DNA of 64,000 nucleotides, taken from contig JAMPIL010000002.1 of NCBI GenBank assembly GCA_023662725.1, positions 62,001 through 126,000 of the forward strand, read 5' to 3'. The DNA is from Ruminococcus flavefaciens (GTDB lineage Bacteria; Bacillota; Clostridia; Oscillospirales; Ruminococcaceae). A model generated the notes under the pieces. That model was not told the origin of the DNA. It did no database searches and was given only the letters and a program-made list of their open reading frames with translations. The position numbers and the translations under genes are program-made. Positions 1 through 64,000 of this stretch are shown here, piece after piece; the stretch's first letter is position 1; each line of letters begins with the position of its first letter.

Positions 1-1
1 T

Positions 2-184
2 CTGATTCCGAATACAGGAATCAGCCTTCCGTTTTTCAGCTACGGCGGAACGGCTTTGATAATGCAGCTTGCGGAAATGGGAATAATGCTTAATATTTCT
101 CAGCAGAAATATTATCCCGATGATAAGCCTGTCGTCAAACGCAGGAGAAAACCGGAGCCGTATCAGGAGCTGAAAAATGCGTAA
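2..184 (+). CDS. ftsW: FtsW/RodA-family protein, C-terminal end only
   Basis: This is the last 60 codons of a gene that begins before the window. The reading frame opens with [18 protein letters not shown], the conserved C-terminal loop and helix of SEDS peptidoglycan glycosyltransferases (FtsW, RodA, SpoVE), followed by a basic cytoplasmic tail. FtsW polymerises lipid II at the division septum. The position directly before murG, in a cluster with murA, ftsQ and ftsZ, favours FtsW over RodA, but SpoVE cannot be excluded from the end alone. It ends 12 bases before murG and is probably cotranscribed with it. Confidence 0.85.
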
Positions 185-196
185 AGGAGCAATTTT

Positions 197-1336
197 ATGA
201 GAGTTTTAATAGCCTGCGGAGGAACGGGAGGACATATCAATCCCGGTCTTGCAATTGCTGATATTATAAAGTCAAAGTATCCGGATTCAGAATTTCTTTT
301 TGCCGGAACACCTAAAGGTATGGAATCAAAGCTTGTTCCGAAAGCCGGATACAGGCTTGAAACGATAAAGGTCGCCGGATTTCAGCGAAAGATCTCGCTT
401 GAGAATATCGGCAGAAATGCAAAAGCCGTTGCATATCTTGCTGCATCAGGAAAAAGAGCCAAAGAGATAATCAAGAACTTCAAGCCTGATATCGCTATCG
501 GAACCGGAGGTTATGCAGCAGGTCCTGTAATAAGAAAAGCCGCTAAAATGGGTATTCCAACTGCTATACACGAGCAGAACGCTTATCCGGGAGTTACAAA
601 TAAGCTGCTTTCAAAAGAAGTTGATTTTGTTATGCTGACTGTTATCGAGGCTCTTGATTTTATGGATAAAAGTAAGTTTGAGTACGCTGTTACCGGTCTG
701 CCTGTAAGAAGCAATATCAATACGATGAGCAAAGCCGAGGCAAGAAAAAAACTTGGTATGGATGATAGTTTCACTATCCTCTCGTTCGGAGGAAGTCTCG
801 GCGCAGGATGTATAAACGATACCATGACGGAAACTATCAAATGGCATACGAAAAATAATCTTAAAATAAATCATATCCATGGCTATGGCGGAATGGGAAA
901 AGATTCATTTCCGCAGGCAATGAAGGAAGCGGGAATTCCTCTTAAAAGCGGCAGGCTGAGAATAACTGAATACATAAATGATATGGATGTTTGTCTTGCG
1001 GCAGCAGATCTCGTTATATGCCGTTCAGGAGCTTCAACTCTCGCCGAGCTTGAGGCAGCCGGAAAAGCCTCTATTCTTATTCCGTCGCCGATAGTTGCCG
1101 GAAATCATCAGTACCACAATGCAATGGTTCTTGGAAAAGCCGGAGCTGCTGTTGTTATTGAGCAGAAAGATGTTACAAATGATAAAATAATCGCTGAGAT
1201 CGAAAATCTCTATAATTCGCCGGATAAAGTGGAAATCATGTCGGAGTGCGCAGCAAAGCTTCATCTTGCCGATACGAACAGCAGAATTCTTGCGGTTATA
1301 GATAAGCTTATTTTCAAGGGGACGCTGTCCTCTTGA
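197..1336 (+). CDS. murG: UDP-GlcNAc:lipid I N-acetylglucosaminyltransferase MurG
   Basis: MurG transfers GlcNAc from UDP-GlcNAc onto lipid I at the inner face of the membrane, making lipid II. The 379-residue length fits the family. The N-terminal glycine-rich GGTGGH loop (residues 8-13), the second-domain SFGGSLGA loop, and the donor-binding SGASTLAELEAAGK region near residue 275 are all present. The start is preceded by an AAAGGAGC ribosome site. The last six codons (KGTLSS and stop) lie inside a dispersed repeat found twice more in the window, so the C-terminus appears to be set by the repeat. It belongs to the ftsW-murG-murA-ftsQ-ftsZ cluster. Confidence 0.95.
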   Translation: MRVLIACGGTGGHINPGLAIADIIKSKYPDSEFLFAGTPKGMESKLVPKAGYRLETIKVAGFQRKISLENIGRNAKAVAYLAASGKRAKEIIKNFKPDIAIGTGGYAAGPVIRKAAKMGIPTAIHEQNAYPGVTNKLLSKEVDFVMLTVIEALDFMDKSKFEYAVTGLPVRSNINTMSKAEARKKLGMDDSFTILSFGGSLGAGCINDTMTETIKWHTKNNLKINHIHGYGGMGKDSFPQAMKEAGIPLKSGRLRITEYINDMDVCLAAADLVICRSGASTLAELEAAGKASILIPSPIVAGNHQYHNAMVLGKAGAAVVIEQKDVTNDKIIAEIENLYNSPDKVEIMSECAAKLHLADTNSRILAVIDKLIFKGTLSS

Positions 1337-1382
1337 ACTCCCGCCAAAGGGTGAATTTACCCTTTGGAAACCCGGTATTAAT
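1316..1382 (+). repeat. Dispersed repeat, copy A (murG 3' end)
   Basis: This copy begins AAGGGGACGCTGTCCTCTT and ends CCCTTTGGAAACCCGGTATT. The same two blocks occur at 55645-55690 in direct orientation and, more diverged, at 51733-51799 in reverse orientation. Unlike copy C it holds an extra segment that forms a perfect inverted repeat, CCAAAGGGT and ACCCTTTGG with a GAATTT loop (1344-1367). It has no coding capacity of its own and overlaps the murG stop codon. It resembles a small non-autonomous intergenic element, but no terminal inverted repeats or target duplications are clear. Confidence 0.7.
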
Positions 1383-1515
1383 TCATCAATTTTGACAAGA
1401 GATAAAGAGAACAGAATCTCTTGAACAAGGCTTATCAAAAGCCAAAAAAACTGCGCTCTGTAACCAATATCTGCCGATCAGCATAATATACAGAAAAATG
1501 CTGTGAGGTGGTATA

Positions 1516-2775
1516 ATGCAGAAATTTATTATAAACGGCGGAAAAAGGCTGAGAGGAGAACTTGCTCTGCAAGGAAGCAAAAACAGCGCATTGCCTATTA
1601 TGGCGGCGTCGCTTCTTTGCAAGGGGGAGTGCATTCTTCATAACTGCCCTAAACTTACAGATGTTTATTCAGCAGCGAGAATTCTTAACTGCGTCGGATG
1701 CAGGTGCAATTTTTCAGAAAATACGGCGGTGATAGATTCTTCGGTAATAAGCGAAACGGCGGTTTCGGAAGAACTTATGCGTGAGATGCGGTCGTCCATT
1801 ATTTTTATGGGAGCTATGCTCGGAAGCGCAGGCGAATGTACCGTTAGTATTCCGGGAGGATGCGAGCTTGGTCCTCGTCCTATCGATATGCACCTTGCCG
1901 CAATGCGGAAAATGGGTGTTGATATTAAAGAAGGCAATGGCAGGATAGTATGCAAGGCAGCCTCTGGGAAAGCACATGGGGCAAAAATTTCCCTTTCATT
2001 TCCGTCTGTCGGCGCAACAGAAAATATTATTCTCTGCGCTGTTACAGCCGATGGTGAAACTATCATAAATAATGCCGCAAGAGAACCGGAAATTTCCGAT
2101 TTATGCGGTTTTCTCCGTTCTTGCGGAGCTGAAATTTCCGGTGATGGTGAAAGCAGGATTATCATAAACGGTAAAGAAAAACTTCATGGATGTGAATACT
2201 CCATTATGCCTGACAGGATCGTTGCAGCAACTTATCTTTCAATGATCGCTGCATCAGGCGGAGAAATTATACTTAGAAATGCCTGCGTTCCCGAAACAGA
2301 GCCGTTTATCTCGGTTCTTGAGCAGACGGGGTGCAGTATTTATGCGGGAGAAAATAAAATTTTTCTTCGAAGCGGAGCAAGACTGAAAGCTATAAGAGAC
2401 AGAATACGAACTATGCCTCATCCGGGTTTCCCGACTGATGCTCAGTCTGTTCTTATGGCAGCGCTTTTAACGGCGGACGGCACAAGCGTTTTCGAGGAAA
2501 ATATCTTCGATTGCCGATATCGTCATGTTGACGCTTTTATTAAAATGGGAGCTGATATTCAGGTTCTCGGCAAGGTTGCGGTCATAAAGGGAGTGCCGTC
2601 GCTTTACGGAGCTTCTGTTGAAGCTACCGACCTTCGTGGCGGAGCGGCAATGGCTATTGCGGCTCTTGCAGCAGACGGAGAAACTGAAATTTCTAAAATC
2701 TCCCACATAGACAGAGGATACGAAAAATTTGAGGACGCTGTCAGAGCGCTCGGCGGAGATATTCGCAGAGTCTGA
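1516..2775 (+). CDS. murA: UDP-N-acetylglucosamine 1-carboxyvinyltransferase MurA
   Basis: MurA transfers enolpyruvate from PEP to UDP-GlcNAc, the first committed step of peptidoglycan synthesis. The 419 residues cover the whole EPSP-synthase fold. The N-terminal GSKNSALPIMAASLL segment and the catalytic-loop Cys (Cys116 in PGGCELGPRP) are intact, so a fosfomycin-sensitive active site is expected. The start follows a GTGAGGTGG ribosome site. A 179-base gap containing repeat copy A separates it from murG, so it may have its own promoter, but I see no convincing one. ftsQ follows 19 bases after the stop. Confidence 0.95.
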   Translation: MQKFIINGGKRLRGELALQGSKNSALPIMAASLLCKGECILHNCPKLTDVYSAARILNCVGCRCNFSENTAVIDSSVISETAVSEELMREMRSSIIFMGAMLGSAGECTVSIPGGCELGPRPIDMHLAAMRKMGVDIKEGNGRIVCKAASGKAHGAKISLSFPSVGATENIILCAVTADGETIINNAAREPEISDLCGFLRSCGAEISGDGESRIIINGKEKLHGCEYSIMPDRIVAATYLSMIAASGGEIILRNACVPETEPFISVLEQTGCSIYAGENKIFLRSGARLKAIRDRIRTMPHPGFPTDAQSVLMAALLTADGTSVFEENIFDCRYRHVDAFIKMGADIQVLGKVAVIKGVPSLYGASVEATDLRGGAAMAIAALAADGETEISKISHIDRGYEKFEDAVRALGGDIRRV

Positions 2776-2794
2776 CAACTGATATGGAGAAAAT

Positions 2795-3898
2795 ATGAAA
2801 GATGTTGAGAAAACTAATGTCGAAAGAAATAACAGCCGAAAACGTATAAGAAGACGGCGCAGATGGAACAATTTGTATGGACTTGCGGTAATTTTGCTCG
2901 TTCTTACAGTCGGAATAACGATTTGTTACACATTCCTTTTCAATATAAGCGAGATTCGGGTTTCAGGAGAATCAGATATTTATTCAGCGGAGGAAATAGT
3001 TTCTGCTTCCGGAATAAACCAAGGTGATAACCTTCTGAGACTCGATTCCGAAGAATGCGAAAAAATGATTCTGGACAAGCTTTTATATGTAGAAACGGCT
3101 GAGATATCAAAAAAATTCCCGTCATCTATCGAGATCAAGGTAACAAGATGTGTTCCGGCGTTTAATATCTATTATGACGGCGGTTCGCTTTTAGTGAGCA
3201 AAAAAGGTAAAATTCTTGAGGATAACGGAAATGGAAATATAACCAATGGTTTGCCTGTTATTCAAGGTTTGGAACCGTCCGATATGACCACAGGAAAAAA
3301 TATACTATCCGGAAATGAACATAAAAATGAAGCTTTTCAAGCGTTTGTAAAAAATCTTGATTCGGCAGGTGAAAATGAGATAACAGCTATTGATTTGACA
3401 GATGAATTCAGCATAATCGTTAATTACAAGAACGGTATGGTTTTCAAAATGGGCGGCTGGAACGATATTGAATATAAACTGGATCTTGCGGCAAGCGTTA
3501 TGGAGGATGAATCTGTTAAGGGCAAAAAAGGTTATCTTACCATGATCGGAACAAATCAGTGCAGTTTCAGAACTTCCGATTCGCCTGCCAGTGTTCCGGG
3601 GAATATCGAATCTTCAAAATCGGATAAAACTGATGAAAACAGCAGCGGCGAATCCAATCCGGAACAAGAAGCTATGTTCAGTGAATATAATAACCAGAAT
3701 AATCCCGATCCTACCGAGCCAACCTCTGAGCTCGACGATTCGGGTTTGGACAATTCCTATTCAGACAATTACAACGATTGGGATAACGGCTATGATACCA
3801 ATGATTATGGCTACGATAACGGTTATGATTACGGATATGGTGATAATTATGACTGGAATGATTACGGCGGAGATTATTCGTACGACTATAGCTATTAA
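2795..3898 (+). CDS. ftsQ: Cell division protein FtsQ/DivIB with Asp/Asn/Tyr-rich tail
   Basis: FtsQ/DivIB is a bitopic divisome protein that links FtsB/L to the septal synthases. A basic cytoplasmic N-terminus (residues 1-27) is followed by one membrane segment (about 28-50), a POTRA domain (ISEIRVSGES onward) and a beta domain to about residue 255. From about 265 the chain is low complexity: first Ser/Glu/Pro-rich, then about 50 residues made almost only of Asp, Asn, Tyr, Gly and Ser, ending at the C-terminus. The tail is extracytoplasmic and is not part of the usual family. It lies in the murA-ftsQ-ftsZ cluster, with a promoter for ftsZ after it. Confidence 0.88.
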   Translation: MKDVEKTNVERNNSRKRIRRRRRWNNLYGLAVILLVLTVGITICYTFLFNISEIRVSGESDIYSAEEIVSASGINQGDNLLRLDSEECEKMILDKLLYVETAEISKKFPSSIEIKVTRCVPAFNIYYDGGSLLVSKKGKILEDNGNGNITNGLPVIQGLEPSDMTTGKNILSGNEHKNEAFQAFVKNLDSAGENEITAIDLTDEFSIIVNYKNGMVFKMGGWNDIEYKLDLAASVMEDESVKGKKGYLTMIGTNQCSFRTSDSPASVPGNIESSKSDKTDENSSGESNPEQEAMFSEYNNQNNPDPTEPTSELDDSGLDNSYSDNYNDWDNGYDTNDYGYDNGYDYGYGDNYDWNDYGGDYSYDYSY

Positions 3899-3985
3899 AA
3901 ATATAATACGATTTGTATAAAATATCATGAATTGTAATAGCGGTATTGTTCAATGTGCCGAAATTTGAAAAAATAGAATTATAAC

Positions 3986-4014
3986 TTGCAAAAAAGAAGA
4001 TATTATGATAAAAT
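3986..4014 (+). promoter_or_regulatory. Probable sigma-A promoter of ftsZ
   Basis: TTGCAA and TAAAAT are separated by exactly 17 bases, about 70 bases before the ftsZ start. The region between ftsQ and ftsZ is A+T-rich. Both hexamers deviate from consensus, so the call is moderate. Confidence 0.5.
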
Positions 4015-4084
4015 ATAAAGTGTAATTATAGTGTGTAATTAGCTTTAGTTAAAATACAGGATAGTTCAATAGGAGGAGTTAATA

Positions 4085-5212
4085 ATGTCAGATTTCAATT
4101 ACGAAGAAGCACTCGAGCCGGATGTTAATATTAAGGTCATCGGCGTAGGCGGAGGTGGCGGAAATGCCGTAAACTGCATGGTTGATTCGGGTGTTAGTAA
4201 TATAGAATATATTGCAGTTAATACAGATGCTAAGGCTCTTAATAAATCAAAAGCAACAACAAGAATTCCGATCGGCGCTAAGCTTACAAAGGGCAGAGGC
4301 GCAGGAAATAAGCCGGAGATCGGTCAGAGAAGTGCAGAGGAAAACCGTGATGAGATCGAAACACATCTCAAAGGCGCTGATATGATCTTTATTACTGCCG
4401 GTATGGGCGGCGGCACGGGTACGGGAGCTGCTCCTGTTGTAGCTAAGATCGCTAAGGAAATGGATATCCTTACTGTTGCCGTTGTAACAAAGCCGTTCCT
4501 TTTTGAAAGAGAACAGAAAATGGCTCAGGCTGAAAAAGGTATTGCTGAGCTTAAAAAATATGTTGACTCGCTTATAGTTATCCCTAACGAAAGACTTCTT
4601 GTCGGACTTGACAAGCCTCTTACAATGATGCAGTCTTTCGCACTTTCAGATGATGTCCTCAAAACAGGTGTAAAGAGCATTTCAGATCTTATCGTTGAGG
4701 AAGGATACATAAATCTTGATTTTGCTGACGTTTCAACCATTATGAAGGGTGCAGGTTATGCTCATATGGCTATTGGTCATGGTTCAGGCAAGGATAAGGC
4801 GAGAGATGCTGCTAATGCCGTTATCTCCAGCCCGTTGCTTGAAACTTCGATTTCCGGTGCAAAAAGACTTCTCATCAATATCGCTATGTCTGAAGATATT
4901 CTTTCTTCTGATGTTGATGCGGCTACAAAGATGATCACTGATACTGCTGCTGACGGTGTTGAGTTTATCTTCGGTACTGCATTCAAGGAAGATATGCAGG
5001 ATGAGATGATGATTACTGTTATCGCTGCCGGTTTTGAAGATGAGTCAGAGTCGTCTACAGCTTCATCTTCCGATGCTTCTTCAGATGAGGATGTAATTCA
5101 GATAGACAATCCACTTATCGATGGACTCGGACTTGGTGACAGCACTCCTAAGGCACCTGTTTCAACTCCTGATTATGACCTTGATGACATCTTTAAGATG
5201 CTGGGTAACTGA
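4085..5212 (+). CDS. ftsZ: Cell division GTPase FtsZ
   Basis: FtsZ is the tubulin-like GTPase that forms the Z ring. The nucleotide-binding [10 protein letters not shown] at residues 21-30, the tubulin signature [10 protein letters not shown] near residue 105, and the T7-loop region are all present. The core ends near residue 315 and is followed by a short acidic, Ser-rich linker and the C-terminal peptide DDIFKMLGN, which is expected to bind division partners. The 375-residue length is normal. The start follows an AGGAGG site. A strong terminator follows the stop. Confidence 0.97.
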
Positions 5213-5223
5213 TTAAATCTTTT

Positions 5224-5262
5224 AAGCGGTTTCTCTTCTGAAGAAACCGCTTTTAGTTTTTT
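5224..5262 (+). terminator. Rho-independent terminator after ftsZ
   Basis: An 11-bp perfect stem (AAGCGGTTTCT with AGAAACCGCTT) has a short loop and is followed by TTAGTTTTTT. It closes the division cluster. Confidence 0.9.
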
Positions 5263-5514
5263 ATGCATTTGCATGAATCTTGACAATCATCGTAATTGTG
5301 ATATACAAATAGTAACTTTCATACGAAACTTATGTAAAATGTATACTTAAAGTTGATTTCTGATGAGCGTGTATATTAAAATGCACTAAAAATTATATGA
5401 AATTTCTACATATTAATAGTTGAAATTATGTATTGAATATGTTATAATTAATTGTAAGGTATATTTCCTTTAATTATTATTACCTCGGCTTACCGTAGGG
5501 GATTGGAGTTTGCA
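5263..5514. other. Intergenic region between ftsZ terminator and divIVA-like gene
   Basis: About 250 bases of very A+T-rich sequence with no plausible gene. It holds the promoter at 5420-5448. Nothing else was recognised. Confidence 0.6.
5420..5448 (+). promoter_or_regulatory. Sigma-A promoter of the DivIVA-like gene
   Basis: TTGAAA and a perfect TATAAT are separated by 17 bases, with TG just before the -10 box. The start codon is 67 bases downstream of the -10. Confidence 0.75.
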
Positions 5515-7053
5515 ATGGATGAACCAACAATATTAAGAGAAACTAAAATCGGTCAAAAAGGATTTGTCAAAGAAGATGTTATGACATATCTGGATGAGCT
5601 TAACTCTAAGATCGTTTCCCTTGAGGGAGAACTGAAATCAGCTAAAGTAACCGGTCCTGCCGATCCTCAGGAGCTGACAAAATACCGCAATCAGGTTGAT
5701 AGCCTTCAGGAGAAACTCAATGCTTCAAACAATGCTTTGAGAAGCTCTAAAAAGGAAATTGAAGAGCTAAAAAAACAGCATGAAGACGATCAGAAACTTA
5801 TTTCACAGCTTAAAGCCGGCGGATCAGGCGCTGTTGCAGCTGCTGCACAGTCTAATGCTCAGACAGCCGCTGCCCTTGAAGCTGCGAAAAAGGAAATAGA
5901 TAAACTTAAAGCTCAGCTTAAAGATGTTGAATCTAAGGCTTCTTCTGCTCCGGCAGTGCAGCCAAATGCACAGCAGAATCCTCAGACAGCCGCTGCCCTT
6001 GAAGCTGCAAAGAAAGAAATTGATAAGCTTCGCTCTCAGCTTAAAGCTGCTGAACAGAAGTCTGCTGCTCCTGTGCCTGCTGCAAATACAGTAAACAATG
6101 AAGAGTTTGAAAAGACTAAGCAGGAACTTGCAAAAATAAAATCAGAACTTGAAACTAAGTCTAAGGAAATTTCAGAAAAGGATAGCAAGATTGACAGGCT
6201 GACTAAGGATAATGCAGCAGCAATCGCACAGAAAGACGCTGAAATCGTTAAACTTAACAGCGAGATAACTACGCTTAAAGAGAGCGCATCTGATCCTACT
6301 GCACAGATGGGATTACTCTTTGCTGAAGCTCAGAAAACTGTAAATTCGCTGAAAACTCAGGCTAAAATTGATGCTGACAAAACAACGGCAGAAGCAAAAG
6401 AAAAGGCAGAAAAGATTCTTAATGAAGCGAATGAAACTGCTGAAAAAACTATTGCCAATGCAAATACAACAGCTGAAATTTGCATCAAGGAAGCTAATGA
6501 TCAAGCAAAGGTGACTGTTGAAAACGCTAACAGTCATGCTGATAAGGTTAATCAGATGTCGTCTACAGTGCGCACAATGCTTCTTAATGAGATCGAAAGC
6601 GTTAATACTAAATTTAATGACATTACATCCGTTCTTAATCGCCTTACAAGTCAGGCAGGTGATCGTATGAGCGAAGCACAGCTTATAATTGGTGAAGCTC
6701 GTAAGGCTGTAAGTAAAAATGAGTCTGAGGACGTTAAGAAAATGGATGCCCCAAAGGCTGGTTTTAAGGCTTCCGAAGCCCCAAAAGCTGTTATGTCAGA
6801 TCTCGGAACTCCGTCTCAGAAAGCGTCGCTAAAGTCGGCTGATCCATTCGCTGAAATAGGTTCAGCAGAATCTTATCAGAAGAAGACTTCGGGATATAAT
6901 CATACAGTAAATTCACATAATAAAAATGCTGCTACTTCTCAGCCGGAGCAGTCTAAACAGCCGCAGCCAGCTAAGAAGAACAATTTCAGCTTCGATATGG
7001 CAGAGCTTTTGAAGGCTGCTGAAGAGGAAGCTGCAAAGAATCCAGAAGCATAA
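5515..7053 (+). CDS. DivIVA-like coiled-coil protein with internal repeat
   Basis: The N-terminus (about residues 8-35, with KGFVKEDVMTYLDELN) matches the lipid-binding start of DivIVA/GpsB/SepIVA proteins, which act at division sites or poles. The rest is mostly Lys/Glu/Ala-rich coiled coil (about 35-370) and a disordered, Pro/Lys/Ser-rich C-terminus. One segment, beginning QTAAALEAAKKEIDKL, occurs twice 41 residues apart (near 115 and 156), with near-identical DNA. The ATG at 5515 is chosen over an in-frame TTG at 5503, because GGAG sits 6 bases before the ATG. The position after ftsZ supports a division or polar scaffold role; the exact role is unknown. Confidence 0.75.
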   Translation: MDEPTILRETKIGQKGFVKEDVMTYLDELNSKIVSLEGELKSAKVTGPADPQELTKYRNQVDSLQEKLNASNNALRSSKKEIEELKKQHEDDQKLISQLKAGGSGAVAAAAQSNAQTAAALEAAKKEIDKLKAQLKDVESKASSAPAVQPNAQQNPQTAAALEAAKKEIDKLRSQLKAAEQKSAAPVPAANTVNNEEFEKTKQELAKIKSELETKSKEISEKDSKIDRLTKDNAAAIAQKDAEIVKLNSEITTLKESASDPTAQMGLLFAEAQKTVNSLKTQAKIDADKTTAEAKEKAEKILNEANETAEKTIANANTTAEICIKEANDQAKVTVENANSHADKVNQMSSTVRTMLLNEIESVNTKFNDITSVLNRLTSQAGDRMSEAQLIIGEARKAVSKNESEDVKKMDAPKAGFKASEAPKAVMSDLGTPSQKASLKSADPFAEIGSAESYQKKTSGYNHTVNSHNKNAATSQPEQSKQPQPAKKNNFSFDMAELLKAAEEEAAKNPEA

Positions 7054-7161
7054 AATGAATCAGGCAGCGTTGATCTGATATTTTTCGGATCAACAGACTT
7101 GCCTATACTCTTTACAAAATGATTATGTTGGCAAAATGCCGTTTGTACAGCACAATTCGGA

Positions 7162-7749
7162 ATGTTGGTGGATATCTTGTTCGATTTGGACTTCAATTTG
7201 AATGAATTTTGTAGTAAAACGGATGAAGAATTGGTTAGGCTCGCACGAAATAATAAAAGTGCAGCCGCAGTTCTTTTGTCTCGCTACTCTAGACTTATTT
7301 CTATTAAATCGGAAATTTATGCATATTCAAATACCGACAGTGAGGATCTGCGTCAGGAAGGAATATTAGCTCTTCTTAAGGCAATTGCTTCTTTTGAATT
7401 TGAAAGAGGATTTAAATTTTCAACATTTGCTGAAGTTTGTATTATAAATCGTATGCGTACTATTTCGGCAGTCGGTTCAAAAAAATCTTTCAAATCGGAA
7501 AGCATTGATGATATAATCGAAGCAGATGATCTGTCCGTTGATGAAACTCCGGAAAGCATTTATTTGTATAAAGAGTTTATAACTGAATTGTCAAGCGGAA
7601 TCAAGTCCGTGTTATTTTCAATTGAATTAAAGGTATTTAATCTTTGTATGCAAGGATTAAGTTACCGATCTATCGCCGAAAAACTTGGTGTTTCAGAAAA
7701 AACAGTTGATAATGCAGTTCAGCGTGCCGGGAAAAAATCCGTGCACTAA
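7162..7749 (+). CDS. RNA polymerase sigma-70 family factor, SigH-like
   Basis: This 195-residue protein has sigma region 2 (EELVRLARNNKSAAAVLLSRY; SEDLRQEGILALLKAI; FSTFAEVCIINRM) and a region 4 helix-turn-helix (LSYRSIAEKLGVSEKTVDNAV). Region 2 closely resembles SigH, which controls entry into sporulation in Firmicutes, and the window also has a spore-coat-DNA protein gene (SASP). It could instead be another minor sigma. No clear ribosome site precedes the ATG; in-frame TTG and GTG codons shortly after it are alternatives. A hairpin (7069-7094) lies upstream. Confidence 0.75.
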   Translation: MLVDILFDLDFNLNEFCSKTDEELVRLARNNKSAAAVLLSRYSRLISIKSEIYAYSNTDSEDLRQEGILALLKAIASFEFERGFKFSTFAEVCIINRMRTISAVGSKKSFKSESIDDIIEADDLSVDETPESIYLYKEFITELSSGIKSVLFSIELKVFNLCMQGLSYRSIAEKLGVSEKTVDNAVQRAGKKSVH

Positions 7750-7765
7750 TTTCCAAATTGAACAT

Positions 7766-7829
7766 GACCGTGTAGCTTAAATCAAGAGCGTTGTTTAACA
7801 AAGATGTAGGTGTAAGTCCAACCGTGGTC
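7766..7829 (+). other. tRNA-like relic (tRNA-Asn-like), truncated
   Basis: The 64 bases fold like a tRNA. The 7-bp acceptor stem is GACCGTG (7766-7772) with CGTGGTC (7823-7829), including two G-U pairs. TA is followed by a 4-bp D stem, GCTT with GAGC (7775-7778, 7786-7789). The T arm is GTAGG, loop TGTAAGT, CCAAC (7806-7822) with one mismatch. The anticodon arm is about 6 bases too short and pairs as TTGT-TTA-ACAA. The D loop lacks GG, the T loop lacks TTC, and no CCA follows. The order and text resemble tRNA-Asn. It is either a decayed tRNA gene or a tRNA-mimic leader for the next gene. Confidence 0.45.
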
Positions 7830-7855
7830 CAAATATTTTAAGCGAGGTATTAAAA

Positions 7856-8131
7856 ATGTACGAAGACAAGACATTAGTTTGCAAAGAGTGTGGAAATGAG
7901 TTTATTTTCTCCGCTGGCGAACAGGAATTTTACGCAGAGAAAGGCTTTGTAAACGAGCCGCAGAGATGTAAGGCTTGCCGTGACGCAAGAAAAAATGCTG
8001 GCAGAACAGAAAGAGTTATGTATACTGCTACATGTGCTTCATGCGGTTGCGAGGCTAAGGTTCCTTTCGAGCCAAAGGAAGGCAGAGCTGTTTACTGCAG
8101 CGAGTGCTTTGCAAAAATGAACGAAGCTTAA
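7856..8131 (+). CDS. Small double zinc-ribbon protein
   Basis: The 91-residue protein has two CxxC-x(n)-CxxC units: CKEC with CKAC (residues 9-12 and 38-41), and CASC with CSEC near the C-terminus. Each pair of CxxC motifs should bind one zinc. The first unit fits the zf-trcl type probable zinc-binding family of Clostridia. The function is not known; the size and basic character suit nucleic-acid or protein binding. The start follows GCGAGG. The tRNA-like element lies in its leader. A weak terminator follows. Confidence 0.7.
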   Translation: MYEDKTLVCKECGNEFIFSAGEQEFYAEKGFVNEPQRCKACRDARKNAGRTERVMYTATCASCGCEAKVPFEPKEGRAVYCSECFAKMNEA

Positions 8132-8150
8132 TTTGTCGATAAATCCATTC

Positions 8151-8185
8151 AGCACAGCTTTTTTCTGGCTGTGCTTGGATTTTAT
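8151..8185 (+). terminator. Probable terminator after zinc-ribbon gene
   Basis: An 8-bp stem, AGCACAGC with GCTGTGCT, is followed by a mixed T-rich run (TGGATTTTATT). Confidence 0.5.
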
Positions 8186-8222
8186 TCGTATAAAATGTCA
8201 AAAATTGAAAGGATGTATTGCT

Positions 8223-8423
8223 ATGCAGATCACAAAAGAAACAATCATCGGAGATATTCTTGACGCTGATTTCAACGTTGCGCCTTTTTTCCTTGAAATG
8301 GGTATGCATTGTCTTGGATGCCCTGCTTCAAGAGGTGAATCAATCGAGGATGCCTGCGCCGTTCATGGAACAGATCCGGATGCTCTCGTTGAAAAGCTCA
8401 ACGCTTATTTTGCTTCTAAGTAA
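8223..8423 (+). CDS. DUF1858 domain protein
   Basis: The 66-residue protein is a single DUF1858 domain: ITKETIIGDIL, then the MGMHCLGCPAS motif with two Cys, then a helical C-terminus. The same domain occurs alone in many anaerobes and at the start of ScdA-type iron-sulfur repair proteins. The CxxC may bind metal or act in redox chemistry; the function is not established. The ATG at 8223 is chosen because AAAGGATG lies upstream and because the domain begins there; the reading frame is open further upstream but without a ribosome site. Confidence 0.8.
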   Translation: MQITKETIIGDILDADFNVAPFFLEMGMHCLGCPASRGESIEDACAVHGTDPDALVEKLNAYFASK

Positions 8424-8432
8424 TGCGATTTT

Positions 8433-8468
8433 CAGCGTGCTGTATAAAACGGCACGCTGTTATTTTTT
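8433..8468 (+). terminator. Rho-independent terminator after DUF1858 gene
   Basis: An 8-bp perfect stem (CAGCGTGC with GCACGCTG) and 11-base loop precede TTATTTTTT. Confidence 0.8.
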
Positions 8469-8486
8469 AGTGAATGAGGTGCAGAA

Positions 8487-9938
8487 ATGCTTGATAATAG
8501 ATTGAAAACCTGTGCAGAATTGGTTTCCGGGAAGGGAATAGCTGTTGACGTTGGTACAGACCATGCGTATCTTGCAGCAGATTTAATTTTAAGTGGAAAG
8601 TGCAGCAAAGTTATTGCCTCGGATGTTAGGGAAGGTCCTCTCGAATCCGCAAGAAAAACGGTTGAGAAATACGGGATTTCAGATAAAGTGGACTTGATTT
8701 TGTCAAATGGACTGGAGAATGTTCAATATGAAAACGTTTCAGACGTTGTAATCGCCGGAATGGGCGGCGAGACGATTGCTGAAATTATTTCCAATGTCGA
8801 TTGTGATAAGTATGAAAAAATTCGCTGGATTCTTCAACCAATGACTAAAACCGAGTACCTCCGGAAGAAATTATACGATTTTGAGCTTAAAATTGTTTCC
8901 GAAAAAGTCGTTGAGGATGGGGACAAACTTTACGTTGTGATTTGTGCAGAATATAATAAAGATTGGCGATATCTTACGGAGTATGAGTCCGTTGTTGGTT
9001 TTTTCGATGAATCTGAACCGCTTTCACAGAAATATCATCAGAAACAGTTAGGAGGTCTTGAAAAAAAGTATATTGCTCTTGAAAAAGCAGGAAAATCAAA
9101 TGATGCGGTGCACATAAATTCACTGATTCATAAACTTAAAAACAATACTGAGATTGTTAACATTAATGATATTTATTCGTATCTTGATGAATTGTATCCA
9201 TTTAATTCTCAGGAAAAATGGGATAATTCCGGACTTCTTGTCGAAAATTATTATATGGAATGCAGTAAGATCCTTCTGACCTTGGATATAAGCTATGAAT
9301 CAATATGTGAAGCGTCATGCAAGGGGGCAGACCTGATTATTTCGCATCATCCCATTATTTTTGATCCAATTAAAAAGTTAACGCCAAGACATCCCGTTTA
9401 TAGTCTTGCAGAGAAGAATATTGCAGCAATTTGTATGCATACTAATCTTGATATTGCTCAAAATGGTACTAACGGAGTAATCCTGAAAATGCTTTCTGAG
9501 AAATTTAATTTTGCAAAAGAACCTGAACCGTTTGAAGAACTTGGCAACGGACTCAATCTTGGTTGGATAATTGAACTTGATGAAAAGGTTTTTTCGGACA
9601 ATATTGCTATTAAGTTAAAACAAATTTTTGGCTGTGAATATGTACGTGCATCAAGAATTGCAAGAAAGGGAATTTGTCGCATCGCATTTTGTTCCGGTTC
9701 CGGAGGTTCAATGCTTGAGCTTGCAAAACAGAAAAACTGCGACGCCCTTATTACCGGTGATGTGAAGCATGATGTCTGGATAGATGCTAATGCCAATGAC
9801 ATTGTTGTGTTCGACTGCGGACATTTTTATACGGAAAATCCTGTTTTGTGGGAACTGCGACGTGTTCTTGAAGAGAAATTCCCACAGCTTGATGTGGAAA
9901 TTTCTGACCGTTCGGTCGATCCGGTTATTTATTTCTGA
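8487..9938 (+). CDS. TrmK-Nif3 fusion: tRNA(A22-N1) methyltransferase plus dinuclear-metal protein
   Basis: Residues 1-215 are TrmK, the SAM-dependent enzyme that methylates A22 of tRNA: the motif I AVDVGTDHAYLA (near residue 19), the VIAGMGGETI motif (near 89) and QPMTKTEYLRKKL are present. Residues about 225-483 are a Nif3/YqfO-type dinuclear metal protein, with the ISHHPIIF metal site (near 290), a CMHTNLDIA motif and a C-terminal TGDVKHDVW/DCGHFYTE pair of metal motifs. In Bacillus these are two neighbouring genes (trmK, yqfO); here they are one uninterrupted reading frame of 483 residues. The start follows GAGGTG. RlmA follows 9 bases later. Confidence 0.88.
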   Translation: MLDNRLKTCAELVSGKGIAVDVGTDHAYLAADLILSGKCSKVIASDVREGPLESARKTVEKYGISDKVDLILSNGLENVQYENVSDVVIAGMGGETIAEIISNVDCDKYEKIRWILQPMTKTEYLRKKLYDFELKIVSEKVVEDGDKLYVVICAEYNKDWRYLTEYESVVGFFDESEPLSQKYHQKQLGGLEKKYIALEKAGKSNDAVHINSLIHKLKNNTEIVNINDIYSYLDELYPFNSQEKWDNSGLLVENYYMECSKILLTLDISYESICEASCKGADLIISHHPIIFDPIKKLTPRHPVYSLAEKNIAAICMHTNLDIAQNGTNGVILKMLSEKFNFAKEPEPFEELGNGLNLGWIIELDEKVFSDNIAIKLKQIFGCEYVRASRIARKGICRIAFCSGSGGSMLELAKQKNCDALITGDVKHDVWIDANANDIVVFDCGHFYTENPVLWELRRVLEEKFPQLDVEISDRSVDPVIYF

Positions 9939-9947
9939 GGTGAGAAC

Positions 9948-10766
9948 ATGAGTATTTTAACTTGTCCTGTTTGTGGAAAGCGAATGGGACTCACAGAAAA
10001 AAGCTATATTTGTGAAAAAAATCACTGCTTTGATATTGCCAAAAGCGGCTACGTGAATCTTTTGTTATCTAAACACGCTGGTAAAACTGTTCACGGAGAT
10101 AACAAACTTATGCTTCAGGCAAGACGTGATTTTCTGGAGAAAGGGTACTATGCTCCGCTTAAAGATGCTCTTTGTGATGCGGTCCAGAGGAATTTTAATA
10201 GCGGAGTGATTCTTGATGCCGGGTGCGGTGAGGGATATTATACTGCTGCGATTTGTGACAGACTTAAAACTGCTGGAATTTCGGCGGAAATATATGGAAT
10301 TGATGTTTCAAAAATTGCTGTGGAAATGGCTGCAAAACGAAAAAAAGACATAACTTTTGCGGCTGCCAGCGTCTTTCATATTCCGGTTGAGGACAATTCT
10401 TGTAATACAATTGTAACTCTTTTCGCACCATATTGCGGTGAGGAATTCAAGCGTATTCTTTCTAAAAACGGAATTATGATCATGGCGATTCCATCTGAGG
10501 AACATCTCTGGGAGCTGAAACAAGCTGTTTATGATACTCCGTATAAAAATGAGGTTCGACCATATGAACTTGATGGATTTCGGCTGCTTCAAAAAAAGAG
10601 GATACGACGCAAGATATTACTTGATTCCAATGAGGATATACAGTCGCTTTTCTCAATGACTCCATATTATTATCGTACAGGGAAAGAACAGCGTGAACGG
10701 CTTGATTTTCTCGAAACGCTCGAAACAACAACGGATTTTGAGCTTCTTACATATATTTATGATTAA
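9948..10766 (+). CDS. rlmA: 23S rRNA (guanine-N1)-methyltransferase, RlmA family
   Basis: The RlmA family methylates G745 or G748 in helix 35 of 23S rRNA. The N-terminal zinc site is visible (CPVC, then CEKNHC), followed by FDIAKSGYVNLL, which is highly diagnostic. A SAM-binding motif (ILDAGCGEGYYT near residue 90) and the IYGIDVSKIAV acidic turn follow. The 272-residue length is normal. Which of the two positions it modifies cannot be told from sequence. It is tightly packed between the TrmK-Nif3 gene and rqcH, forming an RNA-modification and ribosome-quality group. Confidence 0.88.
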   Translation: MSILTCPVCGKRMGLTEKSYICEKNHCFDIAKSGYVNLLLSKHAGKTVHGDNKLMLQARRDFLEKGYYAPLKDALCDAVQRNFNSGVILDAGCGEGYYTAAICDRLKTAGISAEIYGIDVSKIAVEMAAKRKKDITFAAASVFHIPVEDNSCNTIVTLFAPYCGEEFKRILSKNGIMIMAIPSEEHLWELKQAVYDTPYKNEVRPYELDGFRLLQKKRIRRKILLDSNEDIQSLFSMTPYYYRTGKEQRERLDFLETLETTTDFELLTYIYD

Positions 10767-10790
10767 CTTAATTAGCAAAGGACTGATTTT

Positions 10791-12542
10791 ATGGCTCTTG
10801 ACGGAGCATTTCTTTATGCAGTGAAAACTGAACTTACTCCGCTTATCGGAGGTCGGGTTGAGAAAATTCATCAGCCTTCCCGTGAAGAAATAATTATTTC
10901 TCTGCGTACAAAGCAGGGGGGGAAAAAACTCTATATATCGGCAAATGCAGGAAGCGCCAGAATTCATATCACGGAAAAGAGCGTCGATAATCCGCAAACT
11001 CCGCCTATGTTTTGTATGCTCCTCCGCAAGCATCTTGGCAATGGAAAGCTGATAGGAATTCGTCAGGATGGTCTGGAAAGAATTCTTTTTGTCGATTTTG
11101 AATGTGTGAACGAGCTTGGCGATGTTGTTACAGTTACTCTCGCCTGCGAAATAATGGGAAGATGCTCCAACCTTATTATAATCAATCACGAAGGCAAGGT
11201 CATCGACAGCATAAAGCGTGTTGATGAAGATATGTCACGTGAGCGAATCGTTCTCCCCGGAATGAGGTACACACTTCCGCCAAGAAACAGCCGTCTGAAT
11301 TTTTTGAAAGCTCAACCAGAGGAGATGGTTTTGGCTCTGGAAAATACTCCTTCGGCAGAACTCTCTAAGGCTCTGATACGAATTTTTGAAGGAATATCGC
11401 CGATTCTTGCCCGTGAGTGGACTTTTTTCGCCGGAAGAGGAGTTCATATCGACAGTGATAAGATCAAGTCGAATCAACTTGAAAGACTGCTTTTCGCTAT
11501 TAAACGAACTCGTGAACAGCTCGAAAAGGGCGAGTGTTTTTTCAGCGTTGTAAAGGACAAGGAGGGACAACTCAAGGACTTTTCTTTTATAAGGCTTACG
11601 CAGTTTGGAACTCTGATGTACACTAAAGAATTGTCCAGCGCTTCGGAGCTTCTTGACTATTTTTACTTCGAGCGTGACCGTTCTGCACGTACAAAACAAC
11701 GTGCCAACGATCTTTTCAAGCTGCTTGTCAACCTTACTGAGAGGACTTCACGCCGAATTGCTGCTCAGCGTGAGGAACTTGCAGAGTGTGCCGACAAGGA
11801 TCATTATAAGCTTTGCGGCGACTTGATTTCTGCAAATATGTATCGGATTAAAAAAGGCGATTCTTTGCTTATTACTGAGAATTTTTACGATGAATCCTGT
11901 CCAGAGATAGAAATTAAACTTGATGTACGGAAAACTCCGTCACAGAATGCTCAGAAATACTACGGAGAGTATAAAAAATCGGTCACAGCAGAAGAAAAAC
12001 TTGCCATTCAGATAGAGAAAGGCGAAGAAGAACTGCAATATCTTGACAGTGTTTTTGATTCTCTTACAAGAGCTGTTTCCGAAAATGATATAATTCAGCT
12101 TCGCCTTGAACTTCGTGAACAAGGGTATATAAAATCAGGCAACAGTAAGGTGAAACCTCCGAAAGCTTTGCCTCCGATTGAATATAAGTCAAGCGACGGA
12201 TTCACTGTTCTGGTTGGAAGAAACAATCATCAGAATGATCAGCTTTCCCTTAAATTCGCTGAAAAAACAGATATATGGCTGCATACTCAAAGCATTACCG
12301 GTTCTCATGTTCTTATCTTGACAGACGGTGAAACACCTCCGGACAGAACGATTGAAGAAGCGGCTGTAATTGCTGCCGTCAACAGCAGAGGACGTAATTC
12401 AACGATAGTTCCGGTTGATTATTGTCTTGCAAAATTCGTTAAAAAACCATCCGGAGCAAAACCCGGAAAGGTGATATTCACTAACTATCAGACCGCTTTT
12501 GTTAAGCCGGATGCTGAACTCGAACAACAACTGAGGGTATAA
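10791..12542 (+). CDS. rqcH: RqcH/NFACT ribosome quality control protein
   Basis: RqcH binds stalled 50S subunits and adds C-terminal alanine tails to the nascent chain. The 583-residue order is right: NFACT-N (1-225, with MALDGAFLYAVKTEL), coiled-coil middle (about 290-430) and NFACT-R (about 450-560, with DIWLHTQSITGSHVLI). In the position of the Asp-Arg pair needed by Bacillus RqcH, this protein has Glu-Arg (residues 96-97), a conservative change. Older annotations call such proteins fibronectin-binding. It ends 3 bases before the Mpg gene. Confidence 0.93.
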   Translation: MALDGAFLYAVKTELTPLIGGRVEKIHQPSREEIIISLRTKQGGKKLYISANAGSARIHITEKSVDNPQTPPMFCMLLRKHLGNGKLIGIRQDGLERILFVDFECVNELGDVVTVTLACEIMGRCSNLIIINHEGKVIDSIKRVDEDMSRERIVLPGMRYTLPPRNSRLNFLKAQPEEMVLALENTPSAELSKALIRIFEGISPILAREWTFFAGRGVHIDSDKIKSNQLERLLFAIKRTREQLEKGECFFSVVKDKEGQLKDFSFIRLTQFGTLMYTKELSSASELLDYFYFERDRSARTKQRANDLFKLLVNLTERTSRRIAAQREELAECADKDHYKLCGDLISANMYRIKKGDSLLITENFYDESCPEIEIKLDVRKTPSQNAQKYYGEYKKSVTAEEKLAIQIEKGEEELQYLDSVFDSLTRAVSENDIIQLRLELREQGYIKSGNSKVKPPKALPPIEYKSSDGFTVLVGRNNHQNDQLSLKFAEKTDIWLHTQSITGSHVLILTDGETPPDRTIEEAAVIAAVNSRGRNSTIVPVDYCLAKFVKKPSGAKPGKVIFTNYQTAFVKPDAELEQQLRV

Positions 12543-12545
12543 TTT

Positions 12546-13064
12546 ATGAACGTTAAACTTACAGAAAATTTCTTTCATAGAGACGCTCTTGAGGTTGCTC
12601 CTGAGCTTGTTGGCAAAATCATAGTCCGAAAACTTGATGATGGTACGTTAATCCGTGAGCGTATCGCAGAAACCGAAGCTTACCGTGGCGAAGAGGATAA
12701 AGGCTGTCATGCTTCTAAAGGCAGAACAAAGCGAACGGAACTGCTTTATGGTAAAAGCGGTGTGATATACGTTTATCTTTGTTATGGAATGCATTGGCTT
12801 ATGAATGTTATAACCGGCGATATAGATCAGCCTCAGGGAGTTTTGCTGCGTTGCGGCGAGATTCATAACGGTCCGGGGAAACTGACGAAATATCTGAAAA
12901 TAGATGGAAGCTTCAACGGCGGAACGTTTTGCGGCAGCAATACGGTGTGGATAGAGGATGACGGCTATAAACCGGAGATAATTACAGCTCCGAGAGTCGG
13001 AATCGACTACGCCGGAGATTACTGGAAAAATATAGAATGGCGATTTATCGACAACAGGAAGTGA
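12546..13064 (+). CDS. mpg: DNA-3-methyladenine glycosylase (Mpg/AAG family)
   Basis: This monofunctional glycosylase removes alkylated purines and hypoxanthine. The catalytic ETEAYRGEEDKGCHA segment (Glu near residue 40), the SGVIYVYLCYGMHWLMN core strand and helix, and the GPGKLTKYL motif are all present. At 172 residues it is slightly short for the family (about 190-200), with a trimmed C-terminus. It sits 3 bases after rqcH and 4 bases before the AraC gene, so it is probably in the same transcript. A TATAAT-like site is not evident before it. Confidence 0.9.
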   Translation: MNVKLTENFFHRDALEVAPELVGKIIVRKLDDGTLIRERIAETEAYRGEEDKGCHASKGRTKRTELLYGKSGVIYVYLCYGMHWLMNVITGDIDQPQGVLLRCGEIHNGPGKLTKYLKIDGSFNGGTFCGSNTVWIEDDGYKPEIITAPRVGIDYAGDYWKNIEWRFIDNRK

Positions 13065-13068
13065 TTTT

Positions 13069-13848
13069 GTGATTATACGCAGTATCGGATTCAATTCGGT
13101 TTACGACAGTGGATACAGAATATGCCGAAAACCTGAAAAGGGCGAATTTACGTTGATTCTTCTAAAAAGTCGAGCCAATATTTACTCAAAGGGAGTAAAT
13201 ATGAAAGTTCCGGCTGATACTGCTATTCTGTTTGACGACAGCGAAATTATACAATATTCTGCGGATGATGGATTTTTTATATGCGACTGGATATGTTTCG
13301 ATGCGGATAGTGATAAAGAGTTTTTTGATTCATTGGAACTGAAAATGAATGCTCCGATACGCTTTCTCGATATCGAATTTATGAGCGGTATCATACGTAA
13401 TATAGCCTCGGAATATTATTCGCTCACCTCAAGGAGAGTGAAAATACTCGATTCGCTCATGAAAACTCTGCTTATTAAATTCAGTGAAACAGGCAATCGC
13501 AAGGATTCAGCTCAGCAGGTCGCAGAGCCGCATTACGGCGCTCTTATCGACCTTAGAGCTAAGATATACCGCAATCCTCAGCTTAAATGGAATGTTGATA
13601 CGATGGCAGCGGATGTGAATATGTCGAGGTCGTATTTTCAGCATATTTACCGTGAAATGTTCGGAGTTTCGTGTATTTCCGACGTTATAAGCGGAAAAAT
13701 CGAAAAGGCGAAAGAGATTTTAAGCGAAACTTCTTGTACTGTTTCGCAGGTCGCTTCAATGTGCGGTTATGACAATGAGGAGCATTTTATGCGGCAGTTC
13801 AAGAAAATCGTGGGAGTTACTCCCACAAAATACAGGAAGAATGCTTAG
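13069..13848 (+). CDS. AraC/XylS-family transcriptional regulator
   Basis: The last 100 residues form the two helix-turn-helix AraC DNA-binding domain (WNVDTMAADVNMSRSYFQHIYRE and the second half VSQVASMCGYDNEEHFMRQFKK, ending GVTPTKYRKNA). The N-terminal 150 residues are cupin-like and resemble sugar-responsive regulators, but no ligand can be named. Translation starts at GTG, 4 bases after the mpg stop. The target is unknown; the dockerin esterase 1 kb downstream is a possible one. Confidence 0.85.
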   Translation: MIIRSIGFNSVYDSGYRICRKPEKGEFTLILLKSRANIYSKGVNMKVPADTAILFDDSEIIQYSADDGFFICDWICFDADSDKEFFDSLELKMNAPIRFLDIEFMSGIIRNIASEYYSLTSRRVKILDSLMKTLLIKFSETGNRKDSAQQVAEPHYGALIDLRAKIYRNPQLKWNVDTMAADVNMSRSYFQHIYREMFGVSCISDVISGKIEKAKEILSETSCTVSQVASMCGYDNEEHFMRQFKKIVGVTPTKYRKNA

Positions 13849-13860
13849 GGGGGTGAGAAA

Positions 13861-14238
13861 ATGACCGAATATCTTAAAGAATACATGAAAACAGTTCAGC
13901 GGAAGCTTGAAAGCTGCCGTAATTCAGAGGGACTTGAGGAAATATTCTCGGAGCATAAGGACAAAATTGCGTTTATGCAGCATGAAAGAATCGTTCATTT
14001 TCTTGTAACTATGATGTTTGCAATAGTACTCGCAGTTTTTATAACGGCGATGCTCCTTACTGAAAATCTGATGATGCTGATTCTTGTTACGATAATTATT
14101 GTGCTTCTTGGGTTCTATATAAAGCACTATTATTTTCTTGAAAATACTGTTCAGAAGATGTATAAAGTATATGATGAAATACTCGTGAAACGGAGGAAAA
14201 CTGATGACGAAAAAAGAAATAGCCAAGCTTGCATGTGA
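13861..14238 (+). CDS. Small two-helix membrane protein, unknown function
   Basis: I do not recognise this 125-residue protein. It has a charged N-terminal helix (residues 1-40), two membrane segments (about 44-66 and 68-88) and a charged C-terminal helix rich in Lys and Glu. Both ends should lie in the cytoplasm. The start follows GGGGGTGAG. Its last 35 bases overlap the start of nth in another frame, so the two genes are probably translationally coupled. Confidence 0.7.
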   Translation: MTEYLKEYMKTVQRKLESCRNSEGLEEIFSEHKDKIAFMQHERIVHFLVTMMFAIVLAVFITAMLLTENLMMLILVTIIIVLLGFYIKHYYFLENTVQKMYKVYDEILVKRRKTDDEKRNSQACM

Positions 14239-14839
14239 AGAGCTTGAAAAAATTTATCCCGATATCGACTGTACTCTTACATATGAAAAGCCGTATGAAC
14301 TGATGTTTGCTGCAAGACTCGCCGCACAGTGTACTGATGCGAGAGTAAATGTTGTTACAAAAACTTTGTTTAAAAAATATCCTACTCTTGAAGCTTTTGC
14401 GGGCGCCGACCTTGAGGAGCTTGAACAGGATGTCAAACCATGCGGCTTCTATCATACAAAGGCTAAAAGCATTAAGGAAATGGCCGGACAGCTTATCAAT
14501 AATTTCGGAGGAGAAGTTCCTCAGACTATGGAGGAACTTTTAACGCTTTCCGGAATCGGCAGAAAAACGGCAAATCTTATGCTTGGAGACGTTTTCGGCA
14601 AACCTGCGATAGTAACTGATACTCACTGTATAAGAATCACCGGCAGGCTCGGTCTTACTGATAATAAAGAACCGGCAAAGGTAGAAAAAGATCTGATAAA
14701 GCTTATTCCGCCTGAAATATCTTCACATTTCTGTCATCAGACGGTTCAGTTCGGACGTGATATCTGTCGTGCAAGAAGTCCGAAGTGCGGCGAATGTTCG
14801 CTAAGCTATTTTTGCAGATACTTTAAAAATAATAATTAA
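14204..14839 (+). CDS. nth: Endonuclease III
   Basis: Nth is a base-excision repair glycosylase and AP lyase for oxidised pyrimidines. The helix-hairpin-helix LSGIGRKTANLML with the catalytic Lys, the catalytic Asp in VTDTHCIRI, and the C-terminal 4Fe-4S ligands C-x6-C-x2-C-x5-C (CRARSPKCGECSLSYFC) are intact. The 211 residues match the family. The AACGGAGG ribosome site lies within the preceding gene. The dockerin esterase begins 14 bases after the stop, which is an unusual pairing. Confidence 0.95.
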   Translation: MTKKEIAKLACEELEKIYPDIDCTLTYEKPYELMFAARLAAQCTDARVNVVTKTLFKKYPTLEAFAGADLEELEQDVKPCGFYHTKAKSIKEMAGQLINNFGGEVPQTMEELLTLSGIGRKTANLMLGDVFGKPAIVTDTHCIRITGRLGLTDNKEPAKVEKDLIKLIPPEISSHFCHQTVQFGRDICRARSPKCGECSLSYFCRYFKNNN

Positions 14840-14853
14840 ATTGAGGTGACGGT

Positions 14854-16221
14854 ATGATAAAAAGGTTAAGAAAAGCTGCTGCATCTGCTCTTGCTTTGAC
14901 GCTTGCTTTTTCGAGTGTTGTAGGAATGGCGGTTTATGCGGATGTTACGCCTAATCACGTTATAAGCAGAAACTGTCCGGCGTATTCAGAATCAAATCCT
15001 GCAACGGCTTCGGCTGGAAATGATGAGCATTATTTTTCGTTCTGGTTTGCGCAGTCGCCGGATTATCTTGCTTACGATCTTTCACAGGTTCCTGAAAATG
15101 AACGCAGACAGGTTCTTGCAGTCTGGTATAACACCAGTTCATACGACAGCATAGGAAATTATATTTCACGTAATATGGAGCCTTCCGATTATACTATAGA
15201 AGTCAATTCAGCTCCCGGAGGGGATTATCCCGAAAACGGCTGGGAGACAGTCTGTACCGTAGAAGGAAATACGCTTAGTTCAAGACAGCATCTTGTAAAT
15301 ATGGAAGGCTATAACTGGATACGCATTAACATCTCGAAAGCCGACGGTGAAGCAGGAAAACAGGCAAGCATCAATTTTGATATACATAATGTTTCGGATG
15401 GAGTTTCCGACAGTTGGATCTTTTTTGGAGATTCCATAACAGCCGGAGGAATGAATAATTGCTACGGAACAGGTTTTGCCACATATGTGAACCGTATTGA
15501 CGAACGTTATTTTCCCGTTCAGGAAAATGGCGGCATCGGGGGGATAACGTCTACAGACGGACGAAATAACATCGACCGCTGGCTTGAAAGCTATGCCGGA
15601 AAATACGTCAGCGTTGCTTACGGCACAAACGATGCATGGGGCAATCAGACAGGCGCAGAACGGTATTACGAGAACACGAAGTACATGATAGACGCAATTC
15701 TTGCCCTTGAAAAAGTTCCGGTGCTTCCTAAGATTCCCTATGCGTCTGAAAGCGGAGTAAATACTTACCTGGATGAATATAATAATGAGATAGACAGACT
15801 TTATGAGGAATATGGCGATAAACTTGTAAAAGGTCCTGATTTTTATGGAATAATCAAAGAAAATCCCGATTACCTCAGCGGAGACGGAGTTCACCCAAGC
15901 TCTGAGGGCTATGAAGAAATGCGCCGTATCTGGGCGGAAACTATGTATGAGAACGTTTACAAAAATGATAATATAGATGAAGAAATTTGTTACGGCGACG
16001 CAAACGTTGACGGAGAAGTGGATATGTCTGACGCTGTTCTAATAATGCAGTCTTTGTCAAATCCTGATAAATATGGAATAAACGGAACAGATGAAACTCA
16101 TATCACGATGCAGGGATTGAAAAACGGTGATGTAAGCGGAAACGGCGACGGAATCACCAATAATGACGCTCTTGCCATTCAGAAATTTAAGCTGAATCTT
16201 ATAGATAGTCTGCCAGAATAG
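14854..16221 (+). CDS. Secreted SGNH-family esterase with dockerin
   Basis: A signal peptide (residues 1-29, MIKRLRKAAASALALTLAFS) leads into a beta-rich N-terminal domain (about 30-180), an SGNH hydrolase domain (about 183-365) and a dockerin (about 380-455). The catalytic Ser194 is in FFGDSITAGG, the oxyanion Asn in YGTNDAWG, and the Asp/His pair in GDGVHPSSEGY. The architecture resembles carbohydrate acetyl esterases, but the CE family is not certain. The dockerin has two EF-hand-like repeats (DANVDGEVDMSDAVLIMQ and DVSGNGDGITNNDALAIQ), so the enzyme should dock on a cellulosome scaffoldin. The expected product deacetylates plant polysaccharides, fitting the GH26 and GH5 enzymes nearby. 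Confidence 0.88.
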   Translation: MIKRLRKAAASALALTLAFSSVVGMAVYADVTPNHVISRNCPAYSESNPATASAGNDEHYFSFWFAQSPDYLAYDLSQVPENERRQVLAVWYNTSSYDSIGNYISRNMEPSDYTIEVNSAPGGDYPENGWETVCTVEGNTLSSRQHLVNMEGYNWIRINISKADGEAGKQASINFDIHNVSDGVSDSWIFFGDSITAGGMNNCYGTGFATYVNRIDERYFPVQENGGIGGITSTDGRNNIDRWLESYAGKYVSVAYGTNDAWGNQTGAERYYENTKYMIDAILALEKVPVLPKIPYASESGVNTYLDEYNNEIDRLYEEYGDKLVKGPDFYGIIKENPDYLSGDGVHPSSEGYEEMRRIWAETMYENVYKNDNIDEEICYGDANVDGEVDMSDAVLIMQSLSNPDKYGINGTDETHITMQGLKNGDVSGNGDGITNNDALAIQKFKLNLIDSLPE

Positions 16222-16241
16222 ATACAAGTTGAAGAAAACTA

Positions 16242-16270
16242 TTGACTAATCTTGAATTATAGTTTATTAT
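16242..16270 (+). promoter_or_regulatory. Promoter-like site before the GH74 relic
   Basis: TTGACT and TATTAT are separated by 17 bases. GGGAGGA follows about 20 bases later, immediately before ATG ATT TAA. The signals look like a promoter and ribosome site left over from a lost gene, and may now serve the GH25 gene. Confidence 0.5.
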
Positions 16271-16364
16271 ATAAGAGGTATGATGTATAGGGAGGAATGA
16301 TTTAAATAAGAAAGCATATAATTAAAATCAGCAAGGCTTTTTCGCTTGTTGATGCGGCATTTAA

Positions 16365-16664
16365 ATGTATACAGAAAATGCCGTAGAAAGCTGGAACGTT
16401 CTGAAAAATATAAACGCAAAAGCTCTTGGTTTCGGTGCGCCGAAAGAATAAGGCGGATGTATGACTATTTACGTTATGGAAAATGATGATGTAAGCGGAA
16501 ACAATAATCCCAGCGGCGACGGTATTTACCGTTCGATCGATAAGGAGAAAAGCTGGCAGAGAATAAATGATGACCAGCATCTTTTCGGAAATCTCATATA
16601 TTCCATTACAGGCGACAGCGAGATCAACGGAAGAGTTTACTTTGCTACAAACGGCAGGGAATAG
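16365..16664 (+). pseudogene. Relic of a GH74 xyloglucanase
   Basis: One reading frame, interrupted by TAA at 16449-16451, still encodes pieces of a GH74 beta-propeller. Before the stop it reads NAKALGFGAPKE. After the stop, from the ATG at 16461, it reads MTIYVMENDDVSG, then GDGIYRSIDKEKSWQRINDD (the Asp-box strand) and ITGDSEINGRVYFATNGRE. In intact GH74 enzymes these pieces are contiguous (ALGFGKA, GIYRSDDGG, WVRINDDQHQYG, ITGDPRVYGRVYIGTNGRG). More than 600 residues of the enzyme are missing, so the relic is a heavily deleted remnant. Confidence 0.75.
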
Positions 16665-16686
16665 TTATGGGAGACATTAAAGATTA

Positions 16687-17421
16687 ATGCATAAACTTAA
16701 AAGAATTGTCTGTATTTTAACAGGCGGAATTTTGACCGGAATTGCCGGTATAGCTTCATGTTATTATTCATCAGCAATGGTGAACAGTGAAAAATATCCT
16801 GTTTTCGGAGTGGACGTATCAAATTATCAGGGAGACATAGATTGGAATATTCTGGAGGAACAGGGTGTTCGGTTTGCTTTTATCAAGGCAACTGAAGGAA
16901 GCGGTCATGTTGACGAATCTGTAAGGCAGAATCTTGAAAGAGCTTCTGAAACCGATATAAAGTTGTCGGCGTATCACTTTTTCAGCTTTGACAGTGCAGG
17001 AGAAACTCAGGCAGAGAATTTTATATCTGTTGTTTCGGCGGATGAAATTGATATGCCTCCGGTGGTGGACATAGAATATTATGCCGATAAGCGGAAAAAT
17101 AAGCCGTCAAAAGAGGAAGCGGAGAATATTCTTCGACCTCTTCTTTCAGGGCTGGAAGAATATTACGGCGTAAAACCGATAATTTATACAACCCTTCCGG
17201 TTTACTGCCGGTATGTAAAAGAGAACTTCAGCGATTATCCGCTTTGGATAAGAAGCGTGAATTTCGAGCCTGATCTTATCAATTGGAAATTCTGGCAGTA
17301 TTGCGACGGCGGTGAACTTGAAGGCTATAACGGCGACGAAAAATGTATAGATTTCAATGTCTATAACGGTACGGAAGAGGAGTTTCTTGCGGAATTTTCA
17401 TCAGAGCAGGAGGAAAAATAA
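16687..17421 (+). CDS. GH25 lysozyme-like protein (N-acetylmuramidase)
   Basis: The 244-residue protein has an N-terminal membrane or signal segment (residues 6-30) and a GH25 domain (about 37-235). The family pattern is clear: FGVDVSNYQGDIDW with the first catalytic Asp, FAFIKATEGSGHVD, YHFFSFDS, and PPVVDIEYYADK with the DxE catalytic pair. It should cleave beta-1,4 links of peptidoglycan outside the membrane, for wall turnover or export. GGGAG lies 12 bases before the ATG. The stop overlaps the manA start (TAATG), which suggests coupling. Confidence 0.88.
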   Translation: MHKLKRIVCILTGGILTGIAGIASCYYSSAMVNSEKYPVFGVDVSNYQGDIDWNILEEQGVRFAFIKATEGSGHVDESVRQNLERASETDIKLSAYHFFSFDSAGETQAENFISVVSADEIDMPPVVDIEYYADKRKNKPSKEEAENILRPLLSGLEEYYGVKPIIYTTLPVYCRYVKENFSDYPLWIRSVNFEPDLINWKFWQYCDGGELEGYNGDEKCIDFNVYNGTEEEFLAEFSSEQEEK

Positions 17422-18362
17422 TGCAGCCATTGTTATTAAAACCGCCGATAAAAGATTATATCTGGGGCGGAACAAAATTAAGAGAACAATTCGGCAAGGA
17501 GAGCGATCTTGAAAGACTTGCTGAAAGCTGGGAGCTATCCTGTCATAAGGACGGAAGAAGCGTCATAGCCGGCGGAGAATTTGAAGGAATGACTCTTGAG
17601 GATTTCCTAAAAAAACATCCCGAAGCGATAAGAAGAAACTGTAAGGAATATACGGATTTCCCGATACTTATAAAGCTTATCGATGCAAGAGAGAATCTCT
17701 CGGTGCAGGTTCATCCGGATAACAATTATGCCCGTAAATTCGAGGGAGATAATGGTAAGACGGAGATGTGGTATATCGTTGACTGCGATGAGGACTCAGA
17801 GCTTATTTACGGCTTTAAAGAGAATATTTCCAAAGAAGAATTTAAAACAGCGATTGAGGAAAATACTCTACTTGAAAAAGTGAACCGTGTTAAGGTTCAT
17901 AAGGGAGATGTATTTTTTATTGAACCGGGTACGCTTCACGCTATCGGAAAGGGAATTCTTATTGCCGAAATTCAGCAGAGTTCAAACGTAACATACCGTG
18001 TTTACGATTATGGACGTGTTGGAGCTGACGGAAAACCAAGAGATCTTCACATTGAAAAAGCTCTCGATGTGACTAAGCTTGAACCAACCCCCGGAAAATA
18101 CGGTCAGACAGAAAAAATTGAATTGCCTGACGCAGAATGCTTTGATCTTTGCGGCTGTGAGTATTTTAGGGCGGCAAGGTACGATGTTTTTACTCGTTTT
18201 TCTATAGGCAATCCGGATGTGTTCAGTCATATTCTGGTTATTGACGGCGAAGCTGAAATCTCCGGAATATCCGTAAAAAAAGGCTCAAGCGTATTTGTTC
18301 CAGCCGGAACTGATGCGATTAATATAAAAGGCAAATGCAGTATAATTTTAACCACAATTTAA
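17421..18362 (+). CDS. manA: Mannose-6-phosphate isomerase, class I
   Basis: ManA interconverts mannose-6-phosphate and fructose-6-phosphate. The zinc-site segments are visible: LSVQVHPDN, KTEMWYIVDC and FIEPGTLHAIGKG, then the catalytic-region VTYRVYDYGR. The 313-residue length matches the short Firmicute form. It overlaps the GH25 gene by one base and lies 14 bases before the ROK kinase. With the GH26 mannanase 5 kb downstream it would feed mannose into glycolysis. Confidence 0.93.
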   Translation: MQPLLLKPPIKDYIWGGTKLREQFGKESDLERLAESWELSCHKDGRSVIAGGEFEGMTLEDFLKKHPEAIRRNCKEYTDFPILIKLIDARENLSVQVHPDNNYARKFEGDNGKTEMWYIVDCDEDSELIYGFKENISKEEFKTAIEENTLLEKVNRVKVHKGDVFFIEPGTLHAIGKGILIAEIQQSSNVTYRVYDYGRVGADGKPRDLHIEKALDVTKLEPTPGKYGQTEKIELPDAECFDLCGCEYFRAARYDVFTRFSIGNPDVFSHILVIDGEAEISGISVKKGSSVFVPAGTDAINIKGKCSIILTTI

Positions 18363-18376
18363 GGAGGATTTTTAAA

Positions 18377-19333
18377 ATGAAATACTATGTTGGAATTGAT
18401 CTTGGAGGTACAAACATTGTAGCCGGAGTTGTTGACGAAGAGTACAACATCATCGCAAAGGCAAGCACAAAAACAAACTGCCCACGTCCTGAAAAGGAAA
18501 TTGCCGACGATATGGCAAAAATGGCTTTACAGGCAGTAAAGAACGCTAACCTTGATATCGGCGATATCGAGTGGATCGGAATCGGAACTCCGGGAATTGC
18601 AAACAGTACTACAGGTATCATTGAAAGAGCAAATAATCTCGGTTTTGAAAACACGCCTATGGTGAAGTATATCAGCGAATCTATCGACAAGCCTGTTTTC
18701 ATTGAAAACGATGCCAATGCCGCAGCTTACGGCGAGTACGTTGCAGGCGCTGCTAAAGGAGCTAAAAATGCAGTCTGCATTACTCTCGGAACAGGCGTCG
18801 GCGGAGGAATCATCGTTGACGGAAAGATTTATGCCGGTTCTAATTTTGCAGGAGCAGAGATTGGTCATACTGTTATCGAGGTGGATGGAGCAAAGTGTTC
18901 ATGCGGAAGAAAAGGCTGTTTTGAGGCTTATTCCTCTGCAACAGGACTTATCAGAATGTCTAAGGAAGCAATGGCTCAGTTCCCTGACAGCATCATGAAC
19001 AAAATGGCAGATGAAAAGGGTAAGGTTACGGCAAGAACTTCATTCGACGCTATGAGGGCAGGGGACAAGCCTGCTAAGGATGTTGTAGACAAATACATAA
19101 AGTATCTTGCTGCCGGAATTACAAATACTATTAATATTTTCCAGCCTGACGTTCTCTGCATAGGCGGTGGAGTATGCAACGAGGGCGATCCGCTTCTTCT
19201 TCCGGTAAAGGCTCTTGTTGAAAAAGAGGACTTCGCAAGTAATTCTGCAAAGCGTACAGAGATCGTTATCGCTAAGCTTGGAAACGATGCAGGAATCATT
19301 GGAGCTGCTTTCCTCGGAAGAGCAAATCAGTAA
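18377..19333 (+). CDS. glcK: ROK-family glucokinase
   Basis: The 318-residue ROK kinase phosphorylates glucose, and possibly mannose, with ATP. MKYYVGIDLGGTN (phosphate loop), the catalytic Asp in IENDANAAAYGEY, GTGVGGGII, and the zinc motif CSCGRKGCFEAY are all present. The ATG at 18377 is chosen because AAGGAGG lies 9 bases upstream; the open frame extends further without support. Together with manA this is a hexose-entry operon behind extracellular hydrolases. A hairpin terminator follows. Confidence 0.92.
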   Translation: MKYYVGIDLGGTNIVAGVVDEEYNIIAKASTKTNCPRPEKEIADDMAKMALQAVKNANLDIGDIEWIGIGTPGIANSTTGIIERANNLGFENTPMVKYISESIDKPVFIENDANAAAYGEYVAGAAKGAKNAVCITLGTGVGGGIIVDGKIYAGSNFAGAEIGHTVIEVDGAKCSCGRKGCFEAYSSATGLIRMSKEAMAQFPDSIMNKMADEKGKVTARTSFDAMRAGDKPAKDVVDKYIKYLAAGITNTINIFQPDVLCIGGGVCNEGDPLLLPVKALVEKEDFASNSAKRTEIVIAKLGNDAGIIGAAFLGRANQ

Positions 19334-19361
19334 GCGGCTGAACACAATTTTACCTATATTC

Positions 19362-19418
19362 ATCAGCTATATTGCACATTTTATCGTATGATATTTTGTG
19401 CATATAGCTGATTTTTTT
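19362..19418 (+). terminator. Rho-independent terminator after glcK
   Basis: A long imperfect stem (ATCAGCTATATTGCAC with GTGCATATAGCTGAT) precedes TTTTTTT. Confidence 0.8.
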
Positions 19419-19488
19419 CTTCCTTTGCAGCAATTTCCACTTTCCATGACACTTTATTTATGAATCGATTCAAAAGGAGGGATTTTTG

Positions 19489-19995
19489 ATGAATGATTTC
19501 TCCGCTGATGTAAAACTTGCGCAGGAAGGCGGAAGTGAAGCGTTTTCAAGGCTGTATGCCTTGATTTATAAAGATATGTATCACATTGCTTTGTACAGTT
19601 TGAGAAACGCTCATGATGCCAGCGACGCGGTAAGTGAAACAGTGCTGGACGCATTCTGTTCCATAAAAAAGCTGCGTGATCCAAGTTGCTTTAGAAGCTG
19701 GATAATGCGTATTCTTTCCGCAAAAATTAAAAAAATGCAGCGTGGGTATTTCAGCGAATCGGACGAACTTAAAGAGGATAGCGGAATCAGCGATTTTGAT
19801 TTTGATTCCGTTGATTTAAGAGAATCTATGGAAAGGCTTGACAGCACTTCAAGACTTCTTCTTTCGCTTTCGGTGCTTGAAGGCTATTCCAGTGAAGAAA
19901 TATCGAAAATATGCGATATAAAAGCAAGTACAGTCCGATCGAGATTATCAAGAATAAAAAAGGCATTAAGAATTGAGCTTACTCCGGAAATTTAA
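19489..19995 (+). CDS. ECF-type sigma factor
   Basis: This 168-residue sigma-70 factor has only region 2 (VKLAQEGGSEAFSRLYALIY; DASDAVSETVLDAF; FRSWIMRI) and region 4 (LLSLSVLEGYSSEEISKICDI; TVRSRLSRIKKALR), as expected for extracytoplasmic-function sigmas. AAGGAGG precedes the ATG at 19489. The next gene starts 16 bases after the stop and encodes a membrane protein with an outside sensory domain, which is the standard arrangement of a sigma and its membrane regulator. The neighbouring dockerin enzymes are possible targets. Confidence 0.85.
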   Translation: MNDFSADVKLAQEGGSEAFSRLYALIYKDMYHIALYSLRNAHDASDAVSETVLDAFCSIKKLRDPSCFRSWIMRILSAKIKKMQRGYFSESDELKEDSGISDFDFDSVDLRESMERLDSTSRLLLSLSVLEGYSSEEISKICDIKASTVRSRLSRIKKALRIELTPEI

Positions 19996-20011
19996 GAGAG
20001 GGAGAATCTGT

Positions 20012-22420
20012 ATGAATGACAACGATAAAAAATTAAGGGAACTGCTCACATCAGAGCCTGTTCCGAACGAGCTTGAACCGGAAAATATCAAAAAAATGCT
20101 GGATGAAAAAGCTCCGGCGAGAAAAAGAAATAAAATAAAACGCAGCATGGCTTTAAGGATTACTGCCGGAGCGGCTGCGTGTGCAGTTGTCGGAACAACG
20201 GCTGTGCATTTTGCAGGACAAAGAAATGTTATAAATAAAAATCAATCTGCTGTCGATAATGATCGTCAGAATCTTATTGATCAGATTTTTACGGAATCTA
20301 TTGCGGGTGGCAAAAAATATGAACTGAAAACTCAAGCCCCTTACATGAGTGGAGCATCCGATTACAGCGAGGTCTATAAGCTTTTCAAAGATTCCACAAA
20401 GGAGTATTCGGGCTTGGATCGTGGATTCGGCTATCTGGAAGAATCTGCGGTTACTGTAGACGGCAATGCAGACTTTTATGACAAAGCAGAATCAGCAGAT
20501 AATAGTATGAAAGCTGAGACACCAACAGAAGCCCAGAATGATGATGCTCCGACTGACGCTCCCGTTCTTTCTGAAAATGAAGATGACGATGATTATTCCG
20601 AAACCTATAATCAGGAAGAGGGAGTTCATGAAGCAGATATCGTTAAAACCGACGGGAAGTGTATATATTATATCTATAACAATTACAACTACGGAAATTA
20701 TAACGATGACGGTATTTATGAAAATTATTCGAGAGAGATTCCGATTATGAATGTCGCCGCAGTTGATAACGGAACATTTACATCTTCGGAAAAAATTGAT
20801 CTCCGAGTTGACGCAGACAGCTATTTCGGCGGCGGTTTTGACGCATCGTACTGCAATGTTCAGGATATGTATGTATATAACGATATGCTTCTTGTCGTTG
20901 GAAGTATATCTGCGGAAAAATGGGTATATTTCGATGAAAACGGCAAAAGAATCAATGACGGAGATATGGACAGCAATTATTTTCAGGACTATCTTAATAA
21001 GGAAGCCGTTTTCGTTTCAGTTTACACAACGGGAGAATCTCCGCAGCTTCTCGACACATATTATCAGGAAGGCGGTTACGAAGATGTAAGAATTTCTCCT
21101 GATGGATATATGTATCTTATTTCGGATTATTTTACTCAAAGTACCAATGTTGTTGAAAATGAAAACGAGCTTGAAAATTACGTTCCAACTTGTGGAATAA
21201 ACGATAAGACTTCGTATATTCCGGCCGAGGACATCCTTCTTCCAACAGAATCGGAAAGTAAAAGCGACAGACTAAGTTATACCGTTATCGGAAGTCTTGA
21301 CCTTAACGTTTCTGGCGAGATAACGGCAGTCGATTCAAAGGCTCTCGCAGGTTATACGGGACAGGTTTACTGCTCTCAGGATAATCTTTACACAAGCACT
21401 TATTCTCCGTTTGAAAGAAATGGTGAAGAGGGTCTCAAGACTGATCGGACCAATATAACACGAATCGAGATCAATGCCGGAACGATAACTCCTGCGGCTT
21501 CTGGAACTATCGACGGAATGGTTAAGGATCAGTTCTCGATGAGCGAATACGATGGCTATTTCAGAGTTGCTGCAAACAGACAATATTATGATTATGAATT
21601 TGCACCATATGAGGATTACGAGATCAAAGAAGATGGCGATGTTATTGATTCTTGGGGGGATGTTCTTTACGGAGAATGGAAAGATGATGAATTCGGCTGG
21701 TATTATTTTAATACGTCTAAAATCGACAACTGCGTTTACGTTCTCGATCTTGATATGAATATTGTAGGCGAATCGGAAGCTTTCGGTCAAGGTGAAAGCA
21801 TAAAATCCGCAAGTTTCAGCGGTGATATCTCGTACGTTGTAACATACGAGCAGACCGATCCTCTTTTTGCAATAGACCTCAGCGATCCGACAGCTCCGGC
21901 AATAATGGACGAATTCAAGATCCTGGGTTACAGCACATATATGCAGCAATGGAACGATGGACAGCTCCTCGGATTTGGTATTGCCGCCGATGAAGACGGA
22001 ATCGAACGTGGAATAAAGCTTACAATGTTCGATAATTCAGATCCGTATAATTTGCAGGCTATAGACACATTCGAGCTTATCATAGAAGAAAATCAATATA
22101 TCGGTTCAGACGCAGTGTGGGATAGAAAGGCTCTGTTTATTGCTCCGGAGAAGAATCTTATCGGATTCCCATTATACCGCTATGATTATAATGAAGACAG
22201 GGATACATCCGGACAATTTGTTTATATGTTTTTCTCGTTTGAGGACGGAAAATTTGTATATCAGGGTGAGTTTGCAAACGATATCGTTGATTATTTTAAC
22301 ACAAACAACTTTCAAAGAGCAGTTTATATTGGCGATTACGTTTATATCATCTCCGGCAGTAATTTTATCGCCGCAGATATAAATACTATGGAAAAAACAG
22401 ATGAAGTTTTCTTTGATTAA
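20012..22420 (+). CDS. Membrane-anchored beta-propeller protein, probable sigma-factor partner
   Basis: The 802-residue protein has a short charged cytoplasmic N-terminus (1-45, LRELLTSEPVPNELEPENIKK), one membrane helix (about 46-65), an acidic linker to about 215, and a large outside domain from YNQEEGVHEADIVKTDGK to the end. The latter opens as the secreted beta-propeller family (Pfam Beta_propel) does, with repeats such as YSGLDRGFG, MYLISDYFT, SASFSGDISYVVTYE. The start at 20012 is supported by AGAGGGAGA. The arrangement with the ECF sigma factor suggests an anti-sigma or sensor role, but no zinc-binding anti-sigma motif is visible in the short N-terminus. The outside domain may bind polysaccharide or another surface protein; this is an inference. 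Confidence 0.75.
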   Translation: MNDNDKKLRELLTSEPVPNELEPENIKKMLDEKAPARKRNKIKRSMALRITAGAAACAVVGTTAVHFAGQRNVINKNQSAVDNDRQNLIDQIFTESIAGGKKYELKTQAPYMSGASDYSEVYKLFKDSTKEYSGLDRGFGYLEESAVTVDGNADFYDKAESADNSMKAETPTEAQNDDAPTDAPVLSENEDDDDYSETYNQEEGVHEADIVKTDGKCIYYIYNNYNYGNYNDDGIYENYSREIPIMNVAAVDNGTFTSSEKIDLRVDADSYFGGGFDASYCNVQDMYVYNDMLLVVGSISAEKWVYFDENGKRINDGDMDSNYFQDYLNKEAVFVSVYTTGESPQLLDTYYQEGGYEDVRISPDGYMYLISDYFTQSTNVVENENELENYVPTCGINDKTSYIPAEDILLPTESESKSDRLSYTVIGSLDLNVSGEITAVDSKALAGYTGQVYCSQDNLYTSTYSPFERNGEEGLKTDRTNITRIEINAGTITPAASGTIDGMVKDQFSMSEYDGYFRVAANRQYYDYEFAPYEDYEIKEDGDVIDSWGDVLYGEWKDDEFGWYYFNTSKIDNCVYVLDLDMNIVGESEAFGQGESIKSASFSGDISYVVTYEQTDPLFAIDLSDPTAPAIMDEFKILGYSTYMQQWNDGQLLGFGIAADEDGIERGIKLTMFDNSDPYNLQAIDTFELIIEENQYIGSDAVWDRKALFIAPEKNLIGFPLYRYDYNEDRDTSGQFVYMFFSFEDGKFVYQGEFANDIVDYFNTNNFQRAVYIGDYVYIISGSNFIAADINTMEKTDEVFFD

Positions 22421-22427
22421 AATGAAG

Positions 22428-22457
22428 AAAGGAACTGCTTTATGCAGTTCCTTTTTC
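22428..22457 (+). terminator. Rho-independent terminator after beta-propeller gene
   Basis: An 11-bp perfect stem, AAAGGAACTGC with GCAGTTCCTTT, is followed by T residues. Confidence 0.9.
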
Positions 22458-22643
22458 GGTATAACGAATATGCTTAAGTTTTGTTTATATAATAGATTTG
22501 TACGATTTTTTAGTTGATTTGTGATAGAAAAATACGATTGAAAATGATATAATGCATTCAAATATACATTTGCTTCCTTGTCCACAAGTTTATTTGTTCA
22601 TGATTAATAATACGAAATGCAAGTGCTTTTTATACAATATATC

Positions 22644-22672
22644 TTGACAAATAAAATGTAATTTAGTATAAT
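22644..22672 (+). promoter_or_regulatory. Consensus sigma-A promoter of the GH26 mannanase gene
   Basis: A perfect TTGACA and perfect TATAAT are separated by 17 bases, indicating strong basal expression through the housekeeping sigma. No second ECF-like promoter was recognised. Confidence 0.9.
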
Positions 22673-22704
22673 ATACTTAGGATAAAATTATCATTTATTA
22701 CTAT

Positions 22705-22760
22705 AAAGCCACGCAGCAAAATGGTTCTGTATTCATAAAGCTGCGTATCTGCACGGCTTT
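22705..22760 (+). promoter_or_regulatory. Structured 5' leader of the GH26 gene
   Basis: Between the promoter and the ribosome site, the leader can form an outer stem AAAGCC with GGCTTT (22705-22710, 22755-22760) enclosing a perfect 7-bp stem ACGCAGC with GCTGCGT (22711-22717, 22740-22746). The loop is 22 bases. I do not recognise a riboswitch class; the order of short motifs does not fit a c-di-GMP riboswitch. It may stabilise the mRNA or bind a regulator. Confidence 0.4.
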
Positions 22761-22785
22761 TATAATATAAAAGGAGAGTATGATA

Positions 22786-24831
22786 ATGAATAGAAAACTG
22801 AAAAAAACGGTATCACTTGCTGCCGCTGCGGCTATGGCAGCCGTTCAGTGCGGTTCATCCGGACTTTTCGGAGTGCTTGCAGCAGGCGAAACATCATCAG
22901 CTTTAACAAGCTTCCCTTATACCATTGAAGGTGAAAATCTTGAGGGAGCAACTTTATGGACTTCAATTTATCAGGACGAAATTCCAAATTACTCAGGCGA
23001 GGGATTTGCTTATCTTACTAATGAGGAGCTTTCTTTTACGGTAAATGTTCCTGAAGACGGTATGTATTCCGTTATGGTGAAGGGCGCTCAGATACTTGAT
23101 GCAGGTGGACGTCAGCAGACAATTAAGATAAATGGAACTAAATACACCAAACAAGTTCCGTATGCAAATAAATGGACTGATTTTGACTTTGGAATGATTC
23201 GTCTTAATAAGGGCGAAAATACAATTTCTTTCATTAATGAATACGGATATATGGCAATTGATACAGTAACAGTATCAGAGGCTGTTTTCCCGGATCTATC
23301 TGTTGCAGACGATACTCCTGTGGATAAGGATGCAACTCCGGAAACAAAGGCTCTTATGAAATATTTGAAGAGCGTTTACGGAAACGGTATTCTTTCCGGA
23401 CAGCAGGAGATCTACGGTGGAGGTCATATTGTTGAAACGACTATACGCTATGATGCAGCAGCTGATAAGTGCGTAGACAGTTCAGGTAAGGAATATGCTT
23501 TCGATGAAGCTGATAAGGCTGTTGCAGATGACGGATCTACTTTTGTATGGAAATGCTACGACGAAAACGGTCGGGTTTATGGCTATAATCAGCAGAATCG
23601 TAATTACACATATAATGATTACGATTATGAGATGAAGTATATTTATGAGACAACCGGAAAATATCCTGCTATCAGAGGATTCGATTTCGGAAGCTATTGC
23701 CCTTGCTATGCATGGGATGACGGCGTTGCTAGCAGAATGATCGACTGGGGCAAGAATAAAAACGGTATCGTAACAGCTTCATGGCATATTAATGTTCCGA
23801 CGCAAATGGCTGATTATACACTTGGAGAGCCTCTTGATTTCAGTAAGACAACATATACTGAAAAAACAGATTTTGTAACAGCTAACTGCATGGTTGAGGG
23901 AACGGTTGAGTACGAATACTTCCAGCTTTGTATGGAAAACCTTGCAGCTGAGCTTCTGAAACTTCAGGAAGCAGGCGTTCCGGTTATTTTCCGTCCTCTT
24001 CACGAGGCAGAAGGAAACCCGAGCAGAACAAGCGATCCTACAGACGGTTCCGGAGCATGGTTCTGGTGGTCGAAAGAAGGCGCAGAAGTTTACAAACAGC
24101 TCTGGGCGCTTCTTCAGGATACTCTTACGGAAAAATACGGACTTCATAACCTCATCTGGGAACAGAATCTTTATGCTTGGTCTGACGCTTCGGCTGAATG
24201 GTATTCGGGCGACGACAGAGTTGATATCGTAGGCTATGATAAGTATAATACTCAGTATAACAGACACGACGGAAAAACAAGCGGTCCGAATGAAGATGCA
24301 GAAGCAGGACTTTTCTATTCGCTTCATAAATGGGTTGACGGAAAGAAAATGGTTGCAATGCCTGAAAATGATTCTATTCCGAGCCTTAATAATATTCAGG
24401 TAGAACACGCAGATTGGTTGTATTTCTGTCCTTGGTATGATACTCCGGAATCTCCTTTTGTATCCGGAGAGAATTATCAGAACGTAGATACGTTTAAAGA
24501 GATGTATCAGAGCGAATATTGTATCACTCTTGATGAGCTTCCAGCAGATCTTTATAACAATAATTCCAATTCGAAACCGGATGATAAAGATTACCTCGCA
24601 GGCGACGCAAATTGCGATAAAAAAATAGATATGTCGGATGCTGTTCTTATAATGCAGTCTCTTTCAAATCCAGATAAATACGGTCTTGGCGGAACAGAAG
24701 AAACTGCTATTACTGAACAGGGAATCAAGAATGCCGATGTTTCCGGAAACGGTGACGGACTTACAAATAACGACGCACTGGCAATTCAGAAATTTAAGCT
24801 GGAGATCATAGACAGTCTGCCGGAAGTTTAA
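22786..24831 (+). CDS. Secreted GH26 beta-mannanase with CBM and dockerin
   Basis: A signal peptide (residues 1-31) is followed by a CBM35/CBM6-type beta-sandwich (about 38-165, starting YTIEGENLEGATLW), a GH26 barrel (about 185-590) and a dockerin (about 605-681). The catalytic acid Glu407 is in RPLHEAEG, followed by WFWWSKEG, and the nucleophile Glu527 is in MPENDSIPS. These are the expected GH26 positions. It should cleave beta-mannan or glucomannan. The start at 22786 leaves 9 bases after GGAG; an in-frame ATG at 22780 is too close. The dockerin should attach it to a cellulosome. It is expressed from its own promoter and ends with a terminator. Confidence 0.92.
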   Translation: MNRKLKKTVSLAAAAAMAAVQCGSSGLFGVLAAGETSSALTSFPYTIEGENLEGATLWTSIYQDEIPNYSGEGFAYLTNEELSFTVNVPEDGMYSVMVKGAQILDAGGRQQTIKINGTKYTKQVPYANKWTDFDFGMIRLNKGENTISFINEYGYMAIDTVTVSEAVFPDLSVADDTPVDKDATPETKALMKYLKSVYGNGILSGQQEIYGGGHIVETTIRYDAAADKCVDSSGKEYAFDEADKAVADDGSTFVWKCYDENGRVYGYNQQNRNYTYNDYDYEMKYIYETTGKYPAIRGFDFGSYCPCYAWDDGVASRMIDWGKNKNGIVTASWHINVPTQMADYTLGEPLDFSKTTYTEKTDFVTANCMVEGTVEYEYFQLCMENLAAELLKLQEAGVPVIFRPLHEAEGNPSRTSDPTDGSGAWFWWSKEGAEVYKQLWALLQDTLTEKYGLHNLIWEQNLYAWSDASAEWYSGDDRVDIVGYDKYNTQYNRHDGKTSGPNEDAEAGLFYSLHKWVDGKKMVAMPENDSIPSLNNIQVEHADWLYFCPWYDTPESPFVSGENYQNVDTFKEMYQSEYCITLDELPADLYNNNSNSKPDDKDYLAGDANCDKKIDMSDAVLIMQSLSNPDKYGLGGTEETAITEQGIKNADVSGNGDGLTNNDALAIQKFKLEIIDSLPEV

Positions 24832-24853
24832 ATTTATAAAATAAGATAAAATT

Positions 24854-24882
24854 ACTGCCGGATTTATTTCGGCAGTTTTTTG
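24854..24882 (+). terminator. Rho-independent terminator after GH26 gene
   Basis: The stem ACTGCCG with CGGCAGT is followed by TTTTTTGTTT. Confidence 0.88.
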
Positions 24883-24901
24883 TTTAATTTCAAGATGAAT
24901 A

Positions 24902-24930
24902 TTGACAAATTATTAATAGTGTTGTATAAT
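24902..24930 (+). promoter_or_regulatory. Consensus sigma-A promoter of the GH5 gene
   Basis: Perfect TTGACA and TATAAT boxes are 17 bases apart, with the start codon 38 bases after the -10. Confidence 0.9.
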
Positions 24931-24968
24931 AAATTTGATGAAATTGCTCTTTGAAAGGAGAATCTGAA

Positions 24969-26672
24969 ATGGCAAATTTATTACTAAAAAAATCTCTTGC
25001 AGCGGCTGCTGCTTCAGTTATGACATTTATACCGCTTAGCAGAACTGTTACTGAAAAATCTGTAAAAGGTGCAGAACCTGATGAATACCATGATGATTGG
25101 CTTCATGTTAATGAAAATGCGGAGATCGTCGATATGTATGGAAATCCGGTTTGGCTTACGGGATGCAACTGGTTTGGATATAACGTTACAACGCAGGTTT
25201 TTGACGGCGTTTGGTCACGAAATATGCATGAAATGCTGAATGAAATGGCGGATCATGGTTTCAATTTTCTTCGTGTTCCAATGTCGACTCAACTGCTGCT
25301 GCAATGGAAAAATAACGAGCCGGATCCCTATATGGTAAAGATAAACGAGTGGAAAAATCCTGAGCTTACCGTTGAGGGCATTGAAGGCGGAACTCCGAAA
25401 TACAGCTTCGATATATGGAATCAGGCTGTTGAATGGTGCAGGGAGAACGGAATCAAGATCATGATAGATATTCACTGTGCAACAACGGCTTCAAATGGCC
25501 ACCAGCATCCTTTGTGGTATGATGATAATTATAGTACGGAGGATTGGCTCGAGGCTCTTTCGTGGGTTGCCGATTACTATAAGGACGACGATACTATTCT
25601 CGCTATCGACCTGAAAAATGAACCTCACGGAACGGCTGATCAGATCAATATTATGGCAAAATGGGACGATTCAACCGATCCGACTAACTGGAAATATGCA
25701 GCCGAAAGAGGAGCTGCTGCCGTTCTTGAAAGCAATCCGAATCTGCTTGTAATGGTAGAAGGAACAGAGGTTTATCCTAAGTTTGAGGACGGAAACGACT
25801 GGACTTCGCCAAATATAGACTATTCACGTTATCCCTACAGTTATTATCACCATACCTGGTGGGGAGGAAATTTCAGAGGAGTAAAAGATTATCCGATAGA
25901 CCTTGGACAATATCAGAGTCAGCTTGTCTACTCTCCGCACGATTACGGTCCGCTGGTTTACGATCAGACATGGTTCTATGACGGATTCGATCAGGATACG
26001 CTGATGAAAGATGTCTGGCACGATAATTGGTTCTTTATTGTTGAGGATAAAATAGCTCCTCTTCTTATGGGTGAGTGGGGCGGATTCATGGATGACCAGC
26101 ATGATGCTGATGCTCGAAACAGACAGTGGCTTACGGCGCTTCGTGACCTTATGATTGAAAATCGTATCCATCATACTTTCTGGTGCTTCAATGAAAATTC
26201 CGGCGATACAGGCGGACTTTTATGCAACGATTTTCAGGACTGGGATGAGGTTAAGTATAACTTCGTCAAAGAAGCTCTCTGGCAGGATGAAAACGGAAAA
26301 TTCATCAGTCTCGATCACAAGATCAAGCTCGGACAGAGCGGCAACGGAATCTCACTTTCCGATTATTATTCAGAAAATCCGATTCCGCCGGATTCAACAC
26401 AAACCGGAACGGATTCTGAGGATGAGATAGTTTACGGCGACTCGAACTGCGATGGTAAGGTAGATATGTCGGACGCAGTTCTTATAATGCAGTCTCTTTC
26501 AAATCCGGATAAATACGGTCTGGGAGGAACATCTGAAACCGCAATTACTGAAAAGGGACTTAAAAATGCCGATGTTTCCGGAAACGGTGACGGACTTACA
26601 AATAATGACGCACTGGCTATTCAGAAATTTAAGCTGAATCTTATAAGCGGTTTGCCTGAAATACAAGAATAA
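24969..26672 (+). CDS. Secreted GH5 endoglucanase with dockerin
   Basis: The 567-residue protein has a signal peptide (1-32), a GH5 barrel (about 40-450), and a dockerin (about 490-565). The acid/base Glu218 is in DLKNEPHG and the nucleophile Glu369 in LLMGEWGGF, both at GH5 positions. WLTGCNWFGYN at the start of the barrel and the HHTWWGGNF region resemble bacterial endoglucanases of subfamily GH5_1, though the subfamily is uncertain. The ATG at 24969 follows AAAGGAG. It probably acts on cellulose or beta-glucan. Its dockerin is nearly identical to that of the GH26 gene upstream, even at DNA level. Confidence 0.9.
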   Translation: MANLLLKKSLAAAAASVMTFIPLSRTVTEKSVKGAEPDEYHDDWLHVNENAEIVDMYGNPVWLTGCNWFGYNVTTQVFDGVWSRNMHEMLNEMADHGFNFLRVPMSTQLLLQWKNNEPDPYMVKINEWKNPELTVEGIEGGTPKYSFDIWNQAVEWCRENGIKIMIDIHCATTASNGHQHPLWYDDNYSTEDWLEALSWVADYYKDDDTILAIDLKNEPHGTADQINIMAKWDDSTDPTNWKYAAERGAAAVLESNPNLLVMVEGTEVYPKFEDGNDWTSPNIDYSRYPYSYYHHTWWGGNFRGVKDYPIDLGQYQSQLVYSPHDYGPLVYDQTWFYDGFDQDTLMKDVWHDNWFFIVEDKIAPLLMGEWGGFMDDQHDADARNRQWLTALRDLMIENRIHHTFWCFNENSGDTGGLLCNDFQDWDEVKYNFVKEALWQDENGKFISLDHKIKLGQSGNGISLSDYYSENPIPPDSTQTGTDSEDEIVYGDSNCDGKVDMSDAVLIMQSLSNPDKYGLGGTSETAITEKGLKNADVSGNGDGLTNNDALAIQKFKLNLISGLPEIQE

Positions 26673-26702
26673 GGTAATTCCGGATAAATTATAATTTTTT
26701 CC

Positions 26703-26731
26703 TTTACATATTCCTGCAAATGTGTTATAAT
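26703..26731 (+). promoter_or_regulatory. Promoter of the ABC-F gene
   Basis: TTTACA and TATAAT are separated by 17 bases, and TGTG precedes the -10. The start codon is 27 bases downstream. Confidence 0.75.
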
Positions 26732-26757
26732 TAGAAAAAATATATTTTGGAGGCAAT

Positions 26758-28356
26758 ATGATCACAGTAAGCAATGTCAGCGTTCAGTTCGGAGGAACAA
26801 CGCTTTTCAAAAATGTAAATTTAAAATTCACAAACGGAAATTGTTATGGTGTTATAGGAGCAAACGGAGCAGGTAAGTCTACGTTTTTGCGTGTTTTATG
26901 CGGAGAGCTTGAACCGGCTTCCGGCGAAGTTTCAATGCCTAAGGAAGAGCGTCTGAGCGTTCTCAAACAGGATCACTTCGCTTATGACCAGTACACGGTG
27001 CTTGATACGGTTATAATGGGAAATGCTCGTCTTTATGAAATCATGCAGGAGAAGGAAACTCTTTACGCAAAAGAGGATTTTTCCGAAGAGGACGGCGTTA
27101 AGGCTTCTGAACTTGAGGGCGAATTTGCCGAGCTTAACGGTTGGGAGGCTGAATCCGACGCTTCAAAGCTTATTCAGGGACTCGGTCTTTCCGAAGATTT
27201 ACTTTATTCGCAGATGTCTTCGCTTTCAGGAAACGAAAAAGTGAAGGTTCTTCTGGCGCAGGCTCTTTTTGGAAATCCGGATATCATTCTTCTCGATGAG
27301 CCGACTAACCACCTCGATATTGATGCGGTAAAATGGCTTGAGGAGTTTCTTTCGGAATATTTTGGAACGGTTATCGTCGTTTCTCACGACCGTCATTTTC
27401 TTAATAATGTCTGCACCCATATCGTTGATATCGACTACAATAAAATCAAAATGTACGTCGGAAACTATGAATTCTGGTACGAATCAAGTCAGCTCATTCA
27501 GCGTATGATAAAGCAGCAGAACAAGAAAAACGAGGAAAAAATCAAGGAACTTAAAGATTTTATCGCAAGATTTTCGGCAAATAAGTCCAAATCCAATCAG
27601 GCAACTTCAAGACGTAAGCTTATCGAAAAGCTCACAGTTGAAGAGCTTCCTGCTTCAAGCAGAAGATATCCGTTTATCGGTTTCGATATGGACAGAGAGC
27701 TTGGCAAGGATATTCTTCAGGTCGAAGGACTTACTAAAACTGTTGACGGGGTTAAGCTTCTTGATAACGTAAGCTTTACTCTCGGAAGAACCGACAAGGT
27801 CGCTTTTATCGGTGAGAGCGAACAGGCAATAACAATGCTTTTCAAAATTCTGAATGAAGAGGAAGAGCCTGATTCCGGAACGTTCAAATGGGGAGTTTCG
27901 GTAACATCTTCATATATGCCTGTTGACAACTCCGAGTATTTCAATGGCTGCGAGCTTTCTATCCTCGATTGGATACGTCAGTATTCGGTCAAGAACGAAA
28001 CTGAAACGTACCTGCGTGGTTTTCTCGGAAGAATGCTTTTCTCAGGCGATGACGTGTATAAGCCTGTAAATGTGCTTTCGGGAGGAGAAAAGGTTCGTTG
28101 TATGTTTTCAAGAATGATGCTTTTCGGTTCGAATGTTCTCATGCTCGATAGACCGACCAATCATCTTGATCTTGAAAGTATCACAGCTGTTAACAACAGT
28201 CTTGTGAACTTCAAAGGAGTCGTTCTGCTTGCTTCCCACGACCACGAGATACTCCAAACCACGGCAAACCGTATTATTGAATTAACTCCTGACGGATGTA
28301 TAGACAGACAGGGAACATACGAAGAATTTATCGAGTTTAAGAAAAATAATAATTAA
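26758..28356 (+). CDS. ABC-F family ATPase (YkpA/YbiT type), second ATP site degenerate
   Basis: ABC-F proteins have two ATPase domains and no membrane part, and many act on the ribosome. The first domain is intact: Walker A GANGAGKS (34-41), signature SLSGNE, Walker B ILLDEPTNHLD. The second is unusual: the Walker A position reads IGESEQAIT (351-359), lacking the Lys, and the Walker B Glu is Arg465 (LMLDRPTNHLD), although LSGGEK and the SHD switch remain. The linker (about 242-300) is the charged, helical P-site tRNA motif. Non-canonical second sites occur in YkpA-type relatives as I recall, but this one looks further decayed. The start follows GGAGG. Confidence 0.88.
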   Translation: MITVSNVSVQFGGTTLFKNVNLKFTNGNCYGVIGANGAGKSTFLRVLCGELEPASGEVSMPKEERLSVLKQDHFAYDQYTVLDTVIMGNARLYEIMQEKETLYAKEDFSEEDGVKASELEGEFAELNGWEAESDASKLIQGLGLSEDLLYSQMSSLSGNEKVKVLLAQALFGNPDIILLDEPTNHLDIDAVKWLEEFLSEYFGTVIVVSHDRHFLNNVCTHIVDIDYNKIKMYVGNYEFWYESSQLIQRMIKQQNKKNEEKIKELKDFIARFSANKSKSNQATSRRKLIEKLTVEELPASSRRYPFIGFDMDRELGKDILQVEGLTKTVDGVKLLDNVSFTLGRTDKVAFIGESEQAITMLFKILNEEEEPDSGTFKWGVSVTSSYMPVDNSEYFNGCELSILDWIRQYSVKNETETYLRGFLGRMLFSGDDVYKPVNVLSGGEKVRCMFSRMMLFGSNVLMLDRPTNHLDLESITAVNNSLVNFKGVVLLASHDHEILQTTANRIIELTPDGCIDRQGTYEEFIEFKKNNN

Positions 28357-28368
28357 GGAGAAAAAATT

Positions 28369-28878
28369 ATGCAGTGTAAATATTGCGGACAGGAAATGAA
28401 AGCCGGCGCACAATTCTGCGCAAACTGCGGAGCAAATAATGCTGATAATACAAGTTTATCATCAGGAACAACTGTTTCGGACAGCTCATTTCCTGTAAAC
28501 GACTTCAATGGAAAGAAGAAAAGTAAAGAGAAATTGTTTACTACTCTTGCGGTTATCCTTTTGATCGTTATTGTAGCTGTAGTAAGACTGAGCAACCTGG
28601 ACGCATATCGTGTTAAAGGCGGTCATCCGAATCTTTATCCAAATACAACATGGGAAGACGCCTTGAAAGACGTATGTAAAAAGTCGAAATGGAAGTCTTA
28701 TAAAGAGGACGGAGAAAGATACGTTAAATATACAGGAGTTGTAAAAAGCGACGGCGATAAGCTTGAGATTATTTTCAAAGTAAAAGGCGATGAATTTTCC
28801 GTTGAGTCAATTGAAAAAGACGGAGATGATGTCAGCATAATAAGCGCCGTGAGGGACATTTTCTCAGGAGATTTATAA
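28369..28878 (+). CDS. Zinc-ribbon membrane protein, unknown function
   Basis: Residues 3-21 form a zinc ribbon (CKYCGQEM, CANCGA). A Ser/Asn-rich linker leads to a single membrane helix (about 58-77), then a C-terminal domain of about 90 residues with alternating Lys and Glu. The zinc ribbon is expected in the cytoplasm, and the C-terminal domain outside. Proteins of this design are common in Clostridia but their role is not known. The start follows AAGGAG, 12 bases after the ABC-F stop. Confidence 0.75.
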   Translation: MQCKYCGQEMKAGAQFCANCGANNADNTSLSSGTTVSDSSFPVNDFNGKKKSKEKLFTTLAVILLIVIVAVVRLSNLDAYRVKGGHPNLYPNTTWEDALKDVCKKSKWKSYKEDGERYVKYTGVVKSDGDKLEIIFKVKGDEFSVESIEKDGDDVSIISAVRDIFSGDL

Positions 28879-28887
28879 AATAAAATT

Positions 28888-28915
28888 CCCCGATTCTCAT
28901 GAATCGGGGTTTCTT
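28888..28915. terminator. Bidirectional terminator between convergent genes
   Basis: A 9-bp perfect stem, CCCCGATTC with GAATCGGGG and loop TCAT, has AAAATT on one side and TTTCTTTT on the other. The stop codon of the minus-strand gene lies in its loop. Confidence 0.88.
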
Positions 28916-30369
28916 TTATATAAGTAATAATAAAAATTTTTTTCGTAATATGAAAATTCACTTTCCGCAACGCAGCTATAATTGGAGAATGAAGATTTAT
29001 TTCCGTCAGAACTTCGTACGACAATATAATCCGGGATACCGTTTTCAACGTAATATTGCTGACTTGAAAGCATTGTTTCAAGTCCGGTGTTATTACGGCA
29101 GAAATATTTGAATTGAGGAACTATACCCGAAGAAAGATAAAATCCTCCGTCAAGAAAATCGTAGTTGAGAAGAGTGGGATTTTCAGTCTGATTAATGATC
29201 TCTGCAAACTGATACTGTGGAAGCTCATTTTTTTTATATTTCATAAGGTAAATATTCGGACAAAGCAGAAAACAGCTTCCAACACAGACTGTAAATGCTG
29301 TTCCTGAGCAGATAATAGTCGGCAGTTTTATTTTATTTAGCTTATTTTCGGCAAACGAAATTATAAAAGCCGTTGAAATGGGAACAAATGCAGCTAAAAT
29401 AAGGGGATAGTAGCGGTAGCTGAGGCGACCTGCAAATACAAACAGAAAAGCGGTCAGCATAGTAATTACAGTATAAGTCAAGTCTGTACGATTCTTTTGA
29501 ATCGCCGCCGTCAAGTTTCCTATAGAAATTACAGCGAATCCAATCGGCATGAAAGAATAGGTGAAAACGAATCCGTTTTTGAGGTTTTCGAGTAAGGAGG
29601 ATTTTTCTTCCGTACCGCTGTAAACGAAGAGATTATCATAAAAGTAGACTTCAAAAAGGCTTTGGAGCGAATCGTTTGCCGTAAAGAATATGATTATTGG
29701 AATCGAAACTGCTCCTACTCCAAGAATTATCATCGAACACATCCTTACGAGTTTTATTATATTTTTTCTATAGAAAAAAACTGCGGTGAAAAAAAATCCT
29801 GCGTAAAATCCAAGCAGAGTGAATTTTGTCCACAAAATTATGCCGGAGAGAATTCCGATAAAAAACGAATCACGGTCGGATAACTCATTTTTTCCGCAAA
29901 ATGTTTTTAGTCCGATAAAGTATGAACATAGTATCAGCGGCATACAAAATTCTTCGGCGCTGTCACCGTGGCAGAAGGCCTTTGAAGTATAAATAGCAGC
30001 GGCTGTCATCGGAATTGTCCAGATATGACGTGATTTACACTGAAACAGCAGTATTTTGTACGAAAGCCAAAGAAACCATGAACAGAAAGCTGCTTCTATA
30101 AGAAAAACACCGAAAAAGGAATTGTCTGAAACGGTCGCTGCAAGAGCGTGTAGCAGATAAATCACAGGACCTTTATGCTCGAAAAGATCACGGTAGGGCA
30201 TCGCTCCGTTAAGCATTGCACGTCCGACAGTCATATAGCAGTTAGCGTCAGTCCAGTCGTTTATCGGGTATAGTGGCGATGATTTAGAGCATATCAGAAT
30301 TGCGGTAAATGCGGTAATAAGAATAAAAATAAACTCCGTATAACGGATTTTTGTGGATTTATCTTGCAT
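28897..30369 (-). CDS. GT-C family membrane glycosyltransferase
   Basis: The 490-residue protein has about 10-12 membrane segments. The first outside loop holds NDWTDANCYMTVGRAML and, further on, RDLFEHKGPVIYLLHAL, the usual acidic motif of GT39/ArnT-like transferases, which use polyprenyl-phosphate sugars. It should add a sugar to a lipid, polymer or protein outside the membrane; donor and acceptor are not known. AAAGGAG precedes the ATG. It points away from ddh and has a promoter overlapping that of ddh. Confidence 0.75.
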   Translation of the reverse strand: MQDKSTKIRYTEFIFILITAFTAILICSKSSPLYPINDWTDANCYMTVGRAMLNGAMPYRDLFEHKGPVIYLLHALAATVSDNSFFGVFLIEAAFCSWFLWLSYKILLFQCKSRHIWTIPMTAAAIYTSKAFCHGDSAEEFCMPLILCSYFIGLKTFCGKNELSDRDSFFIGILSGIILWTKFTLLGFYAGFFFTAVFFYRKNIIKLVRMCSMIILGVGAVSIPIIIFFTANDSLQSLFEVYFYDNLFVYSGTEEKSSLLENLKNGFVFTYSFMPIGFAVISIGNLTAAIQKNRTDLTYTVITMLTAFLFVFAGRLSYRYYPLILAAFVPISTAFIISFAENKLNKIKLPTIICSGTAFTVCVGSCFLLCPNIYLMKYKKNELPQYQFAEIINQTENPTLLNYDFLDGGFYLSSGIVPQFKYFCRNNTGLETMLSSQQYYVENGIPDYIVVRSSDGNKSSFSNYSCVAESEFSYYEKNFYYYLYKRNPDS

Positions 30370-30392
30370 TTTCCTACTCCTTTAAAAAAATC

Positions 30393-30421
30393 TTTACAAT
30401 AAAATAAAAATGTGATATAAT
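30393..30421 (+). promoter_or_regulatory. Promoter of ddh
   Basis: TTTACA and TATAAT are separated by 17 bases, with TGTGA before the -10. It overlaps the minus-strand promoter at 30417-30445. Confidence 0.75.
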
Positions 30422-30445
30422 AAAATTGTTTCTTAATTATATCAA
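30417..30445 (-). promoter_or_regulatory. Promoter of the GT-C glycosyltransferase gene
   Basis: On the minus strand, TTGATA and TATTAT are 17 bases apart. Its -10 box overlaps that of ddh on the other strand, so the two promoters face through the same bases and may exclude each other. Confidence 0.5.
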
Positions 30446-30462
30446 ATCAGGAGGAATTTTCA

Positions 30463-31452
30463 ATGAGCAAAATCAGAATTGGAATTGCAGGCTACGGCAA
30501 TCTTGGAAAAGGCGTTGAGCTTGCAATAAGACAAAATGACGATATGGAGCTTGCAGGTATCTTCACAAGGCGCGATCCTTCAACTGTAAAACCGCTGACA
30601 GCAGACGCAAAGGTTTATAAACTTGACGATGCTGAAAAAATGCAGGGTGATGTTGACGTCATGATAATCTGCGGAGGAAGCGCTACTGATCTTCCGGAGC
30701 AGACACCAGCGCTTGCAAAATATTTTAACGTTATCGACAGTTTCGATACTCATGCCAGAATACCGGAGCATTTCGCAAATGTTGATAAAGCTGCAAAGGA
30801 GAACAGTCATCTTGCGCTTATCTCGCTTGGCTGGGATCCGGGACTTTTCTCGCTCAACAGACTTTATGCTGAGTCGATTCTTCCAAACGGAAAGAGTTAT
30901 ACATTCTGGGGCAAAGGTGTAAGCCAGGGACATTCCGACGCTATAAGACGTGTTGAAGGCGTTAAGAGAGGTATTCAGTATACTGTTCCAATCGAATCGG
31001 CTATGGACGCAGTCCGCAGCGGAAGTCAGCCGGAGCTTGCAACTCGTCAGAAGCATTTAAGAGAGTGCTACGTTGTTGCAGAAGAGGGCGCAGATCTTGC
31101 CAAGATCGAAGAAACTATCAAGGGCATGAAAAATTACTTTGATGAATATGATACAACAGTTAATTTCATTACTGAAGAGGAATTTGACGCTGTTCACAAT
31201 AAAATGCCGCACGGCGGATTTGTTATGAGAAGCGGTTTCACAGGAGACGGCGAAAAAACGCATCAGATGATCGAGTATTCGCTTAAACTTGAATCGAATC
31301 CGGAATTCACAGCAAGCGTACTTATCTGCTATGCAAGAGCCTTGAGCCGACTCAAAGCAGAGGGGGCAACAGGCTGTAAAACCGCATTTGATATTGCTCC
31401 GGCATATCTTTCAAAACTTAGCGGAGAGGAACTCAGAGCTTCCATGCTTTAA
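30463..31452 (+). CDS. ddh: meso-Diaminopimelate dehydrogenase
   Basis: Ddh makes meso-diaminopimelate from tetrahydrodipicolinate, ammonia and NADPH in one step, supplying peptidoglycan and lysine. The N-terminal Rossmann motif is IGIAGYGNLGKGVE (residues 5-18). SLGWDPGLFSLNR and GVSQGHSDAIRRVEGV are specific for the family. The 329 residues are full length. GGAGG precedes the ATG. It is preceded by a promoter and followed by a terminator, so it is probably a single-gene unit. Confidence 0.95.
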   Translation: MSKIRIGIAGYGNLGKGVELAIRQNDDMELAGIFTRRDPSTVKPLTADAKVYKLDDAEKMQGDVDVMIICGGSATDLPEQTPALAKYFNVIDSFDTHARIPEHFANVDKAAKENSHLALISLGWDPGLFSLNRLYAESILPNGKSYTFWGKGVSQGHSDAIRRVEGVKRGIQYTVPIESAMDAVRSGSQPELATRQKHLRECYVVAEEGADLAKIEETIKGMKNYFDEYDTTVNFITEEEFDAVHNKMPHGGFVMRSGFTGDGEKTHQMIEYSLKLESNPEFTASVLICYARALSRLKAEGATGCKTAFDIAPAYLSKLSGEELRASML

Positions 31453-31458
31453 AAATCT

Positions 31459-31494
31459 GAAGCTGACTTACGAAAGTAAGCCGGCTTCTTTTAT
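31459..31494 (+). terminator. Terminator after ddh
   Basis: A 13-bp stem with one mismatch (GAAGCTGACTTAC with GTAAGCCGGCTTC) and a GAAA loop is followed by TTTTAT. It lies next to the end of the convergent GGDEF gene. Confidence 0.85.
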
Positions 31495-33284
31495 ATATAG
31501 GCGTTTTTCTTCAGAAGAGCCGTAACCGTTCTTCCGATAATTGCGAGATAATTTATATCGGAAACCGCCCATTTTTTAAATCTACCTATATAGCAGAAAG
31601 AGATCATTCCCTTGATAAGACTGTCCTCTGTCATGAGATACTGAACTGCTCCTCCGATATTCTGCTCGGTCAGTTTAGCAAAAGCGGAGTCATCACGTCC
31701 TTCAAGCTCGTTAATATTATCAATAACGAAAATGCCGTCACCGGAAAATCTCTCTGTATAGCGATTTTCAAAAAGGTAAGAAGCATTTTTGGATTGAGCG
31801 TTTCCGCAGCTTAAAATAAGGTTCATGTCGTTTCCGGCAAAAACGCATATATCGTCGATAGCGAACTGAGTGCGGATCTGCTCTAAAAGAACAGAAATAT
31901 CGGGAATCCTTCCAAGAACGAGACTTTCGGCAAGCTGTCCGACAAATCCGAGTTTTTCAGTTGCGTTATCTTTTCCGCCAAGAAAAACGATTTTATTTTC
32001 AATATCCTTTTCAACAGGACCATGCTTTTCTATATCGTAGATAACATACCGGTTCTGACCTTTCTGCTGGGCGATATACAAAGCTTTATCCGCTTGCATG
32101 AAGAGTTCGTCATAGTCGGAGCTGTCGACAGGATAAGTTGAAGCGCCCATAGAACAGGTAAGACGGAAGTTCTCAAATCTGTCGGCGAAAGCGAACTCGG
32201 TGTTGGTTCGTATCGCACGGAGAATACCACGAAGATCCTCTTCATCTCGTGTTTCTTCAAGAACTATGAGAAAACCGCTGCCGCTGATTCTTCCGGCAAG
32301 ACCTCTTGTATTGATCTCTGTTTTAATGATTCCGGCGATAGTATAAATGACTTCGTCGCCGAAAAGATGACCGTAACTGCTGTTTATTTCAGCGAAATTA
32401 TCAATATCAACAATGACCAGATTTATGTTATACGAAGGTTTTTCAGCAAGAATTTTCATAGCAAAAGAGGTTATGGCACGTTTATTGAGAAGTCCGGAGA
32501 GCGAATCTTTATTGGCTTCAAGGGCAAGATTTATATCTTTGCTTTTCTGACGTGAGCTTACTACGGAAATGATTCCGTTTACCTTTTTATGTTCAGGATC
32601 GTCATAACGGGTTATACCTCGGAAAAGACAGAATTCTCTTGTTCTTCCTCCTGTCAGAACAGACGACTCAAATTCGTAATCGAACCGATAAACTCCGTTT
32701 TTGATATCACGACACAGGCTGTTGAAAGTTTCGATATAACGTGAGGGGATGAATCCGGAATTGATGGCTTCTTTCCGCCATTTTTCAAGCTCTTCATCGG
32801 CGAGGAGGATCTCACGGAAGCAATCGAACATATAAATTCGGATTTTTTTCGTTTCAAAGCTGTATTCAAATGCAAGATCGCTTATAAGACTGAGAATATT
32901 GCGGTATTCCGAGATTTTTCGTTCACGTATCAAAGAAAGCTTTTCAAGAGAAAAAACATCGCTGAAAGAGATACTGAAAAGCGGCTCTTGCTCATGAATA
33001 TGTGAAATTTTTTTTATAGAAGCGAGAACATAGCGTAAATATCCGTTTAATCCTTTCATACGGATAACGGTACGGCGAATTTCTCCGTCATTGACATTTT
33101 CAATGCATTCAAGGATATTTGGAAAATCTTCGTCATAGATAGTACGTCGGATAGAATATGTAACATCGTTGCCGAAATAGCTGAAAAAATACTCGTCTGC
33201 GCTTTGCGTATGCAAGCTTTTATCAACGACTACTCTTCCTATAAGATATAATTTTTCATTCAGAAATTCAAAAGAATCATTCAT
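31491..33284 (-). CDS. GGDEF-domain protein with degenerate SGSGF motif
   Basis: The 597 residues contain PAS-like N-terminal regions (about 1-245), a GGDEF domain (about 255-420) and a GAF-like C-terminal region (about 430-590). The domain has the usual start (DSLSGLLNKRAI) and the DIDNFAEINSSYGHLFGDEV helix, but the catalytic GGDEF loop reads SGSGF (residues 334-338). Both acidic residues are lost, so it is probably not an active diguanylate cyclase, and may bind GTP or c-di-GMP as a receptor instead. No membrane segment is obvious. A promoter lies upstream on the same strand. Confidence 0.85.
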   Translation of the reverse strand: MNDSFEFLNEKLYLIGRVVVDKSLHTQSADEYFFSYFGNDVTYSIRRTIYDEDFPNILECIENVNDGEIRRTVIRMKGLNGYLRYVLASIKKISHIHEQEPLFSISFSDVFSLEKLSLIRERKISEYRNILSLISDLAFEYSFETKKIRIYMFDCFREILLADEELEKWRKEAINSGFIPSRYIETFNSLCRDIKNGVYRFDYEFESSVLTGGRTREFCLFRGITRYDDPEHKKVNGIISVVSSRQKSKDINLALEANKDSLSGLLNKRAITSFAMKILAEKPSYNINLVIVDIDNFAEINSSYGHLFGDEVIYTIAGIIKTEINTRGLAGRISGSGFLIVLEETRDEEDLRGILRAIRTNTEFAFADRFENFRLTCSMGASTYPVDSSDYDELFMQADKALYIAQQKGQNRYVIYDIEKHGPVEKDIENKIVFLGGKDNATEKLGFVGQLAESLVLGRIPDISVLLEQIRTQFAIDDICVFAGNDMNLILSCGNAQSKNASYLFENRYTERFSGDGIFVIDNINELEGRDDSAFAKLTEQNIGGAVQYLMTEDSLIKGMISFCYIGRFKKWAVSDINYLAIIGRTVTALLKKNAYI

Positions 33285-33322
33285 TGATCTGCCTCCTTTC
33301 TATGAAAACAAGTTCATGATTA

Positions 33323-33351
33323 ATTATAACATGATAACAGAATAAGGTCAA
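33323..33351 (-). promoter_or_regulatory. Promoter of the GGDEF gene
   Basis: On the minus strand TTGACC and TATAAT are separated by 17 bases, with TGT before the -10. Confidence 0.75.
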
Positions 33352-33486
33352 GGATAAAAGAATTGTTGAATTTACTAAAAATTAACATATTTTTTCGCAG
33401 CTTCATCACAATTATGTTATATAATTATAAATAATTATATCTATGGTAAGGAGGAGTGTGCCGTTAGATAATATCGGCAGGGGAAT

Positions 33487-34683
33487 ATGGATAAACAGGA
33501 AATAAAAAGAGGGGTTTTTGTCGCAGCTCTTGCAGTTGCTGTCTGCGTTATAGTTCAGAATTTTTCGTATGTTCAGGGATTGGCGGGAATAGCGCTTAAA
33601 GCTCTTGAACCGCTTTTTATTGGATGCATAATGGCTTATATTTTTAATATAATAATGAACTTTTTTGAAAAGCATTATTTTCCGAAAAAAAACAACAAAT
33701 TTATAAACGGCTCACGAAGACCGCTTTGCCTGCTTTTTTCGTTTGCGATAACTATAGCTATAATCGTTCTTGTGCTCAATATTATAATTCCGGAGATAAT
33801 TAATGCAATAAAGCTGATGTATTCAGTAATTCCTCCGCTTTTTATAAAATGCAGAGACTGGGCAATGGTCAAACTTGAAGAATATCCTGATATTCAGAAA
33901 GAAATTAACAATATTGAACTTGATACGGCTTCTATTGCTGAAAAAGTCACCGATCACGCTTTCGGACTTTTTAACTCGGTAATTTCTCTTATCGGAACTA
34001 TTACAGCAACTGTGACCAATCTTATTCTTGGAATCATTTTTGCGATATATCTTCTTCTCCGAAAGGATAAGCTTAAAGAAGATCTTAACCGTTTTCAGAA
34101 CCTTTTTATAAGCGATAAGATAAATAAAAAAATAAATAGATTCTTTTCGGTTGCACACGAAACATTTACAAACTTTTTTATCGGTCAGTTCATAGAGGCG
34201 ATCATTATCGGAACGCTTACTTTTATCGGAGCTTCTATTCTGCGTCTTCCGTATGCGGCGATGACAGGAACTATCGTTGGCGTAACCGCTCTTATTCCGA
34301 TAGTCGGCGCTTTCGTCGGAGCTGCTTTGAGCGCGTTCATTATTTTTACGGAAAGTCCGAAACAGGCGCTTATATTTCTTATATTCCTTATCATTTTACA
34401 ACAATTCGAAACTAATGTAATTTATCCGAAGGTCGTTGGTTCTTCGATAGGACTGCCTGGAATATGGGTTCTCGCTTCGGTAACACTTGGCGGCGGACTT
34501 TGCGGAATAATGGGAATGATGCTTGGCGTTCCTCTTGCCGCAACCCTTTATAAACTTTATTTTGAAACTATAGAACAGAAAGAGGGAAGGAGTCTTTCTG
34601 ATACTGAAAGCAGTAATGAGAAAAAAGCCGTCAAACCTGATACTTCACCGGCAAAGCAGACAAAGATACAGAAAAATAAATAA
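33487..34683 (+). CDS. AI-2E family transporter (membrane permease)
   Basis: The 398-residue protein has eight membrane segments typical of the AI-2E/UPF0118 family, including the diagnostic GQFIEAIIIGTLTFIGASIL near residue 235 and a C-terminal hydrophobic core (GLPGIWVLASVTLGGGLCG). Members export autoinducer-2 in some bacteria or exchange Na+/H+ in others; the substrate cannot be told here. The cytoplasmic C-terminus (about 360-398) is Lys/Ser-rich. The ATG follows AGGGGAA. No convincing promoter was found in the 200 bases upstream. Confidence 0.85.
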   Translation: MDKQEIKRGVFVAALAVAVCVIVQNFSYVQGLAGIALKALEPLFIGCIMAYIFNIIMNFFEKHYFPKKNNKFINGSRRPLCLLFSFAITIAIIVLVLNIIIPEIINAIKLMYSVIPPLFIKCRDWAMVKLEEYPDIQKEINNIELDTASIAEKVTDHAFGLFNSVISLIGTITATVTNLILGIIFAIYLLLRKDKLKEDLNRFQNLFISDKINKKINRFFSVAHETFTNFFIGQFIEAIIIGTLTFIGASILRLPYAAMTGTIVGVTALIPIVGAFVGAALSAFIIFTESPKQALIFLIFLIILQQFETNVIYPKVVGSSIGLPGIWVLASVTLGGGLCGIMGMMLGVPLAATLYKLYFETIEQKEGRSLSDTESSNEKKAVKPDTSPAKQTKIQKNK

Positions 34684-34789
34684 AATCTCTTATTTGAACA
34701 AATTATGCAAACAAATTTCAATGTTTTTATAAACAGTTTTTTCGCAGAAATAATAAACACCTGTATTTTGTATTTCTAAAAATTAACGA

Positions 34790-34822
34790 TTAAGCAATTT
34801 GTAATATCTTCAAACTGCTTAA
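34790..34822. other. Inverted repeat upstream of the pfl locus
   Basis: TTAAGCA and TGCTTAA flank a short loop, extended by pairs around one mismatch (TTAAGCAATTTG with CAAACTGCTTAA). It lies 56 bases before the pfl -35 box. It has no T run, so it could be an operator instead of a terminator. Nothing else was recognised in 34684-34877. Confidence 0.4.
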
Positions 34823-34877
34823 CGGCTCTCTGTATGTATGCTTACTAAATTTTTTCATTTAATTTTGAAATTTGAGA

Positions 34878-34906
34878 TTGACAAAGCCGATTCAATGTGT
34901 TACAAT
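34878..34906 (+). promoter_or_regulatory. Promoter of the pyruvate formate-lyase locus
   Basis: TTGACA and TACAAT are separated by 17 bases, with TGTG before the -10. The start codon is 40 bases downstream. Confidence 0.8.
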
Positions 34907-34945
34907 AACAACGGTAAATTTAATAAAGAAGGAGTCCTGAAAAAA

Positions 34946-37009
34946 ATGACTAAAACTTGGCCACAGGAATGGGAAGGCTTCGCAGAAGGACGCTGGAGCA
35001 ATACTTCTGTAAATGTCCGAGATTTTATTAAGAAAAATTACACACCTTATGACGGCGATGAGAGCTTCCTCGCTGGTCCTACAGATGCTACTAAAAAGCT
35101 CTGGGATCAGGTTATGGATCTTACTCGTCAGGAAAGAGAAGCCGGCGGCGTTCTCGATATGGATACAAAAATCGTTTCCACTATCACATCTCATGGAGCT
35201 GGTTATCTTAACAAAGATCTTGAACAGATCGTTGGACTTCAGACAGATAAGCCTTTCAAGCGTTCACTTCAGCCTTTCGGCGGTATCAGAATGGCACAGA
35301 ATGCCTGCACACAGAACGGTTACGAAGTTGATCCGGAAATCGTAAAGATTTTCACAAAATATAGAAAAACTCACAATCAGGGTGTTTTCGATGCTTATAC
35401 TCCTGAAATGCGTATGGCTCGTAAGTCTGCTATTATCACGGGTCTTCCTGATGCTTACGGAAGAGGACGTATCATCGGCGACTACAGAAGAGTTGCCCTT
35501 TACGGTATTGATATGCTCATTGAGGATAAGAAGCATCAGATCGAAACTTCACTTGTTCGTATGACTTCAAAGAATATCCGTCTCCGTGAAGAACTTGCTG
35601 AACAGGTTCGTGCTCTCGAAGAACTCAAGGAACTTGGAAGCATTTACGGCTTCGATATCTCAAAGCCTGCTGCAACTGCCAAGGAAGCTGTACAGTGGCT
35701 TTATTTCGGTTACCTTGCTGCCGTTAAGGAGCAGAATGGCGCTGCTATGTCTCTTGGACGTACGTCAACTTTCCTTGATATCTACATTCAGCGTGATATC
35801 GACAGAGGAATTCTTACAGAAGAACAGGCTCAGGAACTTATCGACCACTTCATCATGAAGCTTCGTATCGTTAAGTTCGCAAGAACTCCTGAATATAACG
35901 AACTTTTCTCCGGCGACCCGACATGGATCACAGAATCTATCGGTGGTGTTGACGTAGACGGTCACCACTTTGTTACAAAGAACAGCTTCCGTTATCTTCA
36001 TACTCTTGAAAATCTCGGAACTGCTCCAGAGCCGAATATGACAGTTCTCTGGTCACAGAAGCTTCCGAGAAAGTTCAAGGAGTACTGCGCAAAGATGTCC
36101 ATCAAGACATCATCTATCCAGTATGAGAACGATGACATGATGCGTGTTACTCACGGTGACGACTACGCTATCGCTTGCTGCGTATCTTCAATGAGAGTCG
36201 GCAAGGAAATGCAGTTCTTCGGAGCAAGAGCAAACCTTGCTAAGTGTCTCCTTTACGCTATAAACGGAGGCGTTGACGAGAGAATGAAGGTTCAGGTCGG
36301 TCCTAAGTACAGACCTGTTGAGGGCGATTACCTCGACTTTGACGATGTTTGGGAGAAGTATGATTCCATGATGGAATGGCTTGCCGGACTTTATGTTAAT
36401 ACACTTAATGTTATTCACTATATGCACGATAAATATTCTTATGAGAAGCTCCAGATGGCTCTTCATGACAGAGATGTAAAGCGTTACTTCGCAACAGGTA
36501 TCGCAGGACTTTCAGTTGTTGCCGATTCACTTTCTGCTATCAAGTATGCTAAGGTTAAGTGTATCCGTGACGAAAACGGTATCGTAACTGATTATGAGGT
36601 TGAGGGTGATTTCCCGAAATACGGTAATAACGACGACCGTGTTGACCAGATCGCTGTTACGGTTGTCCGCAACTTTATGGAGAAAATCAAGAAACACCAT
36701 ACATACCGTGACGGTGTTCCTACAATGTCTATCCTTACTATTACTTCAAATGTTGTTTATGGTAAGAAGACAGGTAATACTCCTGACGGAAGAAGAATGG
36801 GAGTTCCGCTTGCTCCCGGAGCAAATCCAATGCACGGAAGAGATACTCATGGCGCAGTTGCTTCACTCGCTTCTGTTGCAAAGCTTCCTTTCAGACACGC
36901 ACAGGACGGTATTTCAAATACATTCTCAATCGTTCCAAATGCTCTTGGTAAGGATATGGACGTATTTATGGGCGAGATCGACCTTGATCAGCTTAAGGGA
37001 GAAAAATAA
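34946..37009 (+). CDS. Pyruvate formate-lyase core, lacking the glycyl-radical domain
   Basis: PFL converts pyruvate and CoA to acetyl-CoA and formate. The 687-residue protein matches PFL from [12 protein letters not shown] to the end of the barrel, including the catalytic Cys411-Cys412 (AIACCVSSM) and [17 protein letters not shown]. It ends after [19 protein letters not shown] with a short [12 protein letters not shown] tail. Ordinary PFL (about 745-760 residues) continues through a glycyl-radical domain ending in RVSGYAV, which is missing here and encoded separately 237 bases downstream. The start at 34946 follows AAGAAGGAG; a longer open frame upstream includes the promoter. The stop overlaps the next start (TAATG). 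Confidence 0.93.
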
Positions 37010-37224
37010 TGCTTGAATCCAATGTTTTCGGAAAGGCTCAGAATCCGGATGAGCTTGTCGATCTGATCGATAGTCTTATGTCGGACGGAACGGGTCATGT
37101 TAATATATTTTCCAATGATGACAGCGACAGCTTGAAGGTTGAAACCGTAAATAGTACCGATTGCGGTATTAAAGGGGCTTGCTGTCAGCCAACAGAAGAC
37201 GCAATTGACGAGGACGAGGATTAA
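37009..37224 (+). CDS. Small Cys-tailed protein inside the split pfl locus
   Basis: I do not recognise a family. The 71-residue protein starts on the last base of the pfl core, so it should be translationally coupled. Its first half (NPDELVDLIDSLMSDGTGHVNI) resembles the start of the glycyl-radical protein that follows ([22 protein letters not shown]). Instead of the radical loop it ends with Val/Thr/Ser-rich sequence, then DCGIKGACCQP (Cys52, 58, 59) and an acidic tail. This suggests a decayed or repurposed duplicate of the glycyl domain, perhaps binding the core or a metal. The role is unknown. Confidence 0.7.
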   Translation: MLESNVFGKAQNPDELVDLIDSLMSDGTGHVNIFSNDDSDSLKVETVNSTDCGIKGACCQPTEDAIDEDED

Positions 37225-37245
37225 TTTTAACAGGAGGATATTGTT

Positions 37246-37485
37246 ATGGATAATCAGAAACAGGTTGACAATCTTATCGAACTTCTTGATGGATACGTTG
37301 AAAAAGGCGGTCACCACCTTAATGTAAACGTTTTCACAAGAGAAACACTTCTTGATGCTCAGGCTCACCCGGAGAAATATCCGCAGCTTACTGTAAGAGT
37401 ATCTGGTTATGCAGTAAACTTTGTAAAGCTTACAAAGGAACAGCAGGATGACGTTATTTCAAGAACTTTCCACGCTGCACTCTAA
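37246..37485 (+). CDS. Autonomous glycyl-radical domain of pyruvate formate-lyase
   Basis: The 79-residue protein is the C-terminal domain of PFL standing alone: [35 protein letters not shown] and [17 protein letters not shown] all match the last part of usual PFL. Gly54, in RVSGYAV, is the expected radical site. It resembles YfiD/GrcA of Escherichia coli, which is a spare part for damaged PFL; here the core itself lacks this domain, so the protein should be a needed subunit. ACAGGAGG precedes the ATG. A terminator follows. No pfl-activating radical SAM enzyme is in the window. Confidence 0.92.
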
Positions 37486-37490
37486 TTAAC

Positions 37491-37530
37491 AAAAAGCCGG
37501 ACTGATTAAAAAACAGTCTGGCTTTTTATT
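37491..37530 (+). terminator. Rho-independent terminator of the pfl locus
   Basis: A 13-bp stem (AAAAGCCGGACTG with CAGTCTGGCTTTT, one G-U pair) ends in a T run. Confidence 0.9.
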
Positions 37531-37570
37531 TAATTCGGAATAATATCTGCTTATCCTGATTATAATGTTA

Positions 37571-37598
37571 TGTAGAAAAATATTTGTCATTTTCTACA
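37571..37598. promoter_or_regulatory. Inverted repeat upstream of feo
   Basis: TGTAGAAAA and TTTTCTACA are perfect 9-base arms around a 10-base spacer. It lies 70 bases before the feo -35 box. It could be a regulator site or a hairpin; its partner is unknown. Confidence 0.4.
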
Positions 37599-37606
37599 TA
37601 TTTTGC

Positions 37607-37622
37607 GTTAGAAAAGGCTAAC
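37607..37622. promoter_or_regulatory. Candidate iron-regulator site 1 (GTTAG-N6-CTAAC)
   Basis: GTTAGAAAAGGCTAAC is an inverted repeat with 5-base arms. The same arms and spacing recur at 37705-37720. DtxR/IdeR-family sites have TTAGG and CCTAA arms, so an iron-responsive regulator of this family is a fair guess. Confidence 0.45.
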
Positions 37623-37667
37623 TGTGATACGTCTTGTACAAAAATAATAGGATGGGAATGAAAGTGA

Positions 37668-37696
37668 TTGACTTTTTTTATTAATTAGTGTATAAT
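37668..37696 (+). promoter_or_regulatory. Promoter of the feo operon
   Basis: TTGACT and TATAAT are separated by 17 bases. One candidate operator lies upstream and the other begins 9 bases after the -10, where binding would block transcription start. Confidence 0.8.
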
Positions 37697-37704
37697 AACA
37701 TATA

Positions 37705-37720
37705 GTTAGTGATGCCTAAC
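37705..37720. promoter_or_regulatory. Candidate iron-regulator site 2 (GTTAG-N6-CTAAC)
   Basis: GTTAGTGATGCCTAAC lies around the expected transcription start of feo. It shares both arms and the 6-base spacing with site 1 at 37607-37622. Confidence 0.5.
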
Positions 37721-37757
37721 CCTTATTATACGAATTATTTCCAAGGAGGATAAATTT

Positions 37758-37967
37758 ATGCCATTGACACTTGCAAATGCCGGCGAACAGCACACTATCC
37801 TGAAAATCGGCGGAACACCAGAGGTTAAAAAACATCTCGAAAATCTTGGTTTCGTTGCAGGAGGTTCTGTAACTGTCGTTAATACGATCGACGGGAATTT
37901 AATCGTTAACGTCAAAGAAACAAGAGTTGCTATAAGCCGTGAAATGGCTATGAAAATTATGGTTTAA
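37758..37967 (+). CDS. feoA: FeoA-family ferrous iron transport protein
   Basis: The 69-residue protein is an SH3-like FeoA domain (MPLTLANAGEQHTILKIGG; ENLGFVAGGSVTVVN; ISREMAMKIMV). FeoA-like proteins help FeoB, which imports Fe2+. It is the first gene of feoA-feoA-feoB-Cys-rich protein, and is preceded by CCAAGGAGG. A second, distinct FeoA follows 12 bases later, a common clostridial arrangement. Iron supply suits the many Fe-S and glycyl-radical enzymes of an anaerobe. Confidence 0.9.
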   Translation: MPLTLANAGEQHTILKIGGTPEVKKHLENLGFVAGGSVTVVNTIDGNLIVNVKETRVAISREMAMKIMV

Positions 37968-37979
37968 GGAGAAGATAAA

Positions 37980-38204
37980 ATGAATCTTAAAGAAGCAAAA
38001 ATCGGAGATACAGTCAAGGTTAAAAAACTCACCGGCGAGGGCGCTGTAAAACGCCGTATTATGGATATGGGAATTACAAAGGGTGTCGAAGTTACGGTCC
38101 GCAAAGTTGCTCCCCTTGGCGATCCTATAGAAGTTACAGTGAGAGGATATGAGCTTTCGCTCCGTAAAGCTGATGCTGAAATGATTGAGGTTGAGAAAGT
38201 ATAA
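37980..38204 (+). CDS. feoA: Second FeoA-family protein
   Basis: The 74-residue protein is another FeoA domain, with LKEAKIGDTVKVKKLTGEGAV, DMGITKGVEVTVRK and PLGDPIEVTVRGYELSLRK, the last being the classical FeoA end. It is closer to Escherichia coli FeoA than the first copy. TTAAGGAGAAG precedes the ATG. A hairpin (38213-38244) separates it from feoB. Confidence 0.92.
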   Translation: MNLKEAKIGDTVKVKKLTGEGAVKRRIMDMGITKGVEVTVRKVAPLGDPIEVTVRGYELSLRKADAEMIEVEKV

Positions 38205-38212
38205 TATTATAA

Positions 38213-38244
38213 GCGAATTGAGACTGAAAGCGGTTTCAATTTGC
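38213..38244 (+). promoter_or_regulatory. Intercistronic hairpin between feoA and feoB
   Basis: A 12-bp stem with G-U pairs, GCGAATTGAGAC with GTTTCAATTTGC, is not followed by a T run. It may set the relative level of feoA and feoB mRNA, or be an RNA-processing site. Confidence 0.4.
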
Positions 38245-38294
38245 TCTGTATTAAGAATATATGCTCACATATTTAATTGAAGGAGAGGTTTAAA

Positions 38295-40808
38295 ATGAGT
38301 ATAAGAATCGCACTTGCGGGTAATCCGAACTGCGGTAAAACAACGCTTTTTAACGCCTTGACAGGTTCCAATCAGTTCGTTGGAAACTGGCCTGGTGTAA
38401 CTGTTGAAAAGAAAGAAGGAAAACTTAAAAAACATGAAGGTGTAGTTATTACCGATCTTCCGGGAATTTATTCGCTTTCTCCGTATACGCTTGAAGAGGT
38501 TGTTGCAAGAAATTATCTTATCGGTGAGCGTCCGGACGCTATTTTGAATATAATTGACGGAACAAATCTTGAGCGAAACCTCTATCTTACAACACAATTG
38601 ACCGAAATCGGAATCCCTGTGGTTCTGGCAGTCAATATGATGGACATTGTAAGAAAAAACGGAGATAAAATCAATCTTGATGAGCTTTCAAAAGCAATCG
38701 GATGCAAAGCTGTTGAAATATCGGCTCTTAAAGGCGAGGGGATTTCTGAAGCAACTGAAGCAGCGATAAATGCTGCAAAATCCGGAAAGACTATTCCTCA
38801 GCATACATTTTCCGGTCCTGTTGAACACGCTCTTGCACATATTGAAGAAGCTGCGTTACATAATATGTCTGAGGAGATGCAGCGCTGGTATGCTATAAAA
38901 ATTTTCGAGCGTGATGAAAAGGCTCTTGAAAAGCTGAATCTTTCTGAAAATATTATGAAACATATGGAACAGGATATTCAGACCGTCGAAAAGGAAATGG
39001 ATGATGACGCTGAATCGATCATAACCAACGAACGTTATGAATATATTTCAAAAATCATCGGTAAGTGTCTTAAAAAGAAAAACAAAGGCGGTCTTTCCAC
39101 ATCGGATAAGATCGACAAGATCGTTACAAATCGCTGGCTCGGACTCCCTATTTTTGCTGTAATAATGTTCCTTGTTTACTATATTTCCATGGTAACAGTC
39201 GGAACTGCTGCAACAGATTGGGCTAATGACGGACTTTTCGGTGACGGATTCCATCTTTTGGGCATCGGTTCGAGCGAAACTGCTGAAAATGAGGAAAAAT
39301 ACGGCGATACAAATGCGATTATAGAAGGTTTCCTTGCTCAGGCAGAAGCCGACGGCTACAACATTAATGCTGCATCTGCTGCTATTGATACGGAAGCAGA
39401 CGATTTCAGTGCGGAAATTGCTGAAACAGAACTGAATGCTCTTGCGGCAAAATATACCGACAGCAGTTTCGAGTTCGAGTATGAGCTTGAGGATGAAGAA
39501 ACGCTTGCAGTTTCAACAGAAACGGCTTCTATCGGCGATTTGAATGACTCAATTGCTCTTTTCAAGGAGTACGATGGTGGAGTTGATCCGGCAAATTACG
39601 GAACTTGGGTTCCGGGAATACCGGTTCTTATTGAAAAGCTGCTCGGAGAAAGCTGTCCTGATTGGCTTCATGGTCTTATCATAGACGGCATTGTAGGCGG
39701 TGTTGGAGCAGTTCTCGGATTTGTTCCGCAGATGCTTGTTCTCTTTCTGCTTCTTGCTTTTATCGAGGCTTGCGGTTATATGGCAAGAGTTGCTTTCGTT
39801 CTCGACCGAATTTTCCGCCGCTTTGGTCTTTCCGGCAAATCGTTTATCCCGATACTTATCGGAACAGGATGCGGAATTCCGGGTATCATGGCTTCCAGAA
39901 CTATTGAGAATGAACGTGACCGCCGCATGACTATCATGACGACAACTTTCATTCCATGCGGAGCTAAAACGCCTTTCATCGCAATGATTGCCGGAGCAAT
40001 TTTCGGCGGTTCAGCTTGGGTTGCAGTTTCGGCTTATTTCCTCGGAATGGCAGCTATAATCATTTCAGGCATCATCCTCAAAAAAACAAGAATGTTCTCC
40101 GGCGATCCGGCGCCGTTCGTTATGGAGCTTCCGGCTTATCATATGCCAACAGCAGGAAACGTTCTCCGTTCAATGTGGGAGCGTGGCTGGTCGTTTATCA
40201 AGAAAGCCGGAACCATTATCCTTCTTTCAACTATCGTAGTATGGTTCTTAACCTTCTTCGGAACAGTTGACGGCTCATTCAGAATGCTTGCAGAAGACGA
40301 GCTTGACAACAGCGTTCTTGCAACTATCGGTAAGGGCATTGCATGGATCTTTGCACCTCTGGGCTGGGGCAACTGGCAGGCTGCTGTTGCGTCGGTTACA
40401 GGTCTTATTGCAAAGGAAAACATCGTTGGAACATTGGGCGTACTTTTCGGTGCAGGAGAAGCATCGGTTTACACAGCTCTTGCAGAGCAGTTTACAGCTG
40501 TTGCAGGATATTCGTTCCTCGCATTCAATCTTCTCTGCGCACCTTGTTTCGCAGCGATCGGAGCTATCAGACGTGAGATGAACAGTCCTAAGTGGACATG
40601 GTTTGCAATCGGTTATCAGTGCGGATTCGCTTATATCGTTGCATTCGTTATCAATCAGCTTGGAACATTGTTTTCAGGCGACGTAAAAGGATTGGGAATA
40701 GTCGGAGCAGTTCTTTCATTCGCAATTATAGCATTGGCGATTTATCTCATATTTAAGCCTTATAAAGAATCTACAAAATTTACTAAAAAGATCAGGGCTT
40801 CAAAGTAA
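38295..40808 (+). CDS. feoB: Ferrous iron transport protein FeoB
   Basis: FeoB is the Fe2+ permease with an N-terminal G domain. G1 (GNPNCGKTTLFN, residues 8-19), G3 (DLPGIYSL) and G4 (NMMD) are clear, followed by a helical spacer and two Gate-type membrane cores. The start at 38295 follows AGGAGAGG. At 837 residues it is longer than usual: between the first two membrane segments lies an extra, acidic stretch (about 325-435) of Ala, Glu and Asp. Otherwise the core is standard, including GSCGIPGIMASRT-like TGCGIPGIMASRT and AKENIVGTLG. Confidence 0.95.
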   Translation: MSIRIALAGNPNCGKTTLFNALTGSNQFVGNWPGVTVEKKEGKLKKHEGVVITDLPGIYSLSPYTLEEVVARNYLIGERPDAILNIIDGTNLERNLYLTTQLTEIGIPVVLAVNMMDIVRKNGDKINLDELSKAIGCKAVEISALKGEGISEATEAAINAAKSGKTIPQHTFSGPVEHALAHIEEAALHNMSEEMQRWYAIKIFERDEKALEKLNLSENIMKHMEQDIQTVEKEMDDDAESIITNERYEYISKIIGKCLKKKNKGGLSTSDKIDKIVTNRWLGLPIFAVIMFLVYYISMVTVGTAATDWANDGLFGDGFHLLGIGSSETAENEEKYGDTNAIIEGFLAQAEADGYNINAASAAIDTEADDFSAEIAETELNALAAKYTDSSFEFEYELEDEETLAVSTETASIGDLNDSIALFKEYDGGVDPANYGTWVPGIPVLIEKLLGESCPDWLHGLIIDGIVGGVGAVLGFVPQMLVLFLLLAFIEACGYMARVAFVLDRIFRRFGLSGKSFIPILIGTGCGIPGIMASRTIENERDRRMTIMTTTFIPCGAKTPFIAMIAGAIFGGSAWVAVSAYFLGMAAIIISGIILKKTRMFSGDPAPFVMELPAYHMPTAGNVLRSMWERGWSFIKKAGTIILLSTIVVWFLTFFGTVDGSFRMLAEDELDNSVLATIGKGIAWIFAPLGWGNWQAAVASVTGLIAKENIVGTLGVLFGAGEASVYTALAEQFTAVAGYSFLAFNLLCAPCFAAIGAIRREMNSPKWTWFAIGYQCGFAYIVAFVINQLGTLFSGDVKGLGIVGAVLSFAIIALAIYLIFKPYKESTKFTKKIRASK

Positions 40809-40820
40809 AGGAGCGTTAAT

Positions 40821-40982
40821 ATGCATTCTTGGATAATAGCGCTTATTATACTTACAGCAGCTGTTGCACTTATAATTTATAGTCTTATAAGAGATAAAAA
40901 GCATGGGAAATCTTCTTGCAGTCACGGATGCAGCAACTGCGCAATGCACGGACAATGTTATAAAGGAAAAAATAAATTTTAA
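40821..40982 (+). CDS. FeoB-associated Cys-rich membrane protein
   Basis: This 53-residue protein has one membrane helix (residues 4-22), then a basic stretch and a Cys-rich end, CSHGCSNCAMHGQC. It fits the FeoB-associated Cys-rich family, found after feoB in many Firmicutes and thought to help iron transfer. AAAGGAGCG precedes the ATG, and feoB stops 12 bases before. Confidence 0.9.
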   Translation: MHSWIIALIILTAAVALIIYSLIRDKKHGKSSCSHGCSNCAMHGQCYKGKNKF

Positions 40983-41000
40983 AGATTGTTCATGTTCAAA

Positions 41001-41031
41001 CAGAGGACGAATTATTCGTCCTCTGTTTTTT
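41001..41031 (+). terminator. Rho-independent terminator of the feo operon
   Basis: An 11-bp perfect stem (CAGAGGACGAA with TTCGTCCTCTG) ends in TTTTTT. Confidence 0.92.
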
Positions 41032-41033
41032 AG

Positions 41034-41062
41034 TAGACATTTTGCTTCTGATGTGGTATAAT
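41034..41062 (+). promoter_or_regulatory. Promoter of the TtcA-like gene
   Basis: TAGACA and TATAAT are separated by 17 bases, directly after the feo terminator. Confidence 0.65.
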
Positions 41063-41081
41063 AATTAAGAGGTGTTGTAAA

Positions 41082-41918
41082 ATGAGCGAGATAATAACGG
41101 CAGACGATGTTGAAAAAAGTCTGCGGAAAAAATTTAAAAAGAATATATGGTGCAAATTCACAAAGGCGATAAACGAATATCAGCTTGTTCAGCCGGGCGA
41201 CAAAATTGCTGTTTGTATTTCCGGCGGAAAAGATTCAATGCTTATGGCAAAGCTTTTTCAAGAGCTTAAACGGCACGATAAATTTCCGTTTGAAGTTGTT
41301 TTTCTCGTTATGGATCCCGGATATAATCCTGAAAACAGACGTGCGATAGAAGAAAATGCCAAACTCCTTTCTGTTCCGATCACGATTTTTGAATCTGAAA
41401 TTTTTGATTCTGTTTTTAATATTGAAAAAAATCCGTGCTATATCTGCGCTCGTATGAGGAGAGGATACCTCTACAGCAAGGCGAAAGAGATGGGATGCAA
41501 CAAAATCGCACTCGGACATCATTTTGATGACGTTATCGAAACTATACTTATGGGGATGCTTTACGGCGGACAGGTTCAGACCATGATGCCAAAGCTCCAC
41601 AGCACTAATTTTGAGGGAATGGAGCTTATCCGTCCGCTTTATCTTGTACGTGAAAAGGATATCAAGCACTGGCGTGATTATAACAGACTGAAATTTCTTC
41701 AGTGTGCCTGTCGTTTTACGGAATCGAGTGCCTCTTCTAATGAGGACGGCAGCAATGTTTCAAAGCGTCAGGAGATAAAACAGCTTATTGCTGAACTGAG
41801 CAAAATCAATCCGCAGGTTGAGAAAAATATCTTCCGGAGCGTGGAAAATGTTAATCTCAGCACAATAATTGCCTACAAGGATAAAGACGGTGTACATAAT
41901 TTTCTTGATACATATTAA
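41082..41918 (+). CDS. TtcA-family tRNA 2-thiolation ATPase
   Basis: The 278-residue protein is an ATP pyrophosphatase with the PP-loop ISGGKDSMLM (near residue 46), a CYIC pair in NPCYICARMRRGYLY, and the GHHFDDVIET motif. TtcA makes 2-thiocytidine at tRNA position 32 and uses an Fe-S cluster; clostridial members may act on other bases. A third Cys in LQCACRF is in the expected region. The start follows AGAGGTG. It stands alone between promoter and terminator-free downstream region. Confidence 0.85.
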   Translation: MSEIITADDVEKSLRKKFKKNIWCKFTKAINEYQLVQPGDKIAVCISGGKDSMLMAKLFQELKRHDKFPFEVVFLVMDPGYNPENRRAIEENAKLLSVPITIFESEIFDSVFNIEKNPCYICARMRRGYLYSKAKEMGCNKIALGHHFDDVIETILMGMLYGGQVQTMMPKLHSTNFEGMELIRPLYLVREKDIKHWRDYNRLKFLQCACRFTESSASSNEDGSNVSKRQEIKQLIAELSKINPQVEKNIFRSVENVNLSTIIAYKDKDGVHNFLDTY

Positions 41919-42019
41919 TAACATTTGAAAAATAATAAAATTTTCCTGATATATTTTTGATTTACGGTGTTATAATACTATCACGGCATCAATAATTCAA
42001 ATTTAAAGGAGATTTAACT

Positions 42020-42199
42020 ATGAAGGGTGAAATGACACAGAAGGGCAAGGAAGCTCTTGAAAGATTTAAGATGGAGTCTGCAAGCGAGATGGGCGTTAAC
42101 CTCAAGCAGGGTTATAACGGCGACCTCACTTCAAGAGAAGCAGGATCAATCGGCGGACGTATGGTTCAGAAGATGATTAACAGCTATAAAATGCAGTAA
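42020..42199 (+). CDS. Alpha/beta-type small acid-soluble spore protein
   Basis: The 59-residue protein has the two SASP hallmarks: a segment near EMGV that is cut by the germination protease, and LTSREAGSIGGRMVQKMI, matching the family's DNA-binding helix. These proteins coat spore DNA in a compact form. AAAGGAG precedes the ATG. Its presence implies ability to sporulate, though few Ruminococcus strains are seen to do so. An ATAATACTA stretch at 41972-41980 resembles a forespore sigma -10 box, but a matching -35 at the proper distance was not found. A terminator follows. Confidence 0.9.
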   Translation: MKGEMTQKGKEALERFKMESASEMGVNLKQGYNGDLTSREAGSIGGRMVQKMINSYKMQ

Positions 42200-42217
42200 C
42201 CGCTTTTTATAATAAGA

Positions 42218-42246
42218 ACGGAGAGCAGAAATGCTCTCCGTTTTGC
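42218..42246 (+). terminator. Terminator after the SASP gene
   Basis: A 10-bp perfect stem, ACGGAGAGCA with TGCTCTCCGT and a GAAA loop, is followed by TTT. It may also serve the convergent DegV gene. Confidence 0.85.
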
Positions 42247-42251
42247 TATTT

Positions 42252-43124
42252 TTATTTGTTTTTTCTTCTCACCAATACTCCGACTAAGTCCGGACCGATA
42301 TTGGCTGCAACAACAGCTCCGATAGGGGAGTACATTTCGGCCTTTCTGCCGGTTTTTTTGATAAGTTCCTTTTCAACTTCCTTTGCAAGCGTTGCGTCAC
42401 GTCCATGAACCATGATGTATGGAGTCTGTGGAGTCATATTTTTTTCAACGCATTCAACAAGCTTTGAAACGATATTTTTTTCACCTCTTATTTTATCAAG
42501 AGTTTCAGTTCCGCCGTCTGCAAAAAGAATAATTGGCTTAAGACCGAGAAGTTCTCCGGCGAAAGCCTTTGCTGCGGAAATTCTTCCTGATTTTTTCGCA
42601 TATTTAAGACTATATGGGACAGCGTAAATTCCGCATACATTGAACCAGTCCTCAAGATATGCGATTATCTCCTCAGCTTCAGCGCCCTTGCGAATTTTTT
42701 TAACGGCTTCGATGATCGGATAACCGTAGAAAATGGTGTAGCACTTTGAATCAAGGTTGAAAATTCGTATTTTATCTTTGGCTTCGGGATTATTATCGAA
42801 AAAGTCATTTTTGCCGATAATGGAATTATTAAATGTTCCGGAACCGTTTGAATTGATAGAAATGCTGATAATATCGGTGTAACCCTGTTCGTAGATTTCC
42901 TTATATGTTTCTTCAAAGGTTACAGGGGATATCTGAGAATGTTTGGGAATCTCGTCGGTCTGAGCCATAAGCTCGTAAACCTCCTGGGTGGATTTATCAT
43001 AAATTTCTCGGAAGCTCTCGCCTGAAACCGTAAGCGTAAACGGTAGAACTTTAATGCCGAGCTCTTCGATAGTTTCTTTTGGAATATCGCAGCAGCTATC
43101 GGTTAAAATCATAATTTTTGCCAT
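42252..43124 (-). CDS. DegV family fatty-acid-binding protein
   Basis: The 290-residue DegV fold protein starts MAKIMILTDSCCDIPKETI, and has ISISINSNGSGTFN and the lipid-carboxylate loop FADGGTETLDKIRG. Members bind fatty acids, some as FakB partners of the fatty acid kinase FakA. No fakA is in the window. AAGGAG lies upstream of the ATG. TrmL lies 13 bases before, on the same strand. Confidence 0.9.
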   Translation of the reverse strand: MAKIMILTDSCCDIPKETIEELGIKVLPFTLTVSGESFREIYDKSTQEVYELMAQTDEIPKHSQISPVTFEETYKEIYEQGYTDIISISINSNGSGTFNNSIIGKNDFFDNNPEAKDKIRIFNLDSKCYTIFYGYPIIEAVKKIRKGAEAEEIIAYLEDWFNVCGIYAVPYSLKYAKKSGRISAAKAFAGELLGLKPIILFADGGTETLDKIRGEKNIVSKLVECVEKNMTPQTPYIMVHGRDATLAKEVEKELIKKTGRKAEMYSPIGAVVAANIGPDLVGVLVRRKNK

Positions 43125-43137
43125 TGAAAAAACTCCT

Positions 43138-43635
43138 TCACCATTCGTATTTAGTCAATTCTCCCTCTCTTGAGAGGTCGGGGTAGTCCCATTGTCTCAG
43201 AACCTCGTAAACTGCTATTGCAACAGAATTTGAAAGGTTGAGACTTCTTAGTTCATTTCGCATCGGAATACGGACGCAGCTTTCGGGATTATCGTGAAGA
43301 AGCTCTTCAGGAAGACCTTTATCCTCACGTCCGAAAATGAGAAACGAATTATCGGGATAGCAGACATCGCTGTGGACGTATCTGCCCTTAGTTGTGAAAT
43401 AGAAAAAAATACTATCTTTATTTTTTTCAAAAAAATCGTCAAGACTGTCGTAATATGTAATATCGAGCTTATCCCAGTAATCAAGACCAGCGCGTTTTAG
43501 ATGCTTATCAGTTATTTCAAATCCGAAAGGACGAACAAGATGAAGCTTAGCGCCCGTAACAGCGCAGGTTCTGGAAATATTTCCCGTATTCTGGGGAATC
43601 TGCGGCTCGACAAGAACAATGTTAAGATTATGCAT
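43138..43635 (-). CDS. trmL: tRNA (cytidine/uridine 34-2'-O)-methyltransferase TrmL
   Basis: TrmL methylates the ribose at the tRNA wobble base of Leu tRNAs. The SPOUT fold is complete in 165 residues: NIVLVEPQIPQNTGNISRTC at the start, FGREDKGLPEELL, then RIPMRNELRSLNLSNSVAIA making the trefoil-knot SAM site. A clear ribosome site is not seen before the ATG (GAGGGA nearby). DegV follows on the same strand. Confidence 0.93.
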   Translation of the reverse strand: MHNLNIVLVEPQIPQNTGNISRTCAVTGAKLHLVRPFGFEITDKHLKRAGLDYWDKLDITYYDSLDDFFEKNKDSIFFYFTTKGRYVHSDVCYPDNSFLIFGREDKGLPEELLHDNPESCVRIPMRNELRSLNLSNSVAIAVYEVLRQWDYPDLSREGELTKYEW

Positions 43636-43735
43636 TTAAATCCCTCGTGAATAAAATAGTCAATAAAGCAGAAAATAATATCACGCCCGTAAAGGGCTGA
43701 ATACCGCACAAAAATAGATTTTGGAGTGTGAATAT

Positions 43736-43909
43736 ATGAATGTTAAATCTTTAGCAAAAGGCGCAGCTGCCGGAGCGGCAGTAGGATTCGCCTTCTATGC
43801 TTTTAATACGGCAACGCCGATGAAAAAATACAGCATCAAAAAAAATGCCGGAAAAACTCTTAAAGCGGCAGGAAATCTGCTTGACGATATAAAATCAGTT
43901 ATGATGTAG
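43736..43909 (+). CDS. Small membrane-associated protein, unknown function
   Basis: The 57-residue protein starts MNVKSLAKGAAAGAAVGFAF, a Gly/Ala-rich membrane segment, followed by KKYSIKKNAGKTLKAAGNLL, an amphipathic Lys-rich helix. The design resembles YtxH-like small proteins. The ATG at 43736 follows TTGGAGTG. The function is unknown. Its stop adjoins the end of the convergent ruvX gene, with no space for a separate terminator. Confidence 0.6.
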   Translation: MNVKSLAKGAAAGAAVGFAFYAFNTATPMKKYSIKKNAGKTLKAAGNLLDDIKSVMM

Positions 43910-44344
43910 TTATAGTACAGTAGAACTGCCTGTATTTCGTCTGTATTCGAGATAGCTCTCGAGAATGATGACCGCCGCCACAGCGTCTACAACAGCTTTT
44001 CGCTTTTTACCACGTGTGTTGGTAACATTGAGAGTGTTGTGAGCGGAAACGGTAGTGTTGCGTTCATCCCAGAGGACAGTGGAGCATCCGGTGAGCTTTT
44101 CAAGCTCTTCAGCGAAAAGGCTGCACTTTTCCGCTCTTTCGCCAACTGTTCCATTCATGTTTTTAGGAAATCCGACAACAATTAGTTCAGCCCGCTGCTC
44201 TTTTGCAAGAGCGGCGGTTTTTTCTAAGCATTTATTAAAATCCTTTTCGGCAATGACGCAGACCGGAGAGGCCATAAGTTCGCTTTTTCCGCAAACGGCA
44301 ATACCCGTTCTTGCGTCGCCGAAGTCAACTGACATAATTATCAT
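43910..44344 (-). CDS. ruvX: Holliday junction resolvase-like protein RuvX (YqgF)
   Basis: The 144-residue protein starts MIIMSVDFGDARTGIAV, with the first catalytic Asp of the RNase H-like fold. VVGFPKNMNGTVGERA and VLWDERNTTVSAHNTL, containing the second Asp/Glu, follow, and the chain ends in AVVDAVAAVIILESYL with the third Asp. YqgF acts in 16S rRNA maturation and possibly in recombination. The open frame extends 25 codons upstream into pyrD, but the ATG at 44344 is favoured by the family start. pyrD stops 7 bases before. Confidence 0.92.
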   Translation of the reverse strand: MIIMSVDFGDARTGIAVCGKSELMASPVCVIAEKDFNKCLEKTAALAKEQRAELIVVGFPKNMNGTVGERAEKCSLFAEELEKLTGCSTVLWDERNTTVSAHNTLNVTNTRGKKRKAVVDAVAAVIILESYLEYRRNTGSSTVL

Positions 44345-44351
44345 ATCGTTT

Positions 44352-45263
44352 TCACCAAGGCTTAACAGTTCCGATAATATCTTTAACGGAGAAAATTCCC
44401 TTAGAATCAAGAAATTCATTCATTTCCTCAATGATTTTAACAGGAGCGAACGGATCTGTAAAAATAGCTGCTCCGACCTGAACGGCAGAAGCTCCCGCCA
44501 TCATAAGTTCGATAGCGTCACGACCGGATGAAACTCCTCCCATACCGATTATCGGGATATTGACGGCGTTAGCGGCCTGCCAAACCATTCTTACTGCGAT
44601 AGGGAAAATCGCCGGACCGCTCATTCCGCCTACATTATTTCTCAGAACAGGACGTCCTGTATTGATGTCTATTCTCATTCCGAGGAGAGTGTTTATCATG
44701 GAAATTGCGTCTGCTCCGGCATCTTCAACAGCTTTTGCGATATCAGTGATGCTTGTAACATTTGGCGAGAGTTTGACAACGAGAGGCTTTGTTGTTGCCT
44801 TGCGTACCTGACGTGTTACCTCGGCAGCCATTTCACAGCTTGTACCGAATGCAGCTCCTCCCTGTTTTACGTTGGGACAGGATATATTAAGCTCTATCAT
44901 ATGGGCGTCAGTCGGTTCGAGCTTTTCAGCGACGGCAACGCATTCTTCAACGGTAGAACCTGCTATATTAGCAAGAACTGTAAGTTTTTTCGTAAGAAGA
45001 TAAGGAAGTTCGCTTTCGATAAAATGGTCGATTCCGGGATTCTGAAGTCCTACAGAATTAAGCATTCCCGATGGAGTTTCAGCTATTCTCGGAGCAAGAT
45101 TTCCGGTTCGTTTGTGGAGAGTAGTACCTTTGGTAGCGATTCCGCCGAGTTTTTCAAGAGGGAAAAGTTCCTCGTATTCTCTGCCATATCCGAAAACTCC
45201 GGAAGCGGGAATTACAGGATTTTTGAAGTCAATCCCACATATATTTACAGATAAATCAGCCAT
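44352..45263 (-). CDS. pyrD: Dihydroorotate dehydrogenase, class 1B catalytic subunit
   Basis: PyrD oxidises dihydroorotate to orotate with FMN. The 303 residues start MADLSVNICGIDFKNPVIPASG, typical for class 1B. The catalytic Cys is in LNISCPNVKQGG, and the FMN phosphate site is IIGMGGVSSGRDAIELMMAG. It overlaps the stop of pyrK by one base (TAATG), so the two subunits are coupled. Confidence 0.95.
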   Translation of the reverse strand: MADLSVNICGIDFKNPVIPASGVFGYGREYEELFPLEKLGGIATKGTTLHKRTGNLAPRIAETPSGMLNSVGLQNPGIDHFIESELPYLLTKKLTVLANIAGSTVEECVAVAEKLEPTDAHMIELNISCPNVKQGGAAFGTSCEMAAEVTRQVRKATTKPLVVKLSPNVTSITDIAKAVEDAGADAISMINTLLGMRIDINTGRPVLRNNVGGMSGPAIFPIAVRMVWQAANAVNIPIIGMGGVSSGRDAIELMMAGASAVQVGAAIFTDPFAPVKIIEEMNEFLDSKGIFSVKDIIGTVKPW

Positions 45264-46036
45264 TACCAGATTACCTCCTCAGCTTTGAATACAGGACCGT
45301 CTTTGCAGACATGAGCGAAATACTCCTCATCGTTTCTTTGAGTTCGGCAAGCGCAGCCGAGACAAGCTCCGATACCGCAAGCCATTCGTTCCTCCAGCGA
45401 TATTTCGCAGAGATCGACATTTTTCTCTTTGCATAATGCGGCGATATTTTTGAGCATCGGCATAGGTCCGCAGGCATATACTGCGTCAACTGTGTCGTCA
45501 TTGAGGATTTTTTCAAGCGGAGCAGTTACAAAGCCGTGAACTCCGAAGCTTCCGTCATCAGTGCATATGATAGTTTCAGCGCCGGTTTTTTTGAAATCTT
45601 CATTCAGGATAACAGCTCCTGCGTTTCTGAAACCGGTGATAACCGTTGCTTTTTCGCCGTATATCTGAGCAAGGGGGAGCATGGGAGGAGTTCCGATACC
45701 TCCGCCTATGAGAATGACTTTTTTGAAGTTAGTGTCAACTGTAAATCCATGACCAAGCGGTGCAAGCATATCTATCAGTTCGCCCTCGTTGAGACGAGCG
45801 ATCTCAGCAGTTCCGTCACCTCTTATTTCAAAAACGATTCTGAGCAGCCCTTTTTTCTTATCGATACCGCAGATAGATACAGGTCTGCGGAGGGTAAATC
45901 CATTTGCTCTTATATGAACAAACTGTCCGGGCTGTGCAGCATCTGCGACCTCGGGACAGCTTACAACAAAGCTGTAGGTATTATTAGCTATAGCCTTTTT
46001 TTGTATTATCGGGTATTTTCCCTGTGTGTATTTCAT
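45263..46036 (-). CDS. pyrK: Dihydroorotate dehydrogenase electron-transfer subunit PyrK
   Basis: PyrK carries FAD and a 2Fe-2S cluster and passes electrons from PyrD to NAD+. The FAD site motif FTLRRPVSICGI, the NAD-binding LIGGGIGTPPMLPLA and the cluster ligands CGIGACLGCACRT plus a later VCKDGPVF are present. The ATG at 46036 is chosen because AGGAGGT lies just upstream; nine codons further upstream are open without support. It is the first gene of pyrK-pyrD-ruvX. Confidence 0.93.
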   Translation of the reverse strand: MKYTQGKYPIIQKKAIANNTYSFVVSCPEVADAAQPGQFVHIRANGFTLRRPVSICGIDKKKGLLRIVFEIRGDGTAEIARLNEGELIDMLAPLGHGFTVDTNFKKVILIGGGIGTPPMLPLAQIYGEKATVITGFRNAGAVILNEDFKKTGAETIICTDDGSFGVHGFVTAPLEKILNDDTVDAVYACGPMPMLKNIAALCKEKNVDLCEISLEERMACGIGACLGCACRTQRNDEEYFAHVCKDGPVFKAEEVIW

Positions 46037-46069
46037 TTTTGACCTCCTGTCCGAAATTGACATATTTCA

Positions 46070-46098
46070 ATTATAACATATTTATTTGCTTTTAGCAA
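46070..46098 (-). promoter_or_regulatory. Promoter of pyrK-pyrD
   Basis: On the minus strand TTGCTA and TATAAT are separated by 17 bases, with TGT before the -10. No attenuator or PyrR-like leader is visible in the 34-base leader. Confidence 0.75.
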
Positions 46099-46137
46099 GC
46101 CGAATTTTGTGAAAAACATTGAAACTGCTTAAAAATA

Positions 46138-46166
46138 TTGAAATAAACCTAACTGTGTGATACAAT
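46138..46166 (+). promoter_or_regulatory. Promoter of the TraB-family gene
   Basis: TTGAAA and TACAAT are separated by 17 bases, with TGTGA before the -10. It diverges from the pyrK promoter. Confidence 0.7.
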
Positions 46167-46223
46167 TGATTTATACATACAGCATATTTGTTGTAGGTAA
46201 ATAAAATAACAGGGGATAACAGT

Positions 46224-47297
46224 ATGAAAAAAAGTAAAATTTTATGTGCATTTTTAGCTGCTTTAATGGCTCTTTCTGCATCAGGATGCGGAGAAAAGGA
46301 AAGCTCTGAGGAGAAGATAATAACAACTATGGACGAGCCTGAAGTTTCAATGGTCGACGTGGTTGCAACAACCGCTGCTCCGGAGGATAAAACGGATGAA
46401 TCGGTGAAAAACGACGGAACTGCCGATATAAACGACTACATTACAGTAGATACTCCCACTCCTGCACTTTGGAAGGCGACCGATCCCGAAAGTGGAAACG
46501 AGCTTTATCTTATGGGAACTATTCATGTTGTTAGCGAGGATAAATATTCTCTGCCCGATTATATTATGGATGTTTACGATAACTGCGATGGTGTTGCAGT
46601 TGAGGTTGATCCGAATAAGCTCTCTGATATGTCTGTTTTGCAGGAATTTCTGACCTATCTTGTGTACACTGACGGTACTACTATCAAAGACCATATTTCA
46701 GCGGAATCCTATGAGATAGGCAAGGAATGTTTTGAAGAGATAGGTATGTATAATGAACTTCTTGACGTTTATACAGCAGGATTCTGGCTTAGTCAGATTG
46801 AATCGTCTGCTATGCTCGAACTGAAAAATCTCTCTTCAGAAGGCGTTGACGCAAAGCTTGCGGCAATGGCTGCTGATGATGGTAAAGAGGTTATTGATAT
46901 AGAGAATCTTGAAATACAGGCGAGCGCTATGAACGCATATTCGGACGCTTATGCTGATTTCTGCTTTAAATCAATAAAGGAAGAACTTGATGATCCGTCT
47001 GTAATCGCCGAATCACTGGGAGGTCTTTACGATTTATGGGCTTCCGGAAAAGTTGATGAAATGCTCGAAATTGACGAGGAAGCTGACGAAATTCCCGAAG
47101 AACTTCTTGATGACTACAATGAATACATGGATACGATGCTCTTCAACAGAAATGTCGGAATGGCTGAAAGAGCTGCGGAGTTCCTCGAAAACGGCGATAA
47201 TTACTTCTTTATGGTTGGTTCGCTCCACTTTGCTGGAGACAAGGGCGTTGACGATCTTCTTGCCGATATGGGGTATACAGTTGAAAGGATTCACTGA
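46224..47297 (+). CDS. TraB/GumN-family lipoprotein
   Basis: A lipoprotein signal (MKKSKILCAFLAALMALSAS, then GCG) is followed by a Thr/Glu-rich linker to about residue 80 and a TraB/GumN domain. The domain starts LWKATDPESGNELYLMGTIH, and contains GVAVEVD and the final FMVGSLHFAGDKGVDDLL with the second His motif. These two GT(I)H and GSLH motifs are thought to bind metal, and relatives (Tiki) are proteases. It should sit on the outside of the membrane. The substrate is unknown. Confidence 0.85.
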   Translation: MKKSKILCAFLAALMALSASGCGEKESSEEKIITTMDEPEVSMVDVVATTAAPEDKTDESVKNDGTADINDYITVDTPTPALWKATDPESGNELYLMGTIHVVSEDKYSLPDYIMDVYDNCDGVAVEVDPNKLSDMSVLQEFLTYLVYTDGTTIKDHISAESYEIGKECFEEIGMYNELLDVYTAGFWLSQIESSAMLELKNLSSEGVDAKLAAMAADDGKEVIDIENLEIQASAMNAYSDAYADFCFKSIKEELDDPSVIAESLGGLYDLWASGKVDEMLEIDEEADEIPEELLDDYNEYMDTMLFNRNVGMAERAAEFLENGDNYFFMVGSLHFAGDKGVDDLLADMGYTVERIH

Positions 47298-47329
47298 TTG
47301 GGATTTTTTGAGAAAATTATAAAAAAAGC

Positions 47330-47358
47330 TTGACAACATGATGATTGTGTGATATAAT
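47330..47358 (+). promoter_or_regulatory. Promoter of rpsF-ssb-rpsR
   Basis: Perfect TTGACA and TATAAT boxes are 17 bases apart, with TGTG before the -10. Confidence 0.92.
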
Positions 47359-47364
47359 ATTCAA

Positions 47365-47420
47365 GTATCGTGCGTGGGTATGGTACGATTATCCTTGCCC
47401 TCAGAAGGTTGCAGGGCAGA
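47365..47420 (+). promoter_or_regulatory. Structured leader of rpsF, candidate S6:S18 site
   Basis: The leader between promoter and rpsF has a perfect 6-bp hairpin TGCCCT with AGGGCA (47396-47401, 47413-47418), and an upstream pair TCGT with ACGA around GTGGGTATGG. The S6:S18 complex represses its own mRNA in many bacteria through a leader motif of this kind. The match to that motif is not proven here. Confidence 0.45.
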
Positions 47421-47441
47421 ATCCAGAAGGAGGTGTACATC

Positions 47442-47738
47442 ATGGCAAAGGTATCCGCTAAGTATGAAGTAATGGTTGTTTTCAGCCTTAAGAACGGCGA
47501 AGAGCCGATGAAGGCTCTTGTTGAGAGGTTCAAGGAAAGAATCGAAAGACATGCCGAAGCTGTTGAAGTTAACGATGATTGGGGTAAGCGTAAGCTTGCA
47601 TATCCTATCGAAGACGAAACAGAAGGTTACTATGTAATCTACACATTCGAGTCTAAGCCCGAATATCCGGCTGAACTTTCAAGACGTCTTAACATTACTG
47701 ACGGCGTTCTTCGTTCACTCGTAACTGTTATCGAGTAA
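47442..47738 (+). CDS. rpsF: 30S ribosomal protein S6
   Basis: S6 binds 16S rRNA together with S18. The 98-residue sequence is typical (YEVMVVFSLKNGE, VEVNDDWGKRKLAYPI, GYYVIYTFESK, ending LRSLVTVIE). The ATG at 47442 follows AAGGAGGTG. It heads the rpsF-ssb-rpsR operon, the standard Firmicute order. Confidence 0.97.
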   Translation: MAKVSAKYEVMVVFSLKNGEEPMKALVERFKERIERHAEAVEVNDDWGKRKLAYPIEDETEGYYVIYTFESKPEYPAELSRRLNITDGVLRSLVTVIE

Positions 47739-47768
47739 TTTCACTTTATTATTTTTGGAGGCGGTCAG

Positions 47769-48269
47769 GTGAATAAGGTTATTTTAATGGGCAGACTTAC
47801 TGCCGATCCTGAATTAAGACAAACAACAAGCGGTGTTGCGTCATGTAGATTTAATGTTGCTGTAAACAGAAGATTTACTGACAAAAATACAGGAGAAAGA
47901 CAGGCTGATTTTATTACTTGCGTTGCATGGAGACAGACAGCCGAATTTGTTTCCCGTTATTTTAAAAAGGGAAGCATGATCATGGTTGAAGGAAATCTCA
48001 GAACAGGCAGCTATCAGGATAGAAATCATTCTGATGTTACTCATTATACAACCGAAGTTTTCGTTGATAATGTTGAATTTACCGGTTCTAAAGCAGAATC
48101 AGGCAGTGTTTCAGGATATCAGGGCGGTTATTCCGCTTCGCAAAATAATTATCAGGCTCCTCCACAGCAGACGGCTTCACAGCAGCCTGCACAGAATAAT
48201 GAAAGTATGTCTTATGGCAGTCTGAGCGATTTCGAAGAGATCCTCAGCGACGGAGACGTTCCGTTCTGA
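47769..48269 (+). CDS. ssb: Single-stranded DNA-binding protein
   Basis: SSB coats single-stranded DNA in replication and repair. The OB-fold (NKVILMGRLTADPELRQT, FNVAVNRRF, FITCVAWRQTAEFV, MIMVEGNLRTGSYQ) is followed by a Gln/Ser/Pro-rich tail and the acidic C-terminal tip SDGDVPF, which binds partners. Translation starts at GTG, preceded by GGAGGCGG. The length (166) is normal. Confidence 0.96.
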   Translation: MNKVILMGRLTADPELRQTTSGVASCRFNVAVNRRFTDKNTGERQADFITCVAWRQTAEFVSRYFKKGSMIMVEGNLRTGSYQDRNHSDVTHYTTEVFVDNVEFTGSKAESGSVSGYQGGYSASQNNYQAPPQQTASQQPAQNNESMSYGSLSDFEEILSDGDVPF

Positions 48270-48314
48270 TCTTAACTGATTTAACGTTACTTTATTATGA
48301 TAGGAGGAAAAGTC

Positions 48315-48557
48315 ATGGAAAAGGAAAGAAATTCTCGTCCTTCGAAGAAGCCTCGTAAGAAGGTTTGTATGTTCTGTGCTGACAGAATCGAAAAGATCGA
48401 TTATAAAGATCTCGCTAAGCTCAGAAAGTGCATGACCGAAAGAGCTAAGATTCTTCCGAGACGTGTTACAGGAACTTGCGCTTTCCATCAGAGAGAGCTT
48501 ACAGTTGCTATCAAGAGAGCAAGACATATCGCTCTTCTCCCTTATGTAAGCGACTAA
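48315..48557 (+). CDS. rpsR: 30S ribosomal protein S18
   Basis: The 80-residue protein shows [20 protein letters not shown] and [14 protein letters not shown], the S18 core. It is a Cys-containing form: CMFC and CAFH could bind zinc, unlike the Cys-free paralogue. AGGAGG lies before the ATG at 48315. It ends the operon and a terminator follows. Confidence 0.95.
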
Positions 48558-48567
48558 TTATAAAAAT

Positions 48568-48596
48568 AAAAGGGAGGTTTTATCGCCTCCCTTTTT
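48568..48596 (+). terminator. Terminator after rpsR
   Basis: The stem AAAGGGAGG with CCTCCCTTT is followed by TT. Confidence 0.85.
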
Positions 48597-48608
48597 CGAT
48601 TAAGTAAT

Positions 48609-48646
48609 ACTGCATTGACGGTTTTTATTACCGTCATGCAGTTTTT
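48609..48646 (+). terminator. Second hairpin terminator after rpsR
   Basis: The arms ACTGCAT-TGACGGT and ACCGTCA-TGCAGT enclose a T-rich loop and end in TTTTT. It backs up the preceding terminator. Confidence 0.75.
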
Positions 48647-48673
48647 CGGCATCTTCTGATAAATGCCGCTTGG

Positions 48674-48714
48674 TTTCCGAACGCTCCTACGGCATCATGA
48701 GGAGCGGCTGGAAA
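48674..48714. other. Hairpin after the DUF378 gene
   Basis: The arms TTTCC-GAA-CGCTCCT and AGGAGCG-GCT-GGAAA pair with a symmetric internal loop. No T run follows on either strand. It may be a processing or weak termination signal for the minus-strand gene. Confidence 0.4.
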
Positions 48715-48723
48715 GGCTTTAAT

Positions 48724-48942
48724 TTACCGGTTTGTGGTATTGTATGCCAGTTCTTCGTCTCTTCTGAAAAGAAGCGAAATACACCATACAGCAGAGATCG
48801 CTACAAGAATATAGATAGCTCTGCTGATAATGCTTGCTGCACCGCCGAAAAGCCATGCAACCATATCAAGCTCAAAAATACCGACTAAACCCCAGTTGAT
48901 TCCTCCGATTATCAGAAGAATGAGAGCTAATTTGTCCCACAT
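48724..48942 (-). CDS. DUF378 family membrane protein
   Basis: The 72-residue protein is almost entirely two membrane helices: LALILLIIGGINWGLVGIF with the family's GGINWGLVG motif, and IISRAIYILVAISAVWCIS. It matches DUF378 (YuzA in Bacillus). The function is unknown. AGAGGTG precedes the ATG. Confidence 0.9.
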   Translation of the reverse strand: MWDKLALILLIIGGINWGLVGIFELDMVAWLFGGAASIISRAIYILVAISAVWCISLLFRRDEELAYNTTNR

Positions 48943-49131
48943 ATTGAGAACACCTCTTTATTCGGGATTTTTTCAGGTAATACCGCACGGAGTTTGCTCC
49001 GGATTCGTATGATCACTTCTGGAGCAAGATTATTGAACATACTTTGTGCGGTATTTCCTTTCAACGCATTGAGCGTCTGTTTGTATTATGGCAGAATAAA
49101 TTTGATTTATTCAATCAGACAGGAGAAAATT

Positions 49132-49755
49132 ATGGAAAAGAATCTGAAAATTTTTTTGATCGTTTTAGCCGCAGCCATCGTTCTTATGATTTTGTGGGGA
49201 GTTATTTCCTACTTTAAAAAAGGCAGACGAAAAGGCAGAGCTGCAGAACGAAAAGTTGCAGGAGTTATAAAAAAACTCGGCAAAAATGATAAAATAAGAG
49301 TTATAAATAACGCTTTTCTTCCGCTTTACAGAAAAACAGTCGAGATAGATCATCTTGTTTTTGGACGTTTTGGAGTTCTTGTTGTTGAAACAAAGGGGAT
49401 TTCCGGTTCGGTTTCGGGAAAGGGAAAAAAACTTACCCATAAAATCGGAGCAAAGGTTCATAAATTTTATAATCCTGAGCTTCAGAATAAAACGCATATT
49501 GATAACGTTATACATCATTTGAAAAAAGGCGGATTTGACGATGTTCCGGTTTATGGAGCAGTTGTGTTCACGGATGAAGATCTTGTTCTTGAAACAAAGG
49601 TCGGCATGAAAATTAATGAGTTCAAAACGATGTATTCCGGACTTAAAGATGCAGGATGCAATCAGGATGCGCTTTATCACTACTTCCAGAAACTTACTGT
49701 TTCTAACCCGATTAAGAAATGTATTCACAATTTCAGTAGAAAAGACTGGGATTAA
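49132..49755 (+). CDS. NERD-domain membrane protein
   Basis: An N-terminal membrane helix (residues 5-28) and a basic stretch lead into a NERD nuclease-related domain (about 40-165): GRAAERKVAGVIKKL, EIDHLVFGRFGVLVVETKG (with the D...E-x-K core) and YGAVVFTDEDLVL. The D-ExK arrangement suggests a nuclease-like fold, though activity is not shown for most. The ATG at 49132 follows AGGAG. The preceding 190 bases are non-coding, as the longer open frame lacks a ribosome site. Confidence 0.85.
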   Translation: MEKNLKIFLIVLAAAIVLMILWGVISYFKKGRRKGRAAERKVAGVIKKLGKNDKIRVINNAFLPLYRKTVEIDHLVFGRFGVLVVETKGISGSVSGKGKKLTHKIGAKVHKFYNPELQNKTHIDNVIHHLKKGGFDDVPVYGAVVFTDEDLVLETKVGMKINEFKTMYSGLKDAGCNQDALYHYFQKLTVSNPIKKCIHNFSRKDWD

Positions 49756-49761
49756 AACGAC

Positions 49762-49797
49762 AAAAAGACTGCCGCCATAATCGGCAGCAGTCTTTTT
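49762..49797. terminator. Bidirectional terminator between NERD and HPr-like genes
   Basis: AAAAAGACTGCCG pairs with CGGCAGCAGTCTTTTT around one bulge. A- and T-runs on the two sides suit both convergent genes. Confidence 0.75.
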
Positions 49798-49807
49798 AAT
49801 GTTATGT

Positions 49808-50038
49808 TTACTTTACGATGAACTTTTCGATATCCTTGAGGAACTTATCGGCATCATCGGTATGTGCATTAAGCTGAATCGGCTTTGAAAGATCAAGGCT
49901 GAAAATACCCATGATCGACTTTGCGTCTACCGCATATCTTCCGGAAACGAGGTCAATATCGAAATCATAGTGCATAACGACAGTGACGAAATCCTTTACA
50001 TCATTGATTGTCTGAAGAAAAACCGTTGTCTTTGTCAT
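49808..50038 (-). CDS. HPr-like protein without the phosphorylatable His
   Basis: The 76-residue protein has the HPr fold pattern, with DAKSIMGIFSLDLSKPIQL in the Ser46 region (Ser41 here), ending in a helix like that of HPr. The expected His15 loop (GxHARPA) is absent: the position reads TINDVKDF. So it cannot carry phosphate from Enzyme I, but could be a target of an HPr kinase or a CcpA partner, like Crh. AGGAGG precedes the ATG. A promoter is upstream. Confidence 0.82.
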   Translation of the reverse strand: MTKTTVFLQTINDVKDFVTVVMHYDFDIDLVSGRYAVDAKSIMGIFSLDLSKPIQLNAHTDDADKFLKDIEKFIVK

Positions 50039-50121
50039 ACTTATTACCTCCTAAATTACAGGTGAGCGAGTGGTTTTTTCTTGTTTATTTCTTTTTGCGG
50101 TTTGGCCTTTCCGCAAGTATT

Positions 50122-50150
50122 ATAATAGCATTAAAAAATCCCTTTGTCAA
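50122..50150 (-). promoter_or_regulatory. Promoter of the HPr-like gene
   Basis: On the minus strand TTGACA and TATTAT are separated by 17 bases, about 85 bases before the ATG. Confidence 0.7.
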
Positions 50151-50312
50151 GCCATTTATAGCAATTTCGGCAATTTAACATAATTAAGCTGTGCTTAGAG
50201 GAGTTTTTTTATTCATTGCGATAGTTATTGAGAGTGCATAAAAAACTATCGGTCATTTTGTGCAAAATTAACATGACAATTTTGAGAATACTATATGATA
50301 ATAAGGTGAAAT

Positions 50313-51626
50313 ATGTATAAGATTTTTTTTATAACTTTTGGGTGTAAGGTCAACCAATATGAAACAGAGTGCATGAGGTCGAATTTCTTGGCAAACGGCT
50401 TTTCGGAAACCGATTCTACGGAAAAAGCTGATGTTATCGTGGTTAATTCCTGTACAGTTACTGCTTCCGGCGACGGAAAATCGCTGTATAGCGTGAGAAA
50501 ACTGAGAAAAACTAATCCTGAGTCGGTCATCGTTCTTACCGGATGTCTGCCTCAGGCTTCACCACAGGCTGCCGAAAAAATCATTGAAGCTGATATCGTT
50601 ACCGGAACGAAGGAACGTAACGGACTTCCGCAGCTTGTCCTCGATTTTCTGAACGAACGAAAACGTATCATAAGTATTGCGCAATATGGTTCGTCCGATG
50701 AATTCGAGGAGTCATTTTACGGCGATTTTAAGAGCAGAACGAGAGCTTTTGTGAAAATTCAGGACGGCTGCAATCAATTCTGTTCCTATTGTATTATCCC
50801 GTATGCGAGAGGAAGATGCCGTTCCAAGCCGATAAACGTACTCCGAAATGAGATAAAGGTTCTTGCAGAGGCAGGACACAGGGAGATAGTTCTTGTTGGG
50901 ATAAATCTTGCGTTTTACGGCAAGGAATTCGGGTTAAGACTTGCTGATGCTGTTGAGGAATGCTGTAAAATTTATGGTATAGAGCGTGTACGTCTCGGCT
51001 CGCTTGAACCGGAAGTGATAACTAACGAAGATCTTGTCCGTCTTTCAAGACTTCCGCAGTTTTGTCCGCAGTTTCATCTTTCGCTGCAAAGCGGATGTGA
51101 ACGGACTCTTCAAAGAATGCACAGACATTATACTCCGGATGAATATTTTGATCTTGTAAGCAAAATAAGATATGTATTTCCGGATGCTTCAATAACTACG
51201 GACGTAATGGTCGGTTTTCCGGAAGAGAGCGAGGAGGAGTTCTGCGAATCCATGAAGTTTGTGGAAAAAGTCGGATTTGCAAAAATACACGTTTTCCAAT
51301 ATTCGCCGAGAAACGGAACGATCGCCGCAGGAATGAAGCAAATTTCAGCCGTGATCAAGGCTGAAAGAGCCGATCGTATGAAAGCTCTTGGAAAACGACT
51401 TCATGAGGAGTATCTGAAAAAGCAGATAGGAAAGACTGTTCCGGTGCTTTTTGAACGTGAAAACAGCGACGAGTTTCATCAGGGATACGCTCCGGATTAC
51501 ACATTAATAAAAATTTCCCGAAAAAATCCTGAAAAAAGTTTGCGTAATCAGATTTTTTATGTTATAATAGAAAAGAGCGGTCAGGATCATTGCTTCGGCA
51601 GAATTTCTGACACGTTGGAAGTTTGA
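50313..51626 (+). CDS. mtaB: tRNA-ms2t6A37 methylthiotransferase MtaB
   Basis: MtaB is a radical SAM enzyme that adds a methylthio group to t6A37 of tRNA-Lys. The N-terminal domain holds three cluster Cys (FGCKVNQYE, VVNSCTV, TGCLPQ). The radical SAM motif is CNQFCSYC, followed by IIPYARGRCRSK. A C-terminal TRAM-like domain (about 370-437) follows. The length of 437 is normal. The start follows AAGGTG. Its last codons hide a promoter-like site (51540-51568). Confidence 0.94.
   Translation: MYKIFFITFGCKVNQYETECMRSNFLANGFSETDSTEKADVIVVNSCTVTASGDGKSLYSVRKLRKTNPESVIVLTGCLPQASPQAAEKIIEADIVTGTKERNGLPQLVLDFLNERKRIISIAQYGSSDEFEESFYGDFKSRTRAFVKIQDGCNQFCSYCIIPYARGRCRSKPINVLRNEIKVLAEAGHREIVLVGINLAFYGKEFGLRLADAVEECCKIYGIERVRLGSLEPEVITNEDLVRLSRLPQFCPQFHLSLQSGCERTLQRMHRHYTPDEYFDLVSKIRYVFPDASITTDVMVGFPEESEEEFCESMKFVEKVGFAKIHVFQYSPRNGTIAAGMKQISAVIKAERADRMKALGKRLHEEYLKKQIGKTVPVLFERENSDEFHQGYAPDYTLIKISRKNPEKSLRNQIFYVIIEKSGQDHCFGRISDTLEV
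51540..51568 (+). promoter_or_regulatory. Promoter-like site within the end of mtaB
   Basis: TTGCGT and TATAAT are separated by 17 bases, with TGT before the -10. It would give purL a leader of about 360 bases that includes repeat copy B. Confidence 0.4.
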
Positions 51627-51932
51627 TATTTTAAGTATGCTATTTATTTTTACTTTAACTCTGCCAAAATTTGGTAATTCTAAGGATGTTCGCCCTAATC
51701 GTTTGAAATTTCCTTACGGGAATTTTGGTCGATTAATATCGGGATTCCAAAGGGAGTATTATACCATGGGCAGGGGGTATAAGGTGACAGCGTCCCCTTG
51801 ATAAATTAACACAAAAATAAATGCCGATGCTTTGAAATAACAGCTTTTAAATGATAATTTCATGGGGACGTCCGCAACCGCTCCATGTAACATAATCAAT
51901 ATCAATTTCTTTTGCGGAGAATGGAGATCTTT
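51627..51932. other. Region between mtaB and purL
   Basis: The 306 bases hold repeat copy B in reverse orientation (51661-51800) and small inverted repeats (CCAAAATTTGG at 51664-51674; CATGG with CCATG around 51861-51888). No PurR box or purine riboswitch was recognised. Confidence 0.6.
51661..51800 (-). repeat. Dispersed repeat, copy B (upstream of purL, reversed)
   Basis: Read on the minus strand from 51799, it starts CAAGGGGACGCTGTCACC, continues through CCCTTTGGAATCCCGATATT and then ATTAGGGCGAACATCC. These blocks match copies A (1316) and C (55645) in order, with changes and a different spacer. It lies 130 bases before purL and faces copy C across the gene. Confidence 0.6.
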
Positions 51933-54900
51933 ATGTCCGTATTCAGAATTTACGTTGAAAAAATGCCTGAGTTTGCTGTTGAAGCGCAGTCTGTACTTAA
52001 CGATGTTAAAACAGCTCTCAGACTTGAACTGACGAATCTGAGAATTCTTAACAGATACGATGCAGACAAGCTTAGCGAGAATGATTTTAAAGCCGCTGTA
52101 AGCACTGTTTTTTCAGAGCCTGCCGTTGACGTTGTTTACGATGAAATCCCTGCTATCGGTGAAAATGACCGAGTTTTTGCCGTTGAATATCTTCCCGGTC
52201 AGTTTGATCAGAGAGCCGACAGCTGCGAGCAGTGCATCCAGATACTTCGTCAGGGCGAACGCTGTCGTGTCCGCAATGCCCGTGTTTACATTGTTTCCGG
52301 TCATATCACGGACGAGGAGTTCGACAGACTGAAGGCTTATATAATAAATCCGGTCGAGAGCCGTGAAGCTTCTCTTGAAACTGTAAAAACTCTCGATACA
52401 AATTATGAAATCCCGACAACTGTTGAAGAACTCGAAGGTTTTACACAGCTTAACGCTTACGGACTTCATGCTTTTGTTGATAAATTCGGTCTGGCTATGG
52501 ACTATGATGACATCAAGTTCTGTCAGGATTATTTCCGCAATACGGAAAAGCGTAACCCTACCATAACCGAAATAAGAATGATCGACACATACTGGTCGGA
52601 TCACTGCCGTCATACAACATTCCTTACCAACGTTGAAAATGTTGATATCAAAACTCCTTATATCAAGGAATCCTATGATATGTACCTGAATGTTCGTGAA
52701 GAGCTTGGAAGAACTGAAAAGCCCGTTACTCTCATGGATATCGGAACGCTTGCCGCTAAAAAGCTTAAATCGGACGGACTTCTTCCTGACCTTGACGAGA
52801 GCGAAGAAATCAACGCTTGTTCAGTCAAGATCAAGGTCGATATCGATGGAGAGCTTGAGGACTGGATACTCATGTTCAAAAACGAAACTCACAATCATCC
52901 TACTGAGATCGAGCCTTTCGGCGGAGCTGCAACTTGTCTCGGCGGAGCTATAAGAGATCCGCTTTCGGGACGTTCTTATGTTTATCAGGCAATGCGTGTA
53001 ACGGGAGCTGCAAATCCGCTTGTTCCCGTTGAGGATACGATTGCGGGCAAGCTTCCGCAGAGAAAAATTACTGTCGGAGCAGCTAACGGTTACAGTTCGT
53101 ACGGAAACCAGATCGGTCTTGCTACAGGCCACGTTTCAGAGGTTTATCACCCAGGCTATGTCGCAAAAAGAATGGAAATAGGTGCGGTTCTCGGTGCAGC
53201 TCCAGCTGAAAATATCAGAAGAGAAAGACCTGTTCCTGGCGATATCGTTATTCTTCTCGGAGGTAAAACAGGTCGTGACGGCTGCGGCGGAGCTACAGGT
53301 TCTTCAAAGTCGCATACGCTTGAATCTCTTGAACACTGCGGTGCGGAGGTTCAGAAGGGCAATCCGCCAGAGGAGAGAAAGCTTCAGAGACTTTTCAGAA
53401 ATCCTGATGTTACAAAGATGATAAAACGCTGCAACGATTTCGGTGCAGGCGGAGTTTCTGTTGCTATCGGCGAGCTTACAGACGGTCTTGTTATCAATCT
53501 TAATGCCGTTCCCAAGAAGTATGACGGTCTTGACGGAACAGAAATTGCAATTTCTGAGTCACAGGAGAGAATGGCTGTTGTTATTGCTCCCGAAGATCTT
53601 GATAAATTCATGGAAGAGGCTGCAAAGGAAAATCTTGAAGCAACTCTCGTTGCCGATGTTGTTGAAGAACCAAGACTGAAAATGGTTTGGAACGGAAATA
53701 CTATCGTCGATCTTTCCCGTGAATTCCTTAATTCAAACGGCGCTCCGAAATTTACCGATATTGAAATTGAAGCTCCTGTCGCAGCAGAGGAAGAGGAGAT
53801 ATCCGATACTGCTGAATCTTGGACAGAGCTTATGTCAAACCTAAATGTATGCTCACAGAAAGGTCTTATCGAGAAATTTGACTCAACTATCGGCGCAGGT
53901 ACTGTTCTTATGCCTTTCGGAGGCGTTTATCAGATGACTCCTTCACAGGCTATGGCAGCTAAAATTCCGGTTCTCACAGGAGAAACAAAAACTTGTTCTC
54001 TCATGGGCTGGGGATATAATCCGGATATTTCCGAAAAGAGTCCTTACCACGGAGCAATGCTTGCTGTAGTTGAATCTATTGCTAAGGTCGTTGCCGCAGG
54101 CGGTACTTACAAGAAGTGCTGGCTTACATTCCAGGAATATTTTGAAAGAACTCAGAATGACGCAAGACGCTGGGGCAAGCCTATGGCAGCTCTTCTCGGT
54201 GCGTTCAAGGCTCAGCTTGAAATGGGCTGCGGTTCTATCGGAGGAAAGGATTCGATGTCGGGAACTTTTGAAAATATCGACGTTCCTCCAACGCTTGTAT
54301 CTTTCGCAGTTTCAACCGCTATGGCTGACAAGATTGTTTCAACGGAGTTCAAGAGCGCAGGAAACAGCGTTATTATGATAATTCCTGAATACGATGAAAA
54401 CGGTCTGCCTAAGTTTGACAGCATCAAAAAGTGTTTTGATCAGGTTGAGCAGATAATCAGCGATGGACGTGCAAATGCGATATGGACTATCGGTTACGGC
54501 GGAGCTGCTGAAGGTATCGCAAAAATGTGCTTCGGAAATAAAATCGGATTCGAGTTCACGGCTCGTCTTACAGCAAAGCAGCTTTATAAGCCTTGTTACG
54601 GCGCATTTATTATTGAACTTAACGGCGAAGCTGCAAACGGCGAGAACGTTATCGGTAAAACTATCAGCGATTACAAGATCTGTTGCATGGACTACACTAT
54701 CGGTCTTGAAAATCTTCAGAGAGTGTGGGAAGGAAAGCTCGAACCTGTATTCCCATGCAGAATCAAGACAACGGATGTAACTCCCGAAACGTATTCATTC
54801 ACAGACAGACTTCATCTTACAGCTTCAATAAAAGCTGCTCAGCCGAAGGTTCTTATCCCTGTATTCCCAGGAACGAACTGCGAGTATGATACAGCAAGAG

Positions 54901-55637
54901 CTTTTGAAAAGGCAGGCGCTAAAACAGAAACTGTAGTTATAAGAAATCTTTCTGCAAACGCTATCGAGGAATCGGTAAATTACTTTGAAAGAGAAATCAG
55001 ACAGTCGCAGATCATTATGATCCCAGGCGGATTTAGCGGCGGCGATGAGCCGGAGGGAAGCGGTAAGTTTATTACAGCCTTCTTCCGCAATCCGAAGATA
55101 AAGGATGCTGTTCACGATCTTCTCAAGAATCGTGACGGACTTATGCTTGGTATCTGTAACGGATTCCAGGCTCTTATCAAGCTCGGTCTTGTACCGTATG
55201 GCGAGATCGTTGATATGACCGATGAATCTCCTACGCTTACATTCAACACTATCGCACGTCATCAGTCCATGATGGTAACAACGAGGATCGCTTCCAATAA
55301 GAGTCCTTGGCTCTACGGATGCGAGGTCGGAGATATTCATACCATTCCGATTTCTCACGGAGAGGGACGTTTCGTAGCTCCTGCAAGCCTTATTCAGCAG
55401 CTCGCAAATAACGGTCAAATTGCAACGCAGTATGTAGACCTTAATGGTAATCCGACAATGGATATCCGCTATAATCCGAATACCTCGATTGAAGCTATTG
55501 AGGGTATCACTTCTCCGGATGGACGAGTTTTCGGTAAAATGGGACACAGCGAGCGTAAAGGTAGCTATATCGGCAAAAACGTTGACGGTAACAAAGATCA
55601 GAAAATCTTTGAAAGCGGTGTGGCTTACTTTAAGTAA
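51933..55637 (+). CDS. purL: Phosphoribosylformylglycinamidine synthase, single-chain PurL
   Basis: PurL makes FGAM from FGAR and glutamine in purine synthesis. The 1234-residue single chain has an N-terminal PurS-like domain, two AIR-synthase-type halves (with DTYWSDHCRHTTF, NETHNHPTEIEPFGGAATC) and a C-terminal glutamine amidotransferase with the nucleophile in MLGICNGFQALIKLG. This is the large form, common in some Clostridia, rather than the separate PurS/PurL/PurQ set. The start at 51933 follows GGAGAT; the open frame begins seven codons earlier. Other pur genes are absent from the window, and the gene is bracketed by repeats. Confidence 0.95.
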   Translation: MSVFRIYVEKMPEFAVEAQSVLNDVKTALRLELTNLRILNRYDADKLSENDFKAAVSTVFSEPAVDVVYDEIPAIGENDRVFAVEYLPGQFDQRADSCEQCIQILRQGERCRVRNARVYIVSGHITDEEFDRLKAYIINPVESREASLETVKTLDTNYEIPTTVEELEGFTQLNAYGLHAFVDKFGLAMDYDDIKFCQDYFRNTEKRNPTITEIRMIDTYWSDHCRHTTFLTNVENVDIKTPYIKESYDMYLNVREELGRTEKPVTLMDIGTLAAKKLKSDGLLPDLDESEEINACSVKIKVDIDGELEDWILMFKNETHNHPTEIEPFGGAATCLGGAIRDPLSGRSYVYQAMRVTGAANPLVPVEDTIAGKLPQRKITVGAANGYSSYGNQIGLATGHVSEVYHPGYVAKRMEIGAVLGAAPAENIRRERPVPGDIVILLGGKTGRDGCGGATGSSKSHTLESLEHCGAEVQKGNPPEERKLQRLFRNPDVTKMIKRCNDFGAGGVSVAIGELTDGLVINLNAVPKKYDGLDGTEIAISESQERMAVVIAPEDLDKFMEEAAKENLEATLVADVVEEPRLKMVWNGNTIVDLSREFLNSNGAPKFTDIEIEAPVAAEEEEISDTAESWTELMSNLNVCSQKGLIEKFDSTIGAGTVLMPFGGVYQMTPSQAMAAKIPVLTGETKTCSLMGWGYNPDISEKSPYHGAMLAVVESIAKVVAAGGTYKKCWLTFQEYFERTQNDARRWGKPMAALLGAFKAQLEMGCGSIGGKDSMSGTFENIDVPPTLVSFAVSTAMADKIVSTEFKSAGNSVIMIIPEYDENGLPKFDSIKKCFDQVEQIISDGRANAIWTIGYGGAAEGIAKMCFGNKIGFEFTARLTAKQLYKPCYGAFIIELNGEAANGENVIGKTISDYKICCMDYTIGLENLQRVWEGKLEPVFPCRIKTTDVTPETYSFTDRLHLTASIKAAQPKVLIPVFPGTNCEYDTARAFEKAGAKTETVVIRNLSANAIEESVNYFEREIRQSQIIMIPGGFSGGDEPEGSGKFITAFFRNPKIKDAVHDLLKNRDGLMLGICNGFQALIKLGLVPYGEIVDMTDESPTLTFNTIARHQSMMVTTRIASNKSPWLYGCEVGDIHTIPISHGEGRFVAPASLIQQLANNGQIATQYVDLNGNPTMDIRYNPNTSIEAIEGITSPDGRVFGKMGHSERKGSYIGKNVDGNKDQKIFESGVAYFK

Positions 55638-55644
55638 ACATTAT

Positions 55645-55770
55645 AAGGGGACTCTGTCCTCTTTAATCCCTTTGGAAACCCGGTATTAATCCTCTTAGAT
55701 ACTCATAAAGGGTGTCTAAGAGGATTAGGGCAGGATGCCCATACGGGAATAACTCCTTTCAACAAGGAAT
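55645..55770 (+). repeat. Dispersed repeat, copy C (downstream of purL)
   Basis: It begins AAGGGGACTCTGTCCTCTT and has CCCTTTGGAAACCCGGTATT at 55669-55688, identical to copy A. Then comes a long perfect stem (TAATCCTCTTAGA with TCTAAGAGGATTA, 55687-55727) and GGGCAGGATGCCC. The shared CTTTGG-to-GGTATTAAT part and the GATTAGGGC part link it to copies A and B. It starts 8 bases after the purL stop codon. Confidence 0.7.
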
Positions 55771-55845
55771 CAAGGGAGAAATATCCTCTTTACAAGCATC
55801 ATAAAAAGTAAATGCTGTTTCCTGATACTTTAGACTTATTTTTAT

Positions 55846-55880
55846 AGAGATTGCACAATTTGTGCAGTCTCTATAATTTT
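55846..55880 (+). terminator. Possible terminator before glgA
   Basis: AGAGATTGCAC pairs with GTGCAGTCTCT (one G-U pair) and is followed by ATAATTTTC. The T run is weak. Confidence 0.5.
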
Positions 55881-55883
55881 CTA

Positions 55884-55912
55884 TTGACTAATGTGAATTT
55901 TTGGTATATAAT
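55884..55912 (+). promoter_or_regulatory. Promoter of glgA
   Basis: TTGACT and TATAAT are separated by 17 bases. The start codon is 60 bases downstream. Confidence 0.78.
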
Positions 55913-55972
55913 ATAAGTATGAAAAGCTGTGCTACAGCTATGATAATCTTTTGATTTTAAGGAGTTAATGGC

Positions 55973-57427
55973 ATGAAAAATATCTTATTTGCAGCTTCCG
56001 AGTGCGTACCGTTTATAAAAACAGGCGGTCTTGCCGATGTTGTCGGCGCTCTTCCACAGTATCTCAATAAAAATGAATTTGACGTCAGAGTAATTATGCC
56101 CTATTATACCTGTATTCCTGAAAAATACAGAAACAATTTCCGCTATGTAACTCATTTCTATATGGATTACGGTATGCGTCCCGATGGACAGCACGTTGGC
56201 ATCATGGAGTATGAGTACAATGGTATCAAATTCTATTTTGTTGATAACGAGTATTATTTTAAGTGCGATACTCCTTATTCCTCCGATTTAAAGTGGGATA
56301 TAGAGCGTTTTATTTTCTTCAGCAAGGCGGTTATGGCGGTTATGCCGGTTGTGGGATTCCGTCCTGATATCATTCACTGTCATGATTGGCAGGCTTCTAT
56401 GATCCCTGTTTTCCTCCACACATCGTTTGCAACAAATCCCTTCTACAGCTCTACAAAAACTATCATGACTATCCATAACCTGAAATTTCAGGGAGTGTGG
56501 AATGTTGATATGTTTAAATATAACACTGCTCTGCCGGATTATATGTTTACTCCTGACAAGTTGGAATTCCATAAGGATGCAAATATGCTTAAAGGCGGAC
56601 TTGTTTATGCCGATTATATTACAACTGTTTCCGAAACATATGCCGAAGAAATAAAGTATCCGTTCTACGGTGAGCAGCTTGATGGACTTCTTCGTGCACG
56701 TTCTGCTTCTTTAAGAGGAATTGTAAACGGAATTGACTATAATGTATTCAATCCTGCAAACGATAAGCAGATTTTTGCGGAATTCAACTCCAAAAATTTC
56801 AAGGAGAAGAAGGCTGTCAACAAGGAAAAACTCCAGCAGCAGCTTGGTCTGCCTGTTGACAGGAATAAGTATATGATCGCAATTATCTCACGTCTTACCG
56901 ACCAGAAGGGTCTTGATCTGGTAAATTACGCTATAGAGCAGATATGCGATGAGTTCACACAATTTGTCGTTATAGGCACAGGCGATCCGAGATATGAGAA
57001 TATGTTTAAGCATTATCAGTGGAAGTATCCTGAAAGAGTTTCTGCAAATATTCTTTATTCTGATGATCTTGCACACAAGCTTTACGCTGCTGCGGATGCA
57101 ATGCTTATGCCGTCGCTGTTTGAGCCATGCGGTCTGACACAGCTTATTTCGCTCCGTTACGGAACAGTTCCGATAGTTCGTGAAACAGGCGGTCTTAAGG
57201 ATACGGTTCAGCCTTATAATGAATTTGACGGAACAGGTACGGGATTTTCGTTTGCAAATTATAATGCGGATGAAATGCTCGGCGTTATCAATTATTCAAA
57301 ACATATTTATTATAATCATCGTGACCAGTGGGATAAAATGGTGCAGCGTGGAATGGAGACTGATTTCTCGTGGAACAGTTCTGCAAGACAGTATGAAGGT
57401 ATGTACAACTGGATGATAAACTGGTAA
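55973..57427 (+). CDS. glgA: Glycogen synthase (ADP-glucose type)
   Basis: GlgA extends alpha-1,4-glucan from ADP-glucose. The 484-residue GT5 enzyme has KTGGLADVVGALP at residues 14-26 (ADP-glucose binding), IHCHDWQASMIPVFL, and the C-terminal EPCGLTQLISLRYGT. This points to intracellular glycogen storage. AAGGAG lies before the ATG. No glgC or glgB is in the window. A HAD-type phosphatase follows 44 bases later. Confidence 0.95.
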   Translation: MKNILFAASECVPFIKTGGLADVVGALPQYLNKNEFDVRVIMPYYTCIPEKYRNNFRYVTHFYMDYGMRPDGQHVGIMEYEYNGIKFYFVDNEYYFKCDTPYSSDLKWDIERFIFFSKAVMAVMPVVGFRPDIIHCHDWQASMIPVFLHTSFATNPFYSSTKTIMTIHNLKFQGVWNVDMFKYNTALPDYMFTPDKLEFHKDANMLKGGLVYADYITTVSETYAEEIKYPFYGEQLDGLLRARSASLRGIVNGIDYNVFNPANDKQIFAEFNSKNFKEKKAVNKEKLQQQLGLPVDRNKYMIAIISRLTDQKGLDLVNYAIEQICDEFTQFVVIGTGDPRYENMFKHYQWKYPERVSANILYSDDLAHKLYAAADAMLMPSLFEPCGLTQLISLRYGTVPIVRETGGLKDTVQPYNEFDGTGTGFSFANYNADEMLGVINYSKHIYYNHRDQWDKMVQRGMETDFSWNSSARQYEGMYNWMINW

Positions 57428-57471
57428 TAAGTTCCTTGTGAGCGTATGGATAACACAAAAACAGAATCGAG

Positions 57472-58149
57472 ATGACTTCAACAATGAACAGTAAAAAAAT
57501 AAAAGGCGCAATATTTGATATGGATGGAGTGATTCTCGATACGGAAAAACTCTATCTGCGGTTTTGGATGCAGGCTGCGGCTGATTTTGGATATAATATG
57601 ACCGAACAGCATGTTTTCGGAATAAGAAGCCTTGCGAGAAAATTTGCGGTTGAAAAACTGAAAGGCATTTTCGGAGAGGAATTTCCGTATTATGATATTC
57701 ATGCCCGTAGAGTTGAGCTTATGGACGCTTTTATAAAAGAAAATGGATTTGAGACGAAAAAAGGCGTATTTGAACTTCTTGATTTTCTCCGTGAAAACGG
57801 TATAAAAATAGCCGTAGCGACTGCCACGGCTCGTGAAAGGACGAATTCTTATTTGAATTCGATTGGAGCGTCTGAATATTTTGATGCGATAGTATGCGGA
57901 GATATGGTCGAAAATGGTAAGCCGGCGCCGGATATTTATCTTAAAGCAGCGTCGGAGCTTCAGCTTCTTCCGTCCGAATGCGCCGCTTTTGAGGATTCTC
58001 CCAACGGCATTAAATCTGCATACAGCGCTGGTTGTTATACTATTATGATTCCCGATCTTACTCGGCCTACTGATGAAGATGCTCCTCTTCTCAGCGGAGT
58101 TTATGAAAGTCTTGATAAGGCTGTTGGATTTTTTAAGGGGAGGTGCTGA
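57472..58149 (+). CDS. HAD-family hydrolase (beta-phosphoglucomutase-like)
   Basis: The 225-residue protein has HAD motif I in GAIFDMDGVILDTE (Asp nucleophile near residue 16), motif II in VATATARERTN, and motifs III/IV in PAPDIYLKAA and AFEDSPNGIKSA. The cap is the helical type of phosphoglycolate phosphatases and beta-phosphoglucomutases. The substrate is unknown, but being next to glgA is consistent with sugar phosphate. An alternative ATG lies 12 bases further on. The next gene starts two bases after the stop. Confidence 0.85.
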   Translation: MTSTMNSKKIKGAIFDMDGVILDTEKLYLRFWMQAAADFGYNMTEQHVFGIRSLARKFAVEKLKGIFGEEFPYYDIHARRVELMDAFIKENGFETKKGVFELLDFLRENGIKIAVATATARERTNSYLNSIGASEYFDAIVCGDMVENGKPAPDIYLKAASELQLLPSECAAFEDSPNGIKSAYSAGCYTIMIPDLTRPTDEDAPLLSGVYESLDKAVGFFKGRC

Positions 58150-58151
58150 GT

Positions 58152-58400
58152 ATGCCAAGCGTTTCAGAAGTTTTCGAGATTCCTAAGTTTTATTATTTCG
58201 ACAGTGGAAACGATTACTCCGGAAGCAAGAACGATTTCTCATATAAGATCGTAACCGGGGAGAAGCTGAAAGCAATGGTATGGCACGGCAGATTATGCTC
58301 AATGAAAGCCAAGATCGAACACGAACAGGAATTTGAACGAAGCGAAGACGGATTTGCTTCAATGATAAAATGGCTTGAGGAAATGTATTCCAAAGGCTGA
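58152..58400 (+). CDS. Small conserved-looking protein, unknown function
   Basis: I do not recognise this 82-residue protein. It starts MPSVSEVFEIPKFYYFDSGN, is rich in aromatic and charged residues, and contains VTGEKLKAMVWHGRLC and a C-terminal helix (FASMIKWLEEMYSKG). There is no signal or membrane segment. GGGGAGGTG precedes the ATG, two bases after the HAD stop, so it is coexpressed with that gene. Confidence 0.7.
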   Translation: MPSVSEVFEIPKFYYFDSGNDYSGSKNDFSYKIVTGEKLKAMVWHGRLCSMKAKIEHEQEFERSEDGFASMIKWLEEMYSKG

Positions 58401-58411
58401 TAACACATAAA

Positions 58412-58450
58412 AAGAGCTGTTGTACTTTCGTACAGCAGCTCTTATTTTTA
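58412..58450 (+). terminator. Rho-independent terminator after 58152 gene
   Basis: A 14-bp stem with one G-U (AAGAGCTGTTGTAC with GTACAGCAGCTCTT) and a TTTC loop is followed by ATTTTTATT. Confidence 0.92.
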
Positions 58451-58491
58451 TTAATTTGCAAGTTTCGTGTACACGAAATAAGTTTTGATTC

Positions 58492-60492
58492 TTACCATTC
58501 GCCGTATTCGGGTGGAATATATGGATCTGTTGGCTGAGTCTCTGTTACCGGAGGATCGGTCGGAGGCGGATTTGTCTGAATTGGTGGTTGTGTAGTAGGC
58601 TCAACATATGAAGTGGTCGGCTCTGGTTCAGTAGTTGTAGTTACTGAGTTTGGATCAGTAGTAGGCGGCTGAGTTTGAATCGGTGCGTCCTCAGATACAT
58701 AGTAAACCGTAAGTTTTTTGCCTTCCTTATTGCTGAAGAAAGTTCCCGGACTTACAACGTTTCCGTCAACCTGAAGTTCAATAATTGAGTTAGGTTCGCC
58801 TGAATATGCGGTCGAAGCAATGAACTGATAGTTGAAGTCAGAAATGCCTGCGGCCTCAAGACGATTTTTGTACTGTGAAACATTACATCCGCTAAAATCA
58901 GGGATAATAGCTGATTCTTTGCCTTTGCTTACTTTAACCTTGATTACGCTTCCGTTTGCGATCATAGTTCCGGCTTCTGTTTCCTGTTCAAAAATCATAT
59001 CACTATCGTAATTATCATTATACTCATAGGTTGGATCAAGAATGAAATAATCCTGATATTTTTCCTTTGTATGTTCAAAGAATTTACCTACCAGATTAGG
59101 AACTTCGGTGTCTTTATCTTCTGATGCATCATCAGAAGTTGGTTCAGTCGTTCCCGAAACAACATTATCGGTAACGGATGTATTTTTACTTTTTCCGCCT
59201 GATGTATTATCATTATTGCCGCCGCCAAGAATATTGAATATAACGACAGCAATTATCAGAAGTATTGCAAAAAGAAGAATACCAATAATTATCGGGATTT
59301 TTATCCTGTCAACGGTATTTACTTTTTCATAACGGTAATCGTCATAATTTGTCGGCGGGGGATTGTTATATATTGGATTCGGCATCGGCTGCTGATAGAT
59401 GTTCGGATTATTCGGAATGTTATAGTTTCCGTAATTGCCGTTTTGAACATTTTCCTGAACCGGATTAGCGGTCGGCGCTGTCGGTGGAGGAGTTACAACA
59501 GGAGTAGAAGCAGTATTTCTGATATTTGCAGGCTGTTCAAAAAGTCTTGTAACAAGCTCTGTGATAGTCTGGATACGGTCTCTGCCGCTAAGATTCATAC
59601 CGTCCATAATAACTCTTGAAATATGCTGCGGAATCTGTGAATTGAGCATAGAAGGCTCGTGCAGATCATCGTGCTTGAGACGATTGAGCGAATCGTCCGG
59701 CATACAACCTGTAAGCGCACGGTAAATAAGAGCACATATTCCGTAAACATCCGTCCACGAACCCTGACGGCTGCTGCTGCTGGCAGAATACTGTTCCGGA
59801 GCAGCATAACCTTTAAACAGCTCGTATTCAAGACCGGCATCCGCAGTTCTTACTGCTGAAATACAGAAGCTTGAAAGTCTGAGTTCGCCCTTTGATGTGA
59901 TGTAAACCGTATCAGGACTGATAGCACGATGAATAATACCGGCATTATGAAGTCTGCCGATAGTAGTAAACAGCGGCGGAAAAAGCTTTGAAACTTGTTC
60001 CCAGCTAAGTTCGCCGGCATTATCTTTAAGAAAATCGAGCATTTTAACTCCGTCGATATATTCAAAAACGGTATAGGTCGTATTATTTTCCGCAAACATA
60101 TCAAGAACGGGATTAATATTTGAATCGTTTCTCAGTCTTGCAAGAGATTTATTCAGCTCGGTATACTCAGCCATGAAAGCTTTGTATTTTGCAAGATCGT
60201 TGTAATTTACGTTGATAGTTGCTTTGTTTTTTACACGGGAACAGAGATTAATAGGCATATATTCTCTTAAAAGCACTTTACATCCGGTTGAAGTATCATG
60301 ACCGGCATATGTAGCGCCTTCACCATTGTATTCAAGTAGAATACCGACAAGATATCTGTCGTGGAGTATTGTACCTGGGGTTATATACATGGGATTATGC
60401 GGCGTAGTGTTATCGTAACCGCAATTCGGACAGATATGAAGATCAGGATCGAATTTTTCCATGCATCTATAACAGAATATGTGTTCTCCCAA
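58492..60492 (-). CDS. Zinc-ribbon PASTA pseudokinase
   Basis: The 666-residue protein has an N-terminal zinc ribbon (C7, C10, C21, C24), a kinase-like domain (about 40-320), a Pro/Asn-rich linker, one membrane helix (about 397-420), two PASTA repeats (about 463-522 and 527-600) and a Pro/Thr-rich tail. It is built like PknB-type kinases, but key residues are changed: the ATP-site Lys is Arg76 (LLREYMP), HRD is HRA (residues 188-190), and DFG is SFC (208-210). GYAAPEQY is kept. It is probably catalytically dead, sensing wall fragments outside and binding partners inside. The start follows AAGGAGGAG. Confidence 0.9.
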   Translation of the reverse strand: MGEHIFCYRCMEKFDPDLHICPNCGYDNTTPHNPMYITPGTILHDRYLVGILLEYNGEGATYAGHDTSTGCKVLLREYMPINLCSRVKNKATINVNYNDLAKYKAFMAEYTELNKSLARLRNDSNINPVLDMFAENNTTYTVFEYIDGVKMLDFLKDNAGELSWEQVSKLFPPLFTTIGRLHNAGIIHRAISPDTVYITSKGELRLSSFCISAVRTADAGLEYELFKGYAAPEQYSASSSSRQGSWTDVYGICALIYRALTGCMPDDSLNRLKHDDLHEPSMLNSQIPQHISRVIMDGMNLSGRDRIQTITELVTRLFEQPANIRNTASTPVVTPPPTAPTANPVQENVQNGNYGNYNIPNNPNIYQQPMPNPIYNNPPPTNYDDYRYEKVNTVDRIKIPIIIGILLFAILLIIAVVIFNILGGGNNDNTSGGKSKNTSVTDNVVSGTTEPTSDDASEDKDTEVPNLVGKFFEHTKEKYQDYFILDPTYEYNDNYDSDMIFEQETEAGTMIANGSVIKVKVSKGKESAIIPDFSGCNVSQYKNRLEAAGISDFNYQFIASTAYSGEPNSIIELQVDGNVVSPGTFFSNKEGKKLTVYYVSEDAPIQTQPPTTDPNSVTTTTEPEPTTSYVEPTTQPPIQTNPPPTDPPVTETQPTDPYIPPEYGEW

Positions 60493-60578
60493 AACAGCTC
60501 CTCCTTTTTATTATAATCAACGCTTTTGTTAATAGCGAGGATATTTATTTGATGAATCAATAAAAAGCCATCGTATTA

Positions 60579-60607
60579 ATTGTAACAGCATTTGAGCAAA
60601 ATGTCAA
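60579..60607 (-). promoter_or_regulatory. Promoter of the pseudokinase gene
   Basis: On the minus strand TTGACA and TACAAT are separated by 17 bases, with TGT before the -10. Confidence 0.75.
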
Positions 60608-60789
60608 CCGTTTAGGCTCTCTTATTACAGAATCGTCGGAATTTTGTATTTTTTCTGTAATAATTTCAAGCCATTTTCTTGCAGATTGTAACATATTGCT
60701 CTGAAAAATCAAAAGACTTGTGTGACATACAACGGTATACCTGCGTCTTTTAAAAGGCTTTAATTGGTGATGACGTATCTTATGTAATG

Positions 60790-60819
60790 GACTGCTGCGA
60801 AGAACAGCGGCAGTCTTTT
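60790..60819. terminator. Possible terminator after the binding-protein gene
   Basis: GACTGC pairs with GCAGTC (loop of 14 bases), flanked by TTTT on the plus side. On the minus strand, where the upstream gene ends, the T run is poor. Confidence 0.4.
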
Positions 60820-60829
60820 ATGAAGGTTC

Positions 60830-62467
60830 TCAGCTATAGTTTTTGGCAAGACGAAAATCGACTGATTCCGAAAACGGATCGAAGAAGATTTCTTCATTGT
60901 CCTTATTTGCAACGAGGTACGAGTTTTTATAAAAAAGTGGAATAAAGCCGAAACTGCTTATAATATCTTGTTCGGCAGATCGGTAGGTTTCAACAAGCTC
61001 TGCAACAGTCCGGCATTTCATTATTTTCTCCGTATATGAAAAATCTTTTCCGAGGCTTTCTTTCAGAAACTCTTTTTTCTCGAACTGTTCGATAATAGAC
61101 AGACCGCTGTTCATGTCTCCTTTAAGAGGATAAAGCGCAATACTGAAATCTCCTTCGGCGATACGGCGGTTGAACTCTTCGGCAGTGACATCCTCAATGC
61201 CGATATAAATTCCGAGAGTTTCCTGCCAGCTTTGAGACAGAATATGAAGATCTCCGGAATTAACAGTTTCTGCGTTGACGAGAATTTTTATTGACTCGAC
61301 CGAGCCGATATTAAGTTCCTGTTTTGCGGTTTCAAAATATTTTTTTGCCTCTTCGAGGTTATAAGAGCTGAACTGTGAGTCGGAAGCAAGTTCACGGTAG
61401 CTTCTTCCGGCAAGACTTACGGCAGGAGGAATTATTCCTGAAGCGATTGAAATATCGCTTCCTATACGGCCTTCTAAATCGTTTCTATCGATTGAAAGAG
61501 CGAGCGCTCTGCGGAGATTCTGATTGGCAAAATATCTGTCATCGGGATTGAATATAAGTCCGAGAGTCGTTGCTTTTGAGCTTGTAACCGAGTATTTTTT
61601 AGAGCTGTAAGAGCTGTTCATAGTCGTGAAGCAGTCGATTTCTTCATTCTTAAAAAGCTGTTTAATATCGCTGTCTGATTTCTGAATTGTGAAGCTCAGG
61701 TAGCCCGGAGAGATCTGATACTGTTCGTTTATATTTTTGTCATTTCTCCTCATATAGAGGATGTTGTGGACTCCGTACGGATCATAGAACCATTGACGGA
61801 CATAGAAAGCTCCGTTGGACATAACAGAATCTTCATCAAGACCGTATCTGCCTTTGGTTGAATAGAAAAACTCCTTATTGCACGGATATGCTGCCGAAGA
61901 AGTAAGCATACCGAGAAATTCAGCCGATGGATAATCGAGAGTTATCTCTAAAGTATATTCATCAAGGGCGGTAACTCCTGCGGATTCCGGCGAAGCTTCT
62001 TTTTTAATGATAGAGCCTGCATTTTTTATGCAGGAGAAATCAGAAGCGTATGGCGACTGCATCTGCGGATCGAGTATTCTTTGAAAAGCGAAAACGTAGT
62101 CGTCAGCGACAACGGGAAAACATTCGTCATCGTCAATATAATCGTTTTCGTTGCTGTCGAAAAACCAGTAATTATCCTGACGAAGTTTGAATGTATAAAC
62201 CAGATTGTCGGGAGAAACGGTATAGCTTTCGGCATTGCAGCAGGATATTTTTCCCGATTGATCCATAGAAACAAGACCGCTATAAAGATTTTTTATAACG
62301 GTGTTTGAAGAAGGATCATTTGCAAACTGAGGGTCAAGGCTTTGAGGATTGCCGCATAGCGGCACATCATACATATGGTTCAAACCATCGCCTCTGTCGT
62401 CTTTTCCGCAGGAAGAAAGCGGAAGGGCGAGCATTGAGGCACATAAAAAAATTGCTGTCTTTTTCAC
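60830..62467 (-). CDS. ABC transporter substrate-binding lipoprotein (peptide/nickel family)
   Basis: The 545-residue protein has a lipoprotein signal (LPLSSCGK, Cys20) and a family-5 extracellular solute-binding fold: CGNPQSLDPQFANDPSS, VYTFKLRQDNYWF, and ALALSIDRNDLEGRIG. It should bind oligopeptides or similar ligands outside the membrane and hand them to an ABC permease, which is not in the window. The start follows TGGAGAAT. The vanY-like gene lies upstream, with a terminator between. Confidence 0.88.
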   Translation of the reverse strand: MKKTAIFLCASMLALPLSSCGKDDRGDGLNHMYDVPLCGNPQSLDPQFANDPSSNTVIKNLYSGLVSMDQSGKISCCNAESYTVSPDNLVYTFKLRQDNYWFFDSNENDYIDDDECFPVVADDYVFAFQRILDPQMQSPYASDFSCIKNAGSIIKKEASPESAGVTALDEYTLEITLDYPSAEFLGMLTSSAAYPCNKEFFYSTKGRYGLDEDSVMSNGAFYVRQWFYDPYGVHNILYMRRNDKNINEQYQISPGYLSFTIQKSDSDIKQLFKNEEIDCFTTMNSSYSSKKYSVTSSKATTLGLIFNPDDRYFANQNLRRALALSIDRNDLEGRIGSDISIASGIIPPAVSLAGRSYRELASDSQFSSYNLEEAKKYFETAKQELNIGSVESIKILVNAETVNSGDLHILSQSWQETLGIYIGIEDVTAEEFNRRIAEGDFSIALYPLKGDMNSGLSIIEQFEKKEFLKESLGKDFSYTEKIMKCRTVAELVETYRSAEQDIISSFGFIPLFYKNSYLVANKDNEEIFFDPFSESVDFRLAKNYS

Positions 62468-62515
62468 ATTTATTCTCCAGTTATATTCTGCGAACCCGTA
62501 AAAATGGTTCTAATA

Positions 62516-62545
62516 AAATGTGTTCCTCGAAAGAAGAACACATTT
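62516..62545 (-). terminator. Terminator after the VanY-like gene
   Basis: On the minus strand AAATGTGTTC pairs with GAACACATTT and is followed by TATTAG. The stem is perfect over 10 bases. Confidence 0.7.
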
Positions 62546-62550
62546 ATATA

Positions 62551-63615
62551 TTAATGTATTAAGTTCATTTCTACCGTAACGATAAATCCATCGACATTGT
62601 TACCGGAAACGGTATAGCTTTTGTCTGTAGGAACAGGAACATCGGTATCTCCGCTTGTGTTTGCAGGAACGAAGTAAACGTTGTAAATCTTTTCGTCGGT
62701 CTTTATTTCAAGAGGAGCAGTATTATTATATTCCTTGATCTTTGCAATATACTCTTCAAGGCAGAGATTATTTTCTTTTATGTAAGTTGCATGAGGAACT
62801 CCAACATAGCGGTAAGTCTGAGTTCTCGCCTGTATTCCTGTTGAATTTTCTTTTCCTTCCGGGAAACGGACAATAAATCCATATTCAGCGGAATGTTCGT
62901 CAATAAAGGCATAGACATCAATAGGAGAATAGTATCCGGCGCTTGAACCGTCTTCCGGGAAGATACCCATATCAAAGGAACGTGCGGTATGGTAATCGGA
63001 AAAACCTCCCATAAACGGTGAATCTCCGCTGTAGTAGCGGTTGTTTTGTTCCTCAAGAGTACGATAACCTTCAATGATATTGATGTTTTTATTTGAAGTT
63101 TCTTTATAGAAAGCCTCCATAAGAGAGTTAAGATGGTCTATAACATTTGAATCAAGCTTTATTATCCAGTCTTTATACTGATAGTGATCGGTATTGATAT
63201 GATCGTAAAGAGTAAGAGGGTCGATATCCTGTTCCGGGAATTTATATTCGTGATCGGAATTTACGAGGATAAGATCTCCGCGGTTTACGTCTTCAGCGGG
63301 ATGAACTTCTGAAGAAAATGATGAAACAGTAGTTGATTCGTTTGTAGAGGATGAAAGTATAGAACTTGTCTGATCGCTTGTAGTGAGGTTATCAATAATA
63401 GTCGGGTTGTCTGTTGAAGCTTCCGTAGACGTCTGGGAAGATTTACTCTCATCGGACTTTTTTTTGCTTCCTGAAATACTTTTGATACATGATGTAAGAA
63501 CTACTATAATAACCGCAAGAACAAGAACTGCTGCAACGATTCTGTCGTATCTTACTTTATATTTTTTAGAGGAAACGTTCCTGTGTTTTTCCCTTCGTTT
63601 GTTTCCGTTATTCAT
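62551..63615 (-). CDS. VanY-like membrane-anchored D-Ala-D-Ala carboxypeptidase family protein, motifs altered
   Basis: The 354-residue protein has a basic N-terminus, a membrane helix (about 25-42), a Ser/Thr-rich linker (to about 108), and a VanY-type domain (about 135-295). The region IIEGYRTLEEQNNRYY is typical. The zinc motif SxHxxGxAxD is replaced by SDYHTARSFD (one residue short), and the later E-x-W-H before RYVG reads RTQTYRYVG, missing both Glu and His. It may be inactive or use other ligands. The ATG at 63615 follows AAAAGGAG. A further 65 residues form a beta-rich C-terminus. Confidence 0.78.
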   Translation of the reverse strand: MNNGNKRREKHRNVSSKKYKVRYDRIVAAVLVLAVIIVVLTSCIKSISGSKKKSDESKSSQTSTEASTDNPTIIDNLTTSDQTSSILSSSTNESTTVSSFSSEVHPAEDVNRGDLILVNSDHEYKFPEQDIDPLTLYDHINTDHYQYKDWIIKLDSNVIDHLNSLMEAFYKETSNKNINIIEGYRTLEEQNNRYYSGDSPFMGGFSDYHTARSFDMGIFPEDGSSAGYYSPIDVYAFIDEHSAEYGFIVRFPEGKENSTGIQARTQTYRYVGVPHATYIKENNLCLEEYIAKIKEYNNTAPLEIKTDEKIYNVYFVPANTSGDTDVPVPTDKSYTVSGNNVDGFIVTVEMNLIH

Positions 63616-63665
63616 GATATAAAAATCTCTCCTTTTAAGTGAGCCAAAAATTAACATAAAATTTC

Positions 63666-63677
63666 GGCAATATTGCC
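63666..63677. promoter_or_regulatory. 12-base palindrome after the VanY promoter
   Basis: GGCAATATTGCC is fully palindromic and lies 12 to 23 bases downstream of the minus-strand -10 box, at or just after the transcription start. Possible operator; regulator unknown. Confidence 0.4.
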
Positions 63678-63688
63678 AATTGACATAT

Positions 63689-63717
63689 ATTATATCATAA
63701 ATCAGATCAAATGTAAA
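63689..63717 (-). promoter_or_regulatory. Promoter of the VanY-like gene
   Basis: On the minus strand TTTACA and TATAAT are separated by 17 bases, with TGA before the -10. Confidence 0.75.
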
Positions 63718-63955
63718 GAGCTTATTTGTAATTTTCTGTAAAATTTCAACTTAGAGGATAAAATAATTATATTTGATGTTGTCATGCTTGTAAAAATTCG
63801 CATTTTTACTATACAATCCGCTAAACACAGTAAATTACAGAAGAATCATTATTGAATTTGATGATAGACATAACAAAAACGCTTCCGGAATAAAATAATT
63901 TAGGAATCACTGGAACTGATTAGTGTATCCGTATTATTTTTCGGAGGTTTTACAT

Positions 63956-64000
63956 ATGAATAATCGCAAAAAAATCAGCATTATCGATTTGCTGATATAC
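63956..64000 (+). CDS. Start of an unidentified gene (cut by the window end)
   Basis: The ATG follows CGGAGG and encodes MNNRKKISIIDLLIY before the window ends. The basic start and hydrophobic run suggest an N-terminal membrane anchor. The text resembles the N-terminus of DUF4330 proteins, but 15 residues are not enough to identify it. Confidence 0.5.
   Translation, partial: MNNRKKISIIDLLIY

Follow-up and report, generated by a model that had tools for sequence, protein, structure and literature searches.

In Escherichia coli, the small protein GrcA (YfiD) carries a glycyl radical in trans for the core of the pyruvate formate-lyase (PFL) PflB, where it serves as a repair device beside the full-length enzyme. 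According to the available part of one study, a PflB G734A variant gives no active PFL without GrcA (PMC12338860). The accessible portion of another describes a truncated core, tPFL (residues 1–695), with a kcat of 121 per s in the presence of YfiD and 204 per s with truncated YfiD, which lacks the first 60 residues, compared with 105 per s for PFL (PMC8683613). In the same portion of that work, tPFL:YfiD was activated 32-fold less than cPFL:YfiD, no tPFL binding was seen by ITC, and E. coli residues 696–733 were needed for YfiD binding/activation. This deficit implies that a naturally split PFL must solve the problems of binding and activation rather than that of catalysis.

Two kinds of database record are also relevant. 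The NCBIfam family NF038360 (autonomous glycyl radical cofactor GrcA3) covers a small radical protein alone; no paper using the term GrcA3 was found in the part of the literature covered. The PDB entries 38la and 38lb, both named 'Formate acetyltransferase', contain PFL chains without the radical domain; these have 687 residues in 38la and 739 in 38lb. The 38la chain stops at LGKED, the point at which a radical domain would be expected, and 38lb continues past the core end with GECDMCEMK and about 40 further residues. No description of a naturally split PFL was found among the matches listed in the part of the literature covered, and none by term in PMC11528403, PMC13252398 and PMC12288474.

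The locus described here lies in a stretch of 64,000 nucleotides (the window) from a Ruminococcus flavefaciens genome of 3,109,639 bases in 70 contigs, with a stated completeness of 99.96%. It consists of three genes on the plus strand (34946–37485), which encode, in order, a PFL core of 687 residues (34946..37009), a protein of 71 residues here called MID (37009..37224), whose ATG overlaps the stop codon of the core gene by one base (TAATG), and a radical subunit of 79 residues (37246..37485) preceded by AGGAGG. As in E. coli, a small protein would carry the glycyl radical in trans. Unlike in E. coli, the radical loop is missing from the core, the small protein is 79 residues long compared with 127 for GrcA, and the genes for the two flank that of a third protein. 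The initial annotation had described this range as a PFL split into a core and a 79-residue radical protein; the split is real and the range correct. It counted the gene in between but missed MID and its alternation with a cysteine tail of the core. It also knew of no earlier account of such an enzyme, which agrees with the part of the literature covered but overlooked the GrcA3 family and the two PDB chains. With GrcA3 already named and PFL chains without the radical domain in the PDB, the split is not entirely without precedent; what appears to be new is MID, together with its probable kinship with the radical domain and the way in which it alternates with the cysteine tail.

A terminator-like hairpin followed by a T run is found 3′ of the three genes (37491..37527, plus strand), with a folding energy of -19.7 kcal/mol (z -6.93; 0/200 shuffles as good); its loop of 9 exceeds the loop limit of 8 of the pattern scan, which did not return it. 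Just upstream of the core gene there is a promoter-like site (34878..34906, plus strand; TTGACA-17-TACAAT, TG before the second hexamer, 11/12 matches), which is suggestive only; the region has 8 such sites compared with a shuffle mean of 7.1, not above the shuffles. Two FeoA-like genes, a FeoB-like gene and a gene for a small Cys-rich protein (names by reading) follow the PFL unit at 37758–40982; the Feo-like genes are read as an ordinary iron uptake set.

The core alone scores 1143.4 bits against the PFL family model TIGR01255 (cut-off 994.2) and is thus a member of the family. The model is matched only to position 666 of 744, however, and Pfam Gly_radical only at positions 2–50 of 106, in agreement with the earlier view that the core has no radical site of its own. 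In the PDB, the core is matched best by 38la and 38lb. Its vicinal cysteines C411-C412 (codons 36176–36181), noted as catalytic in the initial annotation, align with the ACCVS motif of E. coli and are invariant in 17 cores (set A6), which have 87–93% identity to the core of the window. The median dN/dS of the core is 0.044 (saturated pairs left out: 35/60).

The glycyl-radical loop is encoded by the separate gene for the radical subunit, which carries RVSGYAV with Gly54 (codon 37405–37407) as the radical glycine and matches positions 50–106 of the 106 in Pfam Gly_radical. It belongs to the GrcA3 family (NF038360; 166.8 bits, curated cut-off 158) and not to GrcA/YfiD (TIGR04365), whose cut-off of 170 is not reached by its 96.3 bits. 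The median dN/dS is 0.042 (saturated pairs left out: 239/400), and there is no cysteine in 17 radical subunits (set A5). When the three proteins were searched against PHROGs, only the core and the radical subunit gave matches, both to families whose function is given as unknown; PADLOC gave no match for core, MID or radical subunit. The predicted function of the set is that of PFL, the conversion of pyruvate and CoA to formate and acetyl-CoA.

The genome was searched for a full-length PFL outside the locus and none was found: the single PFL-like match is the split core itself, and a second PFL was rejected as a candidate on this basis. The suggestion that the radical subunit might be shared among several cores finds no support here, as there is only one. 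Gly_radical gave three matches, the two halves at the split locus and one on another contig, which from its translation appears to be an anaerobic ribonucleotide reductase. The NrdD-like frame of this genome (L003, G000:C21:11393-13473) has only 360 codons, compared with 772–792 in 14 of 16 NrdD-like rows from other genomes of the genus; it comes after a phage-repressor-like frame and is possibly interrupted or a different gene. A PFL-activating enzyme is encoded on another contig (G000:C70:6136-6831; 307.9 bits, cut-off 231.75).

In the genus, 54 of the 60 genomes covered encode the radical domain by itself, in an open reading frame of 79–167 codons. Four of the other six had no match, one (G050) had a single weak match, read as NrdD-like, and one (G058) had a fused PFL only. 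The last resembles, as we presume, the PFL of Bifidobacterium, and its contig is suspected of being a contaminant. A fused enzyme found in addition to the split locus in another genome (G028:C12) was read as a different glycyl radical enzyme and rejected as a PFL; its active-site stretch is VSGCAECR and not ACCVS. One genome (G045) has an extra partial match, and a contig of a Ruminococcus metagenome-assembled genome (L035) contains a 99% match to the MID gene of the window. In G044, the only Gly_radical matches are the two of the split PFL, with none outside the locus. R. flavefaciens produces formate, according to the accessible part of PMC8865330. Taken with the sole PFL found in the genome and the genome that has the split form only, this suggests, by inference, that the split enzyme is the PFL at work in R. 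flavefaciens.

Several simpler accounts of the locus have to be weighed against this. An error of sequencing or assembly, raised at the outset as a frame error that could have parted a single gene, is practically excluded, with nothing found in its favour and the same split present in the 54 genomes of the genus and in other genera and families. The radical protein is related to E. coli GrcA/YfiD, as its TIGR04365 score shows, and it could be imagined that a fused PFL does the work and that the 79-residue protein only repairs it. This is highly improbable given that no fused PFL was found in a genome stated to be 99.96% complete, so that the radical subunit has no full-length PFL of the same genome to serve, that the separate reading frame prevails in the genus, and that the protein is both below the GrcA/YfiD cut-off and shorter than E. 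coli GrcA. It is also very unlikely that the core is no longer a PFL and that the set is decaying or doing something else. The low dN/dS values, the invariant C411-C412 and high identity of the 17 cores, the activase kept in the genome and the formate made by the species (PMC8865330, available part) all argue against it.

The locus is therefore best read as encoding the only PFL found in this organism, an obligately heteromeric enzyme with an exchangeable radical subunit, with a probability of roughly 0.8 for this reading as a whole; that the enzyme consists of two chains is very probable. The initial annotation had held that catalysis must need a two-chain complex, and such a catalyst is feasible since, in the part of PMC8683613 available, the truncated E. 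coli core, once activated, matches the activity of the wild type when combined with its spare part. In the mechanism proposed, the radical subunit would dock its own strand into the open barrel of the core, and the PFL-activating enzyme would install the radical on Gly54. The radical would then move to C411/C412, with turnover as in E. coli PFL. Renewal of the radical subunit after oxygen damage is plausible.

The split arrangement is also found in other genera and families. Among the matches listed, a stand-alone radical reading frame is present in at least 24 of 148 genomes at the level of the family and at least 23 of 391 at that of the class, where 21 pass the GrcA3 cut-off by tally; two of 299 genomes pass it at the level of the phylum, both of the same class. 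In many of the loci outside the genus, the radical gene is followed by an activase-like frame (by motif), where the window has the Feo-like genes. For a tree of the core, 84 loci were tried, of which 79 gave a segment, and six identical segments were dropped to leave 73. The tree needs two changes of the split/fused label. All 47 split rows fall in one group (SH-aLRT 96) that also contains four fused rows, two near its base (L005 and L206) and two deep inside (L169 from G532 and L170 from G528). The sampled split cores thus appear to form essentially one clade with one re-fusion, that of L169 and L170, whose fused PFLs have no Cys after the radical domain. One split core near the base of the group (L167) is long-branched and its placement is unsure.

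MID (P0002) has no Pfam or NCBIfam match at E up to 1. It is present in 28 of 29 fetched genus loci with a stand-alone radical gene (L004, L007–L034), and the exception (L029) is truncated at the end of its contig. The median dN/dS is 0.224 (saturated pairs left out: 334/400). Three sets of sequences were used: A1, with 23 Ruminococcus rows; A2, with 71 Ruminococcus MIDs, from which L044 and L094 (no start codon in the window scanned) and three near-copies are excluded; and A4, with 26 diverse MIDs. The position of the gene varies. In G354 it comes after the radical gene, and in G169 it is on another contig than the split core, which has no tail. This lone gene away from the split PFL (L126/L140, G169:C47) lies beside a TetR-like frame (name by reading).

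Profile comparisons make it probable, without proving it, that the first half of MID and the beginning of the radical domain are homologous. GrcA3 is matched by 15 of the 26 diverse MIDs at E up to 1, with a best value of 2.5e-4. The comparison of A4 with the radical subunits (A5) by hhalign gave 95.2% (E 2.6e-8) and a score of 43.1 over MID 5–34, compared with at most 17.1 when the columns of either alignment were shuffled (300 times each) and 8.7 for the reversed profile. Mapped via the radical subunit, MID 5–34 corresponds to about residues 677–711 of E. coli PFL. The A4 profile scores the 17 radical subunits at 19.7–29.4 bits. In the 391 genomes of the class it has matches in 72, of which 10 are strong (E 8.2e-17 or better), and all 10 of these genomes fall among the 23 with a stand-alone radical reading frame, among the matches listed. 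The weak matches (69 rows) are confined to about positions 1–40, and all 19 of those inspected lie in reading frames that carry the radical motif. No row of A1 (23) or A4 (26) has the radical glycine of RVSGY; a Cys-containing stretch takes its place.

Other controls for this kinship were weaker. With the 71 Ruminococcus MIDs alone, hhalign against the radical subunits gave 14.6% (E 0.0018), and the A1 profile scores the radical subunits at only 3.9–14.1 bits, below troponin C of the PDB (19.9 bits). Under the A1 profile, the helix-loop of the Ruminococcus MIDs is similar to part of an EF-hand, and troponin C was the best match of this profile in the PDB (E 0.0055, positions 6–33). Kinship with troponin C was rejected as chance, since it is absent with A4 (one centrin, E 7.9), with which the radical subunits rise to 19.7–29.4 bits. 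In the PDB, the A4 profile found no glycyl-radical chain at E up to 10; its best match there, a designed helical protein (E 1.1e-4), was also judged to be chance. The entries 38la and 38lb were not among the matches of the MID profiles or of the radical subunit.

The second half of MID contains C52, C58 and C59 and an acidic end. The element C-x(3,6)-A-C is found in 70 of the 71 MIDs of A2 and 25 of the 26 of A4. Of the 23 A4 MIDs that could be measured, 19 have the second Cys 28–31 residues past the strand glycine (24, 36, 37 and 39 in the other four); by the same count, the strand glycine and the radical glycine are 32 residues apart in three radical subunits. Where a core has two or more Cys after its DGISNTF stretch, it is said to have a tail; MIDs were assigned by hand. 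On these definitions, the 47 split rows of the tree comprise 28 with a MID only, 15 with a Cys tail only, four with neither (L161, L162, L151 and L167) and none with both. The Cys element is thus not indispensable. Neither MID nor Cys tail is present in five fused PFL ends. The tails are without the helix-strand part of MID, and in 7 of 15 they contain C-x-x-G-A-C-x-x-P-T-L, like the end of many MIDs; the extension of 38lb chain A is perhaps a Cys tail. On the tree, MID changes eight times and the tail six times. A phylogeny-aware independent-pairs test of MID against tail, with only four usable pairs, was not significant.

A Cys pair near the C-terminus is also known from class I ribonucleotide reductase (RNR), which has a 10-stranded barrel and cysteine chemistry (PMC4390871, available part), and in which the C-terminal pair of E. 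coli NrdA belongs to a relay of thiols leading to the active site (PMC4390871 and PMC5704485, available parts). The end of NrdA, DDGCESGACKI, contains C-x-x-G-A-C, as do 7 of the 15 core tails; at least two Cys near the C-terminus are found in 15 of 47 core ends, and MIDs have them too. The other eight tails and most MIDs have other Cys spacings, however, and PFL, unlike RNR, has no net reduction to pay for. A profile of tails and MID ends (A7) found no chain in the PDB at E up to 10, RNR chains included, which for so short a profile is a weak test. The likeness between the core tail and the end of NrdA is treated as a resemblance only.

The role of MID is less clear than that of the other two proteins. 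In a tentative proposal, MID would be what is left of a C-terminal segment once joined to the core (residues 677–711 or so in E. coli). It would help the radical subunit to bind or to be activated, much as residues 696–733 of E. coli cPFL help YfiD, and would bring a Cys pair to the core; other lineages would carry this pair as a core tail. As a probable relative of the E. coli segment, MID is a candidate for solving the binding and activation problem of a split PFL, with the Cys pair as an added function, and MID or tail may help in binding, activation or protection. The estimate for this role was lowered because of the weaker controls, namely the A1 scores and the search of the PDB with A4.

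MID could instead be a placeholder or inhibitor that occupies the slot of the radical subunit, closes the barrel and shields C411/C412 until activation or in oxygen stress. Its residues 5–34 can be aligned to the half by which the radical subunit would dock, and such a shared part suggests competition for one site, and the second Cys lies at a distance from the strand glycine near to that of the radical glycine. Against such a role, which is judged rather unlikely, the E. coli core's own copy of the segment helps the spare part and does not block it (PMC8683613, available part), the Cys-pair tails of other cores are without the docking part, and the kinship of MID with the radical domain itself has the weaker controls. 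A further idea, of doubtful standing, is that the enzyme uses two interchangeable fingers at the same active site: catalysis would fall to a radical finger (GrcA3), with MID or the core Cys tail as a second, thiol finger. Like the C-terminal dithiol of RNR, the latter would keep or reset C411/C412 or quench stray radicals when the radical finger is absent. If opening the barrel made a dithiol arm useful, this would account for the mutual replacement of MID and tail in split PFLs and for the absence of both from the five fused ends. Its probability, small from the start, was reduced further because the tail profile returned no RNR chain.

If the reading of the locus as a sole, obligately heteromeric PFL is correct, a textbook anaerobic enzyme known for its fragility to oxygen would permanently be a multi-chain assembly in bacteria of the gut and rumen, one whose radical part can be exchanged. 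The idea of a spare part would then become a regular enzyme architecture and not a repair curiosity, and natural two-chain systems would let radical installation, exchange and oxygen damage be examined separately from catalysis. An unnamed family of small proteins, MID, would be tied to this split architecture, and the lineages with MID, with a tail and with neither would provide swappable natural variants for the role of the Cys pair.
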